From: Urbifossiella limnaea
GTDB taxonomy: Bacteria; Planctomycetota; Planctomycetia; Gemmatales; Gemmataceae
Assembly (NCBI RefSeq): GCF_007747215.1
Contig: NZ_CP036273.1
Location: 2,774,322 to 2,838,321, forward strand
DNA length: 64,000 nt
Reading direction: 5' to 3'
This document shows, piece after piece, positions 1-64,000 of the stretch. Under the pieces are notes generated by a model. That model did no database searches. It was not told the origin of the DNA and saw nothing but the letters and a program-made list of their open reading frames with translations. Made by a program: the position numbers and the translations under genes. Position 1 is the first letter of the stretch, and each line of letters opens with the position of its first letter.

Positions 1-2
1 TG

Positions 3-254
3 GCGTCGGTGGACTTGTTGGTGACGGACCTGACGATGCCGGGCATCAGCGGCAAGGAGCTGGCCCGGCTGGTTCGGGCGGAGCGGCCCGATGCGGCTGT
101 CGTGTTCATCAGCGGCTACCACTCGGACATCGGCCGCCTGGACGCGATCCCCGGAGCGATCTTCCTGCCGAAGCCGTTTACGCCGGCCGACCTCCTGCGG
201 ATCGCGGGAAAGGCGATGAGCCGCATGGCCGCGCGGGCGGCGGCGACCGTGTGA
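3..254 (+). CDS. Response regulator receiver domain, C-terminal part (5' end outside window)
   Basis: The reading frame is open from the window edge and ends at TGA 252-254, so only the last ~83 residues are seen. They show the second half of a CheY-like receiver domain. The strand carrying the phospho-acceptor Asp reads LLVTDLTMPG, the hydroxyl-residue strand reads VVFISGYH, and the conserved Lys lies in FLPKPFTPADLL, followed by the last helix. Because the protein stops soon after the receiver fold, this is either a receiver at the C-terminus of a hybrid histidine kinase or a stand-alone regulator. The LPKPF...LL ending is frequent in hybrid kinases. The partner cannot be told from this window. 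The next gene converges with an 18-bp gap. Confidence 0.85.
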   Translation, partial: ASVDLLVTDLTMPGISGKELARLVRAERPDAAVVFISGYHSDIGRLDAIPGAIFLPKPFTPADLLRIAGKAMSRMAARAAATV

Positions 255-272
255 CGCCGCCGCCTGCCGCCG

Positions 273-1805
273 TCACTGCTTTTTCTTCGGAAGAATCTGC
301 GCCTCTGGTGGGTCCGTCGCTGGCACCCGAAGTTCCTGTCGCAACCGGTCGAGTTCCGCGTGCAGTTGCCGCTGCGCGTCGGCGTGCTCGGGTCGGCCGT
401 ACACACTGGTCAGCTCTCGCGGGTCGGTCTGCCGGTCGAACAGCTCCCAGTACTCGGCCCCCGGAGCTCCGTAGAAGCGCACCAGCTTGTACCGCTCCGT
501 CACCACGCCGTAGTGCCGTCGCACGTCGTGCGGACCTGGGTACTCGTAATAGTGGTAGTAGAAGCTCGTCCGCCAGTCGGCTGGCGTCTGCCCGGCCAGC
601 AACCCCTTCAGACTGCGGCCGTGGGTGCCCTCCGGTACCGGCAGTCCGGCCGCTTCCAGGACTGTCGGCGCCACGTCGAGCAGGCTGGTGAGGCGCTCGC
701 TGCTCGTGCCCGGTCGGGCGACGCCGGGCCAGCGGATCAGGCACGGCGTGCGGACGGACTCCTCGAAGATCCATCGCTTGTCGAACCACCCGTGCTCGCC
801 CAGGTAAAAGCCCTGGTCGGAGGCGTAGACCACGATCGTGTTGTCGGTCAGCTTCTCGCGGTCGAGGTAGTCGAGAACGCGGCCGACGCCCTCGTCCACG
901 GCTTTGACACAGCCGAGGTAGTCGTGCATGTACCGCTGGTAGCGCCAGCGGACGAGGTCGCGGCCCTGTGGGGGCGCGGCCTTGAACGCGGCGTTCCGCG
1001 GGGCGTAGTAGGCATCCCACGTCTTCTTCTGGTCCGCGGTGAGGCCGGGCGGGTCGTTGAACTTCATGTCCAGCGCGTTGATCGACTTTTCCAGCGTCAT
1101 GTCCTGGTTGCGCTCGGCGGCGCCGCGGCCGGCGTAGTCGTCGAACAACGTGTCCGGCTCGGGGTACACCCGGTCGTTATTGTGGTTCAGGTGCCGCAGC
1201 GCCGGCGACCACTCGCGGTGCGGCGCCTTGTGCTGGCACATCAGCAGGAACGGCTTGTTCGGGTCGCGGCCGCGCAGCCAGTCCAGCGACAGGTCGGTGA
1301 TGACATCGGTGACGTAGCCGGGGACGACGACGCGCTGCCCCATGCGGTTCATCGGCGGGTTGTAGTACTGCCCCTGGCCGGGGAGGATTTGCCAGGTGTC
1401 GAACCCGGTAGGGTCGGAAACGAGGTGCCACTTGCCGAACAGGGCCGTTTGGTAGCCGGCCCGCTGGAGCAGTTTCGGGAACGTGGTCTGGCTGCCGTCG
1501 AAGCGGGAATTCGTGTTGTTGTAGAAGCCGTTCGAGTGGCTGTACCGGCCGGTGAGGAGCACGGCCCGGCTCGGCCCGCAGATCGAATTCGGCACGAGGC
1601 AGCGGTCGAGGCGGACGCCTTCCTTGGCCAGGCGGTCGATGTTCGGCGTCTGGTTCAGCTTGAGCGGGTGGTTGTAGGCGCTGACCGCCTGGTAGGCGTG
1701 GTCGTCGGTGAAGACGACGACGATGTTCGGCGGCCGCTTGGGCACCTGGGCGCGGGCCGGGGCGGCGGCCGCGAGCGCGACGACAACCGCGACGAGGGTT
1801 CGCAT
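273..1805 (-). CDS. Secreted sulfatase (Cys-type, formylglycine dependent)
   Basis: A 510-residue sulfatase that would hydrolyse sulfate esters, probably of a sulfated polysaccharide, outside the cytoplasm. Residues 1-20 form a signal peptide ending ARAQ. The N-terminal metal-binding strand is VVVFTDDH (Asp34, Asp35). The active-site signature C76-G-P-S-R80 followed by AVLLTGRYSH is the CxPSR motif whose Cys is oxidised to formylglycine by a sulfatase-maturing enzyme. HKAPH (192-196), the second metal site SDQG (about 329-332) and GEHGWFDKRW (336-345) complete the alkaline-phosphatase-like fold. The length is typical. The natural substrate is not evident. It is divergent from thiC across an 88-bp gap, and a TAGAAC box about 35 bp upstream could be its -10. 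Confidence 0.93.
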   Translation of the reverse strand: MRTLVAVVVALAAAAPARAQVPKRPPNIVVVFTDDHAYQAVSAYNHPLKLNQTPNIDRLAKEGVRLDRCLVPNSICGPSRAVLLTGRYSHSNGFYNNTNSRFDGSQTTFPKLLQRAGYQTALFGKWHLVSDPTGFDTWQILPGQGQYYNPPMNRMGQRVVVPGYVTDVITDLSLDWLRGRDPNKPFLLMCQHKAPHREWSPALRHLNHNNDRVYPEPDTLFDDYAGRGAAERNQDMTLEKSINALDMKFNDPPGLTADQKKTWDAYYAPRNAAFKAAPPQGRDLVRWRYQRYMHDYLGCVKAVDEGVGRVLDYLDREKLTDNTIVVYASDQGFYLGEHGWFDKRWIFEESVRTPCLIRWPGVARPGTSSERLTSLLDVAPTVLEAAGLPVPEGTHGRSLKGLLAGQTPADWRTSFYYHYYEYPGPHDVRRHYGVVTERYKLVRFYGAPGAEYWELFDRQTDPRELTSVYGRPEHADAQRQLHAELDRLRQELRVPATDPPEAQILPKKKQ

Positions 1806-1893
1806 CGGGTAGGCTCCGCGGGAACGGGTGCGGGTGTTCTAGTGAGCCGGGGCCGGCTATTCTGAGAGAAGCACCCTTCGCCACGGACGCGAC

Positions 1894-3771
<1,878 letters not shown>

Positions 3772-3824
3772 CCGACCGACTCGCCGACCGTTCCGTTCCC
3801 CTTTCCCACCGGACGACCCAGCCC

Positions 3825-4646
3825 ATGACCCGGACCGCCCCCCTCCTCGCCGCGCTCGTCGCGGCCGTACTCGTCGCCGCCGGCGCCCCCGCCCCCGCCA
3901 AGCAGACCGCCGCGCCGATCAAGGCGCTGCTCGTCATCGGCGGCTGCTGCCACGACTACAAGAAGCAACAGGAACTGCTGACTAAGGGCATCTCCGCCCG
4001 CGCCAACGTGGTGTGGACGATCAGCTACGACCCGGACACCGGCACGAAACACCTCAACCCGATCTACGACAAGGGCGACTGGGCCAAGGGCTTCGACGTG
4101 GTCGTACACGACGAGTGCACCGCCGACGTGAAGGACCCCAAGACGGTGGAGCGCATCCTGGCCCCGCACAAGGCCGGACTGCCGGGGGTGGTCATCCACT
4201 GCGGGATGCACTGCTACCGAACTGAGGGCTTCCCGAAGGCGACGCCGTGGTTCGACTTCACCGGGCTGGCGACGACCGGCCACGGCCCGCAGTTGCCGAT
4301 CGAGGTGAGCTACACCGACCCCGCGAGCCCGATCACGAAGGGGCTGACCGGCTGGACCACGAAGAATGAGGAGCTTTACAACAACCTCTCCGGCAAACTC
4401 CATGAGACGGCCCAGCCGGTGGCCCGCGGCAAGCAGACGGTGACGGCCAAGAACGGCGAGAAGCGGACGGAGGAGGCGGTGGTGGCGTGGACGAACCGGT
4501 ACAACGGCAAGACGCGCGTGTTCGGCACCACCCTCGGCCACAACAACGACACCGTCGCCGACCCGCGCTACCTCGACCTGGTGACGCGCGGCCTGCTGTG
4601 GAGCGTGGACAAGCTCGACGCGGCGCACCTGACACCGGCGAAGTGA
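3825..4646 (+). CDS. Secreted ThuA-like domain protein
   Basis: A 273-residue protein with a signal peptide (residues 1 to about 25, Ala-rich, ending PAPAKQ) followed by one ThuA-like (trehalose utilisation) domain of the class I glutamine amidotransferase-like fold. Visible family motifs are KALLVIGGCCHDY near the N-terminus, the Asp/His-rich strand VVVHDECTAD, GVVIHCGMHCYR, the HGPQLPIEV segment and RVFGTTLGHNNDT near the end. Members are common in planctomycetes and often lie beside sugar or polysaccharide genes. The reaction is not established. The ATG at 3825 was chosen because a signal peptide begins there. A strong GC hairpin follows at 4665-4690. Confidence 0.88.
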   Translation: MTRTAPLLAALVAAVLVAAGAPAPAKQTAAPIKALLVIGGCCHDYKKQQELLTKGISARANVVWTISYDPDTGTKHLNPIYDKGDWAKGFDVVVHDECTADVKDPKTVERILAPHKAGLPGVVIHCGMHCYRTEGFPKATPWFDFTGLATTGHGPQLPIEVSYTDPASPITKGLTGWTTKNEELYNNLSGKLHETAQPVARGKQTVTAKNGEKRTEEAVVAWTNRYNGKTRVFGTTLGHNNDTVADPRYLDLVTRGLLWSVDKLDAAHLTPAK

Positions 4647-4664
4647 GTTCGAGAGGCACTATGA

Positions 4665-4690
4665 CCCCGGGGACGAGTCCGTCCCCGGGG
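4665..4690 (+). terminator. GC-rich hairpin abutting a stop codon
   Basis: Perfect 10-bp inverted repeat (CCCCGGGGAC, loop gagtcc, GTCCCCGGGG) between the convergent ThuA-like and zinc-ribbon genes. The right arm ends at 4690 and the stop codon of the minus-strand gene begins at 4691. It is a plausible bidirectional terminator, but there is no long T run. Confidence 0.6.
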
Positions 4691-4987
4691 CTATTCGTTC
4701 AACCCCACCTGCTCCAACTTGTACACGCGGATGGGCTCTGAGCCATTTACTCCGATGTACAGCCGCTCACATGCCGAGCACAGCCACACTTCCTGCGTGC
4801 CGGCAGTCTCCCAATGTTCGGGCCACATGTCCACGATGCCATTCTCCGCGACCTCTTGATCGACAGCGTCCTGGAGCTTTTCGATGCCGGTATCGGTGAG
4901 GACGTGACGAACGGTCGGGCTTGGACTTGCGATGTCGTCGAGTGAGTTACCGCAGATGCACCGCAGGAACATCGCTGTACTCCTCAA
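4691..4987 (-). CDS. Small zinc-ribbon-like protein, function unknown
   Basis: A 98-residue protein I do not recognise. It carries two Cys pairs, LRCICGN near the N-terminus (CxC) and LCSACERLY near the C-terminus (CxxC). They could together bind one zinc ion, with an acidic helical segment between them (DTGIEKLQDAVDQEVAENG). There is no signal peptide and no membrane segment. An alternative start is the Met at residue 6 (MFLRCICGN). The low-complexity-free sequence and the flanking hairpins at 4665-4690 and 5007-5038 favour a real gene. It would be transcribed in the same direction as gltB upstream but is separated from it by a terminator-like hairpin. Confidence 0.65.
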   Translation of the reverse strand: MRSTAMFLRCICGNSLDDIASPSPTVRHVLTDTGIEKLQDAVDQEVAENGIVDMWPEHWETAGTQEVWLCSACERLYIGVNGSEPIRVYKLEQVGLNE

Positions 4988-5006
4988 TCGACGCGACAGG
5001 AAATGA

Positions 5007-5038
5007 CGAGAGCCCGGGGTATTGCCCCCGGGCTCTCG
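5007..5038 (-). terminator. Terminator-like hairpin downstream of gltB
   Basis: Perfect 13-bp inverted repeat (CGAGAGCCCGGGG, 6-nt loop, CCCCGGGCTCTCG) lying 16 bp beyond the gltB stop codon. It probably ends the gltB transcript before the small downstream gene. Confidence 0.6.
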
Positions 5039-5054
5039 GATTCCAGCCTCAGCA

Positions 5055-8000
5055 TCACCCCGCGTTGGTGCCCGCGGTCTTCAGGTCTTCCATCGCGCGG
5101 GCCACGGCCAGCGGCAGAACCTTCCGCAGCCGGCGGCCGCGGCGGATCTCGGCCCAGTTCTTCAGGATGTGCTCCGCCTGCCGGCTCCCCGTCCGGGCGA
5201 AGTACTGGTGCAGCAGCGGGTGCATCCACTCGTAATCGACGTGCGTGCAGTCGATCACCGCCACGCTCTTGCTGTGCAGCTTCGCCGGCACCTCGGTGTG
5301 CGGGTCGAACACGTACAACTCGCCGCCGGTCATGCCGCTGCCGATCTCGTTCTCCACCGGCCCCAGGATCAGCACCCGGCCGCGGGTCATGTACTCGCAG
5401 GCGTACTTGCCGGCGGCCTCGGCCACGATCGTCGCCCCGCTGTTGCGGATGCCCAGCCGGTGCCCGGCCCGGCCGCCGATGAAGATCGTCCCGCCCGTCG
5501 CCCCGTAGCCGACGTTGTTCCCGGCGACGCTCTGGATCTCGCCGCCGTAGTCGCTCGCGGTGTAGTCCAGCGTGACGATCACCGTCCCGCCCGAGATGCC
5601 CTTGGCGACGCCGTCCTGGGCGAAGCCGCGGAGCTCCAGGTCGAGGCCGTTCACGCACCACGCGCCAAAGCTCTGCCCGGCCTCGCCGTCAAGGCGGACC
5701 TTGATCTTGCGGTGGTTCGGCATCCCCTCCCGGCCGTACAGCCGGGCGATCATGCCGGCCACGGTCGCGCCGACGGAGCGGTCCGAGTTCCGCACGCGGA
5801 ACACGATGTCGGCGTTCTGGGCGGTGTCGATGGCGTCGTGGGCGGCGCTCAGGATGCGGCCGTTCAGCGTGAACGAGTCGCCGCCGCCGCACACGCCGCG
5901 CTCGCCGACCTGTGGGTAGCGGTCGTCGAGTCCCACCAGCGCCATGTCGGGCTGGATGAACCGCCGCACGTCCACGAGCGCCGCCCGCGGGTGCTTGGCC
6001 TTCAAGTCGTCGCGCCGCACCAGCAGGTCGGACCGGCCGGTGATCTGGTTCAGGTGCGTGAAGCCCATCAGCGCGAGCAGCTGCCGGGCCTCCTCGGCGA
6101 CGGTCAGGAGGTACGCCTTGGTGTGCTCCGGGTGCCCCTTGAAGATCTCGGGGCTGCCGGTGATCCCGGTCGGGCAGTTCGGGATGTGGCAGCTCTTGCA
6201 CACGATGCAGCCGACGGACACCATCAGCCCCTGGCCGAACGTGAACTCGTCCGCCCCGAACAGGGCGTACTTGATCACGTCGTGCCCGTTCTTGATGCCG
6301 CCGCCGACGCGGAGCTTGACCGACGTGCGCAGGCCGTTCACGACCAGCGCCTGGTGCGCCTCCGCGAGGCCCATCTCGCTCGGCAAGCCGGCGTGCTCCT
6401 TGCTCGACACCATCGCCGCGCCGGTGCCGCCGTCGATGCCGTCCATCTCGATGATGTCGGCGCCGGCCTTCGCCACGCCGACGGCGATCGTGCCGACGTT
6501 CTCCACGGCCACCAGCTTCACCGACACCGGCATGCCCGGCTTCGCGGCCTTCAGGTCGTAGATCAGCTGCGCCAGGTCCTCGATCGAATAGATGTCGTGG
6601 TGCGGCGGCGGGCTGATGAGGTCCGTCCCCGGCTTGGCGAAGCGGATCTCGGCGATCTCGGCCGTGACCTTCTTCCCCATCAGCTGGCCGCCCTCGCCGG
6701 GCTTCGCGCCCTGCGCCATCTTGATCGACATCTCGTCGGCGTTGACGATGTACTCGGCGTCCACGCCGAACCGGCCGCTGGCGATCTGGCGGATGCGGCT
6801 GCGGAAGCGGCTCTTTTCGAGCTTGCCGCCGAGGGTGTAAATCTCGGGGTACTCCTGGCGCTGCTTGCGGACCTTCTCCCAGTACGGCCCCCAGGCGCGC
6901 TCGGGGATGTCGTTCCGCCAGCGGGCTTCGCCGCCCTCGCCGCTGTTGCTGAGGGCGTCGAGTTCGTTCACCGCCGCGGCGATGGTCATGTGCGAGGCGC
7001 CGGTCAGCGCCCCGTGGCTCATGGCGGCGCCGCGGAAGTGGTTCGCCACCATGTCCCGCGCCGGCTGCACGCCCTCGATCGGCACCGCCGTGCCCGGCTT
7101 GATGTTGAACAGGTCGCGCAGCACCGTCGGCACGCGGGTGTTCACCATGTTCGTGAACTTGCCCCACTTGGTGCCGACGCGGATCAGCGCGTCCGGGTCG
7201 GCCTCGGCGGGCGGGGCGGTGTACGCCATCTCGCCGCCGCCGCCCTCCGGCTCCGGGTGGGCCTCCTTCACCGCGTTCCGCAGCGCCATCCGCACCGCGC
7301 CCGTGAAGGCGCGGTAGTCCATGTTCTTGCCCAACTCCTTCTTCTTCGCCACCATCTCCTCGGCGCGCGCGACGCGCCACTGGGCGTCCTCGACCAGCTC
7401 GGCGAAGCCGATGCCGCCGACGCGGCTCGGGAAGTCGCCCAGGAACTCCATCAACTCGGGGCCGAAGCCGACGGCCTCGAACAGCTGGGCGCCGCGGTAC
7501 CCCTCGATGGTCGTGATCCCCATCTTGGAGATCACCTTCTTCGTGGTGTCCTCCAGGGCGGCGAACAGGTTCTCCAGGGCCTCGCGCGGCTCCAGCCGGA
7601 TTTCCTGCTTGGTGTCGCCGTCCTTGAAGACGAGCCCGTCCTTCACGAGCCGCAGCATCAGGTACGGGTGGACGACGTCGGCCCCGAACGCCACCAGCAC
7701 GCAGATGTCGTGGCCCTCCTGGATGTCGCCGGCCTGCACCACGAGCGAGCAGCGGTCGCGGAGCCCCTGGCGGCACAGGTAGGTGTTCACGGCCCCGAGC
7801 GCCAGCAGCGACGGCACCGGATAGATGCCGCGCTTGCACGCCTCCTTGTCGGACACGCACAGGACGTGGAAGCCCTCGTGCACCGCCTTCTCGGCGGCGC
7901 TCTGGAGCGCCACCAGGCTGGCGCGAAGCGCCTCGGCCCCGCCGGACAGCGGGAACGTGGCGTCGAGCAGCTTGAAGCCGAGCACCTCGTTCTGGCGGAT

Positions 8001-9764
8001 TTCCTCGACGATGGCGTCGGAGATGACCGGGCTCGGCAACTCCATCTGCTTCACCGGCAGGTCGTCCCCGTTCGCGCCGTTCGCGCGCGGCCCGCGGCCG
8101 AGGTAGGTCGCCAGCGACATCGCCCCGCCCTCGCGGTACGGGTCGATCGGCGGGTTGGTCACCTCGGCGAACGTCTGCTGGAGGTACTTGAACAGCGTCG
8201 GGTGGTGGTCGGAGAACACGGTCAGCACGCGGTCGTGCCCCATGCTCGACAGCGGCTCCTTCTTCAGCTTTGCCATGTCCTTCACGAACACGGCCCGCTC
8301 GAAGTCCCAGCCCGCGGCCTGGAGCAGGTGGTCGAGCTTCCAGTCGCGCTCGGTCAGCATCGCGCCGACGGCGTCGTCGACCTGGCGGGTGTAGTCGAAG
8401 CCCTCGGGGATGATGATCTGCCGGCGGTTCAGCTCCTGCACACTGCCGAGTTCGGCCTTGGCCTCGGCCACGACGCGGTCCATGATCTGGTAGCTGTCGA
8501 GCCGCTCGCCGGTGGCGGTGTCGATGGCGATCATCTGCCCCGGCTGCAGCTGCCCGCTGGCGACGATGGTGGTGGGGTCGAGGCCGAACACGCCCGACTC
8601 GCTGCCGATGTACAACCAGCCGCGCTTGTCGGAGCACCAGCGCACGGGGCGGAGGCCCATCCGGTCGACGAGGCCGACGAGGGTGCGGCCGTCGGTGCCG
8701 ATGATGCCGGCGGGGCCGTCCCAGGCCGCGAGGCTGCCGAACGCCCGGCGGTAGTACGTGAACAGGTCGAACGCCTCCTGCCCCCAGATGTCGGCCTCCG
8801 TGTCCCACACCGGCGGGATCGACAGGCGCAGCGCCCGCGGCAGGCTCCAGCCCTGTTCGAGGATCAAGTACTCGAGCCACTCGTCGAGGCTGGCCGAGTC
8901 GGACATCTTCGGCGTGTTCAGCTCGCCGCCGGGGATGGGCGGGTTCAGGCTGCGTGAGAACGCCGACACCGCGTTCCGCGTCGTGCGCACCGTGTTAATT
9001 TCGCCGTTGTGGCACGACAGGCGGAACGGCTGGGCCAGCGTCCAGTTCGGGAACGTGTTCGTGCTGTAGCGGCGGTGGAAGCTGACGACGCCGGTCTCGA
9101 ACGCCGGGTCGGTCAGGTCGCGGTAGAAGTCGCACAACTGCGGGCTGGTCAGCAGTCCCTTGTAGCTGACGAGCTTGGTAGACAGCGAGCACGGGTATAC
9201 GCCGAGGCCGGCGGCGCGCGCGCGCTCGCGGAGCACGAGGCGACGGCGGTACAGGTGCTTCTCGGCCTCGTCTGCGTCGCCGTCCACCTGGAACAGGGCG
9301 TGCTCGATGGCCCCGGGGCGGACCGCCTTCGCGGACTCGGGCAGCGCGTCTTCGTTCGTCGGCACCGGGCGGTAGCCGAGGAAGCGCACGGGACCGCCGC
9401 TCAGGACTTCGCGCACGAGCGCCCGGCCGGCGTCGAGCTTGGCGGCGTCACTGTCGAGGAAGAAGAACGCGCCGACGGCCAGGGTGTCGCCGTCGGACAC
9501 GCCGAAGCCGAGTTGCTTCGCCTGCGCGCGGAAGAAGGCCTGGGGCAGCGCCGCGGTGAGGCCGGCGCCGTCGCCGGCGGAGCCGCACACGCCGCCGCGG
9601 TGCTCCATGCAGCGGAGGGCGTTGAGCGCCTTCTGCATGACCTCGGCCGACGGTTTGCCGTCCCGCGCTGCGACCCCCCCGATGCCGCAGGCGTCCCGGC
9701 CGACCTCGTCCGTGTACAGCAGTTCGCCGCTGCGAACCCGCGCAAGACCCGCCTGGTGGCTCAT
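5055..9764 (-). CDS. gltB: Glutamate synthase large subunit
   Basis: 1569-residue GOGAT large subunit that transfers glutamine amide nitrogen to 2-oxoglutarate. The N-terminal class II glutaminase begins after a short propeptide: DACGIGG places the catalytic Cys at about residue 26. Its body includes MEHRGGVC and FHRRYSTNTFPNW. The central and FMN-binding domains follow (HHDIYSIEDLAQLI, GGGIKNGHDV), then the 3Fe-4S cysteines in CIVCKSCHIPNC near residue 1190 and the C-terminal beta-helix GXGXG domain. The start at 9764 gives a propeptide of normal length; the frame stays open upstream to 10079, but that stretch has no GltB character. No gltD small subunit is adjacent, so the beta partner must be elsewhere or the enzyme may be ferredoxin dependent. 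Confidence 0.96.
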   Translation of the reverse strand: MSHQAGLARVRSGELLYTDEVGRDACGIGGVAARDGKPSAEVMQKALNALRCMEHRGGVCGSAGDGAGLTAALPQAFFRAQAKQLGFGVSDGDTLAVGAFFFLDSDAAKLDAGRALVREVLSGGPVRFLGYRPVPTNEDALPESAKAVRPGAIEHALFQVDGDADEAEKHLYRRRLVLRERARAAGLGVYPCSLSTKLVSYKGLLTSPQLCDFYRDLTDPAFETGVVSFHRRYSTNTFPNWTLAQPFRLSCHNGEINTVRTTRNAVSAFSRSLNPPIPGGELNTPKMSDSASLDEWLEYLILEQGWSLPRALRLSIPPVWDTEADIWGQEAFDLFTYYRRAFGSLAAWDGPAGIIGTDGRTLVGLVDRMGLRPVRWCSDKRGWLYIGSESGVFGLDPTTIVASGQLQPGQMIAIDTATGERLDSYQIMDRVVAEAKAELGSVQELNRRQIIIPEGFDYTRQVDDAVGAMLTERDWKLDHLLQAAGWDFERAVFVKDMAKLKKEPLSSMGHDRVLTVFSDHHPTLFKYLQQTFAEVTNPPIDPYREGGAMSLATYLGRGPRANGANGDDLPVKQMELPSPVISDAIVEEIRQNEVLGFKLLDATFPLSGGAEALRASLVALQSAAEKAVHEGFHVLCVSDKEACKRGIYPVPSLLALGAVNTYLCRQGLRDRCSLVVQAGDIQEGHDICVLVAFGADVVHPYLMLRLVKDGLVFKDGDTKQEIRLEPREALENLFAALEDTTKKVISKMGITTIEGYRGAQLFEAVGFGPELMEFLGDFPSRVGGIGFAELVEDAQWRVARAEEMVAKKKELGKNMDYRAFTGAVRMALRNAVKEAHPEPEGGGGEMAYTAPPAEADPDALIRVGTKWGKFTNMVNTRVPTVLRDLFNIKPGTAVPIEGVQPARDMVANHFRGAAMSHGALTGASHMTIAAAVNELDALSNSGEGGEARWRNDIPERAWGPYWEKVRKQRQEYPEIYTLGGKLEKSRFRSRIRQIASGRFGVDAEYIVNADEMSIKMAQGAKPGEGGQLMGKKVTAEIAEIRFAKPGTDLISPPPHHDIYSIEDLAQLIYDLKAAKPGMPVSVKLVAVENVGTIAVGVAKAGADIIEMDGIDGGTGAAMVSSKEHAGLPSEMGLAEAHQALVVNGLRTSVKLRVGGGIKNGHDVIKYALFGADEFTFGQGLMVSVGCIVCKSCHIPNCPTGITGSPEIFKGHPEHTKAYLLTVAEEARQLLALMGFTHLNQITGRSDLLVRRDDLKAKHPRAALVDVRRFIQPDMALVGLDDRYPQVGERGVCGGGDSFTLNGRILSAAHDAIDTAQNADIVFRVRNSDRSVGATVAGMIARLYGREGMPNHRKIKVRLDGEAGQSFGAWCVNGLDLELRGFAQDGVAKGISGGTVIVTLDYTASDYGGEIQSVAGNNVGYGATGGTIFIGGRAGHRLGIRNSGATIVAEAAGKYACEYMTRGRVLILGPVENEIGSGMTGGELYVFDPHTEVPAKLHSKSVAVIDCTHVDYEWMHPLLHQYFARTGSRQAEHILKNWAEIRRGRRLRKVLPLAVARAMEDLKTAGTNAG

Positions 9765-10099
9765 CGTCACGTTCACCGATGGGAAGGGTGGTAGAGAACG
9801 GTTCGGGTGAACACCCGGCGGTGGCCGTCGCCGGGCTTCGCGTGCGTGTGGTCGGGGAGAGGGTGACCAACGCTTTGTTTTACAGAACCCGCCGAACGGA
9901 TGGCAAGGCCAGGTCACGGGTTCGGGGAGGGGACGGCTTTTCGCCGAGTGGTGAAAAATCTGGGTGCACGCTTGCTGGCCAACGAGCGGAGAGGTAGAAC
10001 ACGGGGCGTCCGACTCGCCGGTCGTGGGACACCCGTCGCCCCACCCGCCCGGCCGACCGACCGGGGCACACGCTTTCACCCTTCTGGAAGGACCGAGGT
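9765..10099. other. Intergenic region between gltB and a small membrane peptide gene
   Basis: 335 bp without a convincing gene. It must hold the promoters of the divergent gltB and the 36-residue peptide gene. A purine-rich stretch, ggaaggaccgagg, directly precedes the peptide start at 10100. I see no operator-like palindrome of note. Confidence 0.5.
9879..9906 (-). promoter_or_regulatory. Candidate sigma70-type promoter for gltB
   Basis: Read on the minus strand: TTGCCA (9906-9901), a 16-bp spacer and TGTAAA (9884-9879), 115 bp upstream of the gltB start. The match to TTGACA/TATAAT is 5/6 and 4/6. Inferred from sequence only. Confidence 0.35.
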
Positions 10100-10210
10100 A
10101 TGGGCGATTTCATCGGCAGTCCCATGTTCTTCGTCGCGGGTGTCGTCCTCCTGCTGGGCCTCGTCGGCCTGATGATCTTCCTCCAGAAGCGGAACAAGGA
10201 CGAGGATTAA
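10100..10210 (+). CDS. 36-residue single-span membrane peptide
   Basis: ATG at 10100 opens a 36-codon frame ending TAA 10208-10210, preceded by a purine-rich Shine-Dalgarno-like ggaaggaccgagg. The product starts MGDFIGSPMFF, has one hydrophobic helix (about residues 9-27, VAGVVLLLGLVGLMIF) and ends in a charged tail QKRNKDED, which would place the C-terminus in the cytoplasm by the positive-inside rule. It resembles the small accessory subunits seen beside respiratory or transport complexes, but no partner gene adjoins it. It is followed by a 24-bp perfect inverted repeat. Function unknown. The clean signal-anchor layout and ribosome-binding site make it credible despite its size. Confidence 0.6.
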   Translation: MGDFIGSPMFFVAGVVLLLGLVGLMIFLQKRNKDED

Positions 10211-10222
10211 GGTGCGCCGGCG

Positions 10223-10290
10223 GGCCGGGGGCGTGAGCCCCCGGATCCTTTAGTAGATTCCGCAGAATCCGGGGGCTCACGCCCCCGGCC
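10223..10290. repeat. Perfect 24-bp inverted repeat element
   Basis: Arms 10223-10246 and 10267-10290 are exact reverse complements (ggccgggggcgtgagccccc... / ...gggggctcacgcccccggcc), separated by a 20-nt loop. Each arm itself contains a smaller palindrome, CCGGGGGCgtgaGCCCCCGG. It lies between the convergent peptide gene and the htrA-like gene, so it can act as a bidirectional terminator. It belongs to the family of intergenic hairpins in this window. Confidence 0.85.
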
Positions 10291-10306
10291 TGCCGTGCGC
10301 TTCACT

Positions 10307-11440
10307 TCAGCGCCGGAACGCTTGCCGCCCTGCCGCGTACTCGCCGATCAGCACGCTCAGCGCCTCCGCCCGCCGGTCACGCCATACCGTCAGCCGCACG
10401 CGCTGGCCCGGCGGCAGTGCCGAGATCAGGTTGATAAGGTGGTGCTCGTCGCGCAGTTCCACGTCCTCGAGCCGCAGCACCACGTCACCGGCGCGGAGCC
10501 CCGCGGCCGCCGCCGGCGTGTTCGGGTGGACAATCTCCACCAGCCCGCCGCACACCTTCGACAGCCCCACCCGCAGCGCCTCGGCCGGGTCGATCGTCGC
10601 CGCCAGTTGCACGCCCAGGTAACCGCGCGTCACCGCCCCCTTCTCGAACAGCTGACCCGCCACCCGCTTCACCAGGTTGGCCGGGATGCTGAACGACACG
10701 CCGGTATTGTTGCCACTCTGCGACGCGATCGCCGTGTTGATGCCGACCACCTTGCCGTCCAGGTCTACGAGCGGGCCGCCGCTCGAGCCGGGGTTGATCG
10801 ACGCGTCGGTCTGGAGGAACTCCTTGATGCGGATCGTCGAGCCGAGGCTGATCTGGCCGCGGTCGGTGGCCGAGATGATGCCGTGCGTCACCGTCTGGTT
10901 CAGGCCGAACGGGCTCCCGAACGCCAGCACGTACTGCCCGCGGACCACGCGGTCGCTGTCCGCGAAGGAACACGCGGGCAGCGACTCGTCGGCCAGCTGC
11001 AACAGCGACACGTCGGACTCGGGGTCGGCCAGGATGCGCGTCGGCTGAAGGATGCGGCCGTCGGACAGGGTGACGTACACCTTCTCGCGCGGGGCGTCGC
11101 CGACGACGTGGTTGTTGGTGACGACCACGCACCCGGCGATACCCGGGAAGCGGACGATAACGCCGGAGCCCGATTCCTCCTTCGCCTTGCCAGTTGCCGT
11201 GCCCGTGCTCGGCTTCACCGCATCCACGGCGACCACGGCCGGCGACACGCTACGAACGACGCCGGGGAACCGGTCCGCGGGCGGGACCGTGGCGTTGACT
11301 TCGGTCACGGTGGGAATCGGCGGCAGCGGCAGGCCGTGCGCCGCCGCGGGGGGTGGTGCGTGGAACGCGAGTTGTGCGGCGGCCCCTCCCAGAAGGGCAC
11401 ACCCACCCAGCCCCACCGCCACGGCGAATCGACGGACCAT
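10307..11440 (-). CDS. HtrA/DegP-type serine protease with PDZ domain
   Basis: 377-residue trypsin-fold protease of the envelope. The N-terminus MVRRFAVAVGLGGCALLGG is a signal peptide or anchor. The triad is His111 in VVTNNHVV, Asp143 in ADPESDVSLLQL and Ser220 in NPGSSGGPL. A single PDZ domain fills about residues 275-370 (RGYLGVQL, ...PAAAAGLRAGDVVLRLE). Family members degrade or refold damaged exported proteins, with PDZ-gated activation. The start at 11440 was chosen because the signal peptide begins there; the frame is open to 11560 but that part is not protein-like. A TAGAGT box 36 bp upstream (11481-11476) may be the -10 element. Confidence 0.93.
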   Translation of the reverse strand: MVRRFAVAVGLGGCALLGGAAAQLAFHAPPPAAAHGLPLPPIPTVTEVNATVPPADRFPGVVRSVSPAVVAVDAVKPSTGTATGKAKEESGSGVIVRFPGIAGCVVVTNNHVVGDAPREKVYVTLSDGRILQPTRILADPESDVSLLQLADESLPACSFADSDRVVRGQYVLAFGSPFGLNQTVTHGIISATDRGQISLGSTIRIKEFLQTDASINPGSSGGPLVDLDGKVVGINTAIASQSGNNTGVSFSIPANLVKRVAGQLFEKGAVTRGYLGVQLAATIDPAEALRVGLSKVCGGLVEIVHPNTPAAAAGLRAGDVVLRLEDVELRDEHHLINLISALPPGQRVRLTVWRDRRAEALSVLIGEYAAGRQAFRR

Positions 11441-11558
11441 GCGCAACCCTCCCGGCCGGGAAGTACCACACCCGCACTCTAACGGGTCGGGCAAGGGGGC
11501 TTGAGAAATTCCGGACGAGCTCACGGAAGTGGTCGCGACGGGTGGCCGCACGAAACGC

Positions 11559-11594
11559 ACAAGGCCCGCGGTCGTTGCAGACCGCGGGCCTTGT
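11559..11594 (-). terminator. Terminator hairpin after the DksA/TraR gene
   Basis: Perfect 15-bp inverted repeat (ACAAGGCCCGCGGTC, loop gttgca, GACCGCGGGCCTTGT), 19 bp past the stop codon of the DksA/TraR gene and upstream of the htrA-like gene on the same strand. It probably separates the two transcripts. Confidence 0.65.
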
Positions 11595-11613
11595 CGGAGT
11601 CCTTCAACCGGCG

Positions 11614-12078
11614 TTACCGGCTCAGGTCGATCTCCAGGTCGGCGAGGCGGACCTCGCGCTCGTCCATGTTGCCGTGATCGGCCATGCGGCCGTAGTCGGC
11701 CTCGCCGGTGTAGTCGCCGACGCTGCCGTCGCGTTCGAACTCACGCTGGCACTTGATGCACAGCGTCGAGTACGGGAGGGCGGACAGGCGCGCCATCGGG
11801 ATCTTGGTCTGGCAGCCCTCACACGTGCCGTAGCTGCCGTTCTTCAGCCGGCGGATAGCCCGCTCGACCTGGACCAGCTCTTTGGCTTCGAGCTCGGCCA
11901 ACTGCGAGGAGAGTTCCTCGCCGCTACTGTCGAAGGCGGCGTCGGCGGCGTCGCCGGCCCGCTGCATCCCCTTCCCGGCGGAGAGGATGTCGAGTTCCAT
12001 GCCGAGCCGCTTGCGGAGTTCGGTCCGGCGGCCGACGAGGGCTCTATGGAGTTGCAGGAGTGCGTCAGTTCGTGCCAC
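11614..12078 (-). CDS. DksA/TraR-family C4 zinc-finger protein
   Basis: 154-residue protein with a coiled-coil N-terminal half (about 10-80, rich in Leu, Glu and Arg) and a C4 zinc finger, C86-x2-C89 ... C107-x2-C110, in the context TCEGCQTKIPMARL / STLCIKCQREFE. This is the DksA/TraR signature. Such proteins bind the secondary channel of RNA polymerase and, with ppGpp, adjust transcription; shorter relatives have other roles. The acidic pair normally at the coiled-coil tip (DxxDxA) is suggested by AGDAADAAFD at 41-50, which supports a true DksA-like role. The C-terminal tail GDYTGEADYGRMADHGNMDE is extra. A TAGTAT box at 12187-12182 could be its -10. Confidence 0.88.
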   Translation of the reverse strand: MARTDALLQLHRALVGRRTELRKRLGMELDILSAGKGMQRAGDAADAAFDSSGEELSSQLAELEAKELVQVERAIRRLKNGSYGTCEGCQTKIPMARLSALPYSTLCIKCQREFERDGSVGDYTGEADYGRMADHGNMDEREVRLADLEIDLSR

Positions 12079-12614
12079 GGCTCGCCACCTCCAGGGGGCA
12101 TAGCTTCCGGTCCGGTTGTTACCGGTGGGAGCCTGACGGGTTCGGGGGTCGTGGAGCCGACACGCTGTCGGCCCCCATCGGATACTAGTGTCGTGCCGGG
12201 CAGGTCTTTCCAGCCGGGCCGCGGGTCTGTCCCGCCGTCCTGAGCTTAACTTCGCCGCTCGGCACCACTTGGAGTCGGGGTTCCGCCGCCAGGATTCGGG
12301 TTCTTCACGAACCCGTCACTATCGCGGTTTCCTGCCGCAATGCAACCGGCGTGCCGCAAACCGTTTTCGTCTCGGCACCCGGGCGGGGCGGAATTGAGAA
12401 TGCTTCCGGCGGCTTGGCGAAAACTCCGACGACACAGCCGGTTGGCCGGATTGGGCAAATCCGGGTGGGGGTGTGGGGCTGCGCAAAATCGGGCATGTGT
12501 TGCGAAGTGGTGCAGCGGTGAACGGATGGTAGCGTCAGGCTCCAGTCTGCGCCGACATCAGCGGAGCCTGAGGTCTGAGAAAACCATCCACAGGCCCCGC
12601 GCATCACTCGGGTG
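12079..12614. other. Intergenic region, no gene seen
   Basis: 536 bp between two minus-strand genes. The open frames here are short, AT-richer than the neighbours and not protein-like. It contains a 9-bp perfect inverted repeat TCAGGCTCC / GGAGCCTGA (12535-12543 and 12563-12571), 44 bp past the stop of the DHH gene, which could be its terminator. The part next to 12078 should hold the promoter of the DksA/TraR gene. Confidence 0.5.
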
Positions 12615-13709
12615 TCACGACTGCAAGTTCTGCAGCATCTCCCGCAGCGGCACCAGGCGACGGCCGCGGGTGTCGTCGATCTTCAGCGCCTTCAAGAACC
12701 GCCGCCGCAGTTCCGCCTGTAATTCGTCGACCGCGCTTGGTGCCGTGCTCGTGAGTCGGATGCTGCCGCCGGCGCGGCGGTCGTGGCCGCCGGCCTTGCC
12801 GAGCTTTCCGACCACCTGACGCAGGATGTCGCCCGAGCGCGCGTCCGCCATCGCGGCACGCACCGACAGAATCAGCTGATCCTTGTACACGCCGCCGCAC
12901 ACGGCCCAATCGACCTGGTCGAAGCGGATCATGAAATCGACCACCTCGGCGGCCTGCTCCGGCTGCGGCAGGTCGTCCACCCAGCTGATGATGAGGTTGT
13001 CGTAGATGAAACTGCTCTGCAGCGCTTGCAGCAGGCACTCGAAGTGGCTGTGCGGCAGGCGGGCGTTGCGGATCTGGGCGATCTGGTCCTTGTCCGCGAG
13101 CGGGTAGAGGAAGATGAGCGCGTCGTCGTCCGCGGGGTTGGCCTCGCGGGGGAAGCCGGCCATCTCCGTCTCGATGCCGTAGAGCAGGGCGGTCGCCAAC
13201 TTCTCGGGGATGTCGCAGTCCTGCTCGCGCAGGTACTTCGTCACCACAGTACACGTTGCGCCGTGCGAGGCCCGGATGTCGGTGAACGGCACGTTGTCCA
13301 GGTCGCCGGGGGTGTCGTGGTGGTCGATGACGGCGTACAGCGGCGCGTCTTCCGGCAGCGTGTGCCGGCCGGTGTTCGGCTGGCTGTCCACCATCACCAC
13401 GGCGTCGCCGGGACGCCAGTCCACGTCCTCGACCTTGGTGAGGTGGAGGTTCAGTACCTTCACCATGGCCCGGTTCTCGGCCCGGCTGATGAGGCCGTCG
13501 CGGGTGATGAGGGTGGGCTTGCCGAGTTTCTGCTCGACCAGGTGGGCGAGCCCCAGCATGGAGCCGAGGCTGTCCGGGTCGGGCTGGACGTGCGACACGA
13601 AGACGACGCGTTCGGCGGTCTTCAAGCCGGACAGGAAACGGTGAGACCGGCGGATGCCGACGGTCCCCGACCGCGTGACCCCTTCGGGGTCGGCGCTCGA
13701 TCGCGCCAT
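12615..13709 (-). CDS. DHH-family phosphoesterase (NrnA/RecJ-like)
   Basis: 364-residue DHH/DHHA1 phosphoesterase. Motif I is VSHVQPDPDSLGS with His40, Asp44 and Asp46. Motif II is VMVDSQP (Asp108). Motif III is VIDHHD (129-132), which names the family. The C-terminal DHHA1 domain ends in a GGHxxAGG-type motif, GGHDRRAGGSI. This set fits nano-RNase/pAp-phosphatase or cyclic-dinucleotide phosphodiesterase relatives, which clear short RNA or signalling nucleotides with Mn2+. Choosing among these needs comparison with characterised members. The start at 13709 (MARSSADPEG) is the first Met before recognisable sequence; the frame is open to 13865 but that part looks non-coding. Confidence 0.9.
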   Translation of the reverse strand: MARSSADPEGVTRSGTVGIRRSHRFLSGLKTAERVVFVSHVQPDPDSLGSMLGLAHLVEQKLGKPTLITRDGLISRAENRAMVKVLNLHLTKVEDVDWRPGDAVVMVDSQPNTGRHTLPEDAPLYAVIDHHDTPGDLDNVPFTDIRASHGATCTVVTKYLREQDCDIPEKLATALLYGIETEMAGFPREANPADDDALIFLYPLADKDQIAQIRNARLPHSHFECLLQALQSSFIYDNLIISWVDDLPQPEQAAEVVDFMIRFDQVDWAVCGGVYKDQLILSVRAAMADARSGDILRQVVGKLGKAGGHDRRAGGSIRLTSTAPSAVDELQAELRRRFLKALKIDDTRGRRLVPLREMLQNLQS

Positions 13710-13872
13710 ATGGGTTCGACCTCCGACGACCCCGCGGCCGCGGTCCGTGCGGCCCGACTCCGGGGCAGGCAGGCGAACGCTCGATCCGAGAGCGTCCCTC
13801 CGTTTTACCCGGTCGCCGACCGGCCGCCAACGCCGGTTGGCCTCAACGCGGTCGAGTGGCGGCACGGGGGGC

Positions 13873-13900
13873 TTGACTTTGTCTGAGGGAACGTCATAAT
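13873..13900 (+). promoter_or_regulatory. Sigma70-type promoter of the Cys/His-rich secreted protein gene
   Basis: TTGACT (13873-13878), a 16-bp spacer and CATAAT (13895-13900), each 5/6 to consensus, 35 bp before the start codon at 13936. It is one of the best promoter matches in the window. Confidence 0.55.
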
Positions 13901-13935
13901 TCGCGCGGGTTCGCTGAAGTCACACGAGGTGCTCG

Positions 13936-14358
13936 TTGCAGGCACTCGTTCGGGTCGGTCTGGTGCTGATGCTGGTCATCGCCCCAGCCCTCTGCTGCTG
14001 CCAGGCCCGCTGGCTTTTCGCCGGTTCCGCGGCCGTTGTCGCGGCCGAACCTGCCCCTGTTCACACTTGTCCGCATTGCTGCCAATCTGAAGCCCCCGCG
14101 ACGCCGGAAACCCCATCGCCCAAACCGCTTCCGGCGAATCCGCACTGCATCTTCTGCGACGGTCAGGCGGTTGCCATCACGGCCGACCCCTCACCCCAGC
14201 CGCTGCCGCCGGACTTTACTGGCGAGCTCCTGCCGGTTTTCCTGGCGACCGTCGCCCCCGTACACCCGGCGTTCGTGGCGGGGCGAAATCTGCCCGAACG
14301 AGCCGGGATAGACGCCCGCTCCGCCGCGCTCTTCGACCGCCACGTCATGCACTGTTGA
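13936..14358 (+). CDS. Secreted Cys/His-motif protein, function unknown
   Basis: 140-residue exported protein. The TTG start is supported by a GAGGTG Shine-Dalgarno-like sequence 5-6 nt upstream and by a well-formed signal peptide (MQALVRVGLVLMLVIAPALC). After it come C20-C22, then HTCPHCC (Cys45, 48, 49) and a second NPHCIFC motif (Cys71, 74), with a Pro-rich linker between them and a final His-Cys end (HVMHC). The paired CPHC / HCIFC layout resembles DUF2946-like metal-associated small proteins, but I cannot assign it firmly. It has its own promoter-like sequence and is followed 115 bp later by the 22-cysteine protein, so the two may be one metal- or thiol-related unit. Confidence 0.7.
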   Translation: MQALVRVGLVLMLVIAPALCCCQARWLFAGSAAVVAAEPAPVHTCPHCCQSEAPATPETPSPKPLPANPHCIFCDGQAVAITADPSPQPLPPDFTGELLPVFLATVAPVHPAFVAGRNLPERAGIDARSAALFDRHVMHC

Positions 14359-14473
14359 CCCGTTCCAGAGTGTGAATCCCCATCTGACGCGCCGTCGCGT
14401 CCGTGCAACGCCGTCCGGGCGTGTCCCGGAGCGAATTTTCGACACACACTCAATCGAACGTGGAGACCCAGAC

Positions 14474-14833
14474 ATGACGAGGATTCTGTCCATCGCCGCC
14501 GCCGTGGTCGGCACCATCGTCGGCAGCGCCTTCGGCTACACTGCCGTGAGCCGCACCACGACCCTGTGCTGCGCCAACCCCTGTGCCGCCTGTGCCGACG
14601 GGTGCGACGGCTGCCCGAAGTGCGAGATCGACTGCTCGGCCTGCTGCGGCGCCGCCGTGACCGCCCCGACGACCCCGGCCGCGCGAACCTGCTGCGCCGC
14701 CAAGCCGGCCGCGACCGCCACGTGCTGTGCCACCCCGTGCGCCGACTGCGGCGCGACCTGCGACGGCTGCCCGCTGTGTGAGATCGACTGCTCGGCCTGC
14801 TGCGGCGCGGCCGCGACGGCGCCGGTGAAGTAA
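14474..14833 (+). CDS. Secreted cysteine-rich duplicated protein (22 Cys in 119 residues)
   Basis: ATG at 14474 gives 119 residues. An N-terminal signal or anchor helix (MTRILSIAAAVVGTIVGSAF) is followed by two near-identical cysteine modules. Module 1 (about residues 32-61) and module 2 (about 83-112) share CDGCPxCEIDCSACCGAA and similar CCAxPC starts, joined by an Ala/Pro/Thr linker with further CC pairs. All 22 Cys lie after the signal region and no other residues look catalytic. The density and CC/CxxC spacing resemble metallothionein-like metal binding or a highly disulfide-bonded envelope protein. I know no named family. The upstream neighbour is also a secreted Cys protein. A hairpin at 14853-14876 follows. 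Confidence 0.75.
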   Translation: MTRILSIAAAVVGTIVGSAFGYTAVSRTTTLCCANPCAACADGCDGCPKCEIDCSACCGAAVTAPTTPAARTCCAAKPAATATCCATPCADCGATCDGCPLCEIDCSACCGAAATAPVK

Positions 14834-14852
14834 TCTGCATACGCCGCTTGCG

Positions 14853-14876
14853 GCTTCGCGCTTCTCAGCGCGAAGC
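14853..14876. terminator. Bidirectional hairpin between convergent genes
   Basis: Perfect 9-bp stem GCTTCGCGC / GCGCGAAGC with a 6-nt loop, extendable with one non-pair to TTGC / GCAA. It sits between the Cys-rich gene (+) and serS (-), so it can end both transcripts. Confidence 0.55.
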
Positions 14877-14887
14877 TGCAACGCCAG

Positions 14888-16180
14888 TCACTTCCGCGCC
14901 GCGATCACGTCCTTGCCCACCCACGGCCGCAGTGCGTCGGGAATGACGACGCTCCCGTCGGCCTGCTGGTAGCTCTCCAGGATCGCCACCAGTGCCCGGG
15001 TGCAGGCCACGGCGGTGCCGTTGAGCGTGTGGACGAACCGCGTCCCCTTGAAGCCCTTCCCCTTGTAGCGGATGCCGAGCCGCCGCGCCTGGAAGTCGGT
15101 GCAGTTGCTCGTGCTCGTGATCTCGCCGAAGTCGCCGCCCGCGCCGCGGCCCGGCATCCACGCTTCCAGGTCGTACTTGCGGTACGCCGGGCCGCCGAGG
15201 TCGCCGGTGCACGTGTCGATGACGTGGAAGTGCAGCCCGAGGCCGGTGAAGATTTGCTCCTCCAGCGTGCGGATTTCCTCGTGGATGGCGTCGCTGTTTT
15301 CCGGCGTGCAGAACGCGAACATCTCCACCTTCGTGAACTGGTGGACGCGGTACAGCCCGCGGGTGTCGCGGCCGGCGGCCCCGGCCTCGGTGCGGAAGCA
15401 GTGCGACAGCCCGACGTACCGCTTCGGCAACTCGGCCTCGTCGAAGATGCGGTCCTTGTGCATCCCGCCGAGCGTGATCTCCGCGGTGGCGATCAGGCAC
15501 AGGTCGGTGTCGGCGACGGTGTACACCTGCCGCGTCTCGGCGTTGTCGCGCGGCTGGAAGCCGATGCCCTCGAGCACTTCGACCCGCGCCAGGTCCGGCG
15601 TGATGACCGGCGTGAACCCGGCCTTGACGCAGGCCTGCACCGCGTACTGAACGAGCGCGATTTCGAGCAGCGCGGCCTCGTTCTTGAGGAAGTAGAACTT
15701 CTGCCCGGCGACGCGGGTGCCGGCCTCGAAGTCGGCCAGGTCCAGCGACTCGCACAGCGCCACGTGATCCTTCGGGGCGAAGTCGAAGGCGGGCTTCTTG
15801 CCGAACTCGGCGACGACTACGTTGGCCGCCGAGTCGGTGCCCACCGGGGCGGCCGGGTGGGTCATGTTCGGCAACTGAAGCAGGTGCGTCTTCAACTCCT
15901 CCTCGACGCCCTTCAACTGCACCTCGAGGCGAGCCACTTCTTCCTTCAACGCGGCGCCCTGCTGGCGGACGGCGTCCTTCTCCTCGGGCGTCTTGGCGGC
16001 GCCGAACAGCTTGGAGTTGGCGTTGGCCTTCGCGCTCGTCTCGTCGCGCAACTTCACGAGGCGCTTCCGCTCGTCGTCGGCGGCGACGGCCCGGTCGGCG
16101 GCGTCGGCCGAGACGTTGCGGTTGGCGCAGTTGGCTTTGACCGCGGCGAGGTGGTCGCGGACGAAGGCGGCATCGAGCAT
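14888..16180 (-). CDS. serS: Seryl-tRNA synthetase
   Basis: 430-residue class II aminoacyl-tRNA synthetase charging tRNA-Ser (and tRNA-Sec where present). The N-terminal ~110 residues form the long tRNA-binding coiled coil (EEKDAVRQQGAALKEEVARL). The catalytic core shows motif 2, FRTEAGAAGRDTRGLYRVHQF shortened here to its key FRTE...GLYR, and motif 3 near the end (NGTAVACTRALVAILE). ITSTSNCTDFQARRL is the SerRS-specific serine-binding segment. Length and order are normal. The start at 16180 (MLDAAFVRDHLAAV) matches the usual SerRS N-terminus. The 5' side carries a long inverted repeat at 16202-16268, only 21 bp from the start codon. Confidence 0.97.
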   Translation of the reverse strand: MLDAAFVRDHLAAVKANCANRNVSADAADRAVAADDERKRLVKLRDETSAKANANSKLFGAAKTPEEKDAVRQQGAALKEEVARLEVQLKGVEEELKTHLLQLPNMTHPAAPVGTDSAANVVVAEFGKKPAFDFAPKDHVALCESLDLADFEAGTRVAGQKFYFLKNEAALLEIALVQYAVQACVKAGFTPVITPDLARVEVLEGIGFQPRDNAETRQVYTVADTDLCLIATAEITLGGMHKDRIFDEAELPKRYVGLSHCFRTEAGAAGRDTRGLYRVHQFTKVEMFAFCTPENSDAIHEEIRTLEEQIFTGLGLHFHVIDTCTGDLGGPAYRKYDLEAWMPGRGAGGDFGEITSTSNCTDFQARRLGIRYKGKGFKGTRFVHTLNGTAVACTRALVAILESYQQADGSVVIPDALRPWVGKDVIAARK

Positions 16181-16201
16181 GAGGGGTCCGTTAGGAAGAA
16201 T

Positions 16202-16268
16202 CTCACGCAGAGGCGCCAAGCCGCGAAGAGACCCTGGTTTTCTTCGCAGCTTGGCGCCTCTGCGTGAG
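16202..16268. repeat. Intergenic inverted repeat with ACGCAGAGGCG word
   Basis: Outer arms CTCACGCAGAGGCGCCAAGC (16202-16221) and its exact complement (16249-16268), with a second stem GCGAAGA / TCTTCGC inside. It is related by sequence words to the element at 60895-60987. It lies in the 102-bp gap between serS and the DinB-like gene, both on the minus strand, so it follows the serS promoter region and precedes the dinB end. Confidence 0.85.
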
Positions 16269-16282
16269 CTTGTCTTGGTTTC

Positions 16283-16789
16283 TCACCACAGCGCCGGCCG
16301 GCCGAGCATCCGCCGCAGCAGGCCGATCTGCCCGGCGTGCAGCATCTCGTGCGCGGCGCACCAGCGGACGCACTCCAGCTTCGTCTTCGCGTACTTGTGC
16401 GAGGTCATCGCCGGCGGGCCGTCCAGGTCGGCGTCCGGCCAGTCGGCCAGGTCCGCAAGCACCCTCTCGTTCACCCGGTCCAGGACGGCCCGCAGCTCGG
16501 CCGGGTTCGGGTAGCGACCTGGGTCGGGGTCCGGCACCGACTCGCGGACGAACAGCGCCAGCACGTCCGGGGCGATCAGCTCGGCGTCCTCGGGCCGGAC
16601 GCCGCGGACGCGCTCGATGCACATGCGGTACTGCGCCATCGCCAGGTGGCCGACCTGCCACGCCAGGTGGGTGACACCCCCCGGCGGCATCGTGAACCAC
16701 TCGTCCGGGGCGAACGAGTCGATCAGCGGCAGGCTGTACGCCCGCGCGAACCGGAGGGAGTCGAGGGCGTCGCGGAGGCGCTGCGACAT
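16283..16789 (-). CDS. DinB-like four-helix protein
   Basis: 168-residue protein of the DinB/YfiT superfamily (four-helix bundle, metal-dependent thiol transferases and relatives). The metal triad appears as His48 in HLAWQVGHLAMAQ and His147/His151 in CAAHEMLHAGQIG; His41 is a further candidate. Members include bacillithiol or mycothiol-dependent transferases, but many are uncharacterised, so no substrate can be named. Its ATG overlaps the stop codon of citrate synthase by one base (TGATG), indicating translational coupling and a shared mRNA. It has no signal peptide. The minus-strand gene ends 15 bp from the inverted repeat at 16202-16268. Confidence 0.85.
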   Translation of the reverse strand: MSQRLRDALDSLRFARAYSLPLIDSFAPDEWFTMPPGGVTHLAWQVGHLAMAQYRMCIERVRGVRPEDAELIAPDVLALFVRESVPDPDPGRYPNPAELRAVLDRVNERVLADLADWPDADLDGPPAMTSHKYAKTKLECVRWCAAHEMLHAGQIGLLRRMLGRPALW

Positions 16790-17937
16790 CACGGCCGCTC
16801 GGCCAGCGGCACGTACTTCACGTCGTGCTTGCCGGTCGAAATCTGCTCCGGCCGGAAGATGCGGTTGCCGACGAGCTGCTCGTGCCAGTGGGCCAGCCAC
16901 CCCGCCACCCGGGCGATGGCAAAGATCGGGGTGAACACGTCCACCGGGATGCCGAGGCTCTGGTACACGACGCCCGAGTAGAAATCGACGTTCGGGTAAA
17001 TCCCCTTCGGGCCATAGATGCCCTCGCAGTACTTCTCGAGCTCGAGGGCGATCTCGTAGGTCTTGGGTCGGCTCGTCTCGGCGAACGCCTGCTCGGCCAC
17101 CTCCTGCACCACGGTCGCCCGGCCGTCCTTCACCTTGTAGACGCGGTGGCCCAGCCCCATCACCTTGAACTTCGGGTCGGCGGCGCGCTTGGCGTCGAGC
17201 CAGGGCTTCACGTTCTCCACGCTGCCGATCTCGGCGAGTTGGTGGAGCACCTCCTCGTTCGCCCCGCCGTGCAGCGGCCCGGCCAGGGAGCCGATCGCGG
17301 CCCCGACGACGTGGTACGGGTTGGCGAGCGTCGAGCCGGTCACCCGGGCGGTGAACGTGCTGGCGTTCATCGTGTGTTCGGCGTGCAGGATCAGGCAGGC
17401 GTCGAGCACCTTCCGCGTCGCCGGCGTCGGCTCCTTGCCGGTGAGCATGTAGTAGAAGTTCGCCGAGTGGTCGAGGTCGGCCCGCGGCTCGAGGATTTCC
17501 TCGCCGCGGCGTGCCCGCGCGAACGCCGTCACGACCGTGGGCATGGCCGCGACGAGCCGGAGCGTGGCGTCCCAGTTCTTGGCGGGGTCGGAGACGGTCT
17601 TGCACGGGTAGAACATGCCGAGCGCCGCGACGGTGGCGTGCAGCGCGTCCATCGGGTGCCCGTCGGCGGGGAGGCACTTCACCAGGTCTTTGAGGCGGTA
17701 GTGGATGGCGCGGCGATGGCGCAGGTCGTGGTCGAACTCGGCGAGCTGCTTCTGCGTCGGCAGATCGCCCTTGATGAGGAGCCAGGCGACCTCCTCGAAG
17801 CAGCTTTCCTTGGCGAGCACCTCGACCGGGATGCCGCGGTACTCGAGCCGGGCCTTCTTGCCGTCCAGGAAGCTGACCGCGGACTTCGCGGCCGGCACGT
17901 CTTCGAGGCCGGGCCGGTACTCGGGTTCGGTGCTCAT
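16789..17937 (-). CDS. gltA: Citrate synthase
   Basis: 382-residue citrate synthase condensing acetyl-CoA with oxaloacetate, the entry step of the TCA cycle. Catalytic residues are in place: His223 in GPLHGGANEEV, His264 in GLGHRVYKVKD and Asp318 in YPNVDFYSG. ILHAEHTMNASTFTARV is the conserved dimer segment. The length is that of the shorter bacterial / Gram-positive type that lacks the N-terminal NADH-sensing domain of the E. coli enzyme, so NADH inhibition is not expected (inference). It is the first gene of a two-gene unit whose second gene, the DinB-like protein, overlaps it by one base. The start at 17937 fits family length. Confidence 0.96.
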   Translation of the reverse strand: MSTEPEYRPGLEDVPAAKSAVSFLDGKKARLEYRGIPVEVLAKESCFEEVAWLLIKGDLPTQKQLAEFDHDLRHRRAIHYRLKDLVKCLPADGHPMDALHATVAALGMFYPCKTVSDPAKNWDATLRLVAAMPTVVTAFARARRGEEILEPRADLDHSANFYYMLTGKEPTPATRKVLDACLILHAEHTMNASTFTARVTGSTLANPYHVVGAAIGSLAGPLHGGANEEVLHQLAEIGSVENVKPWLDAKRAADPKFKVMGLGHRVYKVKDGRATVVQEVAEQAFAETSRPKTYEIALELEKYCEGIYGPKGIYPNVDFYSGVVYQSLGIPVDVFTPIFAIARVAGWLAHWHEQLVGNRIFRPEQISTGKHDVKYVPLAERP

Positions 17938-18012
17938 GTACGGTCTCGGGAGGGCGGCGAGGCGGGCTTTGAGGGGTTGTATCCAACGGCCGCGGGGCGG
18001 ACAGGCGGGCAG

Positions 18013-18108
18013 GGCGAACCGGCGGCGTCAGCCGCCGGGTGAGGGCACCAGCCGCGACCGCGTGGGCTCTGAGCGACGTCACACGGCGGCGTCCGCCGCC
18101 GGTTCGCC
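18013..18108. repeat. Inverted repeat reaching the amidohydrolase stop codon
   Basis: Arms GGCGAACCGGCGGCG (18013-18027) and CGCCGCCGGTTCGCC (18094-18108) are exact complements. Near each arm lies a smaller GC hairpin (GGCGGCgtcaGCCGCC on the left). The right arm ends on the first base of the amidohydrolase stop codon (cta, 18108-18110). The 66-bp interior has no gene. The region also contains the upstream side of citrate synthase. Confidence 0.8.
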
Positions 18109-18947
18109 TATGCGAGCCGGAACAGCAGGCGGGCGTTCTCCTCGAACACGCAGTCGTGGAACTTGGCCGGTACCGCGTCGCGGACGAAGTCGCGGTACGC
18201 GGGCATCGGCGCCAGCGGCCAGTCGGTGCCGTACAGGAAGCGGTTCGGCCGCTCCGCGTACTTCATCCCGCGCCGCACCTCGCGCACCAGGTCTGCGGCC
18301 AGCGCCTTCGCCTCTTCGGAGCTCAGCACCCCGTCGTCGCCGACCAGCAGCCCCGACAGGTCGGCCCACACGTTTATGTTCTTGTAGATGACTTCCGCCG
18401 CGTCGGTCACCCACGGGTTGCCGAGGTGACAGATCACGAACCGCACGTCCGGGTGATCGACCGCCACCTCGTCGACGCCGAGCGGGTGGGCGAACCGCAG
18501 CTTGGCCATCGGGGAGTACGTGTCGCCGCAGTGAAACATGACCGGCACCCGGTAGCGGGCGGCGAGCTCGTAGTAGCGACGGTAGTGGGGGTGCGCCGGC
18601 TCGTAGTGCAGGTAGCCGAGGTAGCACTTCAGTGCGACGACGCGGCCGGCGGCGAGTACGTCCGCGCAGCGGTCGAAGTGGGCGTCGTCGGTGCGCGTGG
18701 GGTCGCAGGCGCCGATGGCCTTCAGGCCGGGGACGAGGGCCGCAATGTCGAGCGTCTTGTTCACCCCGAGCGGGTCGTCGTCGCCGGCGGCCCACTGGCC
18801 CATCGCCAGTGCGTGGGTGACGCCGGCCGTCTGCATCTGCGCCCGCAGCTCGGCGGCGATGGTTTCGGGGGCGAGCTTCAGCAGCGGCGACAGCGGCCCC
18901 ACCCCGGGCAGGTTCGGCGGGACCGCGTGGATGTGAACGTCGATCAT
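18108..18947 (-). CDS. Amidohydrolase (TIM-barrel metal-dependent hydrolase)
   Basis: 279-residue amidohydrolase-2 type barrel. The metal-binding start is MIDVHIHAVPPN (His5, His7). Later ligands are suggested by MFHCGDTYSP, FVICHLGNPW and the C-terminal FLYGTDWPLAPMP, where the Asp is the usual final catalytic residue. Relatives include decarboxylases and hydrolases such as the ACMSD / o-pyrocatechuate family; the substrate cannot be named here. It has no signal peptide, so it is cytoplasmic. It is not in an obvious operon: a small anchored protein follows after 54 bp in the upstream direction. Its stop codon coincides with the arm of the inverted repeat at 18013-18108. Confidence 0.88.
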   Translation of the reverse strand: MIDVHIHAVPPNLPGVGPLSPLLKLAPETIAAELRAQMQTAGVTHALAMGQWAAGDDDPLGVNKTLDIAALVPGLKAIGACDPTRTDDAHFDRCADVLAAGRVVALKCYLGYLHYEPAHPHYRRYYELAARYRVPVMFHCGDTYSPMAKLRFAHPLGVDEVAVDHPDVRFVICHLGNPWVTDAAEVIYKNINVWADLSGLLVGDDGVLSSEEAKALAADLVREVRRGMKYAERPNRFLYGTDWPLAPMPAYRDFVRDAVPAKFHDCVFEENARLLFRLA

Positions 18948-19001
18948 CGGGTGGCCCGTGGTGCGGGTCCGGTCCCGATCATGCTATGGGTGGTCGGGCG
19001 G

Positions 19002-19517
19002 TCAGGGCATCTTCGGCGCCACGCCCGCGGCCGGCACCACGCCCGGCGCCGGGGCCCCTGCGCGGAACTGTGTCATGTCGTGGCGACGAATCACGACGCC
19101 GGTGCCGTTCGGCCCCGGCCCCATCGTGTACACGCCGAACTTGCCCGTGCTCGTCTCCGCGAGGTACAGCGCGGACTGGCCCTGCGTGATGTACCCGGTG
19201 GTCATCAGGAAGTGCACGTCCTGCAGCGCCTGAATCTCGTACTCGCTCCGCAGATCCACCTCGGCCCAGCCGACGATCTTGCCGGCGGTGCGGTCCACCA
19301 CGGTGCCGAGCAGCTTGCCGGCCTTGTAGTCGAGGAGCCAGACGCCGTCGGTCTGGATGCGCGGGTTGACCGACACCGCGCCGGTGGCCATGATGGTGTC
19401 GCCGTGCCGGTCGTTGGACGCGGCCCCGGCCGGCCGCGGCTGGCCGAGGTAGAACGCCGCCGCGACCACGCCCAGTGCCACGCCGGCCGCCGCGTACCCG
19501 ATCCGCCCCGCCTGCAT
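19002..19517 (-). CDS. Membrane-anchored or secreted protein, function unknown
   Basis: 171 residues beginning MQAGRIGYAAAGVALGVVAAAFYLG, one hydrophobic segment that is either a signal peptide or an anchor. The rest is soluble and beta-rich in appearance (DGVWLLDYKAGKLLGTVVDRT...), with a Pro/Ala/Gly tail. The repeated idea 'value retrieved, logged and compared' seen in related planctomycete proteins of this layout cannot be shown here, so no function is proposed. I know similar small proteins only as conserved planctomycete hypotheticals. The start at 19517 was chosen at the hydrophobic segment. It is divergent from the EEP-fold gene, 87 bp apart. Confidence 0.7.
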   Translation of the reverse strand: MQAGRIGYAAAGVALGVVAAAFYLGQPRPAGAASNDRHGDTIMATGAVSVNPRIQTDGVWLLDYKAGKLLGTVVDRTAGKIVGWAEVDLRSEYEIQALQDVHFLMTTGYITQGQSALYLAETSTGKFGVYTMGPGPNGTGVVIRRHDMTQFRAGAPAPGVVPAAGVAPKMP

Positions 19518-19604
19518 GGCCGCCCCTCCCGGGTGCGCCCCGACCCCGGGGCTCGGTCGGGTCATATCATCGCCACTAACCCTGTCCAGCCGAATCGGTG
19601 CCGC

Positions 19605-20750
19605 GTGAGCCGCAGACGCAACCAGAAGGCCGCCGAGGCCGCGTTCCGCACGTTTCTGGGCCTCCCCACCGCCGGCAAGGTCGTCGTCGTGGTCCTCGCC
19701 CTCGTCGTCGGCGCGGTCGCGCTCGTCGTGTACTCGCGCCGCGGCGGACCGTCGGCGGAGCCGCCGTCGACGCCGGCGGCAGTCGCGCCGGGCGCCGTGG
19801 CCTTCATGTTCTGGAACGTCGAGAACCTGTTCGACGACCGCGACGACCGCCGCAACAGCATCGACGAGCCCTACGACAACTGGTTCGCCGAGGACGCCGC
19901 CGCGCGCAGGCTGAAGTTCGACCGCCTCGCCGAGATCATCCTGAAGCAGAACGGCGGCAACGGCCCCGACGTGCTCGCCTGCGTCGAGGTGGAGAGCGTT
20001 CGCGCCGCGGAGTTGCTGCGCGACGCGCTCAACGAGAAGCTGCCGGCCGGGGCCGCGAAGTACGAGCACGTCGCCATGAAGGAACTGGCCGCGAACGCCG
20101 GCCGGTTCATGGCGCCTTGTGTGATCTCGAAGCTGCCGCTGGAGCGCACGAAGTTACTCGGCACGCACAACCTCCGCGTCCTGGAGACGCACGTCGTCGC
20201 CAACGGGGCGGACCTGACGCTCATCGCCTCGCACTGGACCTCGCAGCTGTCCGACGACGGCACGCACAAGGGGAGCGGCCGCAACAAGTACGCCAGCGTC
20301 ATCCGCGAGCGCTACGAGCGCGACCTGACGACGAAGCCGGACGTGGACTTCCTGGTGTGTGGCGATTTCAACGACGACCCCGAATCGGACGCGGTCGCCA
20401 ACGTACTCGGCGTCACCGCCGACCGCGCGGCGGTGGCCGCGGCGGCGCGGCAGGCGAAGCTGTTCGGGCTGTTGTCGGGGAAGCCGCTGGACCGGTTCAG
20501 CACCATCTATTACGACCGCGACCGCAAGGCGTCGATCTTCGACCAGGTCGCCGTGTCGCCGGGGCTGCTGGACGCGGTGGGGTGGGGTTGCGACCCGGAC
20601 TCGGTCGCCGTGCCCACGGCCGGGATGAGCCGGGCGGGAACCGTGGCACGGCGGCCGTGGCGGTTCGGCGACAAGAACGACAAGGCGGTACAGCGCGGCT
20701 ACGCCGACCACTTCCCCGTGACGGTGACCTTGAAGCTCCTGGAGCAGTAA
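19605..20750 (+). CDS. Membrane-anchored endonuclease/exonuclease/phosphatase-fold protein
   Basis: 381 residues, GTG start. A transmembrane helix (about residues 24-44, GKVVVVVLALVVGAVALVVY) anchors an EEP domain on the outer side. EEP motifs are MFWNVENLFDD near residue 70 (Asn and Glu that bind metal), CVEVESV, LIASHWTS, VCGDFNDDPESDAV and the final YADHFPVTV, where Asp-His form the catalytic pair. This fold hydrolyses phosphodiesters in DNA, RNA or lipids; anchoring suggests extracytoplasmic nuclease or phosphatase action (inference). It sits between divergent and convergent neighbours with no operon partner. A GTG was preferred because a long upstream extension is not protein-like. Confidence 0.88.
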   Translation: MSRRRNQKAAEAAFRTFLGLPTAGKVVVVVLALVVGAVALVVYSRRGGPSAEPPSTPAAVAPGAVAFMFWNVENLFDDRDDRRNSIDEPYDNWFAEDAAARRLKFDRLAEIILKQNGGNGPDVLACVEVESVRAAELLRDALNEKLPAGAAKYEHVAMKELAANAGRFMAPCVISKLPLERTKLLGTHNLRVLETHVVANGADLTLIASHWTSQLSDDGTHKGSGRNKYASVIRERYERDLTTKPDVDFLVCGDFNDDPESDAVANVLGVTADRAAVAAAARQAKLFGLLSGKPLDRFSTIYYDRDRKASIFDQVAVSPGLLDAVGWGCDPDSVAVPTAGMSRAGTVARRPWRFGDKNDKAVQRGYADHFPVTVTLKLLEQ

Positions 20751-20775
20751 TTCGTCAACGCGATCGGCGACGCTC

Positions 20776-22203
20776 TCACCGCCCCATCATCTTCCACACC
20801 ACGACGGCTGTGACCGCGGCGAGGACCGCCGACACGAGAGCCACGAGCCACCCCGGCACTTCGCGGCGCGGCTCGTCCTCCTCCTCGTCCAACTGCTCCA
20901 CGACCGGGGCCGGGGCCGGGGCTGGCGGAGGAATTTTCACCACCTCGGGCGTCGGTGGCGTTGGCGGTACGGGGGCCGACTCGGCGACGGACGGCTGATC
21001 CATCGGCACCTGCCGCGGCCGTCGCTTCGGCAACTTCACGCCCGGGCCGGGGGGTGACACCGTATCGGCCGAGGCCACGCTCCCCGTCTCGGACTTGTCC
21101 GACTTGCTCAGAACCGGCACGGTGCCGCTCATCCGCACCTTTGCCGACTCGGGGGTGAACTTCGTCAACGGCCACAGCGCGGCGGCCACGTCGGCGGCCG
21201 ACTGCGGGCGGTCCTCAGGCTTCTTCGCCAGGAGCCGGGTGATGAGTCGGGCCAAATCGTCGGGCACGTCCGGCCGGATGGCCTGGATCGGCGGCGGCGC
21301 GTCGAGCTGGTGCTGGAGGAGCTTCTCGATCGGGCTGCCGACGGGGAACGGCGGCTTCCCCGTCAGCAGGAAGTAGAACGCCCCGCCGAGGGCGTACAGG
21401 TCGGCCCGGTGGTCCGCCAGGCTGCTGTTCTTCGCCTGCTCGGGCGACATGTAATCCGGCGTGCCGACCACGGTGCCCGCCCGCGTCAGGTCGCCGGCCA
21501 TCTCGTCGTCGAGGCCCACGTTGCGGACGAGGCCCATGTCGAGGAGCTTCACCACCGCCGGTTCGGTCGCGTCCGGGTGGTGCCGCTCCCCGGCCACGAC
21601 CAGATTCCCCGGCTTGATGTCGCGGTGAACGAACCCCTGTGCGTGGGCGTGGGCCAACCCCAGCGCCGCCTGCCGGAGGTACTCGCACGCCTCGGGCACC
21701 GGCAGCACGCCGTAGGTGCGCACGAGCCGGGCCAGGTCGATGCCGTCCACGAACTCCAGCGCCAGGTACACCTTCCCCCCCGCCTCGCCGCCCTCGTAGG
21801 CGGCGGCGATGTTGGGGTGCCGCAGGCTCAGGGCGGCGCGCACCTCGCGCTCGTACCGCCCGCGGATGACCGGGTTCGCCAGGAGCTGCGGCCGAACGAC
21901 CTTCAGCGCCGCGATGCGGCCGGTGCGGGTGTCGCGGGCCTTGTACACCTTCCCCATGCCGCCCTCGCCGAGCTTGTCCAGCACGACGAACGGGCCGACG
22001 ATCAGGTCGGCGGCCTTGCCGTGGATCACCTTGCGGAGCTGGTAGACGGGCACGAGGTTGCGTTCGACGACGTGCTTGAGTGCGCCCTGGGTGTCGTCGC
22101 CGAACGGCGCGACGGCGCGGGCCAGTGCCTCGACCGCGGCAGGGGCGAACAGGCCGCTGTCGCGGACGGCTTCGACCAGGGATTCCGCAGACGCGATCAC
22201 CAT
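20776..22203 (-). CDS. Ser/Thr protein kinase with C-terminal membrane anchor
   Basis: 475-residue Hanks-type kinase. The glycine loop LGEGGMGKVYKA precedes Lys101 (AALKVV), the catalytic loop is VHRDIKPGN (193-201) and the metal motif is LLDMGLV, i.e. DMG instead of DFG, which is common in planctomycete kinases. GTPDYMSPEQ forms the activation-segment end. A ~70-residue N-terminal extension and a Pro-rich linker (about 380-440) flank the kinase domain. The final helix (about 452-472, WLVALVSAVLAAVTAVVVWKM) anchors it to the membrane with a cytoplasmic kinase. There is no sensor domain beyond it. A TAGAAT box (22263-22258, minus strand) lies 55 bp upstream. Confidence 0.93.
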   Translation of the reverse strand: MVIASAESLVEAVRDSGLFAPAAVEALARAVAPFGDDTQGALKHVVERNLVPVYQLRKVIHGKAADLIVGPFVVLDKLGEGGMGKVYKARDTRTGRIAALKVVRPQLLANPVIRGRYEREVRAALSLRHPNIAAAYEGGEAGGKVYLALEFVDGIDLARLVRTYGVLPVPEACEYLRQAALGLAHAHAQGFVHRDIKPGNLVVAGERHHPDATEPAVVKLLDMGLVRNVGLDDEMAGDLTRAGTVVGTPDYMSPEQAKNSSLADHRADLYALGGAFYFLLTGKPPFPVGSPIEKLLQHQLDAPPPIQAIRPDVPDDLARLITRLLAKKPEDRPQSAADVAAALWPLTKFTPESAKVRMSGTVPVLSKSDKSETGSVASADTVSPPGPGVKLPKRRPRQVPMDQPSVAESAPVPPTPPTPEVVKIPPPAPAPAPVVEQLDEEEDEPRREVPGWLVALVSAVLAAVTAVVVWKMMGR

Positions 22204-22257
22204 TCGGCCTGACGGTGTGAGGCGGGCCGGCTGAGCAGGTCAGGCGAGATACCCTGA

Positions 22258-22263
22258 ATTCTA
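22258..22263 (-). promoter_or_regulatory. Candidate -10 box of the Ser/Thr kinase gene
   Basis: TAGAAT on the minus strand, 5/6 to TATAAT, 55 bp before the start codon at 22203. No good -35 is seen. The same hexamer precedes three plus-strand genes in this window. Confidence 0.3.
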
Positions 22264-22465
22264 GCTCGTCGTCTCAGACCGGCAGAGGGGAATTCGCCCT
22301 CCGACAGTCCGAATTTGTCGGTCAAAGCGGCAGACCCGACGCAGCCCCCGCCGCCCGGCGGGGCCGTCTTACCGGCGCGACTCGACCCCGAGCCGGTACT
22401 GGGTGCCCGTTCAGACTGGAACCGGCGGGTCCGCCAGCCGATGATGGGAGGCAGGAGGAGCCGCG

Positions 22466-22615
22466 ATGAACACCCACGACAAGCCGGACGCCCCGCAGAC
22501 CATGCCGGAGTACGGCACCGCCGACAGCATCCTGTTCCAGGCCTGGCTTGTACTGTTCCTGATGTGCGTGTGCGTCGGGCTGGCCAACTACCTGCTGATG
22601 AACGCCCCGAAGTAG
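22466..22615 (+). CDS. 49-residue single-span membrane peptide
   Basis: ATG 22466 with a strong Shine-Dalgarno sequence (ggaggcaggaggag) and TAG 22613-22615. The 49-residue product has a polar N-terminus (MNTHDKPDAPQTMPEYG), one hydrophobic helix with two Cys (about residues 25-44, FQAWLVLFLMCVCVGLANYLL) and a short MNAPK end. The excellent ribosome-binding site is the main evidence for a real gene. Function unknown. It ends 6 bp from the convergent CBS-domain gene, so it is an independent unit. It is the second small membrane peptide in the window (see 10100-10210), but the two sequences are not alike beyond being single-span. Confidence 0.65.
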   Translation: MNTHDKPDAPQTMPEYGTADSILFQAWLVLFLMCVCVGLANYLLMNAPK

Positions 22616-22621
22616 CCCGCC

Positions 22622-23029
22622 TCAGCCCAACTTGCGGATCACGTCCGCCGGCGTGATGACCCCCACCAGCACGCCGGCCGCGTCCACCACGAACAGGTGC
22701 TTCACGCTCAGCGCTACCAGCTGGGCCACCACCGACGCGGCCGGCGTGTCGGGTCGCACCGAGAACACCGTCGGCGTCATCACGCTGTCAACCGGCGTGC
22801 GGACGTGTTCCACCCCTTCGGCCAGTCCGCAGGCGTGAATGAGCAGGTCCGACTTGGTGACGACGCCGACCGGCCGTCCGGCGGCGTCGAGCACCGCGGC
22901 CGCGCCGAACCCGCGGGAGGCGAAGAAGGCCGCGGCCTCGTTGACGGTCGCGGACCCGTGGATGGACACCGGGCCGGCGGTCATCAGGTCGGCCGCGGTG
23001 TCGGCGAGCAGGGTGAGCGGGGCGGCCAT
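22622..23029 (-). CDS. CBS-domain pair protein
   Basis: 135-residue stand-alone pair of CBS domains. The first repeat runs from about residue 12 (DLMTAGPVSIHGSATVNEAA) through FGAAAVLDAAGRPVGVVTKSDLL; the second starts DSVMTPTVFSVRPD and ends LFVVDAAGVLVGVITPADVIRK. Such pairs bind adenine nucleotides and act as energy or signal sensors for partner proteins. The partner is unknown here. There is no signal peptide. The start at 23029 (MAAPLTLL) removes an upstream open stretch with no similarity to the family. It is convergent with the 49-residue peptide gene. Confidence 0.9.
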   Translation of the reverse strand: MAAPLTLLADTAADLMTAGPVSIHGSATVNEAAAFFASRGFGAAAVLDAAGRPVGVVTKSDLLIHACGLAEGVEHVRTPVDSVMTPTVFSVRPDTPAASVVAQLVALSVKHLFVVDAAGVLVGVITPADVIRKLG

Positions 23030-23130
23030 CGTGTTCACTCGGGTGGGGGGTGATACGGTCACAGTCACAGACCGCGGGCCGGGTGTCAAGCGGTGAGTGG
23101 TTCCCCGTCGCGTTCGTCCCCGCCGGGGGG

Positions 23131-23136
23131 TAGAAT
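23131..23136 (+). promoter_or_regulatory. Candidate -10 box giving a near-leaderless mRNA
   Basis: TAGAAT within GGTAGAATC, only 9 bp before the ATG at 23146. If real, transcription would start at or next to the start codon. The same 9-mer occurs at 33606-33614 and 45493-45501. Confidence 0.35.
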
Positions 23137-23145
23137 CCCACTACC

Positions 23146-24483
23146 ATGTCACCCGACGAGCTCCCGTTCCTCGACGCGATCCTCGCCCGGCCCGGCGACG
23201 ACGCGCCGCGGCTCGTCTACGCCGACTTCCTCGCCGACACCGGCACACCCGCCGACGCCGCCCGCGCCGACCTGATCCGCGTGCAGCTCGCGCTGGCGCG
23301 GATGCCCGACGACCACCCGCGGCGGCCGGCCCTGAAGGACCAACAGACCGACCTCCTCGCTCGTCATCAGGCCGCGTGGACGGAGCCGCTACGCGGCCTG
23401 GTCGGCGGTGTCGAGTTCCGCCGCGGCTTGCCCGATTCGGTTTCCGTGGATGCCGGCGTGTTCGCCGCCCGTGGCGAGGAACTAATCGCCCGGACACGAA
23501 CGCCCTCAGGCCGGTCGTACCTCCGCCGCGTCCACCTCCTCGACCCCGCCCGTGTGCTGCCGCGGCTGCTGGCCTGCCCGGCGCTGGCGCAGTTGGAAGA
23601 AATCAGCTTCGCCGGCGGCGAACTGGGCAACGCCGGCGCCGAGCAACTGGCCCGCGGCCCGCGCCTGCCGCGCCTCCGCGGCCTCGACCTGTCGTTCAAC
23701 GGGCTCGACGACACCGGCGTCCGCGGGCTGGCGCGGTCACCGGTGTTCGCCGGCCTGCAGCGGCTGTCGCTAAACGACAACGGCCAGGTCACCTGGGACG
23801 GCGTGACGGCGCTCGCCGACTCGCCGCACCTCCAGGGGCTCACCGATCTCGACCTCGGCGGCAACGACGTGAACGACGCCGGCGTGCGGGCGCTGGTTGC
23901 AAGTTGCACGCTGGCCCGGCTCAGCGCCCTGCGGTTGGCCGGGAACCACGTCGGAGACGGCGGCGCGGCGGCGCTGGCGGGCTCCGACCTGTTCCGGCGA
24001 ATGCTGGCGCGGGACGGCCGCGTCGATTTTCGGGCGAACGCCGTCGGCCCGGCGGGGGCGGAGGCACTGGCCGCGTGTCCCGACCTGCTGAAGGCGACGG
24101 CCATCGACCTCGACAAGAATTACCTCGGCGACCGTGGTGCGGCAGTTCTCGTGGCCTCATCCGGAGCGGCGCGGCTGAAGCGGCTGCGGCTGTCGCGGAA
24201 CCAGATCACCGACGCCGGCGCCTTCGTCCTGGCCGACGCCGTGGCGCGGGGGCTTCCCGGACTCCAGGCGATCGACGTGAGCGGCAACCGGCTGACGTGG
24301 CGCGGGGTGAACGCCGTCCGCGACGCGGCCGTGGCCCGCGGCGTCATTCCGGACGTGACCGGTAATCCGGTGGACGGCTCGGGGCCGATGGCGGCGCTGG
24401 ACCACGACGCCCCGAACCCCGACGCCGGCAACGTGGACGAACTCCGGCGCCGCGTCGCGTTCCCGGCACGCCGCGAGCGTTAG
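23146..24483 (+). CDS. TIGR02996-domain leucine-rich-repeat protein
   Basis: 445-residue cytoplasmic protein. Residues 1-55 carry the Gemmata-type 'repeat-companion' domain (TIGR02996): FLDAILARPGDDAPRLVYADFLADTG followed by ARADLIRVQLALAR. The rest contains leucine-rich repeats of the ribonuclease-inhibitor type, e.g. LRGLDLSFNGLDDTGVRGLA, LTDLDLGGNDVNDAGVRALV and LKRLRLSRNQITDAGAFVLA, giving about eight repeats. This domain pair is greatly expanded in Gemmataceae and its role is unknown, presumably protein-protein contact. There is no enzymatic motif. A -10-like box lies only 9 bp upstream of the ATG. It ends with a 4-bp overlap with the convergent GT87-like gene. Confidence 0.9.
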   Translation: MSPDELPFLDAILARPGDDAPRLVYADFLADTGTPADAARADLIRVQLALARMPDDHPRRPALKDQQTDLLARHQAAWTEPLRGLVGGVEFRRGLPDSVSVDAGVFAARGEELIARTRTPSGRSYLRRVHLLDPARVLPRLLACPALAQLEEISFAGGELGNAGAEQLARGPRLPRLRGLDLSFNGLDDTGVRGLARSPVFAGLQRLSLNDNGQVTWDGVTALADSPHLQGLTDLDLGGNDVNDAGVRALVASCTLARLSALRLAGNHVGDGGAAALAGSDLFRRMLARDGRVDFRANAVGPAGAEALAACPDLLKATAIDLDKNYLGDRGAAVLVASSGAARLKRLRLSRNQITDAGAFVLADAVARGLPGLQAIDVSGNRLTWRGVNAVRDAAVARGVIPDVTGNPVDGSGPMAALDHDAPNPDAGNVDELRRRVAFPARRER

Positions 24484-25859
24484 CCGGTCGCCCCGCGCGT
24501 CGCCCGCCACTCGTCGTACACCAGCCCCGCCGCCAGCCCGAGCCACAGCGCCGCCCGCACCCAGATCATCGCGGCGGCCAGCACGTCGAGCACGTCCTGA
24601 CTCTGGACGGTGTTCCACAGGATCCAGAACAGCACGGGGAAGTTGAAGTAGTTGACCGCGTCCAGCAGTACGGCCGCGACGCCGACCCACCGCCGCCGCG
24701 GGGCCAGCGGCGCCAGCAGCGGCAGGAACCACACGATCCACTGCGGCGACCAGAACACCGCCAGGACCACGAACACCACGAGGACCACGCCGCACCGCCG
24801 CAGGAGGCCCGGCAGCCCCGCCGGGCGTGTGGCCGCTGCCAACAGCACCGCCGCCGCCAGGACGGCGAGCCGCACGTTGCTCTGCTCCTTTTGGGCCAGC
24901 CACTCGGGCAGCACCGCCCCGTACAGCGTCCAGCTCTTCTCCACGTAGTCCCGCGACAGCTGCACCCGGATCGGCCCCTCGGTCGACTCCCGCCCGAGCG
25001 TTGCGACCGATACGCCCATCGCGGCGAGGCCGACGCCCCCGAACGCCACCGCCCACACGACCCCGCGGCGGACGCCGAGGTGGCGCAGAATCACCGGGGC
25101 CAGCAGGACCGGGTACACCTTCAGTAGCGCCGCCACGGCGAAGGCCGCGCCGCTCCAGCCGTCGCACCGCCGCGCGAGTAGCGCGAACCCGGCGGCGGTG
25201 AGCATCGCGGGGAGGATGTCGAAGCGGTTCAGCGAGAAGAACACCGCCCCCGGCAACACGCACAGCCACGCCCACGGCCGCGGGTCGCCCGGCTCGTAGC
25301 CCCGGCGCAGGATCAGGATTAATGCCACCAGGCTAGCCGTCATCACGACGACGATCGCCACCACGCCGTCGTGGAGAACCGACCACGTGGCGCGCTCCGA
25401 TTCGTCGCGCGGGTGGTGGAAGCCGATGCCGAACTGCTGCCCGTCGGCGACGGCGGGCGGCAGCAGGTTCGGGTCGCGCGGCCGGTGCAGGAAGCCGAGG
25501 CGGAACAGGGCGAGCGTCGGCGTCGGGTATTCGAGGTAGTAGCGGTCGGCGAGCGGCTGCTCGTAGCCGTCGAGGTACGGTGCGAAGTCGCGGGTGTCGT
25601 CCACGCCCTCGGGCTCGTCCATCCGGCCGGGAAGGCGACCGGCGTGCGCGTTCGCCCCCCGGAGGGCCAGGGCCGTCAGGTCGGACTCGTCGTAGACCAG
25701 CCACTTGATCTCGAACGGGATCGCCTCCCGCGCCGCGACGGCGTCGGGCCGCATGAGTACGAGCACGGCAAGGCACCACACGACCGGCACCGCGGCGAGC
25801 GCGGGGGTTACCCAGCGCCGGCTTGTCGGGGCGGGGGGCGGGGCGTAAGTTGCACTCAT
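24480..25859 (-). CDS. GT87-like (DUF2029) integral membrane glycosyltransferase
   Basis: 459-residue polytopic protein with about ten hydrophobic helices. An acidic outer loop after the first helix carries VYDESDLTALALRG, and later loops include FNRFDILPAML, LLKVYPVLLAPVIL and WSPQWIVWFLPLLAPL. This architecture matches the mannosyl/polyprenyl-phosphate-dependent GT-C families, here the DUF2029/GT87 type, that add sugars outside the cell. The donor and acceptor are unknown. The start at 25859 is the first Met before recognisable sequence. It converges on and overlaps the LRR gene by 4 bp, so any readthrough would give antisense RNA. Confidence 0.78.
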   Translation of the reverse strand: MSATYAPPPAPTSRRWVTPALAAVPVVWCLAVLVLMRPDAVAAREAIPFEIKWLVYDESDLTALALRGANAHAGRLPGRMDEPEGVDDTRDFAPYLDGYEQPLADRYYLEYPTPTLALFRLGFLHRPRDPNLLPPAVADGQQFGIGFHHPRDESERATWSVLHDGVVAIVVVMTASLVALILILRRGYEPGDPRPWAWLCVLPGAVFFSLNRFDILPAMLTAAGFALLARRCDGWSGAAFAVAALLKVYPVLLAPVILRHLGVRRGVVWAVAFGGVGLAAMGVSVATLGRESTEGPIRVQLSRDYVEKSWTLYGAVLPEWLAQKEQSNVRLAVLAAAVLLAAATRPAGLPGLLRRCGVVLVVFVVLAVFWSPQWIVWFLPLLAPLAPRRRWVGVAAVLLDAVNYFNFPVLFWILWNTVQSQDVLDVLAAAMIWVRAALWLGLAAGLVYDEWRATRGATG

Positions 25860-25896
25860 TCGGTTCCAACCGGGCGCGTGAGCGGAGGGCTGTTGT

Positions 25897-26073
25897 ATGG
25901 CCGTGGAGCGGCAGATCGAACTGGGCCGGCGGTACCACCGGAAGAAGAAGATGGCCAAGCTGAAGGCCAAGCTGGAGACCACGAGCGGCGCCGACCGCGA
26001 CAAGGTGCTGTACAAGATCCACCGCCTCAGCCCGTGGTGGACCGAGCCGGCCAAGGACGACGCCAAGAAGTGA
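25897..26073 (+). CDS. Small basic protein, DUF6800-like
   Basis: 58 residues, ATG 25897, TGA 26071-26073. The sequence MAVERQIELGRRYHRKKK ... LETTSGADRDKVLYKIHRLSPWW ... KK is strongly charged and helical, with the 'ERQxELGRRYxRxKK ... KLKAKL ... KxLYKIxRLSPWW' layout that I recall for a planctomycete-specific family (DUF6800). It may bind nucleic acid or a complex through its basic face (inference). It lies 37 bp from the divergent GT87-like gene. A repeat-rich spacer with two perfect 35-bp direct repeats follows. Confidence 0.8.
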   Translation: MAVERQIELGRRYHRKKKMAKLKAKLETTSGADRDKVLYKIHRLSPWWTEPAKDDAKK

Positions 26074-26098
26074 CGTGAACCGGGTTCCCGTAGCTCAC

Positions 26099-26155
26099 TT
26101 CCGTGCCGCTGGGGTGGGGCCGGCGGGAAAGTGGCCCCACCCCAGCGGCACGGAA
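26099..26155. repeat. Perfect 23-bp inverted repeat
   Basis: Arms 26099-26121 and 26133-26155 are exact complements (ttccgtgccgctggggtggg... / ...cccaccccagcggcacggaa) with an 11-nt loop. The right arm overlaps the first copy of the 35-bp direct repeat. It is the first of two hairpins in the gap after the DUF6800-like gene. Confidence 0.85.
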
Positions 26156-26251
26156 CTTGTCTGCCGCAAGCCGGTTGACCCGCGGTGTTCAGCGTCGCCG
26201 CGTGGGTGCGGATCCCGCGGCACGGAACTTGTCTGCCGCAAGCCGGTTGAC
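26145..26251. repeat. Pair of perfect 35-bp direct repeats
   Basis: Copies at 26145-26179 and 26217-26251 are identical and begin GCGGCACGGAACTTGTCTGC and end GCCGGTTGAC, separated by 37 bp of unlike sequence. The gap between the DUF6800-like gene and the DUF6263-like gene holds these plus two hairpins. There is no coding potential. Confidence 0.9.
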
Positions 26252-26256
26252 GTGGA

Positions 26257-26294
26257 AGTGGCGAGCGACCCGCTCACGCGGGCCGCTCGCCACT
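26257..26294. repeat. Hairpin of the GCGAGCGGCCCGCGTGAGC word family
   Basis: Stem 26257-26273 / 26278-26294 (17 bp, one mismatch; loop tcac) carrying the word GCGAGCG(a/g)CCCGC. The same word forms the arms of the element at 63514-63591. It lies 12 bp from the stop codon of the convergent DUF6263-like gene, so it can act as its terminator. Confidence 0.8.
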
Positions 26295-26306
26295 CGCGAT
26301 GCCGCC

Positions 26307-27215
26307 TTAGTCCACGACCGGGTTCTTTTCCGTCACCGTGGTCGACTGCTTGGCCTTGATCCGCATCGTCATCTCGATGTCCTGGCCGTTCGCGGACATG
26401 GCCAGCGAACCCTTCATGACCATGTCCACGGTCCCCTCCTTGAGCCGGCCGGCCTTCAGGTCGAACAGCTGCGTCCCCTTGTACTGTTCGGCCTTCATGC
26501 TGAACCGGCTCACCTTCACCCCCGGCGGCAGGCCCGGCACGCCGCCCTTGCCCGACTTGAACGTCATGTCGCCGACCACGCCGATCTTGGCCACGCCGTT
26601 CGAGACGCCGTCGAACGTGTACTTCTCCTTGACCGTCGCGTCGCCGAGCCCGGCCGCGGGCACCTTCGTCGTCCGGCTCCAGGTGTCGCCGGCCTTCACC
26701 GGCATCGGCGGCACCGACGTGAACGCCTGCGACACCATCTGCCCGACCGCCGCCTCGGACAGCTGCGCGCCGAGCTGGGCGCGGGCGGTGTCGTCGTCGC
26801 CGGCGATCTTGTCGATGAACTTCTCGTAGCCGATCAGCTTGGTGACCTGCATCTCCTTGTCGAGCACGGCGCCGATCTTGGCCCCCTTGATCTTGTCGCC
26901 GATGTCGCCGAGCCCGGGCAGGCCGCCGCCGCCGGGGAGCCCCTGGGCCTCCATCGACATGTCGAGGAAGGTCATCTCGACGGTGGTCGAGTCGTCCTTG
27001 ACGGACGACACCTTGAACTTCTGGACGGCGGTCGTCTTCATCTTCAGGTCGACGTTCATGCCGAGGATGCCCATCGACATGTCCATGTCGGTGACGGCCT
27101 TGGCGTAGAACTGCTGCCCTTCCTTGAGGGTCCACTTGACGGTGACCGGCTCCTGGGCCGTGCCGCTCGTGACGACGAGCCCGGCCGTGAGGGCCAGGGC
27201 GAGAACGGGGCGCAT
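26307..27215 (-). CDS. Secreted protein, DUF6263-like
   Basis: 302 residues with a signal peptide (MRPVLALALTAGLVVTSGTAQ) and a beta-rich body: VKWTLKEGQQFYAKAV, TTVEMTFLDMSMEAQG, VKAGDTWSRTT, KEKYTFDGV and a C-terminal repeat-like segment ending TEKNPVVD. Planctomycetes have many such secreted proteins, assigned to DUF6263 from memory; no activity is known. The unusually Met- and Gly-rich section (about 85-100, GLPGGGGLPGLGD) may be a flexible loop. The start at 27215 fits the signal peptide. It is preceded upstream by the Gfo/Idh/MocA gene on the same strand with an 80-bp gap. Confidence 0.75.
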   Translation of the reverse strand: MRPVLALALTAGLVVTSGTAQEPVTVKWTLKEGQQFYAKAVTDMDMSMGILGMNVDLKMKTTAVQKFKVSSVKDDSTTVEMTFLDMSMEAQGLPGGGGLPGLGDIGDKIKGAKIGAVLDKEMQVTKLIGYEKFIDKIAGDDDTARAQLGAQLSEAAVGQMVSQAFTSVPPMPVKAGDTWSRTTKVPAAGLGDATVKEKYTFDGVSNGVAKIGVVGDMTFKSGKGGVPGLPPGVKVSRFSMKAEQYKGTQLFDLKAGRLKEGTVDMVMKGSLAMSANGQDIEMTMRIKAKQSTTVTEKNPVVD

Positions 27216-27295
27216 CAATTGCTCCGGGGTAGGGGGCGGGGAGGTGCCCACAGGGAACGGTAGGCGCCGCGGCCGGCAGAAGCAAGCACCCGCCG

Positions 27296-28591
27296 TCAGC
27301 CCGCGACGCCGCGCGGCACGGCCCAGTGCCCTTCGCGGTAGCGGCGCGACAGCATCGCCTGCGCCGCCGGGTTGTTCAACACCGCCTCCCGCTGCGGGTC
27401 GAACTCGAGCGTCGCCCGCAACTGGCCGGCGATGTTCGCCAGGTGGCAGATGCCCGCCGCGACGTGCCCCACCGCCGCGGGCGCGTTCGCCGCCGCGCCG
27501 CGCGTCGCGGCGTCGAGGAAGTTGTTGTGGTGCGCCCGCAGGTCGACGCTGCCGGTCATTTCTTCGATCAGCCGGTTCCGCTCGCCGTACAGCTTCCAGC
27601 CGACGGTGTGGCCGATGATCAGGACGCCCTTCGTGCCGTAGAAGGCGTTGCCGTTCTCGTACCCCTCCTGGACGTACGGCGACCAGATGCGCTGCTCGAA
27701 GGTGAACTGCCGGCGGGTGCGGCCGCCGTTGCCGGGGTCGTACTCGCACACCACGTACTGCGTGTCCGGCCACTCCTGGTCGTCGTCGAAGAACGCCTTC
27801 GACCCGAGCGCCGCGACGCGGTTCGGCAGCCGGTCGAAGCCCATCCCCCACACGCCCACGTCGATGTTGTGAACGCCGTCGTTGCCGATGTCGCCGGCCC
27901 CGTAGTCCTTGAAGAACCGCCACATGCCGGGGACGCGGTTGCTGAAGAACGGCGCCTCCGGCACCGGCCCCTGCCACAGTTCGTAGTCGAGGTGCTCGGG
28001 CGGCTTCGACGCCTGCACCTTGCCGAGGTTGCGCCGCAGCTGGCTGTTCCACGCCTTGCACGCGAGCACGTCGCCGATGGCGCCGCCCTTGAGGCGGTCC
28101 ATCGCGGCCTTGACCGTCGGCGTGCTGCGGGCCTGGGTGCCGACCTGGATGACGACCTTGTTCCGCGCCGCGGCGTCGGCCAGCAGCCGGCCCTCGCGGA
28201 CGTTGTGGCTGCACGGCTTTTCGACGTACACGTGCTTGCCGGCGTCGGCGGCGAGAATCGCGCCGGGGGTGTGCCAGTGGTCGGGCGTCGCCATCCACAC
28301 GGCGACAACGCCGCGGTCGTCGAGGACGCGGCGGATGTCTTTCACCGGCGCTCCTGGGTGGCCGGCGTCGGTGGCGATTTTGGCTGCGGCGGCGAGTCGG
28401 TTGGCGTCGGCGTCGCAGACGTGGGTGATGCGGACGCGCGGGTTCTGGGCCAGGAGGCGGAGGTGGTTCGTGCCCATGCCGCCACAGCCCATGACGGCGA
28501 TCGGAACGGCGTCGGGGCCGGGCGCGGCAGGGGCAGAAGCGGGTACGGCGGCAACCGCGGCGGTGGAGAGGAAGACGCGGCGGGAGGGCAT
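27296..28591 (-). CDS. Gfo/Idh/MocA-family oxidoreductase (Tat-type export signal)
   Basis: 431 residues. The N-terminus SRRVFLSTAAVAAVPASA is a Tat-like signal (RRxFL). The NAD(P)-binding Rossmann domain starts IAVMGCGGMGTNHLRLL, and VEKPCSHNV contains the Lys of the EKP motif used in catalysis. A C-terminal alpha/beta domain follows (GDIGNDGVHNIDVGVWGM). Such enzymes act on sugars or inositols; export with bound cofactor by the Tat system is common for planctomycete members. The substrate is unknown. The upstream gene on the same strand is dimethylformamidase-like, and a 31-bp inverted repeat (28617-28756) lies 25 bp before this start. Confidence 0.9.
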   Translation of the reverse strand: MPSRRVFLSTAAVAAVPASAPAAPGPDAVPIAVMGCGGMGTNHLRLLAQNPRVRITHVCDADANRLAAAAKIATDAGHPGAPVKDIRRVLDDRGVVAVWMATPDHWHTPGAILAADAGKHVYVEKPCSHNVREGRLLADAAARNKVVIQVGTQARSTPTVKAAMDRLKGGAIGDVLACKAWNSQLRRNLGKVQASKPPEHLDYELWQGPVPEAPFFSNRVPGMWRFFKDYGAGDIGNDGVHNIDVGVWGMGFDRLPNRVAALGSKAFFDDDQEWPDTQYVVCEYDPGNGGRTRRQFTFEQRIWSPYVQEGYENGNAFYGTKGVLIIGHTVGWKLYGERNRLIEEMTGSVDLRAHHNNFLDAATRGAAANAPAAVGHVAAGICHLANIAGQLRATLEFDPQREAVLNNPAAQAMLSRRYREGHWAVPRGVAG

Positions 28592-28616
28592 GACAGGCTC
28601 CGGGGAGGGGAGGAAA

Positions 28617-28756
28617 GCGGGATTAACCACAGAGTCACAGAGAGCACAGAGGAAAGACAGGAGGCCGAGACGAAGCAGAGTTCGAACACAGACTTCGTCT
28701 CCTCTCTGCTTCTTGTCTTCCCTGTGTGCTCTCTGTGACTCTGTGGTTAATCCCGC
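28617..28756. repeat. 31-bp inverted repeat with CACAGAG words
   Basis: Arms 28617-28647 (gcgggattaaccacagagtc ...) and 28726-28756 (... gtggttaatcccgc) are exact complements, and the pairing continues imperfectly inward. The interior contains more purine-rich CAGAG/CTCTG words. It lies between the dimethylformamidase-like gene's stop (28764) and the Gfo/Idh/MocA start (28591), 25 bp from that start. It is a member of the 'ACCACAGAGTCACAGAG' intergenic class. Confidence 0.85.
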
Positions 28757-28763
28757 TTCTGCT

Positions 28764-30152
28764 TCAAGAACCGAGGCGGTCCAGCACATTCCGCGTGATC
28801 CGCGTGATCGCGGGGTCGTTGCCGCGGAGGCCGTGCGCCCAGTCGGTGCTGCCGACGGTCACCACCGTGCCGCCGCGGGTGTAGCTGCCGATCACCGCGT
28901 TGCCGGTGCGGCCCTTCTCCCAGCGCTCGTACCACTCGCAGTCGTCCGGGTGCCACCGGGCCGGGGCCGTCGCCACCACCTCGAAGTTCGCCGGCGTGCC
29001 GTCCCGCCCCGTCGGCGTCGGCAGGCCGTTCGTCCAGCTCAGCTCGCAGCCGTCGCACTCGTAGCCCACCACCTTGTACGCCGGCAGCTTCGCCCCGAAC
29101 GGGTCGCCGCGCTTGAGGCCCGTTCCCGCCAGCAGCCAGTGCTCGGGCCGGTGCGTCGTGTACGCGCCGCTGCCGTCCATGAACTGCCCGTGGCTGCGGT
29201 GATACCCGCCCCACAGGAAGCCGACGCCGGTTAGGCTGTTCTCCGGCCGCTTGACGAGGTGATGACTCCACAGCGACGTGAGCTTGGCGTGGTCGCCGGC
29301 CATGTACGCAGGGTCGTCCCCGAAGTTCTGCTTCCAGCACGCCAGCGCCCGGCCCCCGTCCTCGCTACGGACCTGCCAGCAGCAGGTGTTTCCGCTGAAG
29401 AAGGCCACGTTCCCGCCGGCACCGATGTAGCGTTCCAGGTTGTCGCGCATCGGCGCCGACCAGTACTCGTCGTGGCCGACGCTCAGGACGAGCTTGTAGC
29501 CGGCGAGGATTTCGGGCCGGAACTCCAGGTCCGAGTTGACGCAGTAGTCGAGCCTGTACCCGGCGGTCTCGGCCCAGCGGACGAAGTGCTCCTCCCACTG
29601 GCGGAACTGCGAACTGAGCGGCCGGTCGAACGACACCCGCCGCCCCTGCACCTTGTCGCGGCCGTGGTAGGCGTACAGGCTGTACCCGCCCCAGTTCGTA
29701 TACGCGTTGTAGGTGTTGGTCGAGAGCTGAATCAGCACCTTGGCGTCGGCCGCGGGCCGCCTCGGCCGCACCACGAAGAAGCACTCGCCGGCCGCCGCCC
29801 CGTCCCCGCGGCCGGTGCGGAACTCGGTGCGGTAGTACCCCGTGGGCGTGCCCGCAGGCAGCGTGTAGGCGAGTGCTGCCGGCCAGCGACAGCCGCGCGC
29901 CGAGGCGTCCTTCAGCACCGGGTGGGCCTCAGCCTGAGCACCCGGCAGGTCCAGGGTGACCGCGTCCCCACCGCCCACCCGGACGAGCCGCCCGCCGAAG
30001 CCGCCGGCGAACGAGACGTGGAACCGAACCGTGTCGCCGGGGGCGTAGCTGAGCTGGTCGGTGTAGGCTTCGAGGGGCGGTCGGGTGGCCGGCTGGGCGG
30101 CGGCGACCGCGAACGGGGCGGCGAGTGCGGTGCGGCGGGTAGGGCGGGGCAT
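28764..30152 (-). CDS. N,N-dimethylformamidase-like secreted protein
   Basis: 462 residues with a short N-terminal export signal (MPRPTRRTALAAPFAVAAAQ, Tat-like). The body matches the C-terminal domain of N,N-dimethylformamidase large-subunit-like proteins: VLIQLSTNTYNAYTNWGGYSLY, LVLSVGHDEYWSAPMRDNLE, VAFFSGNTCCWQVR and a final GSTDWAHGLRGNDPAITRIT. The fold contains a Rossmann-like glutamine-amidotransferase-type core, but a true amidase function is not certain for secreted members. The substrate is unknown. It is followed downstream by the Gfo/Idh/MocA gene on the same strand. A TACACT box at about 30184 may be its -10. Confidence 0.8.
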   Translation of the reverse strand: MPRPTRRTALAAPFAVAAAQPATRPPLEAYTDQLSYAPGDTVRFHVSFAGGFGGRLVRVGGGDAVTLDLPGAQAEAHPVLKDASARGCRWPAALAYTLPAGTPTGYYRTEFRTGRGDGAAAGECFFVVRPRRPAADAKVLIQLSTNTYNAYTNWGGYSLYAYHGRDKVQGRRVSFDRPLSSQFRQWEEHFVRWAETAGYRLDYCVNSDLEFRPEILAGYKLVLSVGHDEYWSAPMRDNLERYIGAGGNVAFFSGNTCCWQVRSEDGGRALACWKQNFGDDPAYMAGDHAKLTSLWSHHLVKRPENSLTGVGFLWGGYHRSHGQFMDGSGAYTTHRPEHWLLAGTGLKRGDPFGAKLPAYKVVGYECDGCELSWTNGLPTPTGRDGTPANFEVVATAPARWHPDDCEWYERWEKGRTGNAVIGSYTRGGTVVTVGSTDWAHGLRGNDPAITRITRNVLDRLGS

Positions 30153-30231
30153 ACGTCACCGGGGGAGTCGGTCCGCCGCCAGTGTACTCCCCGCGTCGGC
30201 CGCGTGCCAAAACCAAACTGCCCGGCCGGCG

Positions 30232-31137
30232 TCAGCCCGTGGTGCCGGCCGTACCAGGGAACCGAAAGGACGCGACGACCACGGTCACGTTGTCCCCGCC
30301 GCCCCGGTCCAGCGCCCGCCCCACGAGGGCCTGACAGGCGTCCTCGGCCGACACGCGGCCCAACTCGTCGGCGATGTCGTCCTCGCTCACGAGGTCGGTC
30401 AGCCCGTCGGTGCAGAGGAGGATGCGGTCGCGGTCGGCCAGCTTGTGGCGGGACAGTTCCGGGGCTCCGCCGGTGGCCGGGATGCCGATCGCGTGCGTCA
30501 GGGCGAGCCGGACGCGTGCGGCGACGGCCGGGTGGACGCCGAGCTGCGACGTGGGGACCGTGTGGTCGCGGGTCAGCCGTAGCAGGCGGCCGCCGCGGTA
30601 CAGGAACACGGGCGAGTCGCCGACGTGAGCGACGATCAGTTCGGCGCCCATACTGATGGCCAGTGAAAGGGTTGACCCCATCCCGCGCAGCCCCGGCCGC
30701 GCCGCGGCCTCGGCGACGACGGCGTCGTTGACCAGGCCGAACCGCCGTGCCGTCCGCGCCATCACGGTTCGAACGTCAATCGCGTTCTCGGCGAACACCC
30801 AGTCGGGCGTCTGGAGAACGAGGTCGATGATGAGGGTGATCGCCAGCCGGCTGGCGACCTCGCCGGCGGCGCTCCCGCCGACCCCGTCGGCGACCGCAAA
30901 TCCATACCCGACCTGCTCAAAGTCGTCCGGCGTGTCGGGCGCGGTGAGGCTGGACGCGACCGTCCGCAGGTAGCGGCCGAAACGGGTGATGTGAAAGTTG
31001 TCCTCGTTGGACTTGCGGGCGTGCCCGACGTGCGTCCGCCCGGCGGCGTCGACGAAGATCGGCCCGACGGCCCGCGACGCCCCCCCGCCGAGGGACGGGA
31101 CATCGTCCACCGTGTCATGCTCGTTGGTGTCGCTCAC
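30232..31137 (-). CDS. PP2C-type Ser/Thr protein phosphatase
   Basis: 301-residue metal-dependent phosphatase. Motif R41-xx-NEDN (44-47), the metal-binding D84-G-V-G-G (AVADGVGGSAAGE) and the late CTDGLTD and GGGDNVTVVV motifs form the PP2C active site. It has no membrane segment. It most likely reverses phosphorylation by Hanks kinases, and the neighbouring upstream gene on the same strand is such a kinase, 180 bp away. A hairpin at 31276-31293 lies between them. A TATACT box (31197-31192, minus strand) is 55 bp upstream, so this gene may have its own promoter. Confidence 0.93.
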   Translation of the reverse strand: MSDTNEHDTVDDVPSLGGGASRAVGPIFVDAAGRTHVGHARKSNEDNFHITRFGRYLRTVASSLTAPDTPDDFEQVGYGFAVADGVGGSAAGEVASRLAITLIIDLVLQTPDWVFAENAIDVRTVMARTARRFGLVNDAVVAEAAARPGLRGMGSTLSLAISMGAELIVAHVGDSPVFLYRGGRLLRLTRDHTVPTSQLGVHPAVAARVRLALTHAIGIPATGGAPELSRHKLADRDRILLCTDGLTDLVSEDDIADELGRVSAEDACQALVGRALDRGGGDNVTVVVASFRFPGTAGTTG

Positions 31138-31275
31138 CCGCCACCTCCTCTGCCAGCAAGGTCACTGTCGGCAGATCGGCCGCTGGGTTGGAGTATAAAC
31201 GATGTGCGGCGAGACGTGCTATCGCCGAGTTGTGGACTCGCGGAAGGCGCGACATCAACAGTCCGGGTTCGGGCC

Positions 31276-31293
31276 TCGGGGGTGATCCCCCGA
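31276..31293 (-). terminator. Hairpin between the kinase-WD40 and PP2C genes
   Basis: Perfect 7-bp stem TCGGGGG / CCCCCGA with a tgat loop, 25 bp past the stop of the kinase-WD40 gene. It could end that transcript before the PP2C gene. Confidence 0.45.
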
Positions 31294-31317
31294 CCACGGA
31301 TGGCCCGCCGACTCCGG

Positions 31318-33291
31318 TCAGCCCAGCGGCGCCTCGACCGGCCAGCGGCGCAACGTCCCGTCCTCGCCGCCGCTGTACAAGACGCCTGCGTCCACGCCGA
31401 AACTCAGCGACCGAACCGGGCCGGCGTGGCCGGTCAGGGTCGTCAGCTCGGTGCCGTCGTCGGCCTGCCACACGCGCACCGTGCCGTCGGAGCCGCCGCT
31501 CGCCAGCAGCCGCCCGTCCGGGCTGAACGCGGCACAGAGAACTGGCCCGTCGTGGCCGACGAACCGGTGGAACGAGCCGTCCGTCTGCCGCACGGCCAGC
31601 GCCTTACCAGTCACGGCCAGCTTCTTCCCCTGGAACGCCAGGCCCAACACCGGGCCGACCGTGCCGTTCAGCGACGCCCGCTCCTTGCCGGTCGTCAGGC
31701 CCCACTGGCGGACCGTGCCGTCGGCGGCGGCGCTCAGCAGGGTGTCGCCGAACTTCGGGAAGGCCACGGCGGTCACGGCGCCGGTGTGGCCGAGCAACTG
31801 AGTCGGCTTCGGCCCGTCCGCCGCGAACTCCCACACCCACACCGACCGGTCGGCGCTGCCGGCCGCGACGCGCTTCCCGTCCGGGCTCACGGCCACGCAG
31901 CGGTAGTTGTCGCCGGCGCCCTTCAGGCGGCCGTGCTCGGTGCCGGTGGCGGTGTCCCAGATCTGGATCCGCATCTCGGGCACGGTCAGCCGGGTGGCGC
32001 ACGACGCGATCCACCGGCCGTTCGGCGCGCCCGCCAACTGCTCGACGCTCCCCACGTCGCCCTCGAAACTCCGCACTTCCTTCAGCTTCAGGGCGTTCCA
32101 CACCTTGATGGTGCCGTCCGGGCCGCCGGTGATGACCTGCTTGCCGTCGCCGCTCACGAGCAACCCGCTGACGGCGCCGACGTGGGCCTTCGTGCTGGTA
32201 TGCCCGGCCGGCAGCGAGAACACCGCCGACCCGCCGTTGAGGGGCGCCTGACCGGCTACGCCGATGGGTGCGTGGGTGGCGGTCTCGGGCGCGCCGCCGC
32301 GCTTCACCCGGTCGACGGCGTCGAGCAACTCGGACGGCGTCTGGAAGCGCTCGTCGGGGTTGCGGGCCATCATGCGGCGGACGAGCAGGTCCAGCCCGGG
32401 GCCGGCCTCCGGCCGCTTGGCCATGAGCGACGGCGGCGGCTCGGTCATCTGGCGGCGGAGTTTCTGCACGATCGTGGTGCCGGGGAAGGGCACCTCGCCG
32501 GTCAGGATGTAGTACATGGAGGCGCCGAGCGAATAGATGTCGGCGCGGATGTCGGCCTTGCGGGAGTCCTCGGCCTGCTCGGGGGCGACGTAGTCGGGCG
32601 TGCCGAGGAAGATGCCGTCGCGGGTGAGGCCGGACTCCTCCTTGGCCTCGGTCGCGTGCCGGGCCAGGCCCATGTCCAGAATCTTCAGCTTCGGCAGCCG
32701 GCCGGTCTTCTTACCCTTCGTCAGCAGCGGGTTCGGCGTGACCATCAGGTTCGCGGGCTTGATGTCGCGGTGGACGAGCCCGGCCTCGTGGACGTGCTGC
32801 AACCCGGTGGCGGCCTGCTGGAGGTAGAACACGGCGTCGGCGGGGGCCACCGGGCCGCTCGACTTCACCAGCTTCGACAGGTCGATGCCGTCCACGAACT
32901 CCATCGCCAGGAACGGCAGCGGGCCGTCGAGGTCGGTGTGGTAGACGGCGACGACGTTGGGGGAGATGACCACCGAGGCGGCGGCGCGGACCTCCTGCTT
33001 GAAGCGGCGGAGGGCGTCCGGGTTGCCGAGGCGGGTCGGCGAGATGACCTTCAGTGCGACGATGCGGTCGAGCCCCTGCTGGCGGGCCTTCAGGACGACG
33101 CCCATGCCGCCGCGGTTGATCTCGCCGATGATCTCGAAGCCGCTGAGCACGCGGCCGGGGGCCAGGTCGGCGGCGAGCGCGAAGGACGTGTCCTCCCGGC
33201 CGGCGGCGGACGGGGACGGGTTGGCCGGGGCGACCTTGGTGTGGTCGCCCGGGGCGTCGGGGTCGGCGGCGGGGCTCACGCGGCTGGCCAT
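31318..33291 (-). CDS. Ser/Thr protein kinase fused to WD40 propeller
   Basis: 657 residues. A ~45-residue disordered N-terminus precedes a Hanks kinase: glycine loop INRGGMGVVLKA, Lys81 (VALKVI), catalytic VHRDIKPAN (173-181), metal motif ILDMGLA (DMG), and GTPDYVAPEQ. The C-terminal ~270 residues hold WD40 repeats (e.g. AHVGAVSGLLVSGDGKQVIT, GHTGAVTAVAF, GHDGPVLCAAFSPDGRLLAS, GHAGPVRSLSFG), enough for a seven-bladed propeller. The kinase is cytoplasmic, without a membrane helix; the propeller should select substrates or partners. The start at 33291 was chosen because the preceding frame is not protein-like. The PP2C gene downstream may counteract it. A TATGCT box (33399-33394) may be its -10. 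Confidence 0.93.
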   Translation of the reverse strand: MASRVSPAADPDAPGDHTKVAPANPSPSAAGREDTSFALAADLAPGRVLSGFEIIGEINRGGMGVVLKARQQGLDRIVALKVISPTRLGNPDALRRFKQEVRAAASVVISPNVVAVYHTDLDGPLPFLAMEFVDGIDLSKLVKSSGPVAPADAVFYLQQAATGLQHVHEAGLVHRDIKPANLMVTPNPLLTKGKKTGRLPKLKILDMGLARHATEAKEESGLTRDGIFLGTPDYVAPEQAEDSRKADIRADIYSLGASMYYILTGEVPFPGTTIVQKLRRQMTEPPPSLMAKRPEAGPGLDLLVRRMMARNPDERFQTPSELLDAVDRVKRGGAPETATHAPIGVAGQAPLNGGSAVFSLPAGHTSTKAHVGAVSGLLVSGDGKQVITGGPDGTIKVWNALKLKEVRSFEGDVGSVEQLAGAPNGRWIASCATRLTVPEMRIQIWDTATGTEHGRLKGAGDNYRCVAVSPDGKRVAAGSADRSVWVWEFAADGPKPTQLLGHTGAVTAVAFPKFGDTLLSAAADGTVRQWGLTTGKERASLNGTVGPVLGLAFQGKKLAVTGKALAVRQTDGSFHRFVGHDGPVLCAAFSPDGRLLASGGSDGTVRVWQADDGTELTTLTGHAGPVRSLSFGVDAGVLYSGGEDGTLRRWPVEAPLG

Positions 33292-33640
33292 GAACGGGTC
33301 CGACCGCGGCGGGGTGCCGGCGCGGTCGGCTCGGTGGGGGAGGATCCGGCGGCGGCCCACGCGGCCTCCCCCCGGACGAATTCGACCCCTACCAGCATAC
33401 CGGACGAATCGGCCTCCTGCACGGCCAGTCGGCCGGAGTCCGCTCGTGGCACGAATTAACTCCTGTCAGGTCCGGGCATAGGGGCGATGCCGCGGGTGCG
33501 GCCCGGCCGGCCGATCCGGTCGTTCGGGCCGGCGCGAAATTGCCGGTGGAATGAGCTCGCCGGCACCCCCGTTCCGACCGGTACTCCCGTCGTTGCCGGT
33601 GCTTCGGTAGAATCCCATCACTTCGCACCTCGGAGTGCCC
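33292..33640. other. Divergent promoter region, 349 bp
   Basis: No gene. It holds promoters for the kinase-WD40 gene (-) and the anchored protein gene (+). Visible signals are TATGCT on the minus strand at 33399-33394, TAGAAT on the plus strand at 33608-33613, and a direct repeat CCGGACGAAT at 33372-33381 and 33400-33409, 28 bp apart. Confidence 0.5.
33608..33613 (+). promoter_or_regulatory. Candidate -10 box (TAGAAT) of the anchored protein gene
   Basis: TAGAAT within GGTAGAATC, 27 bp before the ATG at 33641. It shares its 9-mer with 23129-23137 and 45493-45501. No clear -35. Confidence 0.35.
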
Positions 33641-35347
33641 ATGAGCCCCCCGCCCCCCGCGCCGGACGACGACGCACCGCCACCCGCCGGCCGGGAGGTC
33701 ATCGAACCGTCCCGCGACTCGCTCCTCGACGACCCGCTCTTCGCCGAGTTGGTCGAGGCCAAGCCGGGGCCGGACCTGAAGGTCGGACCGCCGGCCCCCC
33801 CGCCGGTCGCCGCACCGGCGGACGACCTGCCGCTCGCGGAGGTGGTTCCGGCGCGGCCGAAGCCGCCGCCGGCCGGCCCGCCGCGACGGGTTGAGGAGCC
33901 GACCGAACCGCCGAAGCCGCAGGTGTTCGCCGCGTGCGCGGTCCTCGGCTGCTTCGGGCTCGGGTTCGTGGCGTCGATGTCGTTCCTCGGCTGGGCGGCG
34001 CTCACGCTCCTGTCCGGCCTCCCCGACGACCGAGGCACGACCGTCGTTCACACGGGGGCGCGGCCGGGCCCGGTCGAGTCCACCAAATACGCCGCCGACA
34101 GCGGCCAGATTCAACTCGCCGGCACGGTCGACGCCGTCGGCCGCGCCGCCGCTGGCCGCTACCTGCTGCTGCGTACCTCGCGGACGGGTGAGGTTCACGT
34201 CTTCGACCCGAACGTCGGCGACGTCATCGCCAAGTTCGACACCGGCGGCGGGCGGTCGTTGTTCGCCGGTTCGGCGAGCAAGCTATTCGTGTTCCGGACC
34301 GACGACGCGGGCAACTCGCTGGAGCGGTGGGACCTGGAAACGCGGGTCAAGGAACACAGCGTGCAGCGTCCGCGGGACGCACTGCCGCCCGTAGCCCTGG
34401 CCGTGGGAGCGGGCACGGACGGGCCGCTGTACCTGGTGAACGCCCCGATCAACGGTGCGGCGACGGTCCGGGTCATCGACGCCGACACGCTGGCGGAAAA
34501 GGCGGCGTACGGGGTGCCGAACTGGCTCGGCGCGGCCCACACGCACGTCCGCGCCTCCGACGACGGCCTGACGCTGACCGCGTCGACCGCGAGTGGGGCG
34601 GCGGTGCTCCGCTTCCCCTCGCCACAGGCCGCCCCGACCGCGGTGGTACTCCGGGCGACCGGGCCCAACCCCCCGAAGTATGCGACCCCGGCCCGGAACG
34701 GCGCGCTCGTGTTCACGCCGAGAGGACTGTTCTCCCCGGACGGTGCCCTCCAACCCGGCCCCAAACGGCTGACGTTTCCCACCGCCCAGGGGACCGATCT
34801 GTTCCTGAGCCAGGTGGTGCAGGACGCGGCCGACCCGACCCCGGAGCTGCGCCTCCACCTGACCGCCGCCGCCGCCGCCTCAGTCCCCCTGTCGTCGGTC
34901 GGCGGCCCGAAGGGGGTAGAAATGGGTGAGCTGTCGGCGGTGACGGCAGACCAGCGCGTCCACCTGTGGCCGGCGGCGGGGCTGGCTGTGGTGGTCTCCA
35001 CCGGCACCCCCACGCGGTTGCTCCTGACCAAGGTCGACGTCAAGGAACTGTTGTCCGACCTCGTTCAAACCCACGTCGTGATCGGCTCCGACCCGTCTCG
35101 GTGGGCACCGCGCTCGGCCGAGTGGCGGTACCGGCCGGCGGTGTGGACGAACGGCGACGGCCCCACCGCCGTGAAGCTCGTCGAGAGCCCGCCCGGGATG
35201 CAGGTGAAGCCGAACGGCGAAGTCGTTTGGACGCCGGGTACGGGGGCGGCCCGCACGTCAGTTGTTCGGTTGCGGGTAGAAGTCGGCGACGTCGGCACGG
35301 AGCAGCAGTTCCGCCTGACCGTGCTCGACGACCCCGACGATGAGTAG
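33641..35347 (+). CDS. Membrane-anchored protein with Pro-rich N-terminus, function unknown
   Basis: 568 residues. The N-terminal ~95 residues are Pro/Asp/Glu-rich and likely disordered. One membrane helix follows (about 96-125, VFAACAVLGCFGLGFVASMSFLGWAALTLL), and about 440 extracytoplasmic residues follow it. These look like a beta-propeller (GEVHVFDPNVGDVIAKFD, AATVRVIDADTLAEKA), with a final MQVKPNGEVVWTPGTG segment. There is no catalytic motif. The layout resembles planctomycete anchored proteins with a cytoplasmic acidic tail. The ATG at 33641 was preferred over GTG 33635 because cggag sits 7 nt upstream. The kinase-WD40 gene is divergent. Confidence 0.75.
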   Translation: MSPPPPAPDDDAPPPAGREVIEPSRDSLLDDPLFAELVEAKPGPDLKVGPPAPPPVAAPADDLPLAEVVPARPKPPPAGPPRRVEEPTEPPKPQVFAACAVLGCFGLGFVASMSFLGWAALTLLSGLPDDRGTTVVHTGARPGPVESTKYAADSGQIQLAGTVDAVGRAAAGRYLLLRTSRTGEVHVFDPNVGDVIAKFDTGGGRSLFAGSASKLFVFRTDDAGNSLERWDLETRVKEHSVQRPRDALPPVALAVGAGTDGPLYLVNAPINGAATVRVIDADTLAEKAAYGVPNWLGAAHTHVRASDDGLTLTASTASGAAVLRFPSPQAAPTAVVLRATGPNPPKYATPARNGALVFTPRGLFSPDGALQPGPKRLTFPTAQGTDLFLSQVVQDAADPTPELRLHLTAAAAASVPLSSVGGPKGVEMGELSAVTADQRVHLWPAAGLAVVVSTGTPTRLLLTKVDVKELLSDLVQTHVVIGSDPSRWAPRSAEWRYRPAVWTNGDGPTAVKLVESPPGMQVKPNGEVVWTPGTGAARTSVVRLRVEVGDVGTEQQFRLTVLDDPDDE

Positions 35348-35469
35348 CCTGCGAGCGGCGGCCGTTCTCACACGGCGGTCACAATCTGTCCGGTCGGCTT
35401 GCCGGCGGCCCGGCTGGGTGTTAGCTTCTCTTCACACTCGCCGTCACCGCTCGCCCTCCGAGCCGACGA

Positions 35470-36195
35470 ATGCCCCCCCCGCCACGCACCGTGCCGCGCG
35501 ACCGCGCCGTTCTCGACGACTGCCAGGCCGCCGTCGGCTACCAGTTCCGCAAGCCGGAACTGTTGAAGGCCGCGCTCACCCACACGTCCGGGGCCAACAC
35601 CCGGGCCGCCTCCAACGAGCGGCTCGAGTTCCTCGGCGACAGCGTCCTCGGCCTCGTCACCTGCGAGGAGCTGTTCCGCCGCTTCCCGGAGTACCAGGAA
35701 GGCGACCTGACCAAGGTCAAGTCGGTGGTGGTCAGCCGCAAGACGTGTGCGGCGTTCAGCCAGGAGATGGGCCTCGGCGACTTCCTGTTCCTGGGGAAGG
35801 GCGTCGGCAACTACGGCGAGTTGCCGTCGAACATCCTCGCCGACGTGTTCGAGTCGCTGGTGGCGGCCATCTTCCTGGACGGCGGGTGGGACGCGGCCCG
35901 CGACTTCGTGAAGCGGTTCGTCGGCCCGGAGATCGACCGCGTGGCCCAGGAGGCGGTCGGCGCCAACGCCAAGTCGCAGTTCCAGCACGTCGTGCAGCAG
36001 CTGTACGGCGAGGCGCCGCGGTACGCGGTGCTGGACGAGCAGGGGCCGGACCACGACAAGTGCTTCAAGGTCGCGGCCCAGGCGGCCGGGTACCAGTTCC
36101 CGCCGGCCTGGGGGCGGAACAAGAAGGACGCCGAGCTGCGGGCCGCGCTCAACGGCCTGGCCGAGATCCGCGGTGAGGAGTTGCCGACGCACTGA
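35470..36195 (+). CDS. rnc: Ribonuclease III
   Basis: 241-residue double-strand-specific RNase that processes rRNA and mRNA. The signature NERLEFLGDSVL (49-60) carries the metal-binding Glu and Asp; a second acidic region is ESLVAAIFLDGG near residue 130. The C-terminal ~75 residues form a double-stranded-RNA-binding domain (FQHVVQQLYGEAPRYAVLDEQ ... CFKVAAQ). The length is typical. It is separated from the anchored-protein gene by 122 bp and from the porin gene by 95 bp, all on the plus strand, so it may be co-transcribed with one of them. Confidence 0.95.
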   Translation: MPPPPRTVPRDRAVLDDCQAAVGYQFRKPELLKAALTHTSGANTRAASNERLEFLGDSVLGLVTCEELFRRFPEYQEGDLTKVKSVVVSRKTCAAFSQEMGLGDFLFLGKGVGNYGELPSNILADVFESLVAAIFLDGGWDAARDFVKRFVGPEIDRVAQEAVGANAKSQFQHVVQQLYGEAPRYAVLDEQGPDHDKCFKVAAQAAGYQFPPAWGRNKKDAELRAALNGLAEIRGEELPTH

Positions 36196-36290
36196 TCCGC
36201 CGCGGGTGTTTGATTATTCCGCCTGATCGGGCACCGGACTGAAGTTCGGCCCCCCTTCCAATCGATACCACCGGCAAGACCCGACCCGCA

Positions 36291-37775
36291 TTGGGCCGTT
36301 CCTTGCCAATCTCCACCGCCCGAATCGCCCTGCTTGCCGCCGCACTCGTTGCCGGCGGCCCCGCATTCGCCCAGACCCCCGGGGCGCTTCTTCCCGGGCC
36401 GGAGCCCATCGCCGGCCCGTCGCCGGTCGTGGCGCCCGAGGTGCTCCCCGACTTGCCCGACGACGCGAAGGGCAAGGACGGGGCGAAGGCCGACGGCGGC
36501 GCGAAGGCCGAAAAGTCGTTGACCGACTCGCTCCATCAGGACGACGACTACGGCCTGAAGTCGCTGTTCGACTCCCTCCACCCGGCGGGGAAGTCGAAGT
36601 CGAAGTGGTACGACAAGATCGCGATTCGCGGTTACACGCAGTTTCGGTTCACCCGCACCATCGACCAAGAGACCGATAGCGCTAACCCCAACCTGCTCGG
36701 GGACCGGTCGGTCAATGGGAATGCCGAGAACTTTTCGATTCGACGGATGCGGCTCATCATCTTTGGGGACGTGAGCGAGCACCTCGGGGTGTACATCCAG
36801 CCGGACTTCGCAAACCTTCCCCAGGGAGCCACGACGAACACGTTCTTCGGCCAGCTCCGGGACACCTACGCCGACGTGTACATCGACACCACAAAAATTC
36901 ACCGACTGAGAATCGGCTTGTCGAAAGTGCCGTTCGGATTCGAGAACCTGCAGTCGAGCCAGAACCGGGTGCCCCTCGACCGGACCGACCCGATCAACAG
37001 CGCGGTCAGTCCGAACGAGCGGGACCTGGGGGTGTTTTACTACTGGACGCCGGAGGACAAGCAGAAACTCTTCCGCGACCTGGTCGACGGCGGACTGAAG
37101 GGGAGCGGCAACTACGGCATCTTTGGGATCGGGGTGTATGACGGACAGGGCGGGTCGCAGGTCGAGCAGAACCTGAACCTCCACACCGTCGCCCGCCTCA
37201 CCTGGCCGACGCGGCTCGACAGCGGGCAGGTGGTCGAGGCCAGCGTCCAGGGGTACACCGGCGAATACGTCGTGCAGGGGAGTGCCATCCGCCCGCTCGG
37301 CCGCGGCAGTGCGATAACCCCGGCCGGGACCGGCGGCAACACCGGCCACCGCGACCAGCGGGTCGGCACGACGTTCGTCTACTACCCGCAGCCGTTCGGC
37401 TTCCAGTCGGAGTGGAACTGGGGCGAAGGGCCGGGCTTGAACGACGCCCAGACGGCCGTCGAGACGCGCTGGCTCCAGGGCGGCTACGCGATGGTGATGT
37501 GCAAGGTCGACACCTGCGACTACGGCATCTTCACGCCGTACTGCCGCTGGCAGTACTACAAAGGCGGCTACCGGTCGATCGCCAACGCCCCCTACGGCAC
37601 ACACAACCAGTGGGACCTGGGCGTGGAGTGGCAGATCCGCAAGGAGATGGAACTGGTGGCCGAGTACAGCCTGGTGGACGGGGCGAACCTGAACGCGATC
37701 AACCAGGCGCGCGTGACCTCGTACCGGAACTTCGACGGCGGCGTGTTCCGCTTGCAATTCCAGATGAACTACTGA
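36291..37775 (+). CDS. Outer-membrane porin (phosphate-selective OprO/P-like)
   Basis: 494-residue beta-barrel. A signal peptide (LPISTARIALLAAALVAGGPAFAQ) is followed by a Pro/Lys-rich linker (about 30-75), then a 16-stranded-type barrel with alternating residues, e.g. IRGYTQFRFTRT, LIIFGDVSEHLGVYIQPDF, LHTVARLTWPTRLD and the terminal RNFDGGVFRLQFQMNY ending in aromatic residues, as in porins. The best family match is the OprO/OprP phosphate-selective porin superfamily, used for anion or sugar uptake. The start is TTG at 36291 or TTG at 36303; both keep the signal peptide. No operon partner follows except the small Cys protein. Confidence 0.85.
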   Translation: MGRSLPISTARIALLAAALVAGGPAFAQTPGALLPGPEPIAGPSPVVAPEVLPDLPDDAKGKDGAKADGGAKAEKSLTDSLHQDDDYGLKSLFDSLHPAGKSKSKWYDKIAIRGYTQFRFTRTIDQETDSANPNLLGDRSVNGNAENFSIRRMRLIIFGDVSEHLGVYIQPDFANLPQGATTNTFFGQLRDTYADVYIDTTKIHRLRIGLSKVPFGFENLQSSQNRVPLDRTDPINSAVSPNERDLGVFYYWTPEDKQKLFRDLVDGGLKGSGNYGIFGIGVYDGQGGSQVEQNLNLHTVARLTWPTRLDSGQVVEASVQGYTGEYVVQGSAIRPLGRGSAITPAGTGGNTGHRDQRVGTTFVYYPQPFGFQSEWNWGEGPGLNDAQTAVETRWLQGGYAMVMCKVDTCDYGIFTPYCRWQYYKGGYRSIANAPYGTHNQWDLGVEWQIRKEMELVAEYSLVDGANLNAINQARVTSYRNFDGGVFRLQFQMNY

Positions 37776-37785
37776 GTCGCACCCG

Positions 37786-38076
37786 ATGTCGATGCCGCCC
37801 TACCCCGTCCGCTGCTACGCACCCGGGTGCCCGGAGCTGGCGGCGTACAAGGTGGCGGCCCACTGGTCGGACGGGTTGACCGACGAACTGAAGACGTACT
37901 CGCTCGCGTGCCCCGCGTGTCTGCCGCAGTTGCTGGCCGTCGCACGACTGAAGCGGGCGGCGTGCCGGCTGGCCCCGGGCGAGACGCTGGACGAACCCGG
38001 TGTGTACCAGTTGTGCCGCGGCGGCCGTGACCACTCGCTGGCCCGTCGGCCGGACCTCGAGACCGGTGCCGACTAG
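37786..38076 (+). CDS. Small Cys-motif protein, function unknown
   Basis: 96 residues beginning MSMPPYPVRCYAPGCPELA. Three Cys features are visible: CYAPGC (residues 10-15), SLACPACLPQL (42-45) and YQLCRGG near the end, enough for one or two zinc sites. There is no signal peptide. I do not recognise a family, though similar short proteins are found in Gemmataceae (recalled, not searched). It starts 10 bp after the porin gene, so the two are probably co-transcribed. Its last 4 bases overlap the convergent response-regulator gene. Confidence 0.65.
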   Translation: MSMPPYPVRCYAPGCPELAAYKVAAHWSDGLTDELKTYSLACPACLPQLLAVARLKRAACRLAPGETLDEPGVYQLCRGGRDHSLARRPDLETGAD

Positions 38077-38465
38077 CCCTCGGTCGGAGCCTTCGGCTCC
38101 GGCTTGAGGGTGCGGTTCACCACCTCCATGAGCCGCTCCATGGCGAACGGCTTGCGGATGTAGTCGACCACGCCGAGGTACTCGGCGTAGGCCTTGTGCC
38201 GGCTCCCCTCGTTGGCCGTGATCATGATGATGGGCGGGGCGTCGGCCTTCCCCTTGAAGTGCTCGAGAACCGGGTAGCCGCCCTTCCGCGGCATCATCAT
38301 GTCGAGGATGACCAGGTCCGGCCGCTGGCCGTAGATCGCCTGCTGCCCCTGGATGCCGTCGTGGGCCTGGATCACCTTGTAGCCCTGCCGCTCCAGCATC
38401 ATCCGCAGCCCGTCCACCAACTCGCGGTCGTCGTCGACGACGAGCACCAGCTTCTGATCGGCCAT
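38073..38465 (-). CDS. Single-domain response regulator (CheY-like)
   Basis: 130 residues, all receiver domain. Acidic pocket Asp11/Asp12 (VVDDDRE), phospho-acceptor Asp55 (LVILDMMMP), Thr83 (IIMITANEG) and Lys105 (YIRKPF) are all present. With no output domain it must act on a partner protein, such as a phosphotransfer protein or motor/enzyme. No kinase is adjacent. It ends with a 4-bp overlap with the convergent small Cys-motif gene. The 'MITANEGSRHKAYAEYLGVVDYIRKPF' stretch is typical of planctomycete stand-alone receivers (shown here only as a region from residue 81 to 107). Confidence 0.92.
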   Translation of the reverse strand: MADQKLVLVVDDDRELVDGLRMMLERQGYKVIQAHDGIQGQQAIYGQRPDLVILDMMMPRKGGYPVLEHFKGKADAPPIIMITANEGSRHKAYAEYLGVVDYIRKPFAMERLMEVVNRTLKPEPKAPTEG

Positions 38466-38569
38466 GACCGGACCTCGACTCGGGCACGCGGAACACGTTA
38501 AACCTTACCAGCGCCGGCCGGCCGGAACAAGGATATGCTAGCCGCACCTCCCTCTCCGCCCGGTGCCCG

Positions 38570-39469
38570 ATGAACGCGCCCGCCCCGAAGCCCCGCCGCC
38601 GGTTCGGCTGGTTCCTCGCCGCGCTGGTGGTCCTCGCGGCCGCCGGCGGCGGCGGGTGGCTCGTCTACTCCAACCTGTCGCGGCCGGCCGACTACGCCGA
38701 CCCCGACGGCGTGTTCACCGCGACGTTCCCGAACCCGCCGGCGGCGCTTCCCGTCATCACCGCCGACCCGGCATTTCTGAAGTGGGGCGAGCGCGGGGCC
38801 AAGGCGTCGGTCGGCCGCCGCGAGTACGCCGTGACCGTGCAGGACGGCCTGAACCCCGGCAACCAGGAGCCCGGCCCCGCCGGCCGCGACGCGCAGGCCG
38901 AGATGCTCGTGGTGATGTTCGCGGCGAACACCGACGGCACGCCCGTGACCAGCCGCGCGGCGAAGCACGACGGGCACGTCGGCCGCGAGGTCGTGATCGC
39001 CGGCCGCGACGACGGCCGGCTGACGGCCGTGCGCGTGGTCGTGGGCGAGACGTGCGCCGTGCGGATGACCGTGAAGGCGCCGGGCGACAAGGCGGGCGCC
39101 GAGGCCGCGCTCGCCGACGCGGCCGCGTTCTTCGACACGGTGAAGCTCGGCCCCGCATTCGGGCCGGCGATCGTGGAGGAACCGCTGGCCGTGTCGGCGA
39201 CGGAACTCGCGGCCGCGTACAAGGCCGACCCCGCGGCCGCCGACGGCCGGTTCAAGGGGCGGTGGGTGCGCGTGAACGGGAAGGTCACGGACACCGCTGA
39301 CGGGGCGTTCACCGTGGACGGCGACGTCGCCGTGCGGCGGGCGGCGAAGGCGCGGATGAACGTACCGGCCCGCCGCGGCTCGCCGGTCACGGCGACGGGG
39401 AAGTGCCTGGGGCTGGTGGACGGAAAGGCGACGCTCGCCGAGGCCGTCGTGCTGCCGCCGCCGTCATAG
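38570..39469 (+). CDS. Membrane-anchored protein with OB-fold (tRNA_anti-like) C-terminus
   Basis: 299 residues. A short basic N-terminus (MNAPAPKPRRRFG) precedes one membrane helix (about 14-33, WFLAALVVLAAAGGGGWLVY), and the rest lies outside the cytoplasm. The C-terminal part (about 205-299) reads ATELAAAYKADPAAADGRFKGRWVRVNGKV ... TATGKCLGLVDG, the layout of the tRNA_anti-like (PF12869-type) OB fold; nucleic-acid binding is not shown for these. The middle domain is unrecognised. Function unknown. It ends with a 6-bp overlap with the convergent epimerase gene. A TATGCT box at about 38534 may be its -10. Confidence 0.75.
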   Translation: MNAPAPKPRRRFGWFLAALVVLAAAGGGGWLVYSNLSRPADYADPDGVFTATFPNPPAALPVITADPAFLKWGERGAKASVGRREYAVTVQDGLNPGNQEPGPAGRDAQAEMLVVMFAANTDGTPVTSRAAKHDGHVGREVVIAGRDDGRLTAVRVVVGETCAVRMTVKAPGDKAGAEAALADAAAFFDTVKLGPAFGPAIVEEPLAVSATELAAAYKADPAAADGRFKGRWVRVNGKVTDTADGAFTVDGDVAVRRAAKARMNVPARRGSPVTATGKCLGLVDGKATLAEAVVLPPPS

Positions 39470-40456
39470 CCAGCCGACTTCGCGGAACCACGCCAACGCC
39501 TCGTCGATGGAACCCGCAACCGGCCGCGGCGTGAGGCCCAACTCGGCGAGGCTCCGGCTGGCGTCGAACTTCATCCGCCGCCGCGTCAATTTCACGCCAG
39601 TCACGGTCGCGGCCGGGATCGTGCGCGTGATCGCGTCGGCGACGAACTCGCTGACGTAGGCCGCCGTCAGCGCGACGGGGTAGGGCACCCGCCACCGCGG
39701 CGGCGGCAGCCCGGTTTGCTTCGCCAGGTAATCGAAGACCGACTTCACCGACCAGTTCTCGGCCCCGAGCAGATACCGCACACCCGGTCTGCCGCGTTCC
39801 ACGGCCTGCGTCATGCCGGCGGCGATGTCGCGCACGTCCATCAGGTTCAGGTCGGCGTCGAGGTACGCGGACCGGCCGCCGCGGCAGAAGTCGAGCATCA
39901 TCTGCGTGGGCGGCGAGCGGCCGCGGTCGCCGGGGCCGACGGGGAGTGTCGGGTTCACGACCACGACCGGGGCGCCGGCGCGAGCCAGGTGGAACGCGAA
40001 GCCCTCGGCGCGGAATTTCGAGCGGCAGTACGGCCCGATCACGTCGCGGCTCGGTACGTCCTGCGTCTCGGCGATGGCGGCCGTCTGCCGGCGGCGGGTC
40101 AGGATGCTCTCGGTGCTGGTGTGGAGGACGCGCGTCGCCCCGGCCCGCAGCGCCGCCGTCAGGACGTGGACGGTGCCGAGGTAGTTGACGCGGTGGAAGT
40201 CGCGCCGCCGGCGCGTCCACAACTGCGGGTTGGCCGCCAGGTGGTACACGACGCCGCAGCCGCGCAGGGAGCGTGCCACGGCCGCTTCGTCGCGGATGTC
40301 GCAGGGTTCGTAGTCGATCTGGCTCAGCGGCAGATGCTCGACCGCGGCCCCCGGGCGGTCCAGCACCCGCACCCGTTCGCCGCGCTCGACCAGAAGCCGG
40401 ACGAGGTGCGACCCGATGAACCCGGCCCCGCCGGTGACGACCGTCACGCCTGCCAT
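39464..40456 (-). CDS. NAD-dependent epimerase/dehydratase (HpnA-like)
   Basis: 330-residue extended short-chain dehydrogenase. The NAD-binding start is VVTGGAGFIGSHLVRLL, and the active-site Tyr and Lys lie in IGPYCRSKFRAE (YxxxK). YHLAANPQLW and VNPTLPVGPGDRG are typical of the HpnA / dihydroflavonol-reductase-like sugar epimerases. HpnA is associated with hopanoid synthesis, but no hopanoid genes are near, so the sugar nucleotide target is open. The start at 40456 gives the usual N-terminus. A TATACC box at about 40493 (minus strand) may be its -10. It converges with the OB-fold protein gene, overlapping 6 bp. Confidence 0.9.
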   Translation of the reverse strand: MAGVTVVTGGAGFIGSHLVRLLVERGERVRVLDRPGAAVEHLPLSQIDYEPCDIRDEAAVARSLRGCGVVYHLAANPQLWTRRRRDFHRVNYLGTVHVLTAALRAGATRVLHTSTESILTRRRQTAAIAETQDVPSRDVIGPYCRSKFRAEGFAFHLARAGAPVVVVNPTLPVGPGDRGRSPPTQMMLDFCRGGRSAYLDADLNLMDVRDIAAGMTQAVERGRPGVRYLLGAENWSVKSVFDYLAKQTGLPPPRWRVPYPVALTAAYVSEFVADAITRTIPAATVTGVKLTRRRMKFDASRSLAELGLTPRPVAGSIDEALAWFREVGWL

Positions 40457-40625
40457 GCAACCCCCGCCCGTGGTCCGACCCTTCCGGGTATACCGGCTGT
40501 AACGCCGGCCGTCCGCCGGGGTGGGCGTTGGAACGAGTCGGATGTGCCGGCCGGGGGGCGGGTGCGGCCGATACCAGACGCACGGACCGGGGCGGAGCCC
40601 CGCCCGGCCACGGAGGGACCGGATC

Positions 40626-41114
40626 ATGAAACGGATTCTGCTCGCGCTGGCGGTCGCCGCCCTGTCCGCGACCGCCGCCAGCGCCGACCCCGGCGGTTTC
40701 GCCCCGCCCGCCCCGCGCGGCGGCCAGCAGGCGCCCGGCGGCCAGATGCCCGGCGGCTACGCCATGCCCGCCAACCACAACGCCCCCGCTGCCGCGCCGA
40801 CGACGCTGATGGGCGCCATGTCGGCCCCGGCGGAGCGGCCGCCGGACCGCTACGGCCTGCTGCCGGGGCTGCGGAACCTGTTCTCGCTGAACAAGGGGTG
40901 CAGCACCTGCGGCGAGTGCAACGGCAAGCACCGCGGCGGCTGCCCGAGCGGCGGCTGCGGCCCGTTCGGCCACGGCAGCTACACCGGCGGCCCGGGCGTC
41001 GGCGGCCACGGTGCGCCCAACCCGTACGCGGCGAACCAGGGCACGCTGGTGTTCCCGCACCACCCGTTCGTCCGCAGCCCGCGCGACTTCTTCATGTACG
41101 AGCCGGGCCGCTGA
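40626..41114 (+). CDS. Secreted Gly/Pro/Cys-rich protein, function unknown
   Basis: 162 residues with a signal peptide (MKRILLALAVAALSATAASA) and a Gly/Pro/Ala-rich, low-complexity body. A Cys-rich patch CSTCGECNGKHRGGCPSGGC lies near the middle, and the C-terminal motif VFPHHPFVRSPRDFFMYEPGR is shared with other small planctomycete exported proteins as I recall. The Cys cluster may bind metal. No enzyme motif. The start at 40626 is supported by the signal peptide and an upstream ggaggga at 40614-40620. A perfect 32-bp inverted repeat begins 2 bp after its stop codon. Confidence 0.7.
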   Translation: MKRILLALAVAALSATAASADPGGFAPPAPRGGQQAPGGQMPGGYAMPANHNAPAAAPTTLMGAMSAPAERPPDRYGLLPGLRNLFSLNKGCSTCGECNGKHRGGCPSGGCGPFGHGSYTGGPGVGGHGAPNPYAANQGTLVFPHHPFVRSPRDFFMYEPGR

Positions 41115-41116
41115 CG

Positions 41117-41189
41117 AGTTTCGAGTTCAGAGTTTCGAGTTCAAAGTTCGGTTGCCCAACTTTGAACTCGAAACTCTGAACTCGAAACT
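41117..41189. repeat. Perfect 32-bp inverted repeat between convergent genes
   Basis: Arms 41117-41148 and 41158-41189 are exact complements with a 9-nt loop. Each arm is built of the word AGTTTCGAGTTCAGAG repeated. It starts 2 bp after the stop of the plus-strand gene (41112-41114) and ends 1 bp before the stop of the minus-strand NTase-HD gene (41191-41193). Confidence 0.92.
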
Positions 41190-41190
41190 G

Positions 41191-42300
41191 TCATTTCCCC
41201 CGGTTGCTCCGCTCCAGCTCGCGCAAGAAACCCAGCGCCTCGTCCACCGTCCCGACGACCGCACCGGGCACCCGGCCGCGGTCGTCGCACTCGCGCAGTT
41301 CCAGCAAGTCCTCGAAGTCGTCCGACGCCTCCAGCCGCACCCGCCCCCGGTGGCCGAGCGTTCCCGCCTTGTACTCCTGGGCGAGCATGTGGTTCTCGAT
41401 CAAGAACGCCGTGCGTTCCGTAATCAGCCCCTCCAGCGCTTGCACGCCCGCGGCGACGTGGTCGTAGGGGTCGATCCCCTTGCCCACGTCGTGCAGCAGC
41501 GCAGCCGTCAGGAACTCCTCGTCCCACGGCCGGGCGTCCTTCGCCTGCTCGAACACTTGCAGCGAGTGGTACAGCACGTCCCCCTCGGGGTGCCACTTCG
41601 GGTTCTGCTTCACCCGCTCCAGCGGCAGCAGCAGCAGGCGGAACACCTGGTGCGGGTCCACCGCCGCCTCCTGCTCGGCGAGCGCGTCGGCGACGTTCAC
41701 CTCGGGGTGCTCGCGGGCGATGAGTTCCTCCAACTCCTTCGTCGTGGCCCGCTCGATCGGCTTGCCGGTGATCGAGCTGGTGAACACGTAGTGGGCCTTG
41801 TCCTCGGCGTAGACGGTCAGCTCGAACGGGAACACGTCGTAGACGTGGACGTGCGTGAACACGCGGGTTTCGTTATGCTTGGTGATCTGCTTCCGCTCCA
41901 CGTCGTACTGCACGCCCTCCTCGTCGAGCACGCTGGTGACGGGTTCGAGGTGGTCGCTGAACAGGTGGAGGTCGATGTCCGAGCCCTTGCGGGTGTGGCC
42001 GGTCATCACGCTCCCGATGAGCCGGGGGCGGAAGCGGGCGAGGAGCTTCATCAGGCGGAGGGCGTGAAGGCGCATGTCCTTGAGGTCGGCGGTGCGGCGG
42101 TCGCCCTCGTGGGTGCGGGCGAACTCCTGGATGAGGTCGCGGATCTCGGCGTTGCTGGGGAGGTCCGACGGCTTCACCGACCCGCGGCAGACGCGGTCGG
42201 CCGCCTTGCGTTTGGCGGTGAAGTACTCGGACTCGGTGCGGGCGTACATGAGCCGGGCGGCCTCGAAGGCGATGGCCCGGCGGAGCTTGGGGTCCGGCAT
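41191..42300 (-). CDS. Nucleotidyltransferase fused to HD domain, function unknown
   Basis: 369 residues. The N-terminal half has a Pol-beta-type nucleotidyltransferase core, LIGSVMTGHTRKGSDIDLHLFSD (the GS...DxD motif with Gly96-Ser97 and Asp108/Asp110). The C-terminal half is an HD phosphohydrolase domain, LLHDVGKGIDPYDHV. This pairing recalls CCA-adding enzymes or (p)ppGpp- and oligonucleotide-related proteins, but the GS motif is not the CCA enzyme GSTARGTD form, so it is a distinct NTase-HD type. The start is ambiguous: 42300 (MPDPKLRRAI) is preferred over an upstream Met. It is flanked by a perfect hairpin on one side and a nested palindrome on the other. Confidence 0.8.
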   Translation of the reverse strand: MPDPKLRRAIAFEAARLMYARTESEYFTAKRKAADRVCRGSVKPSDLPSNAEIRDLIQEFARTHEGDRRTADLKDMRLHALRLMKLLARFRPRLIGSVMTGHTRKGSDIDLHLFSDHLEPVTSVLDEEGVQYDVERKQITKHNETRVFTHVHVYDVFPFELTVYAEDKAHYVFTSSITGKPIERATTKELEELIAREHPEVNVADALAEQEAAVDPHQVFRLLLLPLERVKQNPKWHPEGDVLYHSLQVFEQAKDARPWDEEFLTAALLHDVGKGIDPYDHVAAGVQALEGLITERTAFLIENHMLAQEYKAGTLGHRGRVRLEASDDFEDLLELRECDDRGRVPGAVVGTVDEALGFLRELERSNRGK

Positions 42301-42391
42301 CGAAGGGGGTGCGGCGGTTTGATTAACGAGCCTGTCCGGTGCCGCCGCGAGGCTCGGGGGCATTGTACCACGGCTGCCGCGGAGCAACCTC

Positions 42392-42593
42392 GGTTTTCAG
42401 GCCAACGGCCTGACAGCCCTCAGCCCAGGGCAAGGGAGCGCAGCGACCGCCGCTCTGGGTTTGTGGTTACGGGGAGTTGCAGGCTGAAGGCCTGCGAGCC
42501 GGCTCGCAGGCCTTCAGCCTGCAAGGTGATTCGTGCCGCCTACCCAGGGCGTTGCCCTGGGCTGAGGGCTGTCAGGCCGTTGGCCTGAAAACC
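42392..42593. repeat. Nested palindromic element (42-bp arms around a 48-bp palindrome)
   Basis: Outer arms 42392-42433 and 42552-42593 are exact complements (ggttttcaggccaacggcct ...). Inside lies a perfect 48-bp palindrome with no loop (42477-42524), reading TTGCAGGCTGAAGGCCTGCG and its complement. The whole 202-bp element fills the gap between the NTase-HD gene and the CCRR-family gene. It could form large cruciform or hairpin structures. Confidence 0.92.
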
Positions 42594-42622
42594 TCGGCGC
42601 CATCGGACGTGAAACGACCGCA

Positions 42623-43228
42623 TTAGCTTTTCCCCAGCACCAGATCGACGACCCAACAGCCGCGGACGTGCGGCCCGTCGCCGCGGCAGTGGGCGAGGAT
42701 GTCGTTGTCGGCGCAGCCGGCGTCTTCGAGCGCGTCGGCCAGCACGGGCATCGGGGCGAAGTCCCGCGACTCGTACATCCCACGGGCGAGGGCGACGACG
42801 GCTTCTGTCCGCCAAGACGGCTCGAAGGCGATGGTGCGTTGAGTATTCCCGATGATGTCACGAAGCAGGTCTTGATGAGACGATTTGTCGTCCGTGCTGC
42901 GGCTTGCGATACGGGCAGCGTTCTGGTGTGTGAATAGGGCAGCCCTGAACGCATCGTCGTTCGCAGCTTGCCAAGGTGTCGGCCAAAGTTTCGGCCCCTG
43001 CCAGATTGCCCCTCTCGCAGCGCGGACTTGGTCGTAACTCACTCCTCCATCCACAAACGCCTCAACCAACTCAACGACAGCTCGGTGACGCTGTGCAACA
43101 AGTCGTTGCCAAACTCGCCGACAGCATGCCACGGCGAATAGCCGCAACTTCCGGTCGCTCGTGCGGCCCTGAATGAATTGAAGCATCTGCAACGGGTCGG
43201 TCGCCGCCAGCCATTCCGCTTCGGTCAT
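42623..43228 (-). CDS. Gemmata-type 'MTEAEWL...CCRR' family protein, function unknown
   Basis: 201 residues starting MTEAEWLAATDPLQMLQFIQ, followed by SDRKLRLFAVACCRRVW. That opening is a family I recall as abundant in Gemmataceae, near TIGR02996-type proteins, with no known activity. The rest is helical with LVEAFVDGGVSYDQVRAAR, RTEAVVALARGMYESRDFAPMPVLADALEDAGCADNDILAHC and a C-terminal LVLGKS. There is no export signal. A -10-like TATCAT (43262-43257) sits in the loop of the hairpin at 43240-43281, 29 bp upstream. The gene lies in front of the nested palindrome at 42392-42593. Confidence 0.75.
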   Translation of the reverse strand: MTEAEWLAATDPLQMLQFIQGRTSDRKLRLFAVACCRRVWQRLVAQRHRAVVELVEAFVDGGVSYDQVRAARGAIWQGPKLWPTPWQAANDDAFRAALFTHQNAARIASRSTDDKSSHQDLLRDIIGNTQRTIAFEPSWRTEAVVALARGMYESRDFAPMPVLADALEDAGCADNDILAHCRGDGPHVRGCWVVDLVLGKS

Positions 43229-43239
43229 AGCCCATCCTC

Positions 43240-43281
43240 GGAACCGCTCTTGCCGGATGATACCCGACAACGAGCGGTTCC
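43240..43281 (-). terminator. Hairpin after the GT2 gene with a -10 box in its loop
   Basis: Perfect 10-bp stem GGAACCGCTC (43240-43249) / GAGCGGTTCC (43272-43281), about 3 bp past the GT2 stop codon (43285-43287). The 22-nt loop contains TATCAT, a possible -10 for the CCRR-family gene. It may both end the GT2 transcript and gate the downstream promoter. Confidence 0.5.
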
Positions 43282-43284
43282 GCG

Positions 43285-45276
43285 CTACGCCGCCTTCAGC
43301 GCGAAGTCGGGGCGGTCGAGGCGGAAGTGCGGGGAGTAGTACGGGTCGCCGGCCTTCAGGAACGACGACCACTTCAGGTGGAACAGGTCGTACTCGCGCC
43401 GGAACCGGGCCTGCTTCTCGGCCGTGTCCTCGTAGCCGCGCGTCTTGCTCTCCAGGTGGTACAGCTCGGCGTCCGGCGTCCACACCACGCGGTAGCCGGC
43501 CTTCAGCACCGCCAGGCACAGGTCCACGTCGTTGAAGGCCAGCACGAACCCCTCGTCGAACCCGCCCACCTCCGCGAATACCGCCCGCGGCATGAGGAGG
43601 CACGCCCCGGTCACCGCGGCCACGTTCTGGGTGATGCGGAGCCGCTGCATGTAGCCGCTTGCCTGGCGCGGGTAGAACAGGTGGCTGTGCCCCGCCACGC
43701 CGCCCATGCCGACGACGATGCCGGCGTGCTGGATCGTGTCGTCGGCGTAGTACAGCTTCGCGCCGACGGCCCCGACGCCCGGCTGCACCGCCTGCGTCAC
43801 CATCGCTTCGAGCCAGTCGGGGTTGATGGCCTCGGTGTCGTTGTTGAGGAACAGCAGCAGGTCGCCCTTCGCCTGCGCCGCGGCGAAGTTGTTCACCGCG
43901 GCGTAGTTGAACGGCTTCGTCCACTCCACGACGCGGGCGTGCGGTTGCTTCTGCAACTCGCGGTAGTACGCGTGCGTCTCGGGGAGCGTGCTGCCGTTCT
44001 CGACGATCACCACCTCGTAGTTCGCGTAGCTCGACTTCGCCAGCGACTCGACGCACCGCGACAGGAGCCCCACCTGGTCCTTGTTGGGGATGATGACGCT
44101 GACGAGCGGCTGCGTCCTCAGGTGGTAGACGACCTGATAGAGCCCCTGCACGGCCCCGTCGTGGACGCTGGCGTCGATACCGAGGCGGGTCAGGTGTTCG
44201 GCCACGGCCTTCTTGCCGGCCTCGAAGGCGTAGTTCTTCGAGCCCTTCACGAACGCCGTGGACTCGGCGTGCATCCGCCAGTGGTACAGCACCCGCGGGA
44301 TGTGGACGATGCGCTTCGCACGTTCGCTGGCCCGCAGCACCAGGTCATAATCCTGCGAGCCGTCGAAGCCGGGGCGGAAGCCGCCAATCGTCTCGTACAG
44401 CGCCCGCTTGAGCGTGGTGAGGTGGCAGACGTAGTTGCGGCTGCGGAGCGTTTCCGGCGACCAGTCCGGCTTGAAGTTCGGCTCCACGCGGTCGCCGTGG
44501 GTGTCGATCTTGTCCTCGTCGGAGTACAGGAAGTCGGCGTCCGGCGACTCGTTGATCGCGGCGACGACCTCGTGCAGCGCGAACGGCGCGAGCGTGTCGT
44601 CGTGATCGAGGAGGGCGAGGTAGTCGCCGGTGGCACTTGCCGCGGCGGCGTTCGAGTTGCCGACGATGCCGCGGTTCTCGGCGAGGAATTCGACCTTGAT
44701 GCGGCTATCAGCAGCGGCCTTCTCCAGCACCGGCCGGACGTGCGGCTGCGTGCTGGCGTCGGCGAGGCAGAGCTCCCAGTTGCCGTAGGTCTGGTCGCGG
44801 ACGGACGCGATCATCGCTTCGAGGAAGCCCGCAGGGGGGTTGTAGACCGGCACCACGACGCTGATCTTTGGCGCGCGACTGAAGCGGTGGGCACGCTGCT
44901 TCATCAGCGCGGCGGCGTCCGGTTCGTGCTTGCCGATCCAGCGGCGGTACTCGTCCGGCGGCGTGCATTCGCTCAGGTAACGCTCGTCGGGCGGGGGGCC
45001 GTTCGCGGCCTTGCGGCGCGCCAACAGCGCGGCGGGGATGGCGGTCAGGCGGCGGGCGGTGCGCTTCAGGACGGTGCGGCGCCGGGTGTGGAGCGGGAAC
45101 AGGCGATCGATGAGTTTGTTGATCAAGCTGGCGGCGCGGAACGCCTTCGAGGCGCGGACCGCAGCCAGCTCCGCCTGCTTCTGTTCGAGGAGCTCCGTCC
45201 GCCGCATCAGGGCGGTTTCGAGCTGCTCGATGCGCCGGCGGGCGGCGGCGAGATCGCGGGCGGGGTCGTCGGCCAT
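43285..45276 (-). CDS. Tandem-GT2 glycosyltransferase
   Basis: 663 residues. A coiled coil (about 10-45) is followed by two GT2 (GT-A fold) domains: the first from ISVVVPVYNPP (about 139) with the acidic LLDHDDTLAP motif, the second from VSVIIPNKDQ (about 395) with LFLNNDTEAINPDWLEAM and AFNDVDLCLAVL. This tandem layout is typical of glycosyltransferases that build O-antigen-like or other polysaccharides, using UDP- or GDP-sugars with Mn2+. The sugar is unknown. There is no membrane helix, so it is cytoplasmic or peripheral. A strong promoter-like sequence lies at 45308-45336. Confidence 0.9.
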   Translation of the reverse strand: MADDPARDLAAARRRIEQLETALMRRTELLEQKQAELAAVRASKAFRAASLINKLIDRLFPLHTRRRTVLKRTARRLTAIPAALLARRKAANGPPPDERYLSECTPPDEYRRWIGKHEPDAAALMKQRAHRFSRAPKISVVVPVYNPPAGFLEAMIASVRDQTYGNWELCLADASTQPHVRPVLEKAAADSRIKVEFLAENRGIVGNSNAAAASATGDYLALLDHDDTLAPFALHEVVAAINESPDADFLYSDEDKIDTHGDRVEPNFKPDWSPETLRSRNYVCHLTTLKRALYETIGGFRPGFDGSQDYDLVLRASERAKRIVHIPRVLYHWRMHAESTAFVKGSKNYAFEAGKKAVAEHLTRLGIDASVHDGAVQGLYQVVYHLRTQPLVSVIIPNKDQVGLLSRCVESLAKSSYANYEVVIVENGSTLPETHAYYRELQKQPHARVVEWTKPFNYAAVNNFAAAQAKGDLLLFLNNDTEAINPDWLEAMVTQAVQPGVGAVGAKLYYADDTIQHAGIVVGMGGVAGHSHLFYPRQASGYMQRLRITQNVAAVTGACLLMPRAVFAEVGGFDEGFVLAFNDVDLCLAVLKAGYRVVWTPDAELYHLESKTRGYEDTAEKQARFRREYDLFHLKWSSFLKAGDPYYSPHFRLDRPDFALKAA

Positions 45277-45307
45277 CGGATCATCCGAACGTGTGCGGAA
45301 GTGGCGA

Positions 45308-45336
45308 CTTATAGCCCGCCGGGTGATGCGACACAA
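45308..45336 (-). promoter_or_regulatory. Sigma70-type promoter of the GT2 gene
   Basis: Read on the minus strand: TTGTGT (45336-45331), a 17-bp spacer and TATAAG (45313-45308), 32 bp before the start codon at 45276. The spacing is ideal and the -10 is 5/6. Confidence 0.5.
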
Positions 45337-45353
45337 CCCCGGCCGTCGATCTG

Positions 45354-45419
45354 ACGCTCTTTTGTGGCATCGACTCAATTCGTGCCTCGACCCCCCGGGG
45401 GGGAGCCGTACACACAATG
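45354..45419 (+). repeat. 66-bp dispersed repeat, copy A
   Basis: Closely matches the reverse complement of 52673-52738, about 55 of 66 positions by eye, with a shared core CTTTTGTGGCAT.GACTCAAT.CGTGCCTCGA and a CCCCCCGGGGGG palindrome. It lies 118 bp upstream of the haem c/WD40 gene at 45538, in the same direction as that gene. Confidence 0.85.
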
Positions 45420-45494
45420 GGCTCGGGCCGAGCTTTGAGCGACACCTCCGCCCGCGGTCGGGGTTTAACTCTTCCGAACCCTCCACCGGCCCGG

Positions 45495-45500
45495 TAGAAT
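45495..45500 (+). promoter_or_regulatory. Candidate -10 box (TAGAAT) of the haem c/WD40 gene
   Basis: TAGAAT within GGTAGAATC, 37 bp before the ATG at 45538, downstream of repeat copy A. No clear -35. Confidence 0.35.
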
Positions 45501-45537
45501 CAGACTTCCTGCCCCGACTCCTTTCCCGGACGCCGTC

Positions 45538-47016
45538 ATGCTGCGACGCCGCTTCTGCTTCTGCATCCTTTGCGCGACCGCGGCGATGACCGCGTACCTG
45601 ATGCTGTTCGCCGCCCCGCCCCGCGCCGCCGCGCAGGACAAGTCCGTGAGCTTCATCAAGGACGTGGCGCCGATCCTGAAGGAGAACTGCTTCGCCTGCC
45701 ACGACGCCAAGAAAAAGTCGGGCAAGTACGACATGACGACGTTCGAGAAGATGATGGCCGGCGGCCCCGACGGCCCGCCGATCACCGCCGGGAAGGCAAA
45801 GGAAAGTGACTTCCACGACCTGATCGTGACGACGGAGCAGCGCCGGATGCCGCCGCGCGACAAGGGCGAGGCGGTGCCGAAGGAGAAGGCGCTGCTGATC
45901 GCCAGGTGGATCGACCAGGGCGCGAAGCTGGACGGCGGCCTCGACCCGAAGGCCGACCTGGTGAAGGAACTGCGCGTCCGCTGGCAGCCGCCGACGCCGC
46001 CGGAGAAGTACACGTTCCCGGCCGTGGTGAACGCGCTGGCCTTCAGCCCCGACGGCAAGACGCTGGTGATCGGCGGCCACCACGAACTGACGGTGTGGGA
46101 CTTCGCTCAGTCGAAGCTGCTGAAGCGCGTCTACACCCGCTCCGAGCGGGCCTACGGGATGGTGTTCCTGCCGAACGGCCTGCTCGCCGTTGCCGGCGGC
46201 CGCCCGGGGCAGGAGGGCGACGTGCGCGTCTACGACCTGAAGGCCAAGGGCCGGATGGCGGGCGCGGTCGAGATTCTGGACGGGGTGAACGACAAGGCGG
46301 TGATGGTGAAGCACCTCGTGGACATCGAGGACGCCGTCCTGTGCATCGCGGTGTCGCCGGACGGCAAGTTCCTGGCCGCGGGCGGCACCGACCGGGCCGT
46401 GCGGGTGTGGGACCTGTCCGCGGGCGTGGCCAACGCCCGGCTCGACCAGACCGTCGAGAACCACGCCGACTGGGTGCTCGGCGTGTCGATCTCGAACGAC
46501 GGCCGCTACCTGGTGACCGCCGGCCGCGACAAGACGGCGAAGGTGTGGGACCTGCGGGCGAAGGAGTCGGTGGTGACGTTCCCCGAACACCAGAACATCG
46601 TGTACGGCGTCGCGGTGAAGGGCGACGGCTCGGCCGGCTTCTCCGTCGGCGCCGACAAGCAACTGCGGACGTGGAAGCCGGGCGGCGAGGGGAAGCAGGT
46701 GAAGGGCGTCGGCGGCCACTCCGACGAAGTGTTCCGCGTGATCTACCACCCGAAGCAACCGATGCTGGCCACGTCGTCGGCGGACAAGACGGTCCGGCTG
46801 TGGAACAGCGAGACGCTGGCCGCCGGGGCGACGCTGAGCGGCCTGACGGACTACGTGTACGCGGTGGCGTTCAGCCCGGACGGCGAGTACGTCGCCGGCG
46901 GCGGCTACGACGGCAACGTGGCCGTGTGGAAGGTGACCGACGCGAAGGCGGCTCCGAAGTTGTTCAACGCCTCGCCGGGGTTCGTGGCACGGCCGCCGGA
47001 GCCGGCGAAGAAGTAG
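45538..47016 (+). CDS. Secreted planctomycete-type cytochrome c / WD40 protein
   Basis: 492 residues. After a signal peptide (to about residue 33, ending AAAQD) a planctomycete cytochrome c domain appears: VAPILKENCFACHD carries the haem motif C51-x-x-C54-H55. The distal ligand may be in PPRDKGEAVP. The remaining ~350 residues form WD40 repeats (e.g. ALAFSPDGKTLVIGG, CIAVSPDGKFLAAGG, GVSISNDGRYLVTAG, VAFSPDGEYVAGGG), a seven-bladed propeller. The combination is a planctomycete speciality thought to support extracellular electron transfer or protein display; redox activity is inferred from the CxxCH motif only. It is convergent with a sulfatase. Confidence 0.9.
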   Translation: MLRRRFCFCILCATAAMTAYLMLFAAPPRAAAQDKSVSFIKDVAPILKENCFACHDAKKKSGKYDMTTFEKMMAGGPDGPPITAGKAKESDFHDLIVTTEQRRMPPRDKGEAVPKEKALLIARWIDQGAKLDGGLDPKADLVKELRVRWQPPTPPEKYTFPAVVNALAFSPDGKTLVIGGHHELTVWDFAQSKLLKRVYTRSERAYGMVFLPNGLLAVAGGRPGQEGDVRVYDLKAKGRMAGAVEILDGVNDKAVMVKHLVDIEDAVLCIAVSPDGKFLAAGGTDRAVRVWDLSAGVANARLDQTVENHADWVLGVSISNDGRYLVTAGRDKTAKVWDLRAKESVVTFPEHQNIVYGVAVKGDGSAGFSVGADKQLRTWKPGGEGKQVKGVGGHSDEVFRVIYHPKQPMLATSSADKTVRLWNSETLAAGATLSGLTDYVYAVAFSPDGEYVAGGGYDGNVAVWKVTDAKAAPKLFNASPGFVARPPEPAKK

Positions 47017-47021
47017 CCCAC

Positions 47022-47062
47022 CCGCTTGCGGCGTAGCGCGGCCCGGGCTACGCCGCAAGCGG
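47022..47062. terminator. Hairpin between convergent genes
   Basis: Perfect 16-bp stem CCGCTTGCGGCGTAGC / GCTACGCCGCAAGCGG with a 9-nt loop, starting 5 bp past the haem c/WD40 stop and ending 2 bp before the sulfatase stop (47065-47067). It can end both transcripts. Confidence 0.7.
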
Positions 47063-47064
47063 TG

Positions 47065-48414
47065 TCACTTCTTGGGCACCAACCCCGTCCGCCGGTCGTA
47101 CCGATCGGGTGTCCGCGCCGCGGGCACCCGATCGCTCGTCTCCATGACCCACTCGTCCAGCGCCTGGCGATGCGACGCCAGCACGGCGGCGTGCCGCGGA
47201 TCGGCGATGACGTTCCGCAACTCGTGGGGGTCGGCGTCCACGTCATACAACTCCTCGGCCGGCCGCGGCGTGACGAAGCACGTCCGCATCTCCGCCGGCA
47301 ACTTCCCCGCGTCGAACAGCGCGATCATCGCCTGAAACGTCGGGCTGCGTACAGCGTCCGCCGGCGGCGTCAGTGGCACGTCGCGGTAGCTGTTGCGGAC
47401 GTAGCGGTACCGGGCCGAGCGCGCGGCGCGGGCGTGGTCGTCGAAGTCGTGCCAGTTCTTCTCCAGGTACACGAAGTCGCGGTGCTTTGCGGCCGGGTCG
47501 CGGAGCACTCCGGCGAAGCTCCGGCCCTGCACGGTCGGGGGCACTGCCGCACCCGCCAACCCCAGCAGCGTCGGCGCGATGTCGATGGTGCTGACCAGGC
47601 TCCCGCACGTCCCGCCGGCCCGTACGACGCCCGGCCAGCGGGCGATTAAGGGCGTGCGGCAGCCGCTGTCGTAGACCGTGGTCTTGCAGCGCGGGAAGGG
47701 CCGGCCGTTGTCGCTGAGGAACAGTACGAGCGTGTCGTTGGCCACACCCTGCCGGTCGAGTTCGTCGAGCACGTCGCCGATGTAGCGGTCGAGGCGCGAA
47801 ACCTCGTCGTAGTACAGTGCCAGGTCGGCGCGGACTTCGGGCGTGTCGGGCAGGTACGGCGGCACGATTACGTCTGCCGGCCGGTGCGGCTGCGGGATCG
47901 CGTTGGGCGCGTAGTCCCGGTGCGGGTCGAACGCGGCGAGCCAGGCGAAGAACGGCTTGTCACGCGGCCGCCGGCGGAGCGTCTCCACCCACTGACCGCA
48001 GCCGCTCGGGCCGCCGCCGGCGTTCACCACGTCGAAGCCGGCGAGGGCGTCCTTCCCGAGGTGTGTCTTGCCGGCGATGGCGGTCCAGTACCCGGCCGCG
48101 CGCAGCAGCGCGGCGAGGTTCGGCTGCCCGGCCGGGAGCGGCTGGTGGAGTTGGGGAGCCCCGTGGCTGTGCGGGTAGCGGCCGGTCAGGAGGCTGCACC
48201 GGCTCGGGCTGCACGAACTGGCCGGCACGAACGCCCGGTCGAAGCGCGTCCCGCCGCGGGCGAGGCGGTCGATGTTCGGCGTGCGAACGGCCCGGTTGCC
48301 GAACGGGCCGCAGTCGTCGGCGCCGAGGTCGTCGGCGATGAGCAGCACGACGTTCGGCGGCGGCGCCCTGTCGGTCGGGGTGAACGCGGCGAGGGAGAGG
48401 AGTAGTGGGGTCAT
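47065..48414 (-). CDS. Sulfatase (Cys-type)
   Basis: 449 residues. Metal site VVLLIADDLGADD near residues 22-34, active-site signature C68-S-P-S-R72 in VPASSCSPSRCSLLTGRY (formylglycine site), then the second metal site FLSDNGRPFP near residue 240. An N-terminal hydrophobic stretch (MTPLLLSLAAFTP) may be a short export signal. Substrate specificity cannot be seen; planctomycetes use many sulfatases to degrade marine or soil sulfated polysaccharides, but this one is coupled to metabolic genes instead. Its ATG lies 9 bp after the P-II stop codon, so it is probably the third gene of a fabG / P-II / sulfatase unit. Confidence 0.88.
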   Translation of the reverse strand: MTPLLLSLAAFTPTDRAPPPNVVLLIADDLGADDCGPFGNRAVRTPNIDRLARGGTRFDRAFVPASSCSPSRCSLLTGRYPHSHGAPQLHQPLPAGQPNLAALLRAAGYWTAIAGKTHLGKDALAGFDVVNAGGGPSGCGQWVETLRRRPRDKPFFAWLAAFDPHRDYAPNAIPQPHRPADVIVPPYLPDTPEVRADLALYYDEVSRLDRYIGDVLDELDRQGVANDTLVLFLSDNGRPFPRCKTTVYDSGCRTPLIARWPGVVRAGGTCGSLVSTIDIAPTLLGLAGAAVPPTVQGRSFAGVLRDPAAKHRDFVYLEKNWHDFDDHARAARSARYRYVRNSYRDVPLTPPADAVRSPTFQAMIALFDAGKLPAEMRTCFVTPRPAEELYDVDADPHELRNVIADPRHAAVLASHRQALDEWVMETSDRVPAARTPDRYDRRTGLVPKK

Positions 48415-48423
48415 GGGGTCGCC

Positions 48424-48738
48424 TCAGAACTCGAGCGCGTCGGGCCACACGGTGGGGACGACGAAGATTTTCCCGTCGCCGATCCGCCCCGTGCGGGCGG
48501 TACGGGCGACGCGGTCGGCCAGCTCGTGCTCCGTGTCGTCCGTTACCCAGACGGTGATTTCGACCTTCGGCAGGTAGGCCGTGCTATACTCCGAGCCGCG
48601 GTAGCGGTCGAGGTAGCCCTTCTGCCGGCCGTACCCCTTCGCCTCGCGGACGGCGCACACGCTCACGCCCATCTCGGCAATCACGGCCAGCACCGCCTCG
48701 GCCCGGAACGGCTTCACCACGATCGTGAGTTGCTTCAC
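48424..48738 (-). CDS. P-II-like nitrogen regulatory protein
   Basis: 104 residues, GTG start. The T-loop (about 37-56, YGRQKGYLDRYRGSEYSTAY) keeps Tyr51, the residue uridylylated in enterobacterial GlnB, and the C-terminal TGRIGDGKIFV is the P-II signature. Such trimers sense ATP/ADP and 2-oxoglutarate and control nitrogen or carbon enzymes; several P-II proteins also regulate acetyl-CoA carboxylase. It sits 2 bp after fabG and 9 bp before a sulfatase, all one direction. No amtB, glnA or glnD is adjacent, so the usual nitrogen partners are absent here. Confidence 0.85.
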   Translation of the reverse strand: MKQLTIVVKPFRAEAVLAVIAEMGVSVCAVREAKGYGRQKGYLDRYRGSEYSTAYLPKVEITVWVTDDTEHELADRVARTARTGRIGDGKIFVVPTVWPDALEF

Positions 48739-48740
48739 GG

Positions 48741-49490
48741 CTACACCCACCCGCCGGTGACGGGCAGCACCTGGCCCGTGATGTAGCCGCTTTCTTCGCT
48801 CGCAAGGAACAGCACCGCGTTGGCGATGTCCTCGGGCTTCCCGAGCCGGCCGGCGGGGATTTGCTTCAGGTACTCGGCCATCACCTCGGCCTTCACCTCG
48901 CCGAGCATCGGCGTCTGGATCACGCCGGGGGCGACGGCGTTCACCGTAATGCCGCGGCGGGCCAACTCCTTCGCCAGCACGCGCGTCATGCCGATGACGC
49001 CGGCCTTTGCCGCTGCGTAGTTCGCCTGCCCGTGGAAGCCGACCAGCCCCGCCACCGACGCGATGTTCACGATGCGGCCCCCGTCGCGCAGCACCTCCGC
49101 GCCGTACTTGCAGCCGTGGAAGACGCCGTCGAGGTTGGTCTGGATGACGGCGTGCCACTCGTCCGGCGTCATCTTGCGGAGGGTGCGGTCCTTGATGATG
49201 CCGGCGTTGTTCACGACCACGTCGAGGCCGCCGAAGCGCTCCTTCGCCTGCCGCATTAACCCTTCTACTTGTGCGGCGTCCCGAATGTCCCCGGCCAGTG
49301 ACAGCACGCCGTCTCCGAGCCGCCCCGCGAGTGCGGCGGCGTCGGCGCGGTTGAGCCCGTCGGGGTCGTCCCAGTAGTGCAAGACGCCGTTCGCGCCGGC
49401 CCGGACGAACGCGGTGAGGATCGCGGCGCCGATGCCGCGGGAGCTGCCGGTTACGAGCACGACCTTGCCGGCGAAGTCGAACTTGATCAT
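48741..49490 (-). CDS. fabG: 3-oxoacyl-ACP reductase-type short-chain dehydrogenase
   Basis: 249-residue classical SDR. The NADP-binding start is VVLVTGSSRGIGAAI (14-21 TGSSRGIG), with VVNNAGII later. The catalytic set is Ser145, Tyr158 and Lys162 in IVNIASVAGLVGFHGQANYAAAKAG. It matches FabG (fatty-acid elongation) or the related acetoacetyl-CoA reductase of polyhydroxybutyrate synthesis; the two are hard to tell apart by sequence. It is first in a tight unit with the P-II-like gene (2-bp gap) and then the sulfatase. A metallophosphoesterase gene diverges upstream with 89 bp between. Confidence 0.9.
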   Translation of the reverse strand: MIKFDFAGKVVLVTGSSRGIGAAILTAFVRAGANGVLHYWDDPDGLNRADAAALAGRLGDGVLSLAGDIRDAAQVEGLMRQAKERFGGLDVVVNNAGIIKDRTLRKMTPDEWHAVIQTNLDGVFHGCKYGAEVLRDGGRIVNIASVAGLVGFHGQANYAAAKAGVIGMTRVLAKELARRGITVNAVAPGVIQTPMLGEVKAEVMAEYLKQIPAGRLGKPEDIANAVLFLASEESGYITGQVLPVTGGWV

Positions 49491-49579
49491 GAGGGAATGC
49501 GGTTTGCGGGACGCGGAATAGAACAGGCCGCTGACAGGGATTGTCGCCGGGAAACAGACTTCCGCAACCCGCAATCCGC

Positions 49580-50479
49580 ATGATTCGGCTGATCCACTTC
49601 AGCGACGTGCACCTCACCGCCCCGAATGTCGGGTGGCGGCTCGGTGACCTGTTCACCAAGCGCGGCACCGGCTGGGTGAACGTGCGCCTGCGCGGCCGCG
49701 GGCATCGGTTCCGGTACGCGAATCAGGTGGTCGAGGCATTGTTGGCCGACTGCCGCACCCGCGGGTACGACCAACTCGTCTTTTCCGGCGACGCCACCAC
49801 GATGGCGTTCGACACCGAGATGACCGAGTCGGCGCGGCGGCTCGGCGTGTGGGACGCGACGCTGCCGCCGGCCTTGGCCGTGCCGGGGAACCACGACCTG
49901 TACACGTTCGGGGCCACCCGCCGGCGGACGTTCGAGTTCGCGTTCTCGGCGTGGCAGCAGGGCGAGCGCGCCGACGACACGCACACGTATCCGTTCGCCA
50001 AGAAGGTGGGCCACGTCTGGCTGATCGCGCTGAACTCGGCCAAGCCGAACGTGCTGCCGTGGGACGCGACCGGACGCGTCGGCACGGCGCAACTGGAACG
50101 GCTGAAGCGGCTGTGCGCCAGGCTCGACGCGGGGCCGCGCGTGGTGGTGAGCCACTACCCGCTGTTGACGCGCGGCCGGCACCCCGAGGCCCGCTGGCAC
50201 CGTCTCCTCGATTGGGCCGAGGCGCGGGACGCGGCGGCAGCGTGCGGCGTCGGCCTTTGGCTGCACGGGCACAAACACGTGTGGTACGTGCTCGAAACCG
50301 GTGAAGCACAGCCGTTCCACTCGGTGTGCGTCGGCAGCACCTGCCAGGAGAAGCTGTGGGGCTATCACGAGTACGAGATCGACGGAACGCGGTTGCGTGG
50401 GCTGAGGCGGGTCTTTGATCTGGGTACGGGGCGCTTCCTGGACGCGGACCGATTCGAGTTGGAATTGAACGGCGAGTGA
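49580..50479 (+). CDS. Metallophosphoesterase
   Basis: 299 residues of the calcineurin-like metallophosphoesterase superfamily. The five motifs are visible: HFSDVHL (Asp9, His11), the GDAT segment VFSGDAT, the GNHD motif VPGNHDLY, the SHYP segment VVVSHYPLL and the HGHKH motif near residue 233. Two metals are expected in the active site. The substrate (nucleotide, cyclic nucleotide or phospholipid) is not clear. It is followed immediately by a terminator-like hairpin whose first base is the base after the stop codon. Confidence 0.9.
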   Translation: MIRLIHFSDVHLTAPNVGWRLGDLFTKRGTGWVNVRLRGRGHRFRYANQVVEALLADCRTRGYDQLVFSGDATTMAFDTEMTESARRLGVWDATLPPALAVPGNHDLYTFGATRRRTFEFAFSAWQQGERADDTHTYPFAKKVGHVWLIALNSAKPNVLPWDATGRVGTAQLERLKRLCARLDAGPRVVVSHYPLLTRGRHPEARWHRLLDWAEARDAAAACGVGLWLHGHKHVWYVLETGEAQPFHSVCVGSTCQEKLWGYHEYEIDGTRLRGLRRVFDLGTGRFLDADRFELELNGE

Positions 50480-50507
50480 AAGCCCACCCGCCGCGGCGGG
50501 TGGGCTT
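50480..50507. terminator. Hairpin starting at the base after a stop codon
   Basis: Perfect 13-bp stem AAGCCCACCCGCC / GGCGGGTGGGCTT around a 2-nt centre, between the convergent metallophosphoesterase (stop 50477-50479) and tkt (stop 50517-50519). It shares the word AAGCCCACCCG with 57600-57627. Confidence 0.75.
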
Positions 50508-50516
50508 CGTGTCTCG

Positions 50517-52586
50517 TTACTTCTTCGCCAGTTGCTCGCGAGCCACCTTCAGCACGTTTTCGACGCTGAACCCGAAGTGCTTCATCAGGTCCTTCAGCGG
50601 CGCCGACGCCCCGAACGACCGCATGGCGATGATCGCACCCGTCGGGCCGGCGTAGCGCTCCCACCCGAACGCCGCCGCCATCTCCACGCACACCCGGGCG
50701 GTCACCGCGGGCGGCAGGACGCTGTCGCGGTACGCCTGGTCCTGCTTCTCGAACAGCTCCCAACTCGGCAGGCTCACCACCCGAGCCTTCACGCCCTCGG
50801 CCGTCAGCTTCTCGTAGGCCTCGACCACCATCGACACCTCGCTGCCGGTCCCAATCAGGATCACGTCCGGCTTCCCTCCCGCGGCGTCGGCAAGTACATA
50901 CCCGCCCTTCTGGAGCCCGGCCGCGGGGGCGTACTTCGTGCGGTCGAGCGTCGGCAGCGCCTGCCGGGTCATCACCAGCGTGACCGGCTGGTGCTTCTGC
51001 TGGACGGTGTACCGGTACGCCTCGGCCACCTCGTTCGCGTCGCCGGGGCGGAGGACCACCATGTTCGGCATCGCCCGCAGGCTCGCCAGGTGCTCGATCG
51101 GCTGGTGGGTCGGGCCGTCTTCGCCGACCCCGATGCTGTCGTGGGTGAACACGTAGACGACCGGGATGTGCATCACGGCCCCGAGCCGCAGCGCCCCGCG
51201 GCCGTAGTCGCTGAAGATGAAGAACCCGGACCCGTAGGCCTTCAGGTTCGACAGCGCCAGGCCGTTCATGATGGCGCCCATGCCGTGCTCGCGGACACCG
51301 AAGTGGATGTTCCGCCCGGCCGGCGTCTTCGCCGTGAACACGCCGGCGCCCTCGAACTTCATGAACGTCTTCGTCGACGGGTTCAGGTCGGCCGACCCGC
51401 CGACGATCCACGGCACGTTCTTGGCGATGGCGTTGAGCACCTGCCCCGAACTCTCCCGCGTCGCCAGTCCCTTCGGGTCGGCCGGGAACACGGGGATGTC
51501 CTTGTCCCACCCGGCCGGCAGGTCGCGCTGCTCCAGCGTCTCGATCTGCGTCGCCAAGTCCGGGTGCTTCGCCTTGTAGTCGGCGAACAGCTTGTCCCAC
51601 GCAGCGCGGGCGGCGCCGCCGCGCTTGCCGATGCCGTCCTGGAAGCGGCCGTACACGCCGTCCGGCACCAGGAACGACGAGTCCTCGGGCCAGCCGTAGG
51701 CCTTCTTCGTCAGCTTGATCTCGTCGGGGCCGAGCGGCTCGCCGTGCGCCGCGTGCGTGTCGGCCTTGTGCGGGGAGCCGTAGCCGATCACCGTCTTCAG
51801 CACGATCAGCGTCGGCTTCGTGGCGCTGCTGTTGAACGTCTCCAGCGCCGCCGCCATGCCGGCGGTGTCGTTGCCGTCGTTGACGCGGAGAACGTCCCAG
51901 CCATACGCCTCGAACCGCTTCGCCACGTCCTCGCTGAACGCCAGGTGGGTGTGACCGTCGATGGTGATGCCGTTGTCGTCGTAGATGAGGCACAGGTTGT
52001 TGAGCTTCAGGTGCCCCGCCAGCGACGCGGCCTCGGACGCCACGCCTTCCATCATGCAGCCGTCGCCGCAGATGGCGTACACCTTGTGGTCGAACAGCTT
52101 CTCGAACCCCGGCCGGCCGTAGTACCCGGCCATCCACTTCTGGGCGATGGCCATGCCGACGGCGTTGCCGACGCCCTGACCCAGCGGCCCGGTCGTCGTC
52201 TCGATGCCGCTCGTGGCCTCCTGTTCGGGGTGGCCCGGGGTGCGGCTGCCGAACTGGCGGAACTGCTTCAGTTGCTCCATCGGCAGGCTCGGCGTGTCCT
52301 TCGGCTTGTTGTGCTCGTCGCGGTCCACGACCCCGGCCAGGTGGACCAGCGAGTACAGCAACATCGAGGCGTGGCCGTTCGACAGCACGAACCGGTCGCG
52401 GTTCGTCCAGTACGGGAACTTGGGGTCGTAGTTCAGGAACCGGTTCCACAACACGTAGGCGACGGGGGCGAGGCCCATCGGGGCGCCGGGGTGGCCGCTG
52501 TTGGCCTTTTGCACCGCGTCCATCGCCAGGGTGCGGATGGTGTTGACGCAGAGCCCGTCCAGGTTGTCGAACGCGGGCTGGGCCAT
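50517..52586 (-). CDS. tkt: Transketolase
   Basis: 689 residues, thiamine-diphosphate-dependent, interconverting sugar phosphates in the pentose phosphate pathway. The opening ANSGHPGAPMGLAPVAYVLW, the diphosphate-binding GDGCMMEGVASEA (the GDG...N-type motif) and the pyrimidine-domain IHFGVREHGMGAIMNGLA are characteristic. The C-terminal domain ends ...FGFSVENVLKVAREQLAKK. The length and all domains are normal. It depends on thiamine, whose pyrimidine is made by ThiC encoded at 1894-3771 (not linked by position). The start at 52586 (MAQPAFDNLDG) is typical. Repeat copy B lies 87 bp upstream, in the same direction. Confidence 0.97.
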   Translation of the reverse strand: MAQPAFDNLDGLCVNTIRTLAMDAVQKANSGHPGAPMGLAPVAYVLWNRFLNYDPKFPYWTNRDRFVLSNGHASMLLYSLVHLAGVVDRDEHNKPKDTPSLPMEQLKQFRQFGSRTPGHPEQEATSGIETTTGPLGQGVGNAVGMAIAQKWMAGYYGRPGFEKLFDHKVYAICGDGCMMEGVASEAASLAGHLKLNNLCLIYDDNGITIDGHTHLAFSEDVAKRFEAYGWDVLRVNDGNDTAGMAAALETFNSSATKPTLIVLKTVIGYGSPHKADTHAAHGEPLGPDEIKLTKKAYGWPEDSSFLVPDGVYGRFQDGIGKRGGAARAAWDKLFADYKAKHPDLATQIETLEQRDLPAGWDKDIPVFPADPKGLATRESSGQVLNAIAKNVPWIVGGSADLNPSTKTFMKFEGAGVFTAKTPAGRNIHFGVREHGMGAIMNGLALSNLKAYGSGFFIFSDYGRGALRLGAVMHIPVVYVFTHDSIGVGEDGPTHQPIEHLASLRAMPNMVVLRPGDANEVAEAYRYTVQQKHQPVTLVMTRQALPTLDRTKYAPAAGLQKGGYVLADAAGGKPDVILIGTGSEVSMVVEAYEKLTAEGVKARVVSLPSWELFEKQDQAYRDSVLPPAVTARVCVEMAAAFGWERYAGPTGAIIAMRSFGASAPLKDLMKHFGFSVENVLKVAREQLAKK

Positions 52587-52672
52587 GACTGCCTCGGGGT
52601 GGGAATCGGGGTCGGTGCCAGCTTACGAGTCGCGGCGCGGCGTGTCAGCGGGAACGACGGTCTGGCCGGCCT

Positions 52673-52738
52673 CATTGTGTGTCACCGACCCCCCCGGGGG
52701 GTCGAGGCACGCATTGAGTCTATGCCACAAAAGAACGT
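52673..52738 (-). repeat. 66-bp dispersed repeat, copy B
   Basis: On the minus strand it is nearly identical to 45354-45419, ending in the same CACACAATG word, with the CCCCCCGGGGGGG core. It lies upstream of tkt in the same direction as that gene, as copy A does relative to the haem c/WD40 gene. Confidence 0.85.
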
Positions 52739-52813
52739 TGGGGTGGCGCGACAGGCCGTCGCTGGCGAAGCCGCCGGCCCGTCGCCGGTTGCAACCGAAA
52801 CGGTAACGGTCGG

Positions 52814-54592
52814 TCAACGGTTCAGTGCCCAAACGCGGACCGTGCCGTCGTCGCCCCCCGACAGCACGGCGTTGCCGTCCGGCGTGAAGGCGACCGTCAG
52901 CACGTTGCCGACGTGGCCCGTGAACCGCGCGAGTTCCTTCTTCGCCCGCAAGTCCCAGACGCGGACCGTGCCGTCGTGCCCGGCCGACGCGGCGCGGTCG
53001 CCGTCGGGCGCGGGACTCACGCACGACACCGCGTCCGTGTGGCCCACCAGCCGGAACAGCTCGGCGCCGGTGAACGTGTCCCACACCCGCACCAGCCCGT
53101 CGGCGCCGGCCGACAGCACCCGCCAGCCGTCGGGGCTGAACGCGACGCTCGACAGGATCGTGTTCTTCAGCGCGAACGTCCGCAGCAGCCGGCCGGTGGG
53201 CACGTCCCACAACTTCACCGCGCGGTCGAGCCCGCCGGAGAGGGCGAGCTTGCCGTCGGCCGCGAACGCCACCCCGACCACCCAGTCGGCGTGCCCCGGC
53301 AGCACCTTCAGCGCCTTGCCGGTGGCCACGTCGAACAGCCGCAGCTTGCCGTCGTAGAGGGCGCCGCACAGGGCCGTCGTGCCGTCGGGGGCGAAGGCGG
53401 CGCTGCGGTTCGTCTGGCGGTCGAACGTCTTCAGCTCGATGCCGGCGTCGGCGTCCCACAGGCGCACCGTCTGGTCGAGGCTGCTGGACAGCACCCTCCG
53501 CCCGTCCGGCCCGAACGCCAGGCAGCAGACGCGGTCCCGGTGCCCGGCCATGACGCGCAGCTCGCGCCGCGCGACGAGGTCCCATACGACGATGCCGCGG
53601 TCGGCGCCGCCGGACACGGCGCGGGTGCCGTCGGGCGAGATCGCCAGGCAGGCCACGGCACCAGTGTGGACTTGCAGCACTGTGGGCAGCGGGCAGTGGG
53701 CGGCGGGCTGTGAAGGCAGCACCGGCGTCGCCGGCTCGGGGTGGGCCTGCCCACCGCCCACCGCCCACTGCCCGCCGCCGCTCGCCAGAGCGGCCACCAG
53801 CGCCCGAACCTCCGCCCGCGTCGTCAGGGCCGTGTCCGTCAGTTCGCCGAGCCGCGCCTCGAGCCGCTCGACGTACCGCGCCATCAGCGCCGCCAGCTGG
53901 GCGGCGCCGTCCTCCTGGGCCTTGCCGAGCCGTTCGAGCTGCGCGAACGCCAGCCCCTGGAACAGCTTCGGGTCGTCCTCCACGGAGCGGCGGAAGTAGT
54001 AGCGCACGGCCACCGCAAGCAGCGGAGCCGCGGTCGGGTCGGACGGCGGCCGCAGCGCCACGAGCGACGCCAGCGACGGGAATCCTTCGGCGTGCAGGTC
54101 GGCGGCGAGGGCGTCGGCCACGCCCCACTGCGCGGCCAGGAGTGCGGTCGGTTCGTCGAAGCGGGTGAGGGTGCCGAGCCCGTCGGCGAGGGCGACGGGG
54201 TCGGCGTCGCCGGCGAGGAGGCCGGCGGCCCTCGCCGCCGTCAGCTCGGTGCGGCAGCGCGGCACGAACGTCGGGTCGGCGGTCGCCCGGCCGTCGGTCT
54301 GCGCGGCGAGCACGAACAGCCGGAGCTGCTCGCGGAACGCGCGGTCCTCGGCACGGTCGGCCACGGCCAGTGCCGAGTCGCCGGCGAGGGCTCGGTCGAG
54401 CGTTGCCCACGCGCGGTCGGCAGCGTCGCGGAGTGCGTCGGCGACGCGAAGGCTTTGGTCGCTGAGGCGGTCGGACAGGAAGCGGGCGACGGCCGAGGCG
54501 CTTTCGGCGGCGACGGCGACGCCCGTGGCGCGGCACACGCCGCCGACCAGCGGCGCGAGCGCGAACACGGAGAGACGGGCCAGGACACGCAC
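52814..54592 (-). CDS. Secreted or anchored WD40 protein with an in-frame hairpin insert
   Basis: 592 residues. The N-terminus MRVLARLSVFALAPLVGGVC is a signal peptide or anchor. Residues about 30-260 are helical and Ala-rich with no recognised family. Residues about 273-301 are encoded by a 20-bp inverted repeat (see 53689-53775) and are low-complexity (VGGGQ, PVLPSQPAAHCPLP). From about 303 onward come WD40 repeats: VACLAISPDGTRAVSGG, CCLAFGPDGRRVLSS, VGVAFAADGKLALSGG, SVAFSPDGWRVLSAG and LTVAFTPDGNAVLSGG. Function is unknown; the propeller is expected to bind a partner. It is divergent from the HU gene. Confidence 0.85.
   Translation of the reverse strand: MRVLARLSVFALAPLVGGVCRATGVAVAAESASAVARFLSDRLSDQSLRVADALRDAADRAWATLDRALAGDSALAVADRAEDRAFREQLRLFVLAAQTDGRATADPTFVPRCRTELTAARAAGLLAGDADPVALADGLGTLTRFDEPTALLAAQWGVADALAADLHAEGFPSLASLVALRPPSDPTAAPLLAVAVRYYFRRSVEDDPKLFQGLAFAQLERLGKAQEDGAAQLAALMARYVERLEARLGELTDTALTTRAEVRALVAALASGGGQWAVGGGQAHPEPATPVLPSQPAAHCPLPTVLQVHTGAVACLAISPDGTRAVSGGADRGIVVWDLVARRELRVMAGHRDRVCCLAFGPDGRRVLSSSLDQTVRLWDADAGIELKTFDRQTNRSAAFAPDGTTALCGALYDGKLRLFDVATGKALKVLPGHADWVVGVAFAADGKLALSGGLDRAVKLWDVPTGRLLRTFALKNTILSSVAFSPDGWRVLSAGADGLVRVWDTFTGAELFRLVGHTDAVSCVSPAPDGDRAASAGHDGTVRVWDLRAKKELARFTGHVGNVLTVAFTPDGNAVLSGGDDGTVRVWALNR
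53689..53775. repeat. Inverted repeat inside the WD40 coding sequence
   Basis: Arms 53689-53708 and 53756-53775 (gcgggcagtgggcggcgggc and its complement with one mismatch) with 47 bp between. It lies within the open frame of the WD40 gene and is translated in frame. The word GGGCAGTGGGCGG resembles intergenic repeat words. Confidence 0.85.
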
Positions 54593-54846
54593 GACGGCCT
54601 CCCGGAAACGGGAATGATGGGGATGAAGCCCGACGCCCGCGGCCGGTTTGGAATGGAGGATGACGCCGGCGCAGCGGTTCGTCGGTCACCCGATCGTACC
54701 GCGCCACGGCAGGGAGCGGCAGGGGTGAATGCCCCGGCCGGCCGTCCCCGGGTCAGCGTACCACGGGGTGCGATTCCAGCGGTCAACGGGTCGTGTGTGG
54801 GGTCGTGAGCTCACAGGACGGACGCGGAAACTCCGGAAAACGGCGG

Positions 54847-54880
54847 TTTCGCGGAAAAGACCGGCATTATTTCGCGGAAA
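54847..54880 (+). promoter_or_regulatory. Two direct TTTCGCGGAAA repeats upstream of the HU promoter
   Basis: Copies at 54847-54857 and 54870-54880 are identical near-palindromes, 23 bp apart (about two helical turns), ending 14 bp before the -35 box. A possible operator. Confidence 0.5.
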
Positions 54881-54894
54881 TCCCGGCGTGTCCG

Positions 54895-54923
54895 TTGACA
54901 CCCCCCGACGGAACCCTTAGTTT
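54895..54923 (+). promoter_or_regulatory. Sigma70-type promoter of the HU/IHF gene
   Basis: Perfect -35 TTGACA (54895-54900), 17-bp spacer, -10 TAGTTT (54918-54923), 46 bp before the ATG at 54970. The -35 and spacing are ideal; the -10 is only 3/6. Confidence 0.55.
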
Positions 54924-54969
54924 TCAGGCAGTTTCGAGTTCTGATTCCCCTCAGACCGGAGAACACGTC

Positions 54970-55293
54970 ATGGCGAAGGCTGCGAAGAAGGCGCTCACGA
55001 AGTCCGCGTTCCTGGCCGAGGTGGCCGAGAAGACCGAGCTGAGCAAGAAGCAGATCGACGCGGTCATGACCGCGATCGTCGAACTGGTGCAGCGGGAGTT
55101 GAGCGGCAAGGGCCCGGGCAAGCTGGTCATCCCCGGCCTGGCCCGCATCAGCGCCACCAAGGTGAAGGCCGTGAAGGGCGGCGTCGAGAAGAAGAACCCG
55201 CTCACGGGCGGCACCTACATCACCAAGGACAAGCCGGCCTACAACAAGGTCCGGCTCAGCCCGATCAAGGCGCTCAAGGAATCGCTGAAGTAA
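54970..55293 (+). CDS. HU/IHF-family DNA-binding protein
   Basis: 107 residues of the bacterial histone-like family that bends DNA and compacts the chromosome. A basic N-terminal tail (MAKAAKKALTKSAFLAEV) precedes the dimer helices (LSKKQIDAVMTAIVELVQREL). The arm segment, normally tipped by a Pro, appears as KNPLTGGTYITKDKPAYNKVRLSPIKALKESLK. The extra N-terminal Lys/Ala tail is seen in some planctomycete and actinobacterial HU proteins. It has its own promoter-like sequence with two upstream direct repeats, and a strong terminator hairpin at 55313-55361. Confidence 0.92.
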   Translation: MAKAAKKALTKSAFLAEVAEKTELSKKQIDAVMTAIVELVQRELSGKGPGKLVIPGLARISATKVKAVKGGVEKKNPLTGGTYITKDKPAYNKVRLSPIKALKESLK

Positions 55294-55312
55294 CGTGTGT
55301 CGAGGTGATTCC

Positions 55313-55361
55313 CGAGCCGGCCCCGGGGGAAGCGCCAGGCGCTCCCCCCGGGGCCGGCTCG
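55313..55361. terminator. Strong bidirectional hairpin between HU and a DUF2007-like gene
   Basis: Perfect 17-bp stem CGAGCCGGCCCCGGGGG / CCCCCGGGGCCGGCTCG with a loop containing the smaller stem AGCGC/GCGCT. It lies between the plus-strand HU stop (55291-55293) and the minus-strand stop (55366-55368). Confidence 0.75.
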
Positions 55362-55365
55362 GTCG

Positions 55366-55626
55366 TTACTCGCCGACGAGTCCCTCCTCCGTCGTCGTGC
55401 CGCGCTCGGCCTCCATCCGCCGGATCAGCGCCGCGGCACGGTCTGCGTCGGCCCGGTGAACCCACAGCTCCACCGAGCCCTGGATCGCGGTGCCGAAGCT
55501 CGCCTCCAAACTCTCGCCGAGCACCCTCGCGTCGATCCCCTCGGCGACCAGTTCGTTGCGGTACAGTTCGGTCGTCACGTGGTCGGCCTGGGCCACCTTC
55601 ACAACGTCGGTCGGGTCGTGTGCCAC
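55366..55626 (-). CDS. DUF2007-like small signalling protein
   Basis: 86 residues, GTG start with an AGGAGG Shine-Dalgarno sequence 6 nt upstream. The sequence DVVKVAQADHVTTELYRNELVAEGIDARVLGES ... GSVELWVHRADADRAAALIRRM matches DUF2007, a family of small putative signal-transducing or ligand-binding proteins. No partner is obvious. There is no membrane segment. It is convergent with the HU gene and divergent from the polytopic membrane protein gene (200 bp upstream), where a TATATT box (55764-55769) faces the other way. Confidence 0.8.
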   Translation of the reverse strand: MAHDPTDVVKVAQADHVTTELYRNELVAEGIDARVLGESLEASFGTAIQGSVELWVHRADADRAAALIRRMEAERGTTTEEGLVGE

Positions 55627-55825
55627 GGGTGTCCTCCTGGGCGACGGCATGCCAGCACCGCAAACCCCGTTCCGCCCCCGCGCGACGTAGACACACGCCG
55701 TGCGGTTGCGACTGGGAGCCGCCGCGTTCCGGCGCCGTCGGTGGCCGGTCCGTGGGGGGTGGGTATATTGTACCCCCGACCCGCGCGGCCCCGTCCGGCC
55801 GCAGCCCACCGACTGAGGAACCAGC

Positions 55826-57583
55826 ATGGCAGACGGGCCCAACGCCGCACCCGGATTCAGCTTCCGGGCCGCGTTCCCGTGGATGAGCATCTTCCGCTGC
55901 TTCCAGGTCGCACTCGACCCGCGGAAGTTGCTGGTCGCCGCCGCCGGCATCCTGGTCATGTCGATCGGCTGGTGGGTGCTGTCGGCGCTCTTCTACTACA
56001 AGGCGCCCGACCGCAGTGCCCCGGAGTACAGCAACGGCACCATCTCCAAGGAGAAGGAGGGGCAGAAGAAGCCCGGCACCGACGCCTCGTACACCGAGGC
56101 CGACTTCACCGACATCGGCAACAAGCGGTTCGCCGCCGACTTCGAGAAGTGGCGGGTCATGGCCGACCTCGCCGGCCCCGCCGACGAGGTGGACCCGGCC
56201 ACGAAGCGGCCGATCCCCGTCGGCCGGTTCCGCGCCGCCCCGTGGGACGAGTACCGCGGCCCGAACCCGTTCCTGTTCGCCACCAACGCGCTCGCCGGCG
56301 GCGCCACCGAGCGCGCCGACGCCTTCGGCCGCTTCATCAGCGGCTCCATCCCCGTGCTGGTCGAGCCGCTGGTAAAACTGCTCGTGCCGGTGGCGAAGAT
56401 GGTGTCGCCGGGCGTCGGGGCGCAGACGCGCGTCTACCTGTTCTTCCTGATCCTGTGGAACGTGGCGGTGTGGGCATTTTTCGGCGGCGTCATCACCCGG
56501 CTGGCGGCGGTGAGCCTGTCCGGCCGCGGGCCGGTCACGCTGAAGCAGGCCGTGCAGTTCGTCTGCACCCGGTACGTGAACTACGTCCTCTCGCCGATGG
56601 TGCCGCTGGCCATCATCGCCGTCGTGATCGTCGGGCTGTTCGTCTACGGCACGATCGCCCTGATCCCGCTCGTCGGCGACATCCTGCTGCTCGGCCTCCT
56701 GCTGCCGCTGGTGCTGCTGGCCGGCGTCATCATGGCCATCTTCCTGGTCGGCCTCGTCGGCTACCCGCTGATGTACCCGACGCTGTCGGTCGAGGGCGAC
56801 AGTTCCGACACGTTCGACGCCCTGAGCCGGTCGGTGAACTACGTCTACCAGTCGCCGTGGCACTACCTCTGGTACTGGTTCGTGGCCGTGCTGTACGGCG
56901 CGATCGTGACGTTCTTCGTGCTGTTCTTCACGTCGCTGGCCGTGTACGTGGGGAAGTGGGCGGTCGGGCTGCCGGCGAGCACGATGGCGGAGAGCCGCAA
57001 GCCCGAGTACCTGTTCATCTACGCCCCCGAGTCGTTCGGGTGGAAGGAGCTGTTCCTGCAGGGGAGCCCCTACGAGGTGACGCACAGCACTGCGGTGAGC
57101 CCGGCGGGCCGCGTGGTGGACGTGTACTCGAAGAAGGACCCGGCCGAGTACGACCGCAACCGCGCGGAGTTCTACTGGTTCAACACGTTCGGGGCCGGGC
57201 TGGTTGGGTTCTGGCTGGGGCTGGCGTTCCTGATGATGCTCGGGTTCAGCTACAGCTTCTTCTGGACGGCCGCGACGGCGGTGTACTTCCTGATGCGGAA
57301 GAAGGTGGACGAGGCGGAGCCGGACGAGGTGTTCCTGGAGGACGACGAGCCGCAGGTGCCGCCGGCCCCGCCGAAGCCGCCCGAGGCGCCGGCGGTCGCG
57401 TCGGGCCCGGTGGGCGGCACGCCGCTGACGGTCATCACCGCGCCGACGGTTCCGCCCGCGCCGGTGGTGCCCCCGCCGCCTGTGGTCGTGAGCCCGCCGC
57501 CGGTCGTTTCGCCCCCGCCGCCGGTCGTCTCGCCCCCGCCGCCGGCCGAGGCGCCGAAGCCGGACGACAAGCCGATCGTGTGA
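55826..57583 (+). CDS. Polytopic membrane protein with Pro-rich tail, function unknown
   Basis: 585 residues. Membrane helices: one near residue 33-55, then a large extracytoplasmic loop (about 65-170), and five or more helices from about 200 to 480 (VYLFFLILWNVAVWAFFGGVI, MVPLAIIAVVIVGLFVYGTIALI, LLLPLVLLAGVIMAIFLVGLV and others). The C-terminal ~95 residues are Pro/Val-rich and disordered (repeats of VVSPPPP). I recall similar long planctomycete membrane proteins but no activity. The start at 55826 is preceded by agcATG after gaggaa. A TATATT box at 55764 may be its -10. A terminator-like hairpin follows at 57600-57627. Confidence 0.75.
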   Translation: MADGPNAAPGFSFRAAFPWMSIFRCFQVALDPRKLLVAAAGILVMSIGWWVLSALFYYKAPDRSAPEYSNGTISKEKEGQKKPGTDASYTEADFTDIGNKRFAADFEKWRVMADLAGPADEVDPATKRPIPVGRFRAAPWDEYRGPNPFLFATNALAGGATERADAFGRFISGSIPVLVEPLVKLLVPVAKMVSPGVGAQTRVYLFFLILWNVAVWAFFGGVITRLAAVSLSGRGPVTLKQAVQFVCTRYVNYVLSPMVPLAIIAVVIVGLFVYGTIALIPLVGDILLLGLLLPLVLLAGVIMAIFLVGLVGYPLMYPTLSVEGDSSDTFDALSRSVNYVYQSPWHYLWYWFVAVLYGAIVTFFVLFFTSLAVYVGKWAVGLPASTMAESRKPEYLFIYAPESFGWKELFLQGSPYEVTHSTAVSPAGRVVDVYSKKDPAEYDRNRAEFYWFNTFGAGLVGFWLGLAFLMMLGFSYSFFWTAATAVYFLMRKKVDEAEPDEVFLEDDEPQVPPAPPKPPEAPAVASGPVGGTPLTVITAPTVPPAPVVPPPPVVVSPPPVVSPPPPVVSPPPPAEAPKPDDKPIV

Positions 57584-57599
57584 CCGGGTGACGTGTACG

Positions 57600-57627
57600 A
57601 AGCCCACCCGTTGCGACGGGTGGGCTT
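57600..57627 (+). terminator. Hairpin after the polytopic membrane protein gene
   Basis: Perfect 12-bp stem AAGCCCACCCGT / ACGGGTGGGCTT, loop tgcg, followed by tcttgttg, so it is close to an intrinsic terminator. It shares AAGCCCACCCG with 50480-50507. Confidence 0.7.
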
Positions 57628-57654
57628 TCTTGTTGCCGCTTCACGGACGAACCC

Positions 57655-58629
57655 ATGCCCCGCCCGGTGTTGCTGTTCAGCGGCCCGTGGGCCGACGTGC
57701 CGCTCGACGCCCTCGCCGGCAAGGCCGCCGCCTGGGGCTACGACGGCTTCGAGCTGTGCTGCTGGGGCGACCACCTCGAAGTGCAGCGCGCCCTCTCCGA
57801 CGACACCTACGGCCCCGCCCGCCTCGACCTGCTGGCCCGCAGCGACCTCCAAGTGCCGGTCGTCGCCAACCACAAGGTCGGGCAGGCCGTCTGCGACCCG
57901 ATCGACAAGCGGCACCAGGGCCTGCTCCCCGACTACGTCTGGGGCGACGGCCGGCCCGAGGGCGTGCGGCAGCGCGCCACGGAGGAGATGACGGCGACGT
58001 TCCGCCTCGCCGAGCGACTCGGGGCGGGCGTCGTGAGCGGCTTCACCGGCTCACCGATCTGGGGCTACGTCGCCGGCTACCCCGCGCCACGACCGGACGT
58101 CATCGCGGACGCGCTGAAGGAGTTCGCCGCGGCGTGGCACCCGATCCTCGACGCCGCCCGCGACTGCGGCGTCCGCTTCGCGTGCGAGGTTCACCCCGGG
58201 CAGCTGGCGTTCGACCTGTACTCGGCGGAAGTGGTGCTCGACGCCCTCGGCGGCCGCGAGGAGTTCGGCTTCCTGTTCGACCCGAGCCACCTCCACTGGC
58301 AGGGCGTGGACCCGGCCGCGTTTCTGCGGCGGTTTCCCGATAGAATCTACCACGTCCACGTGAAGGACGCCCAGCTGACGCTCGACGGCCGGGCCGGGCT
58401 GTTGGCCGGGTACTGGCCGAGCGGCGACCCGCGGGCCGGCTGGCAGTTCCGCTCGCCGGGCCACGGCGGCATCGACTGGCCGGGCCTGGTGCGCGTCCTC
58501 AACGAGATCGGCTACGACGGCCCGCTCGCCGTGGACTGGCACGACCCCGGCATGGACCGCGAGTACGGCGCCGCCGACGCCTGCCGGTTCGTGAAGGCCA
58601 TCGACGTACCCGCGCCGGCGCGGAGGTAA
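57655..58629 (+). CDS. Sugar phosphate isomerase/epimerase (TIM barrel)
   Basis: 324 residues of the xylose-isomerase-like TIM-barrel family. Metal-binding segments are [13 protein letters not shown] (Glu), [12 protein letters not shown] (Asp, His), [10 protein letters not shown] (His) and [10 protein letters not shown], plus DWHDPGMDR near the end. Such enzymes isomerise or epimerise sugar phosphates or inositols; the sugar is not determined. There is no export signal. Its stop codon is 2 bp before the GTG start of the small downstream gene, so they are almost certainly one operon with pabA/trpG. Confidence 0.88.
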
Positions 58630-58631
58630 CG

Positions 58632-58913
58632 GTGAAGTTCCCGAGCTTCGACGACGCCGAGGCGCTGAAGGCCGAGTGGACGGACAAGTACGTCCGCGTC
58701 CGGGAGGGGGTGCCCGAGTACACCCGCTTCGCCGGCATGGTCGGCCGCGTGGTGACGGTGAACTACGGCGGCCGGGCGCTGGTCGACTTCGCCGACGGGG
58801 CGTGGTACGACATCCCGGCCACGGCCGCGTTCCTGGAAGTCGTGACCGCTGCCGACGTGAAGTTTGACGCCACCGCGAACAGCGCCCAGAAGCTCCCCAC
58901 CCGCCAATCCTGA
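58632..58913 (+). CDS. Small SH3/KOW-like protein, function unknown
   Basis: 93 residues, GTG start 2 bp after the isomerase stop. The core KYVRVREGVPEYTRFAGMVGRVVTVNYGGRALVDFADGAWYDIP is compact and beta-rich with a 'G-x-V-v-x-v-n-y-g-G' pattern, which resembles a KOW or SH3-like barrel. There is no enzyme motif. It is followed 5 bp later by pabA/trpG, so the three genes form an operon. It may regulate or bind one of the two enzymes, but this is a guess from position only. Confidence 0.7.
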   Translation: MKFPSFDDAEALKAEWTDKYVRVREGVPEYTRFAGMVGRVVTVNYGGRALVDFADGAWYDIPATAAFLEVVTAADVKFDATANSAQKLPTRQS

Positions 58914-58918
58914 CGCCG

Positions 58919-59503
58919 ATGATCCTGCTGATCGACAACTACGACTCGTTCACTTACAACCTCGTCCAGCGGTTCGGGGAGATCGACCCGACGCTGCCGA
59001 TGCAGGTCGTCCGTAACGACCAGATCACGCTGGCCGAGATCGAGGCCCAGAACCCCACGCACATCATCCTGTCGCCCGGCCCGTGCACGCCGAAGGAAGC
59101 GGGCATCTGCAACGACGTGTTGGTGCGGTTCGCCCCCACGCGGCCGATCTTCGGCGTGTGCCTCGGCCACCAGTGCATCGGCCACAGCTTCGGCGGTGAG
59201 GTCGTCCGCAACAGCCGCATCATGCACGGGAAGGTGTCGCCGATCTACCACGACGGCAAGGGCGTGTTCGCGGGCATGTCCAACCCGTTCGACGCGACAC
59301 GCTACCACTCGCTGGTGATCCGCCGCGAGACGTGGACGAACCCGGACTTCGAGGTGAGCGCCTGGACGGCCGAAGGGGAGATCATGGGCGTGCGGCACAA
59401 GACGTGGCCGCTGCACGGGGTGCAGTTCCACCCCGAGAGCTTTTTGACCGTCGAAGGGCCGACGATCCTGAAGAACTTCCTGGCGCTGGCACCGGTCCGT
59501 TAA
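58919..59503 (+). CDS. Glutamine amidotransferase of anthranilate / aminodeoxychorismate synthase
   Basis: 194 residues of the TrpG/PabA class I amidotransferase. The nucleophile Cys is in FGVCLGHQCIGHSFGG, and the catalytic His and Glu are in VQFHPESFLTVEG. LLIDNYDSFTYNLVQ opens the protein. It supplies ammonia to TrpE (tryptophan) or PabB (folate); PabA and TrpG are hard to separate by sequence and some bacteria share one. No trpE or pabB is adjacent. It ends with a 4-bp overlap with the convergent GNAT gene. Confidence 0.92.
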   Translation: MILLIDNYDSFTYNLVQRFGEIDPTLPMQVVRNDQITLAEIEAQNPTHIILSPGPCTPKEAGICNDVLVRFAPTRPIFGVCLGHQCIGHSFGGEVVRNSRIMHGKVSPIYHDGKGVFAGMSNPFDATRYHSLVIRRETWTNPDFEVSAWTAEGEIMGVRHKTWPLHGVQFHPESFLTVEGPTILKNFLALAPVR

Positions 59504-59946
59504 GACAGGCTCTTCTCGAACAGCACCATCGTGACGCCGCGGTCGGCGTCGGCCCGGGTGCCGACGATGTCGTAGCCGAGCCCCAGGGCCATGTGCAGCA
59601 TCGGGTGCTGGCTGTTGGGGCATTCCAGCCGCACCGACTCGTAGCCGCGCTCGCCGGCCCACTCCTGAGCCGCTTCGAGCAACTGTGAGCCGATGCCGGC
59701 CCGCCGCGCGTCCGGCAGCACGCCCCACGTCGAGGCGATGAACACCTCGGGCTCCGCCTCGTAGCCGAGGAAGAAGCCGACCGGCCGGTCCTTGATCCGG
59801 GCCACCAGCGGCAGCACGTTGTACCGGCCGAGGCAGCGGCGGCGGAACGTCTCCTCCGTCCGCGTCGGGCGGTACACCTGGTTGTAAAGTTCGACCAGCT
59901 GCGGGAGTTCTTCCTTCTCCAGCACGTCGATCACAGCGTCGGCCAT
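59500..59946 (-). CDS. GNAT-family N-acetyltransferase
   Basis: 148-residue acetyltransferase. The acetyl-CoA-binding motif A is VLPDARRAGIGSQLLEAAQEWA (the R/Q-x-x-G-x-G/A type, RAGIGS), followed by YESVRLECPNSQHPMLHMALGLGYDIVGTR, the usual motif B pattern. Acceptor unknown. It is the last gene of a minus-strand group (60851 to 59500) that contains a hypothetical protein and the acidic/poly-Arg protein; gaps are 39 and 23 bp. It overlaps the convergent pabA/trpG by 4 bp. Confidence 0.88.
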   Translation of the reverse strand: MADAVIDVLEKEELPQLVELYNQVYRPTRTEETFRRRCLGRYNVLPLVARIKDRPVGFFLGYEAEPEVFIASTWGVLPDARRAGIGSQLLEAAQEWAGERGYESVRLECPNSQHPMLHMALGLGYDIVGTRADADRGVTMVLFEKSLS

Positions 59947-59969
59947 CGGCACGCCCCCGTCCGGCGCAC

Positions 59970-60515
59970 TCAGCGGTGCAGGCCGGAAATGATCTCGTCC
60001 CACGCCGGCACATTCCAGGTGGCAATCAGCTCGCGGAGGACTTCTCCGGCCGTGTCCTCCTCGGCGGGCGACACCACGCCGCCGCCGACCTCCCCGTCGT
60101 CGCCGTCCTCGTCGTCCCCCGCCGGCTCCGCGACGGGCGCCGCCACCACGACCGGCGCCCGGCCGGCGGCCTGATAGCTGGGGGCTGGCTCGTCCGCAAT
60201 GCCGGCGTCGGCAGCGTCTCCTTCGCCCTTCTTCCGACGACGCCGGCGGCGCCGCCGTTTGCGACCGTCGCCCGGTTGCTTGTCGCCGGGGCCTTCTTCA
60301 CCCTCACCCTCACCCTCGACTTCGCCCTCGGCCGCCTCGTCGGCGAGACCTTCGGCGAACTCGGGTTCCTCCTCGACCGGGGTGGCGTGAAGCTCGTGGA
60401 TCGCCTCCGGCTCCTCGACTTCCTCGGGCGGCGAGGCGTCGGCGGCGGAGGCGGTCGGCTTCTGAACGCCGAGTTCGCGGGCGAGGTCGCCCCAGTCGTC
60501 GTCCGGGTCGGTCAT
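59970..60515 (-). CDS. Acidic protein with poly-Arg tract, function unknown
   Basis: 181 residues of mostly disordered sequence. An acidic N-terminal third (EEVEEPEAIHELHATPVEEEPEF) is followed by EGEGEGEEG and a run of nine Arg/Lys (KRRRRRRRRKKGEGD), then a Pro/Ala/Asp-rich part. The C-terminal ~25 residues are ordered: EVLRELIATWNVPAWDEIISGLHR. The charge layout suggests interaction with nucleic acid or a ribosome-associated role, with the Arg run as binding element. I recall this kind of protein as conserved in planctomycetes but of unknown function. It lies between a hypothetical gene and the GNAT gene. Confidence 0.75.
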   Translation of the reverse strand: MTDPDDDWGDLARELGVQKPTASAADASPPEEVEEPEAIHELHATPVEEEPEFAEGLADEAAEGEVEGEGEGEEGPGDKQPGDGRKRRRRRRRRKKGEGDAADAGIADEPAPSYQAAGRAPVVVAAPVAEPAGDDEDGDDGEVGGGVVSPAEEDTAGEVLRELIATWNVPAWDEIISGLHR

Positions 60516-60554
60516 GGGAGGGTTCTTGTCGGTGGGTAAGGTACCGACATCTTA

Positions 60555-60851
60555 TCAGGCCGCCGCCGCCCCGGACACGCCGCCCACCACCCAGGCCCGC
60601 GCCGCGCCGGTCAGCGCGACCTCGACCACCCGGTCCCCGAATTCCGCGCCGAAGCCGCCCGCCAGCGCCTCGGCCAGGGATTCCCCATCCGGCAACTCGT
60701 CGCGCGGGACGAAGTACACGCCGGGGCGGCCGAGTCCGTCCGCGAGTCGATCCCACGACGGGGCGGGGAGGCCGGGAAGGAGTTTACCCAGGAACGCGGC
60801 CACGGCGTCGTCGAGACAGGCCCGCGGCGGGAGGATGTAGAACGTCGCCAT
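60555..60851 (-). CDS. Small cytoplasmic protein, function unknown
   Basis: 98 residues, MATFYILPPRACLDDAVAAFLGKLLPG, with no signal, membrane helix or known motif. The middle contains YFVPRDELPDGESLAEALAGGFGAEFGD. I do not recognise a family. It starts the three-gene minus-strand group ending with the GNAT gene. The start and stop are well placed and the reading frame has normal codon use. The inverted repeat at 60895-60987 lies upstream, 43 bp from the start codon. Confidence 0.6.
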   Translation of the reverse strand: MATFYILPPRACLDDAVAAFLGKLLPGLPAPSWDRLADGLGRPGVYFVPRDELPDGESLAEALAGGFGAEFGDRVVEVALTGAARAWVVGGVSGAAAA

Positions 60852-60894
60852 GCCGCAACGATCGGCCGCGGCGGGGAGGGGAGCGGGGGCAAAA

Positions 60895-60987
60895 GAAGAA
60901 AGCTCACGCAGAGGCGCAGAGCCGCAGAGAAAGAACCGTCACTCCCGTTCATCTCTGCGGCTCTGCGCCTCTGCGTGAGCTTTCTTC
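60895..60987. repeat. Perfect 36-bp inverted repeat overlapping the argA 3' end
   Basis: Arms 60895-60930 and 60952-60987 are exact complements (gaagaaagctcacgcagagg ... / ... gcgtgagctttcttc) with a 21-nt loop. The right arm is read by the argA frame and encodes its last 12 residues; the stop codon TCA/TGA at 60949-60951 is at the loop edge. Related in words to 16202-16268. Confidence 0.93.
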
Positions 60988-62274
60988 GTTGAGCACTTTC
61001 ACCAGCACCTGCGACTTGCGCCCCTGCTGCTCGTACCGGTCGCGCCGGGTCGGCGGCAGGTCGTCCGGCGTGCCCAGCGCAAACCCCGCCTTCTGCACGA
61101 AGTAGTTAATGGCCTGCGTGCTCAGGCAGAACAGCGTGCCGAAGCCCTCCGCCCGCGTCAGGTTCTCGGCGTAGTGGATGAGCTTGAGGCCGATCCCCTG
61201 GTTGGCGTAGCGGTCGTCCACGTACACGCTGGCGATCTCGGCCTTGTTCTCCTCCGGGTACCGAATGAGGGCCGCGCACGCGACCGGGTTGCGGTCCACC
61301 TCGAAGACGTAGAAGTCGGCGATCTGCTTCTCGATGTCCGCCCGCGTCCGCTTCGCCAGTTCCTCCGACTTCACGCCCTGCTGGATCAGGTTGAACACGG
61401 CCCGCACGTCCGACTTTCGGGCCGGGCGGATCGACTGGTACTCGTTCGCGTACACCAGGGTGCCGATCCCCTCGTTCGAGAACACCTCGCCGAGCAACCC
61501 CTCCTGCTCCCGGCCGTCGATGACGTGAACTCGCTCCACGCCCTCCTTGCCGGCGCGGACGGCGTGGCCGAGCTTCGTCAGCGCGTTCGGCGACAGGTCG
61601 GCCTTGTTCCGCTTCAGGTACGCGTCGGCCTCCTCGACGGTGAGCTGCCGCACGACCGCGCCGGCCGTGTTGCGGATGCCGCCCTCGGTGGTGAGGAACA
61701 CGAGCTTGATGGCCCGCAACGATTTCGCCACCTCGACCGCCACCGCGTCGGAGTTGAGGCGGTACGAGTTGCCGGCGCCGTCGCAGCCCAGCGGCGGGAT
61801 GACGGGAATGATGTCGTGTTCGAGCAGCGTTTGAAGGAACACCACGTCGATCCGCTCGACCCGACCCGTGAACTGGTGATCGACGCCGCCGAGAATGCCC
61901 TTCGGGTGCGCGACCACGGCGTTCGGGCAGGTGGCACGCAGGTCGTTCGCCAGCAACCCCTCGAGGATCTCGTGCGTGACGCGGTTCGCGGCCGTGATGG
62001 CCACCTGGAGCGTGTCGCGGTCGGTGATGCCGGTGCCGTCGGTGTCTGAAGGCGGCACGTGCATCCGTTCGGCGTAGCGCTTGATCTGGTGGGCCGCGCC
62101 GTGGACCATCACGACGCGGATGCTCAGGCTGCGGAGCAGGGCGATGTCCAGCAGCAGGTTGGGGAAGTTCTCGTCCTCCACGACCGCGCCGTCGAGCGCG
62201 ATGACGAACACCCGGTCGCGGAACCGGGGGACGTAGCGGAGAATTTCGCGGAACTGCGTCAGCCGCTCACGCAT
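60949..62274 (-). CDS. argA: Amino-acid N-acetyltransferase (N-acetylglutamate synthase, ArgA type)
   Basis: 441 residues. The N-terminal ~290 residues are an amino-acid-kinase fold (VFVIALDGAVVEDENF, HDIIPVIPPLGCDGAG) and the C-terminal ~140 a GNAT domain (RPARKSDVRAVFNLIQQ, RYANQGIGLKLIHYAE). Together they form the classical ArgA layout: acetyl-CoA plus glutamate to N-acetylglutamate, the first committed step of arginine synthesis, with the kinase fold giving arginine feedback inhibition. The last ~12 residues (EESSRRGAEPQR) come from an inverted-repeat arm and are not family-like, so the original end was probably near VKVLN. Start 62274 (MRERLTQFREIL) is normal. Confidence 0.92.
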   Translation of the reverse strand: MRERLTQFREILRYVPRFRDRVFVIALDGAVVEDENFPNLLLDIALLRSLSIRVVMVHGAAHQIKRYAERMHVPPSDTDGTGITDRDTLQVAITAANRVTHEILEGLLANDLRATCPNAVVAHPKGILGGVDHQFTGRVERIDVVFLQTLLEHDIIPVIPPLGCDGAGNSYRLNSDAVAVEVAKSLRAIKLVFLTTEGGIRNTAGAVVRQLTVEEADAYLKRNKADLSPNALTKLGHAVRAGKEGVERVHVIDGREQEGLLGEVFSNEGIGTLVYANEYQSIRPARKSDVRAVFNLIQQGVKSEELAKRTRADIEKQIADFYVFEVDRNPVACAALIRYPEENKAEIASVYVDDRYANQGIGLKLIHYAENLTRAEGFGTLFCLSTQAINYFVQKAGFALGTPDDLPPTRRDRYEQQGRKSQVLVKVLNEESSRRGAEPQR

Positions 62275-62441
62275 CAACGTGGACCCCAAACCCCGTGCCG
62301 TGATGGCTTTCTACAATACACCCGTTGCCCGCCGCGGCGATAGGCCGGGCCGCTGGCCGGCCAAGGCCCGGCCGTGCGAACCCGCCGCCGCGACCCGGTA
62401 CATTACGACACAGATACCCGCCCCCGCCGGAGCTCTCCGCG

Positions 62442-63506
62442 ATGCCTGAGAACGTCGTCATCATCGGGTCCGGCCCCGCGGCCTGGACGGCCGCCATCTA
62501 CGCCGCGCGGGCGAACCTCAACCCGCTGGTCATCCAGGGGAACCCGTTCGACAAGAAGAATCAGGAGAACGGCACCCTGCCGCTCGGGCAGCTCGCCCTC
62601 ACCACCGAGGTCGAGAACTTCCCCAGCTGGCCGGCCGGCGACACCCGCCAGTACCTCAAGACCGCCCTCGACGAGGAAGACCAGCCGTACTGGGTGACGG
62701 CCAACAAGCCGCAGCCGACGCACGGGATCAACGGCCCCGAGCTCGTCGCCCTGAGCCGCAAGCAGGCCGTGAACTTCGGCACCCGCGTCGAGTCGAAGGA
62801 CGTGGTGAAGGTGGACTTCTCGAAGCGCCCGTTCACGCTCACCACGCACGACGGCGAGACGGTGCAGGCCCACACCGTGATTGTGGCGACGGGGGCGCGG
62901 GCGAACTACCTGGGGCTGCCGAGCGAGGACAAGTTCAAGAACAACGGCGTGAGTGCCTGCGCCGTCTGCGACGGGGCGCTGCCGCGCTTCCGCAACAAGC
63001 CGATCGTCGTGGTTGGCGGCGGCGACTCGGCCGTGGAAGAAGCCGGCTACCTGACGAAGTTCGCCAGCACGGTCCACCTGTTCGTCCGCCGCGACGCCCT
63101 GCGGGCGAGCAAGATCATGGCCGAGCGGGCGCTGAAAAACCCGAAGATCGACATCCGCTGGCACACGGCCGTGGACGAGGTACTCGGCGAGGACAAGGCC
63201 GGCGTCACCGGCATCCGGGCGAAGAACCTCAAGACCGGCGAGACGACCGACATGCCGGCGAGCGGCCTGTTCCTGGCGATCGGCCACACGCCGAACGTGA
63301 ACTTCCTCGACGGTCAGCTCAAGTTGAACGAGGGCGGGTACGTGGAGTGGACGACCCTCGGCCGCACCTACACGAGCGTCGAGGGCGTGTTCGCGGCCGG
63401 CGACGTGGCCGACGACTACTACCGGCAGGCGATCAGCGCCGCGGGGACGGGGTGCATGGCGGCGCTGGACGCGGAGCGCTACCTGGGGCACCACGGGCTG
63501 GTGTGA
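62442..63506 (+). CDS. trxB: Thioredoxin reductase
   Basis: 354 residues of the low-molecular-weight bacterial type. FAD-binding [18 protein letters not shown], redox Cys pair C173-A-V-C176 ([10 protein letters not shown]), NADPH-binding [12 protein letters not shown] and the final FAD segment [16 protein letters not shown] are all present. It passes electrons from NADPH to thioredoxin. It is longer than the E. coli enzyme (about 320 residues) because of two insertions, near residues 33-45 and 70-95, in loops of the FAD domain. The start at 62442 is the only Met close to the FAD motif. A perfect 35-bp inverted repeat begins 8 bp after its stop. Confidence 0.95.
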
Positions 63507-63513
63507 TGAGCTT

Positions 63514-63591
63514 GCGAGCGGCCCGCGTGAGCGGGCTGTTCCTGTGCGAACCAATGCGCACAGGAACAGCCCGCTCACGCGGGCCGCTCGC
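63514..63591. repeat. Perfect 35-bp inverted repeat overlapping a gene end
   Basis: Arms 63514-63548 and 63557-63591 are exact complements (gcgagcggcccgcgtgagcg ... ) with an 8-nt loop. The right arm contains the last codons and stop of the convergent Rieske-type gene (stop 63575-63577). It shares the word GCGAGCGGCCCGCGTGAGCGGG with 26257-26294. Confidence 0.93.
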
Positions 63592-64000
63592 CGATCGTTC
63601 GACCCAGCATCTGGTGGAAGTGGTAGCCGCCGTTCTCGCGCTTCACGCTGAACCGCCCCGTCGTGTAGCTGCGGCTGTTCAGCCCGCGCTGCACCTCCTC
63701 GCACACGCCGACATCTTCCGCCTGCACCTGGTCTGCGACGCGCACACTCTCTTCGACAAACTCCGGGTCGGTGCCCGCGGCGAAGTAGAAGTCGAAGACG
63801 ACGCGGCAGCGGTCGGGGCCGAGCGGCAGCACCAGGTTGGTGTCCATTACGCCGCTGTACAGGTTCAGCATCAGGTTCGGCCACACCCACCAGTACGCGG
63901 CCAGGTCGCCGGTGCGGGTGCGGCCGGCGGCCCCGTCACCGGGCGTCAGCGGGCTGCTTTGTAGCACCGTGTTCCCGTCGCAGACGGTGCGGTACTCGCG
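63575..64000 (-). CDS. Rieske-type oxygenase alpha subunit, C-terminal part (5' end outside window)
   Basis: 142 codons are open to the window edge. The visible part is the C-terminal half of the catalytic (SRPBCC) domain of ring-hydroxylating oxygenases: YWWVWPNLMLNLYSG, CRVVFDFYFAAG and the family-specific CEEVQRGLNSRSYTTGRFS ending YHFHQML. The Rieske centre and Fe ligands lie outside the window. The last residues TIGERPA are encoded by the inverted-repeat arm at 63557-63591 and end in TGA. The substrate (choline, carnitine or aromatic) cannot be chosen; the ending is most like the choline/carnitine type. Confidence 0.85.
   Translation of the reverse strand, partial: REYRTVCDGNTVLQSSPLTPGDGAAGRTRTGDLAAYWWVWPNLMLNLYSGVMDTNLVLPLGPDRCRVVFDFYFAAGTDPEFVEESVRVADQVQAEDVGVCEEVQRGLNSRSYTTGRFSVKRENGGYHFHQMLGRTIGERPA

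Follow-up and report, generated by a model that had tools for sequence, protein, structure and literature searches.

A duplicated 22-cysteine protein and its leader-like partner in Gemmataceae: a gene pair whose most likely role is to sense and sequester copper at the cell envelope

In the 64,000-nucleotide stretch of the Urbifossiella limnaea chromosome analysed here (the window), a gene for a protein with 22 cysteines is the second member of a conserved two-gene unit in which a Cys/His-rich partner comes first, and the pair, judged from its sequences and those of its relatives, most likely serves to detect copper and bind it at the cell envelope. We put the probability of the whole reading, a thiolate store for Cu(I) and a copper-sensing leader in one operon, at roughly 0.6. 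Taken separately, metal–thiolate storage by the 22-Cys protein is quite probable, copper in particular as the stored metal is favoured a little less strongly, and copper-dependent control through the leader falls just short of even odds. The sequence-only reading had singled out the 119-residue protein with its two near-identical modules, together with an adjoining second Cys/His gene that has a good promoter of its own; both genes and the promoter were confirmed. The neighbour had been given too little weight: it is the obligate first gene of the unit and leader-like, with a conserved promoter, a long gap behind it and a fixed distance from its Cys motif to its stop codon. The most interesting part of the locus in fact lies outside 14474–14833, in this leader-like gene with its length ruler and in an operon slot that is refilled by differing Cys scaffolds. 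The features are as follows.

13873..13900, + strand: near-consensus sigma-70 promoter TTGACT-N16-CATAAT, 5′ of the partner gene (10 of 12 consensus matches; 0.1 expected)
13936..14358, + strand: partner (leader-like) gene, TTG start, 140 aa
14146..14157, + strand: CIFC motif of the partner, last Cys 67 residues from the C-terminus
14338..14358, + strand: conserved C-terminal RHVMHC and stop codon of the partner (last 12 alignment columns 47% mean pairwise identity, versus 18–23% elsewhere)
14359..14473, + strand: 115-nt intergenic region, 63% G+C, in which a promoter was looked for and not found
14462–14465, + strand: Shine–Dalgarno GGAG of the 22-Cys gene, inside the intergenic region
14474..14833, + strand: 22-Cys protein gene, ATG start, 119 aa
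14474..14551, + strand: N-terminal hydrophobic segment (residues 1–26, by hydropathy), putative export signal or membrane anchor
14567..14656, + strand: Cys module 1, CCANPCAACADGCDGCPKCEIDCSACCGAA, 10 Cys in 30 residues (residues 32–61)
14690..14695, + strand: linker Cys pair C73, C74, a lone CC between modules 1 and 2
14723..14812, + strand: Cys module 2, CCATPCADCGATCDGCPLCEIDCSACCGAA, 10 Cys in 30 residues (residues 84–113)

Gene calls were made with a purpose-written script, and neighbouring genes were named partly by reading their translations. The 22 cysteines lie at residues 32, 33, 37, 40, 44, 47, 50, 54, 57, 58, 73, 74, 84, 85, 89, 92, 96, 99, 102, 106, 109 and 110, and no open reading frame of the window has a higher Cys count per 100 residues (22; runner-up, 16). 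That runner-up, at 24566–25090 on the minus strand, is a shadow frame inside the gene at 24480–25859 and not a gene. The two modules are 80% identical in amino acids and 82% in nucleotides, and each has the Cys spacing 1-4-3-4-3-3-4-3-1, which corresponds to the pattern (CC)x3Cx2Cx3Cx2Cx2Cx3Cx2(CC). The linkers are low-complexity Ala/Thr, and past residue 26 the mature part is ~24% Cys with no His, Met or aromatic residue. The gene is real and not a chance reading frame, because its orthologue in a congeneric genome (G001; 115 residues, 69% identical) keeps 22 of 22 Cys, compared with 58 of 97 other positions, at dN 0.21 and dS 0.69 (dN/dS about 0.3). In both genomes the two modules are at least as alike as orthologous modules are, mostly in their second halves (50/54 and 48/54 nt shared within the genomes versus 42 and 41 between them), and the sequences suggest that the modules have been homogenised or repeatedly duplicated. 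Eight module sequences from six genomes have all ten Cys, one Pro and two Asp in common, and 13 of the 37 columns in the module family alignment (A8) are invariant.

By sequence comparison the protein belongs to no described family, as had been proposed: Pfam (0 families at E up to 1), NCBIfam and PHROGs gave no credible match, a search of solved structures with the window protein as query returned chance matches only, and a literature search on planctomycete metallothioneins or Gemmata copper found nothing relevant. The module search across planctomycete genomes that had been recommended does reveal homologues, in Gemmataceae only; profile searches place the Cys protein sporadically, in 9 of 95 genomes of that family, one of them marginal. 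The module was not found in 342 further genomes sampled throughout the phylum, and its alignment, run against 84,980 species genomes, yielded three loci, all in Gemmataceae; the whole protein as query gave no match in the same kind of scan, and plasmid records gave no match. The protein is thus real and lineage-specific, as the sequence-only reading supposed, and the label "planctomycete" was too wide. Two genomes of genus g8 (G012, G044; loci L089, L090) carry a Cys protein with a single full module that adjoins trmB, with no detectable partner.

Comparison with known Cys-rich proteins indicates what the 22-Cys protein may do. Residues 4–20 are hydrophobic (mean Kyte–Doolittle 2.2) and no clear cleavage site was found at the N-terminus, so the earlier assertion of export is retained here as plausible. 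Bacterial metallothioneins (SmtA, MymT and similar) are likewise small, Cys-rich, devoid of aromatic residues and built of two Cys modules, and the protein shows the composition of the metallothionein functional class (small, Cys-rich, almost no aromatics or His). It differs from SmtA/MymT-type proteins in its probable export, in its Cys pattern and in lacking CxC, and the metallothionein models of Pfam and NCBIfam do not match it. The copper-storage-type Csp proteins (DUF326, PF03860; Csp1, Csp3) resemble it in being Cys-lined, with many Cys in 4-3-4-3 spacing, and Csp1 also in being exported, as the 22-Cys protein probably is; unlike Csp, its modules contain Gly and Pro. The Cys spacing would place the thiols on a single helical face (moment 0.64 at 100 degrees, P 0.002). 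Homology to Csp was nevertheless not supported: PF03860 does not match at E up to 1, and the score of 38.2 against a Csp profile compares with 35.8 ± 3.3 in shuffles that preserve Cys positions, 106 of 500 being as high. Because the Cys-keeping shuffles score alike, the resemblance is one of Cys placement alone. AlphaFold2 gave a mean pLDDT of 48, and a four-helix model was not obtained at such low confidence.

In relatives the same genomic slot has varied occupants. In all 22 partner loci inspected, the next gene on the same strand encodes a Cys-rich protein (99–157 residues, 15–26 Cys). Full modules occur in the window, G001, G084 and G031; short modules in G059, G021, G091, G092 and again G084; CCx5CC repeats in most of genus g17 and in G006; and CCx4CC repeats in G003, from the window's own genus. 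The G084 protein combines full module, short module and CCx5CC, so at least these three designs intergrade. Repeats of CCPDGACCPTGPCC or CCxEGxxCC make up the proteins in the second slot of L085 (6792–7154, G003) and L099 (6697–7038, G006), which are apparently undescribed. G089 and G088 have in this position a DUF326 protein that scores above the Pfam cut-off, a further likeness between Csp and the Cys protein; that of G089 matches solved Csp3 (5fig, E 3.7e-5) and Csp1 (5fjd, E 0.009).

The partner family, present in 29 of 95 Gemmataceae genomes, has the marks of a regulatory leader. A near-consensus sigma-70 site (at least 9 of 12 consensus matches) precedes the partner gene in 20 of 20 loci examined, versus 2.6% of 235 control genes, and none was found in the 22 intergenic regions scanned between partner and Cys gene. 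These gaps measure 64–167 nt (median about 120, 22 loci). That of the window has a folding z of –1.7, and occlusion of the Shine–Dalgarno sequence gave a weak signal only (P 0.026 and 0.029 versus 60 control genes). The window's partner has a hydrophobic N-terminus ending in ALCCC, by hydropathy a candidate Sec signal peptide, then a Cys/Pro-rich middle, and RHVMHC directly at the stop codon. Among 36 homologues the distance from the last CxC or CxxC pair to the C-terminus is 70.4 ± 2.9 residues (64–76), and the segment so measured has only 18.5% mean pairwise identity; the segment before the motif varies more in length (sd 8.9; Levene P 0.0003). In 19 divergent homologues the corresponding deviations are 7.5 before the motif versus 3.4 from Cys to stop (P 0.0095). 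The P values are approximate, as related sequences are counted as independent, and all figures were computed without restricting the position of the Cys motif, a restriction that biases the variance downwards. The constant length is not explained by a fold, because AlphaFold2 sees a signal helix and a C-terminal helix only, with the remainder, including the whole middle, mostly unstructured. About 70 residues is roughly the reach from the peptidyl-transferase centre through SecYEG.

In L082, L075, L076 and L077 a –10 box stands about 8 nt upstream of the start codon of the partner, which hints that the partner mRNA may be leaderless in these relatives. The gaps of L079, L080, L081, L083 and L084 (genus g17) contain GC-rich dyads, for example ACCCC-N-GGGGTA, that resemble CsoR-type operators or a conserved hairpin. 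CsoR control of the window pair was considered and rejected; the dyad (ACCCC-N-GGGGT) is absent from the window and the host genome has no CsoR.

Two described leaders provide the closest parallels. In Bordetella the nascent CruR chain itself detects copper; its CXXC stands at a constant distance from RAPP, and a GC-rich gap of 162 nt follows (PMC9426467). In Rhodobacter, CutF detects periplasmic copper while it is being exported, and the ribosome-binding site that comes next is thereby unmasked (PMC9973294). Like the CruR (DUF2946) leader, the partner is about 140 residues long, putatively exported, poorly structured and followed by a long GC-rich gap; the spacing between its Cys motif and a C-terminal motif is constant (~70 residues, counted to the stop, versus 45 from CXXC to RAPP in CruR), and its relatives head copper operons. 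The partner is not a DUF2946 protein: PF11162 matches neither the window's partner nor the 15 homologues searched, and the window locus is not among the PF11162 matches in the host genome. RAPP is absent from the partner C-termini, which read R-H-x-x-R-C or similar. Unlike CutF, the partners lack PP in the last 15 residues, L131 alone excepted; many have PP at about –22, and the window's partner does not have it. Because the DUF2946 profile, RAPP and CutF-type C-terminal PP all failed, the partner would work like CruR or CutF at most.

The copper argument rests on relatives, because the genes around the window's own pair, for a DHH-type phosphoesterase and serS, are unremarkable; no copper gene adjoins its pair, and only the Cys protein gene lies downstream of the partner. 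Around 12 distant partner paralogues, the 64 downstream neighbours include 8 CusB/CzcB adaptors, 7 CusA/CzcA pumps, 4 HMA/CopZ proteins and 2 MerR proteins. Homologues in three other planctomycete families adjoin, as read from translations, a CusB-type adaptor and a TolC-like protein (G424), a multicopper oxidase with TolC, CusB and CusA (G510), and a CusA-like pump (G148). Two window-type pairs have cytochrome c oxidase genes (coxBA) nearby and three have MsrA, and in G006 a DsbD-like reductase gene pair lies directly upstream of the unit. Metal storage at the envelope, one of the roles first suggested, thereby gains strong support from context, namely from Csp in the same slot of two relatives and from partner homologues in Cus/Czc operons.

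We infer the following scheme. The 22-Cys protein would sit on the outer face of the inner membrane as a metallothionein-like thiolate reservoir, its two modules binding a soft metal, most likely Cu(I), and so buffering envelope copper. The operon would be read from one strong constitutive promoter, with the Cys protein second and the first gene giving a short-lived exported leader. When the ribosome reaches the conserved C-terminus, about 70 residues would separate the peptidyl-transferase centre from the Cys motif, which would have freshly emerged; copper bound there could alter the pausing or departure of the last ribosome, and this in turn would make the ribosome-binding site downstream, or else a termination site, accessible or inaccessible.

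Several other accounts were weighed against this scheme. The partner could be an exported copper-binding protein, a CusF-like chaperone and not a sensor, which would make the pair a chaperone-plus-store operon. Its many Cys and His, putative export signal and copper-operon context agree with such a role, and many bacterial copper operons start with small periplasmic binders; however, a middle predicted to be unstructured throughout, a Cys-to-stop stretch constrained in length and not in sequence, a conserved block that ends exactly at the stop codon and the long conserved gap make a chaperone the less likely choice, if the most serious competitor. Storage of a soft or borderline metal other than copper (Zn, Cd, Ag or Hg) is improbable to a greater degree: CzcA/CzcB-family pumps near some paralogues do not separate Cu/Ag from Co/Zn/Cd, but the Csp replacement, the multicopper oxidase beside the G510 partner and the CopZ-type HMA neighbours point to copper, and the mature 22-Cys protein has no His.

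A disulfide-cross-linked structural protein of the envelope or cell wall, the other role first suggested, is not favoured and has a small chance of being right. Cys-rich envelope proteins can be disulfide-bonded, and probable export, an even number of Cys and the Ala/Thr linkers would suit one, whereas replacement by Csp in two relatives, the sporadic occurrence in Gemmataceae and the reductase beside the G006 unit, which fits thiols kept reduced, argue the other way. That each module binds a [4Fe-4S] cluster is very improbable. The ferredoxin spacing CxxCxxCxxxC is exact in both (CDGCPKCEIDC, CDGCPLCEIDC), but the Fer4 Pfam profile gives no hit at a cut-off as loose as E 1, the short-module and CCx5CC proteins that occupy the slot in relatives do not keep the spacing, ten Cys per module exceed the need, and Sec-exported Fe–S proteins are unusual. 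With the ordinary explanations failing, the sequences are best read as encoding a metallothionein-like protein that handles copper. Against it count the partner's lack of CruR's RAPP, of CutF's PP in the last 15 residues and of a DUF2946 match, the Cys protein of genus g8 that has no partner, and the weak occlusion signal (P about 0.03).

If the copper-store-and-leader reading is correct, the 22-Cys protein represents an undescribed family of probably exported metallothionein-like proteins, of which the literature searched holds no planctomycete report; a single operon slot has been refilled repeatedly in evolution by distinct cysteine scaffolds, among them a known copper store; and copper sensing by nascent exported chains extends beyond DUF2946, with the length ruler as a sharp prediction. 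More speculatively, and on balance against the odds, copper sensing by nascent chains may have a lineage of its own in planctomycetes, whose members head cus-type operons and carry the Cys motif ~70 residues before a C-terminal R-C stop; in Gemmataceae one branch would have captured a fast-evolving metallothionein slot where unrelated Cys-rich designs, Csp included, are swapped. Elsewhere in its genome the host encodes a separate, putatively exported DUF326/Csp-like protein (L133, about 6166–6744; C1:3166270).
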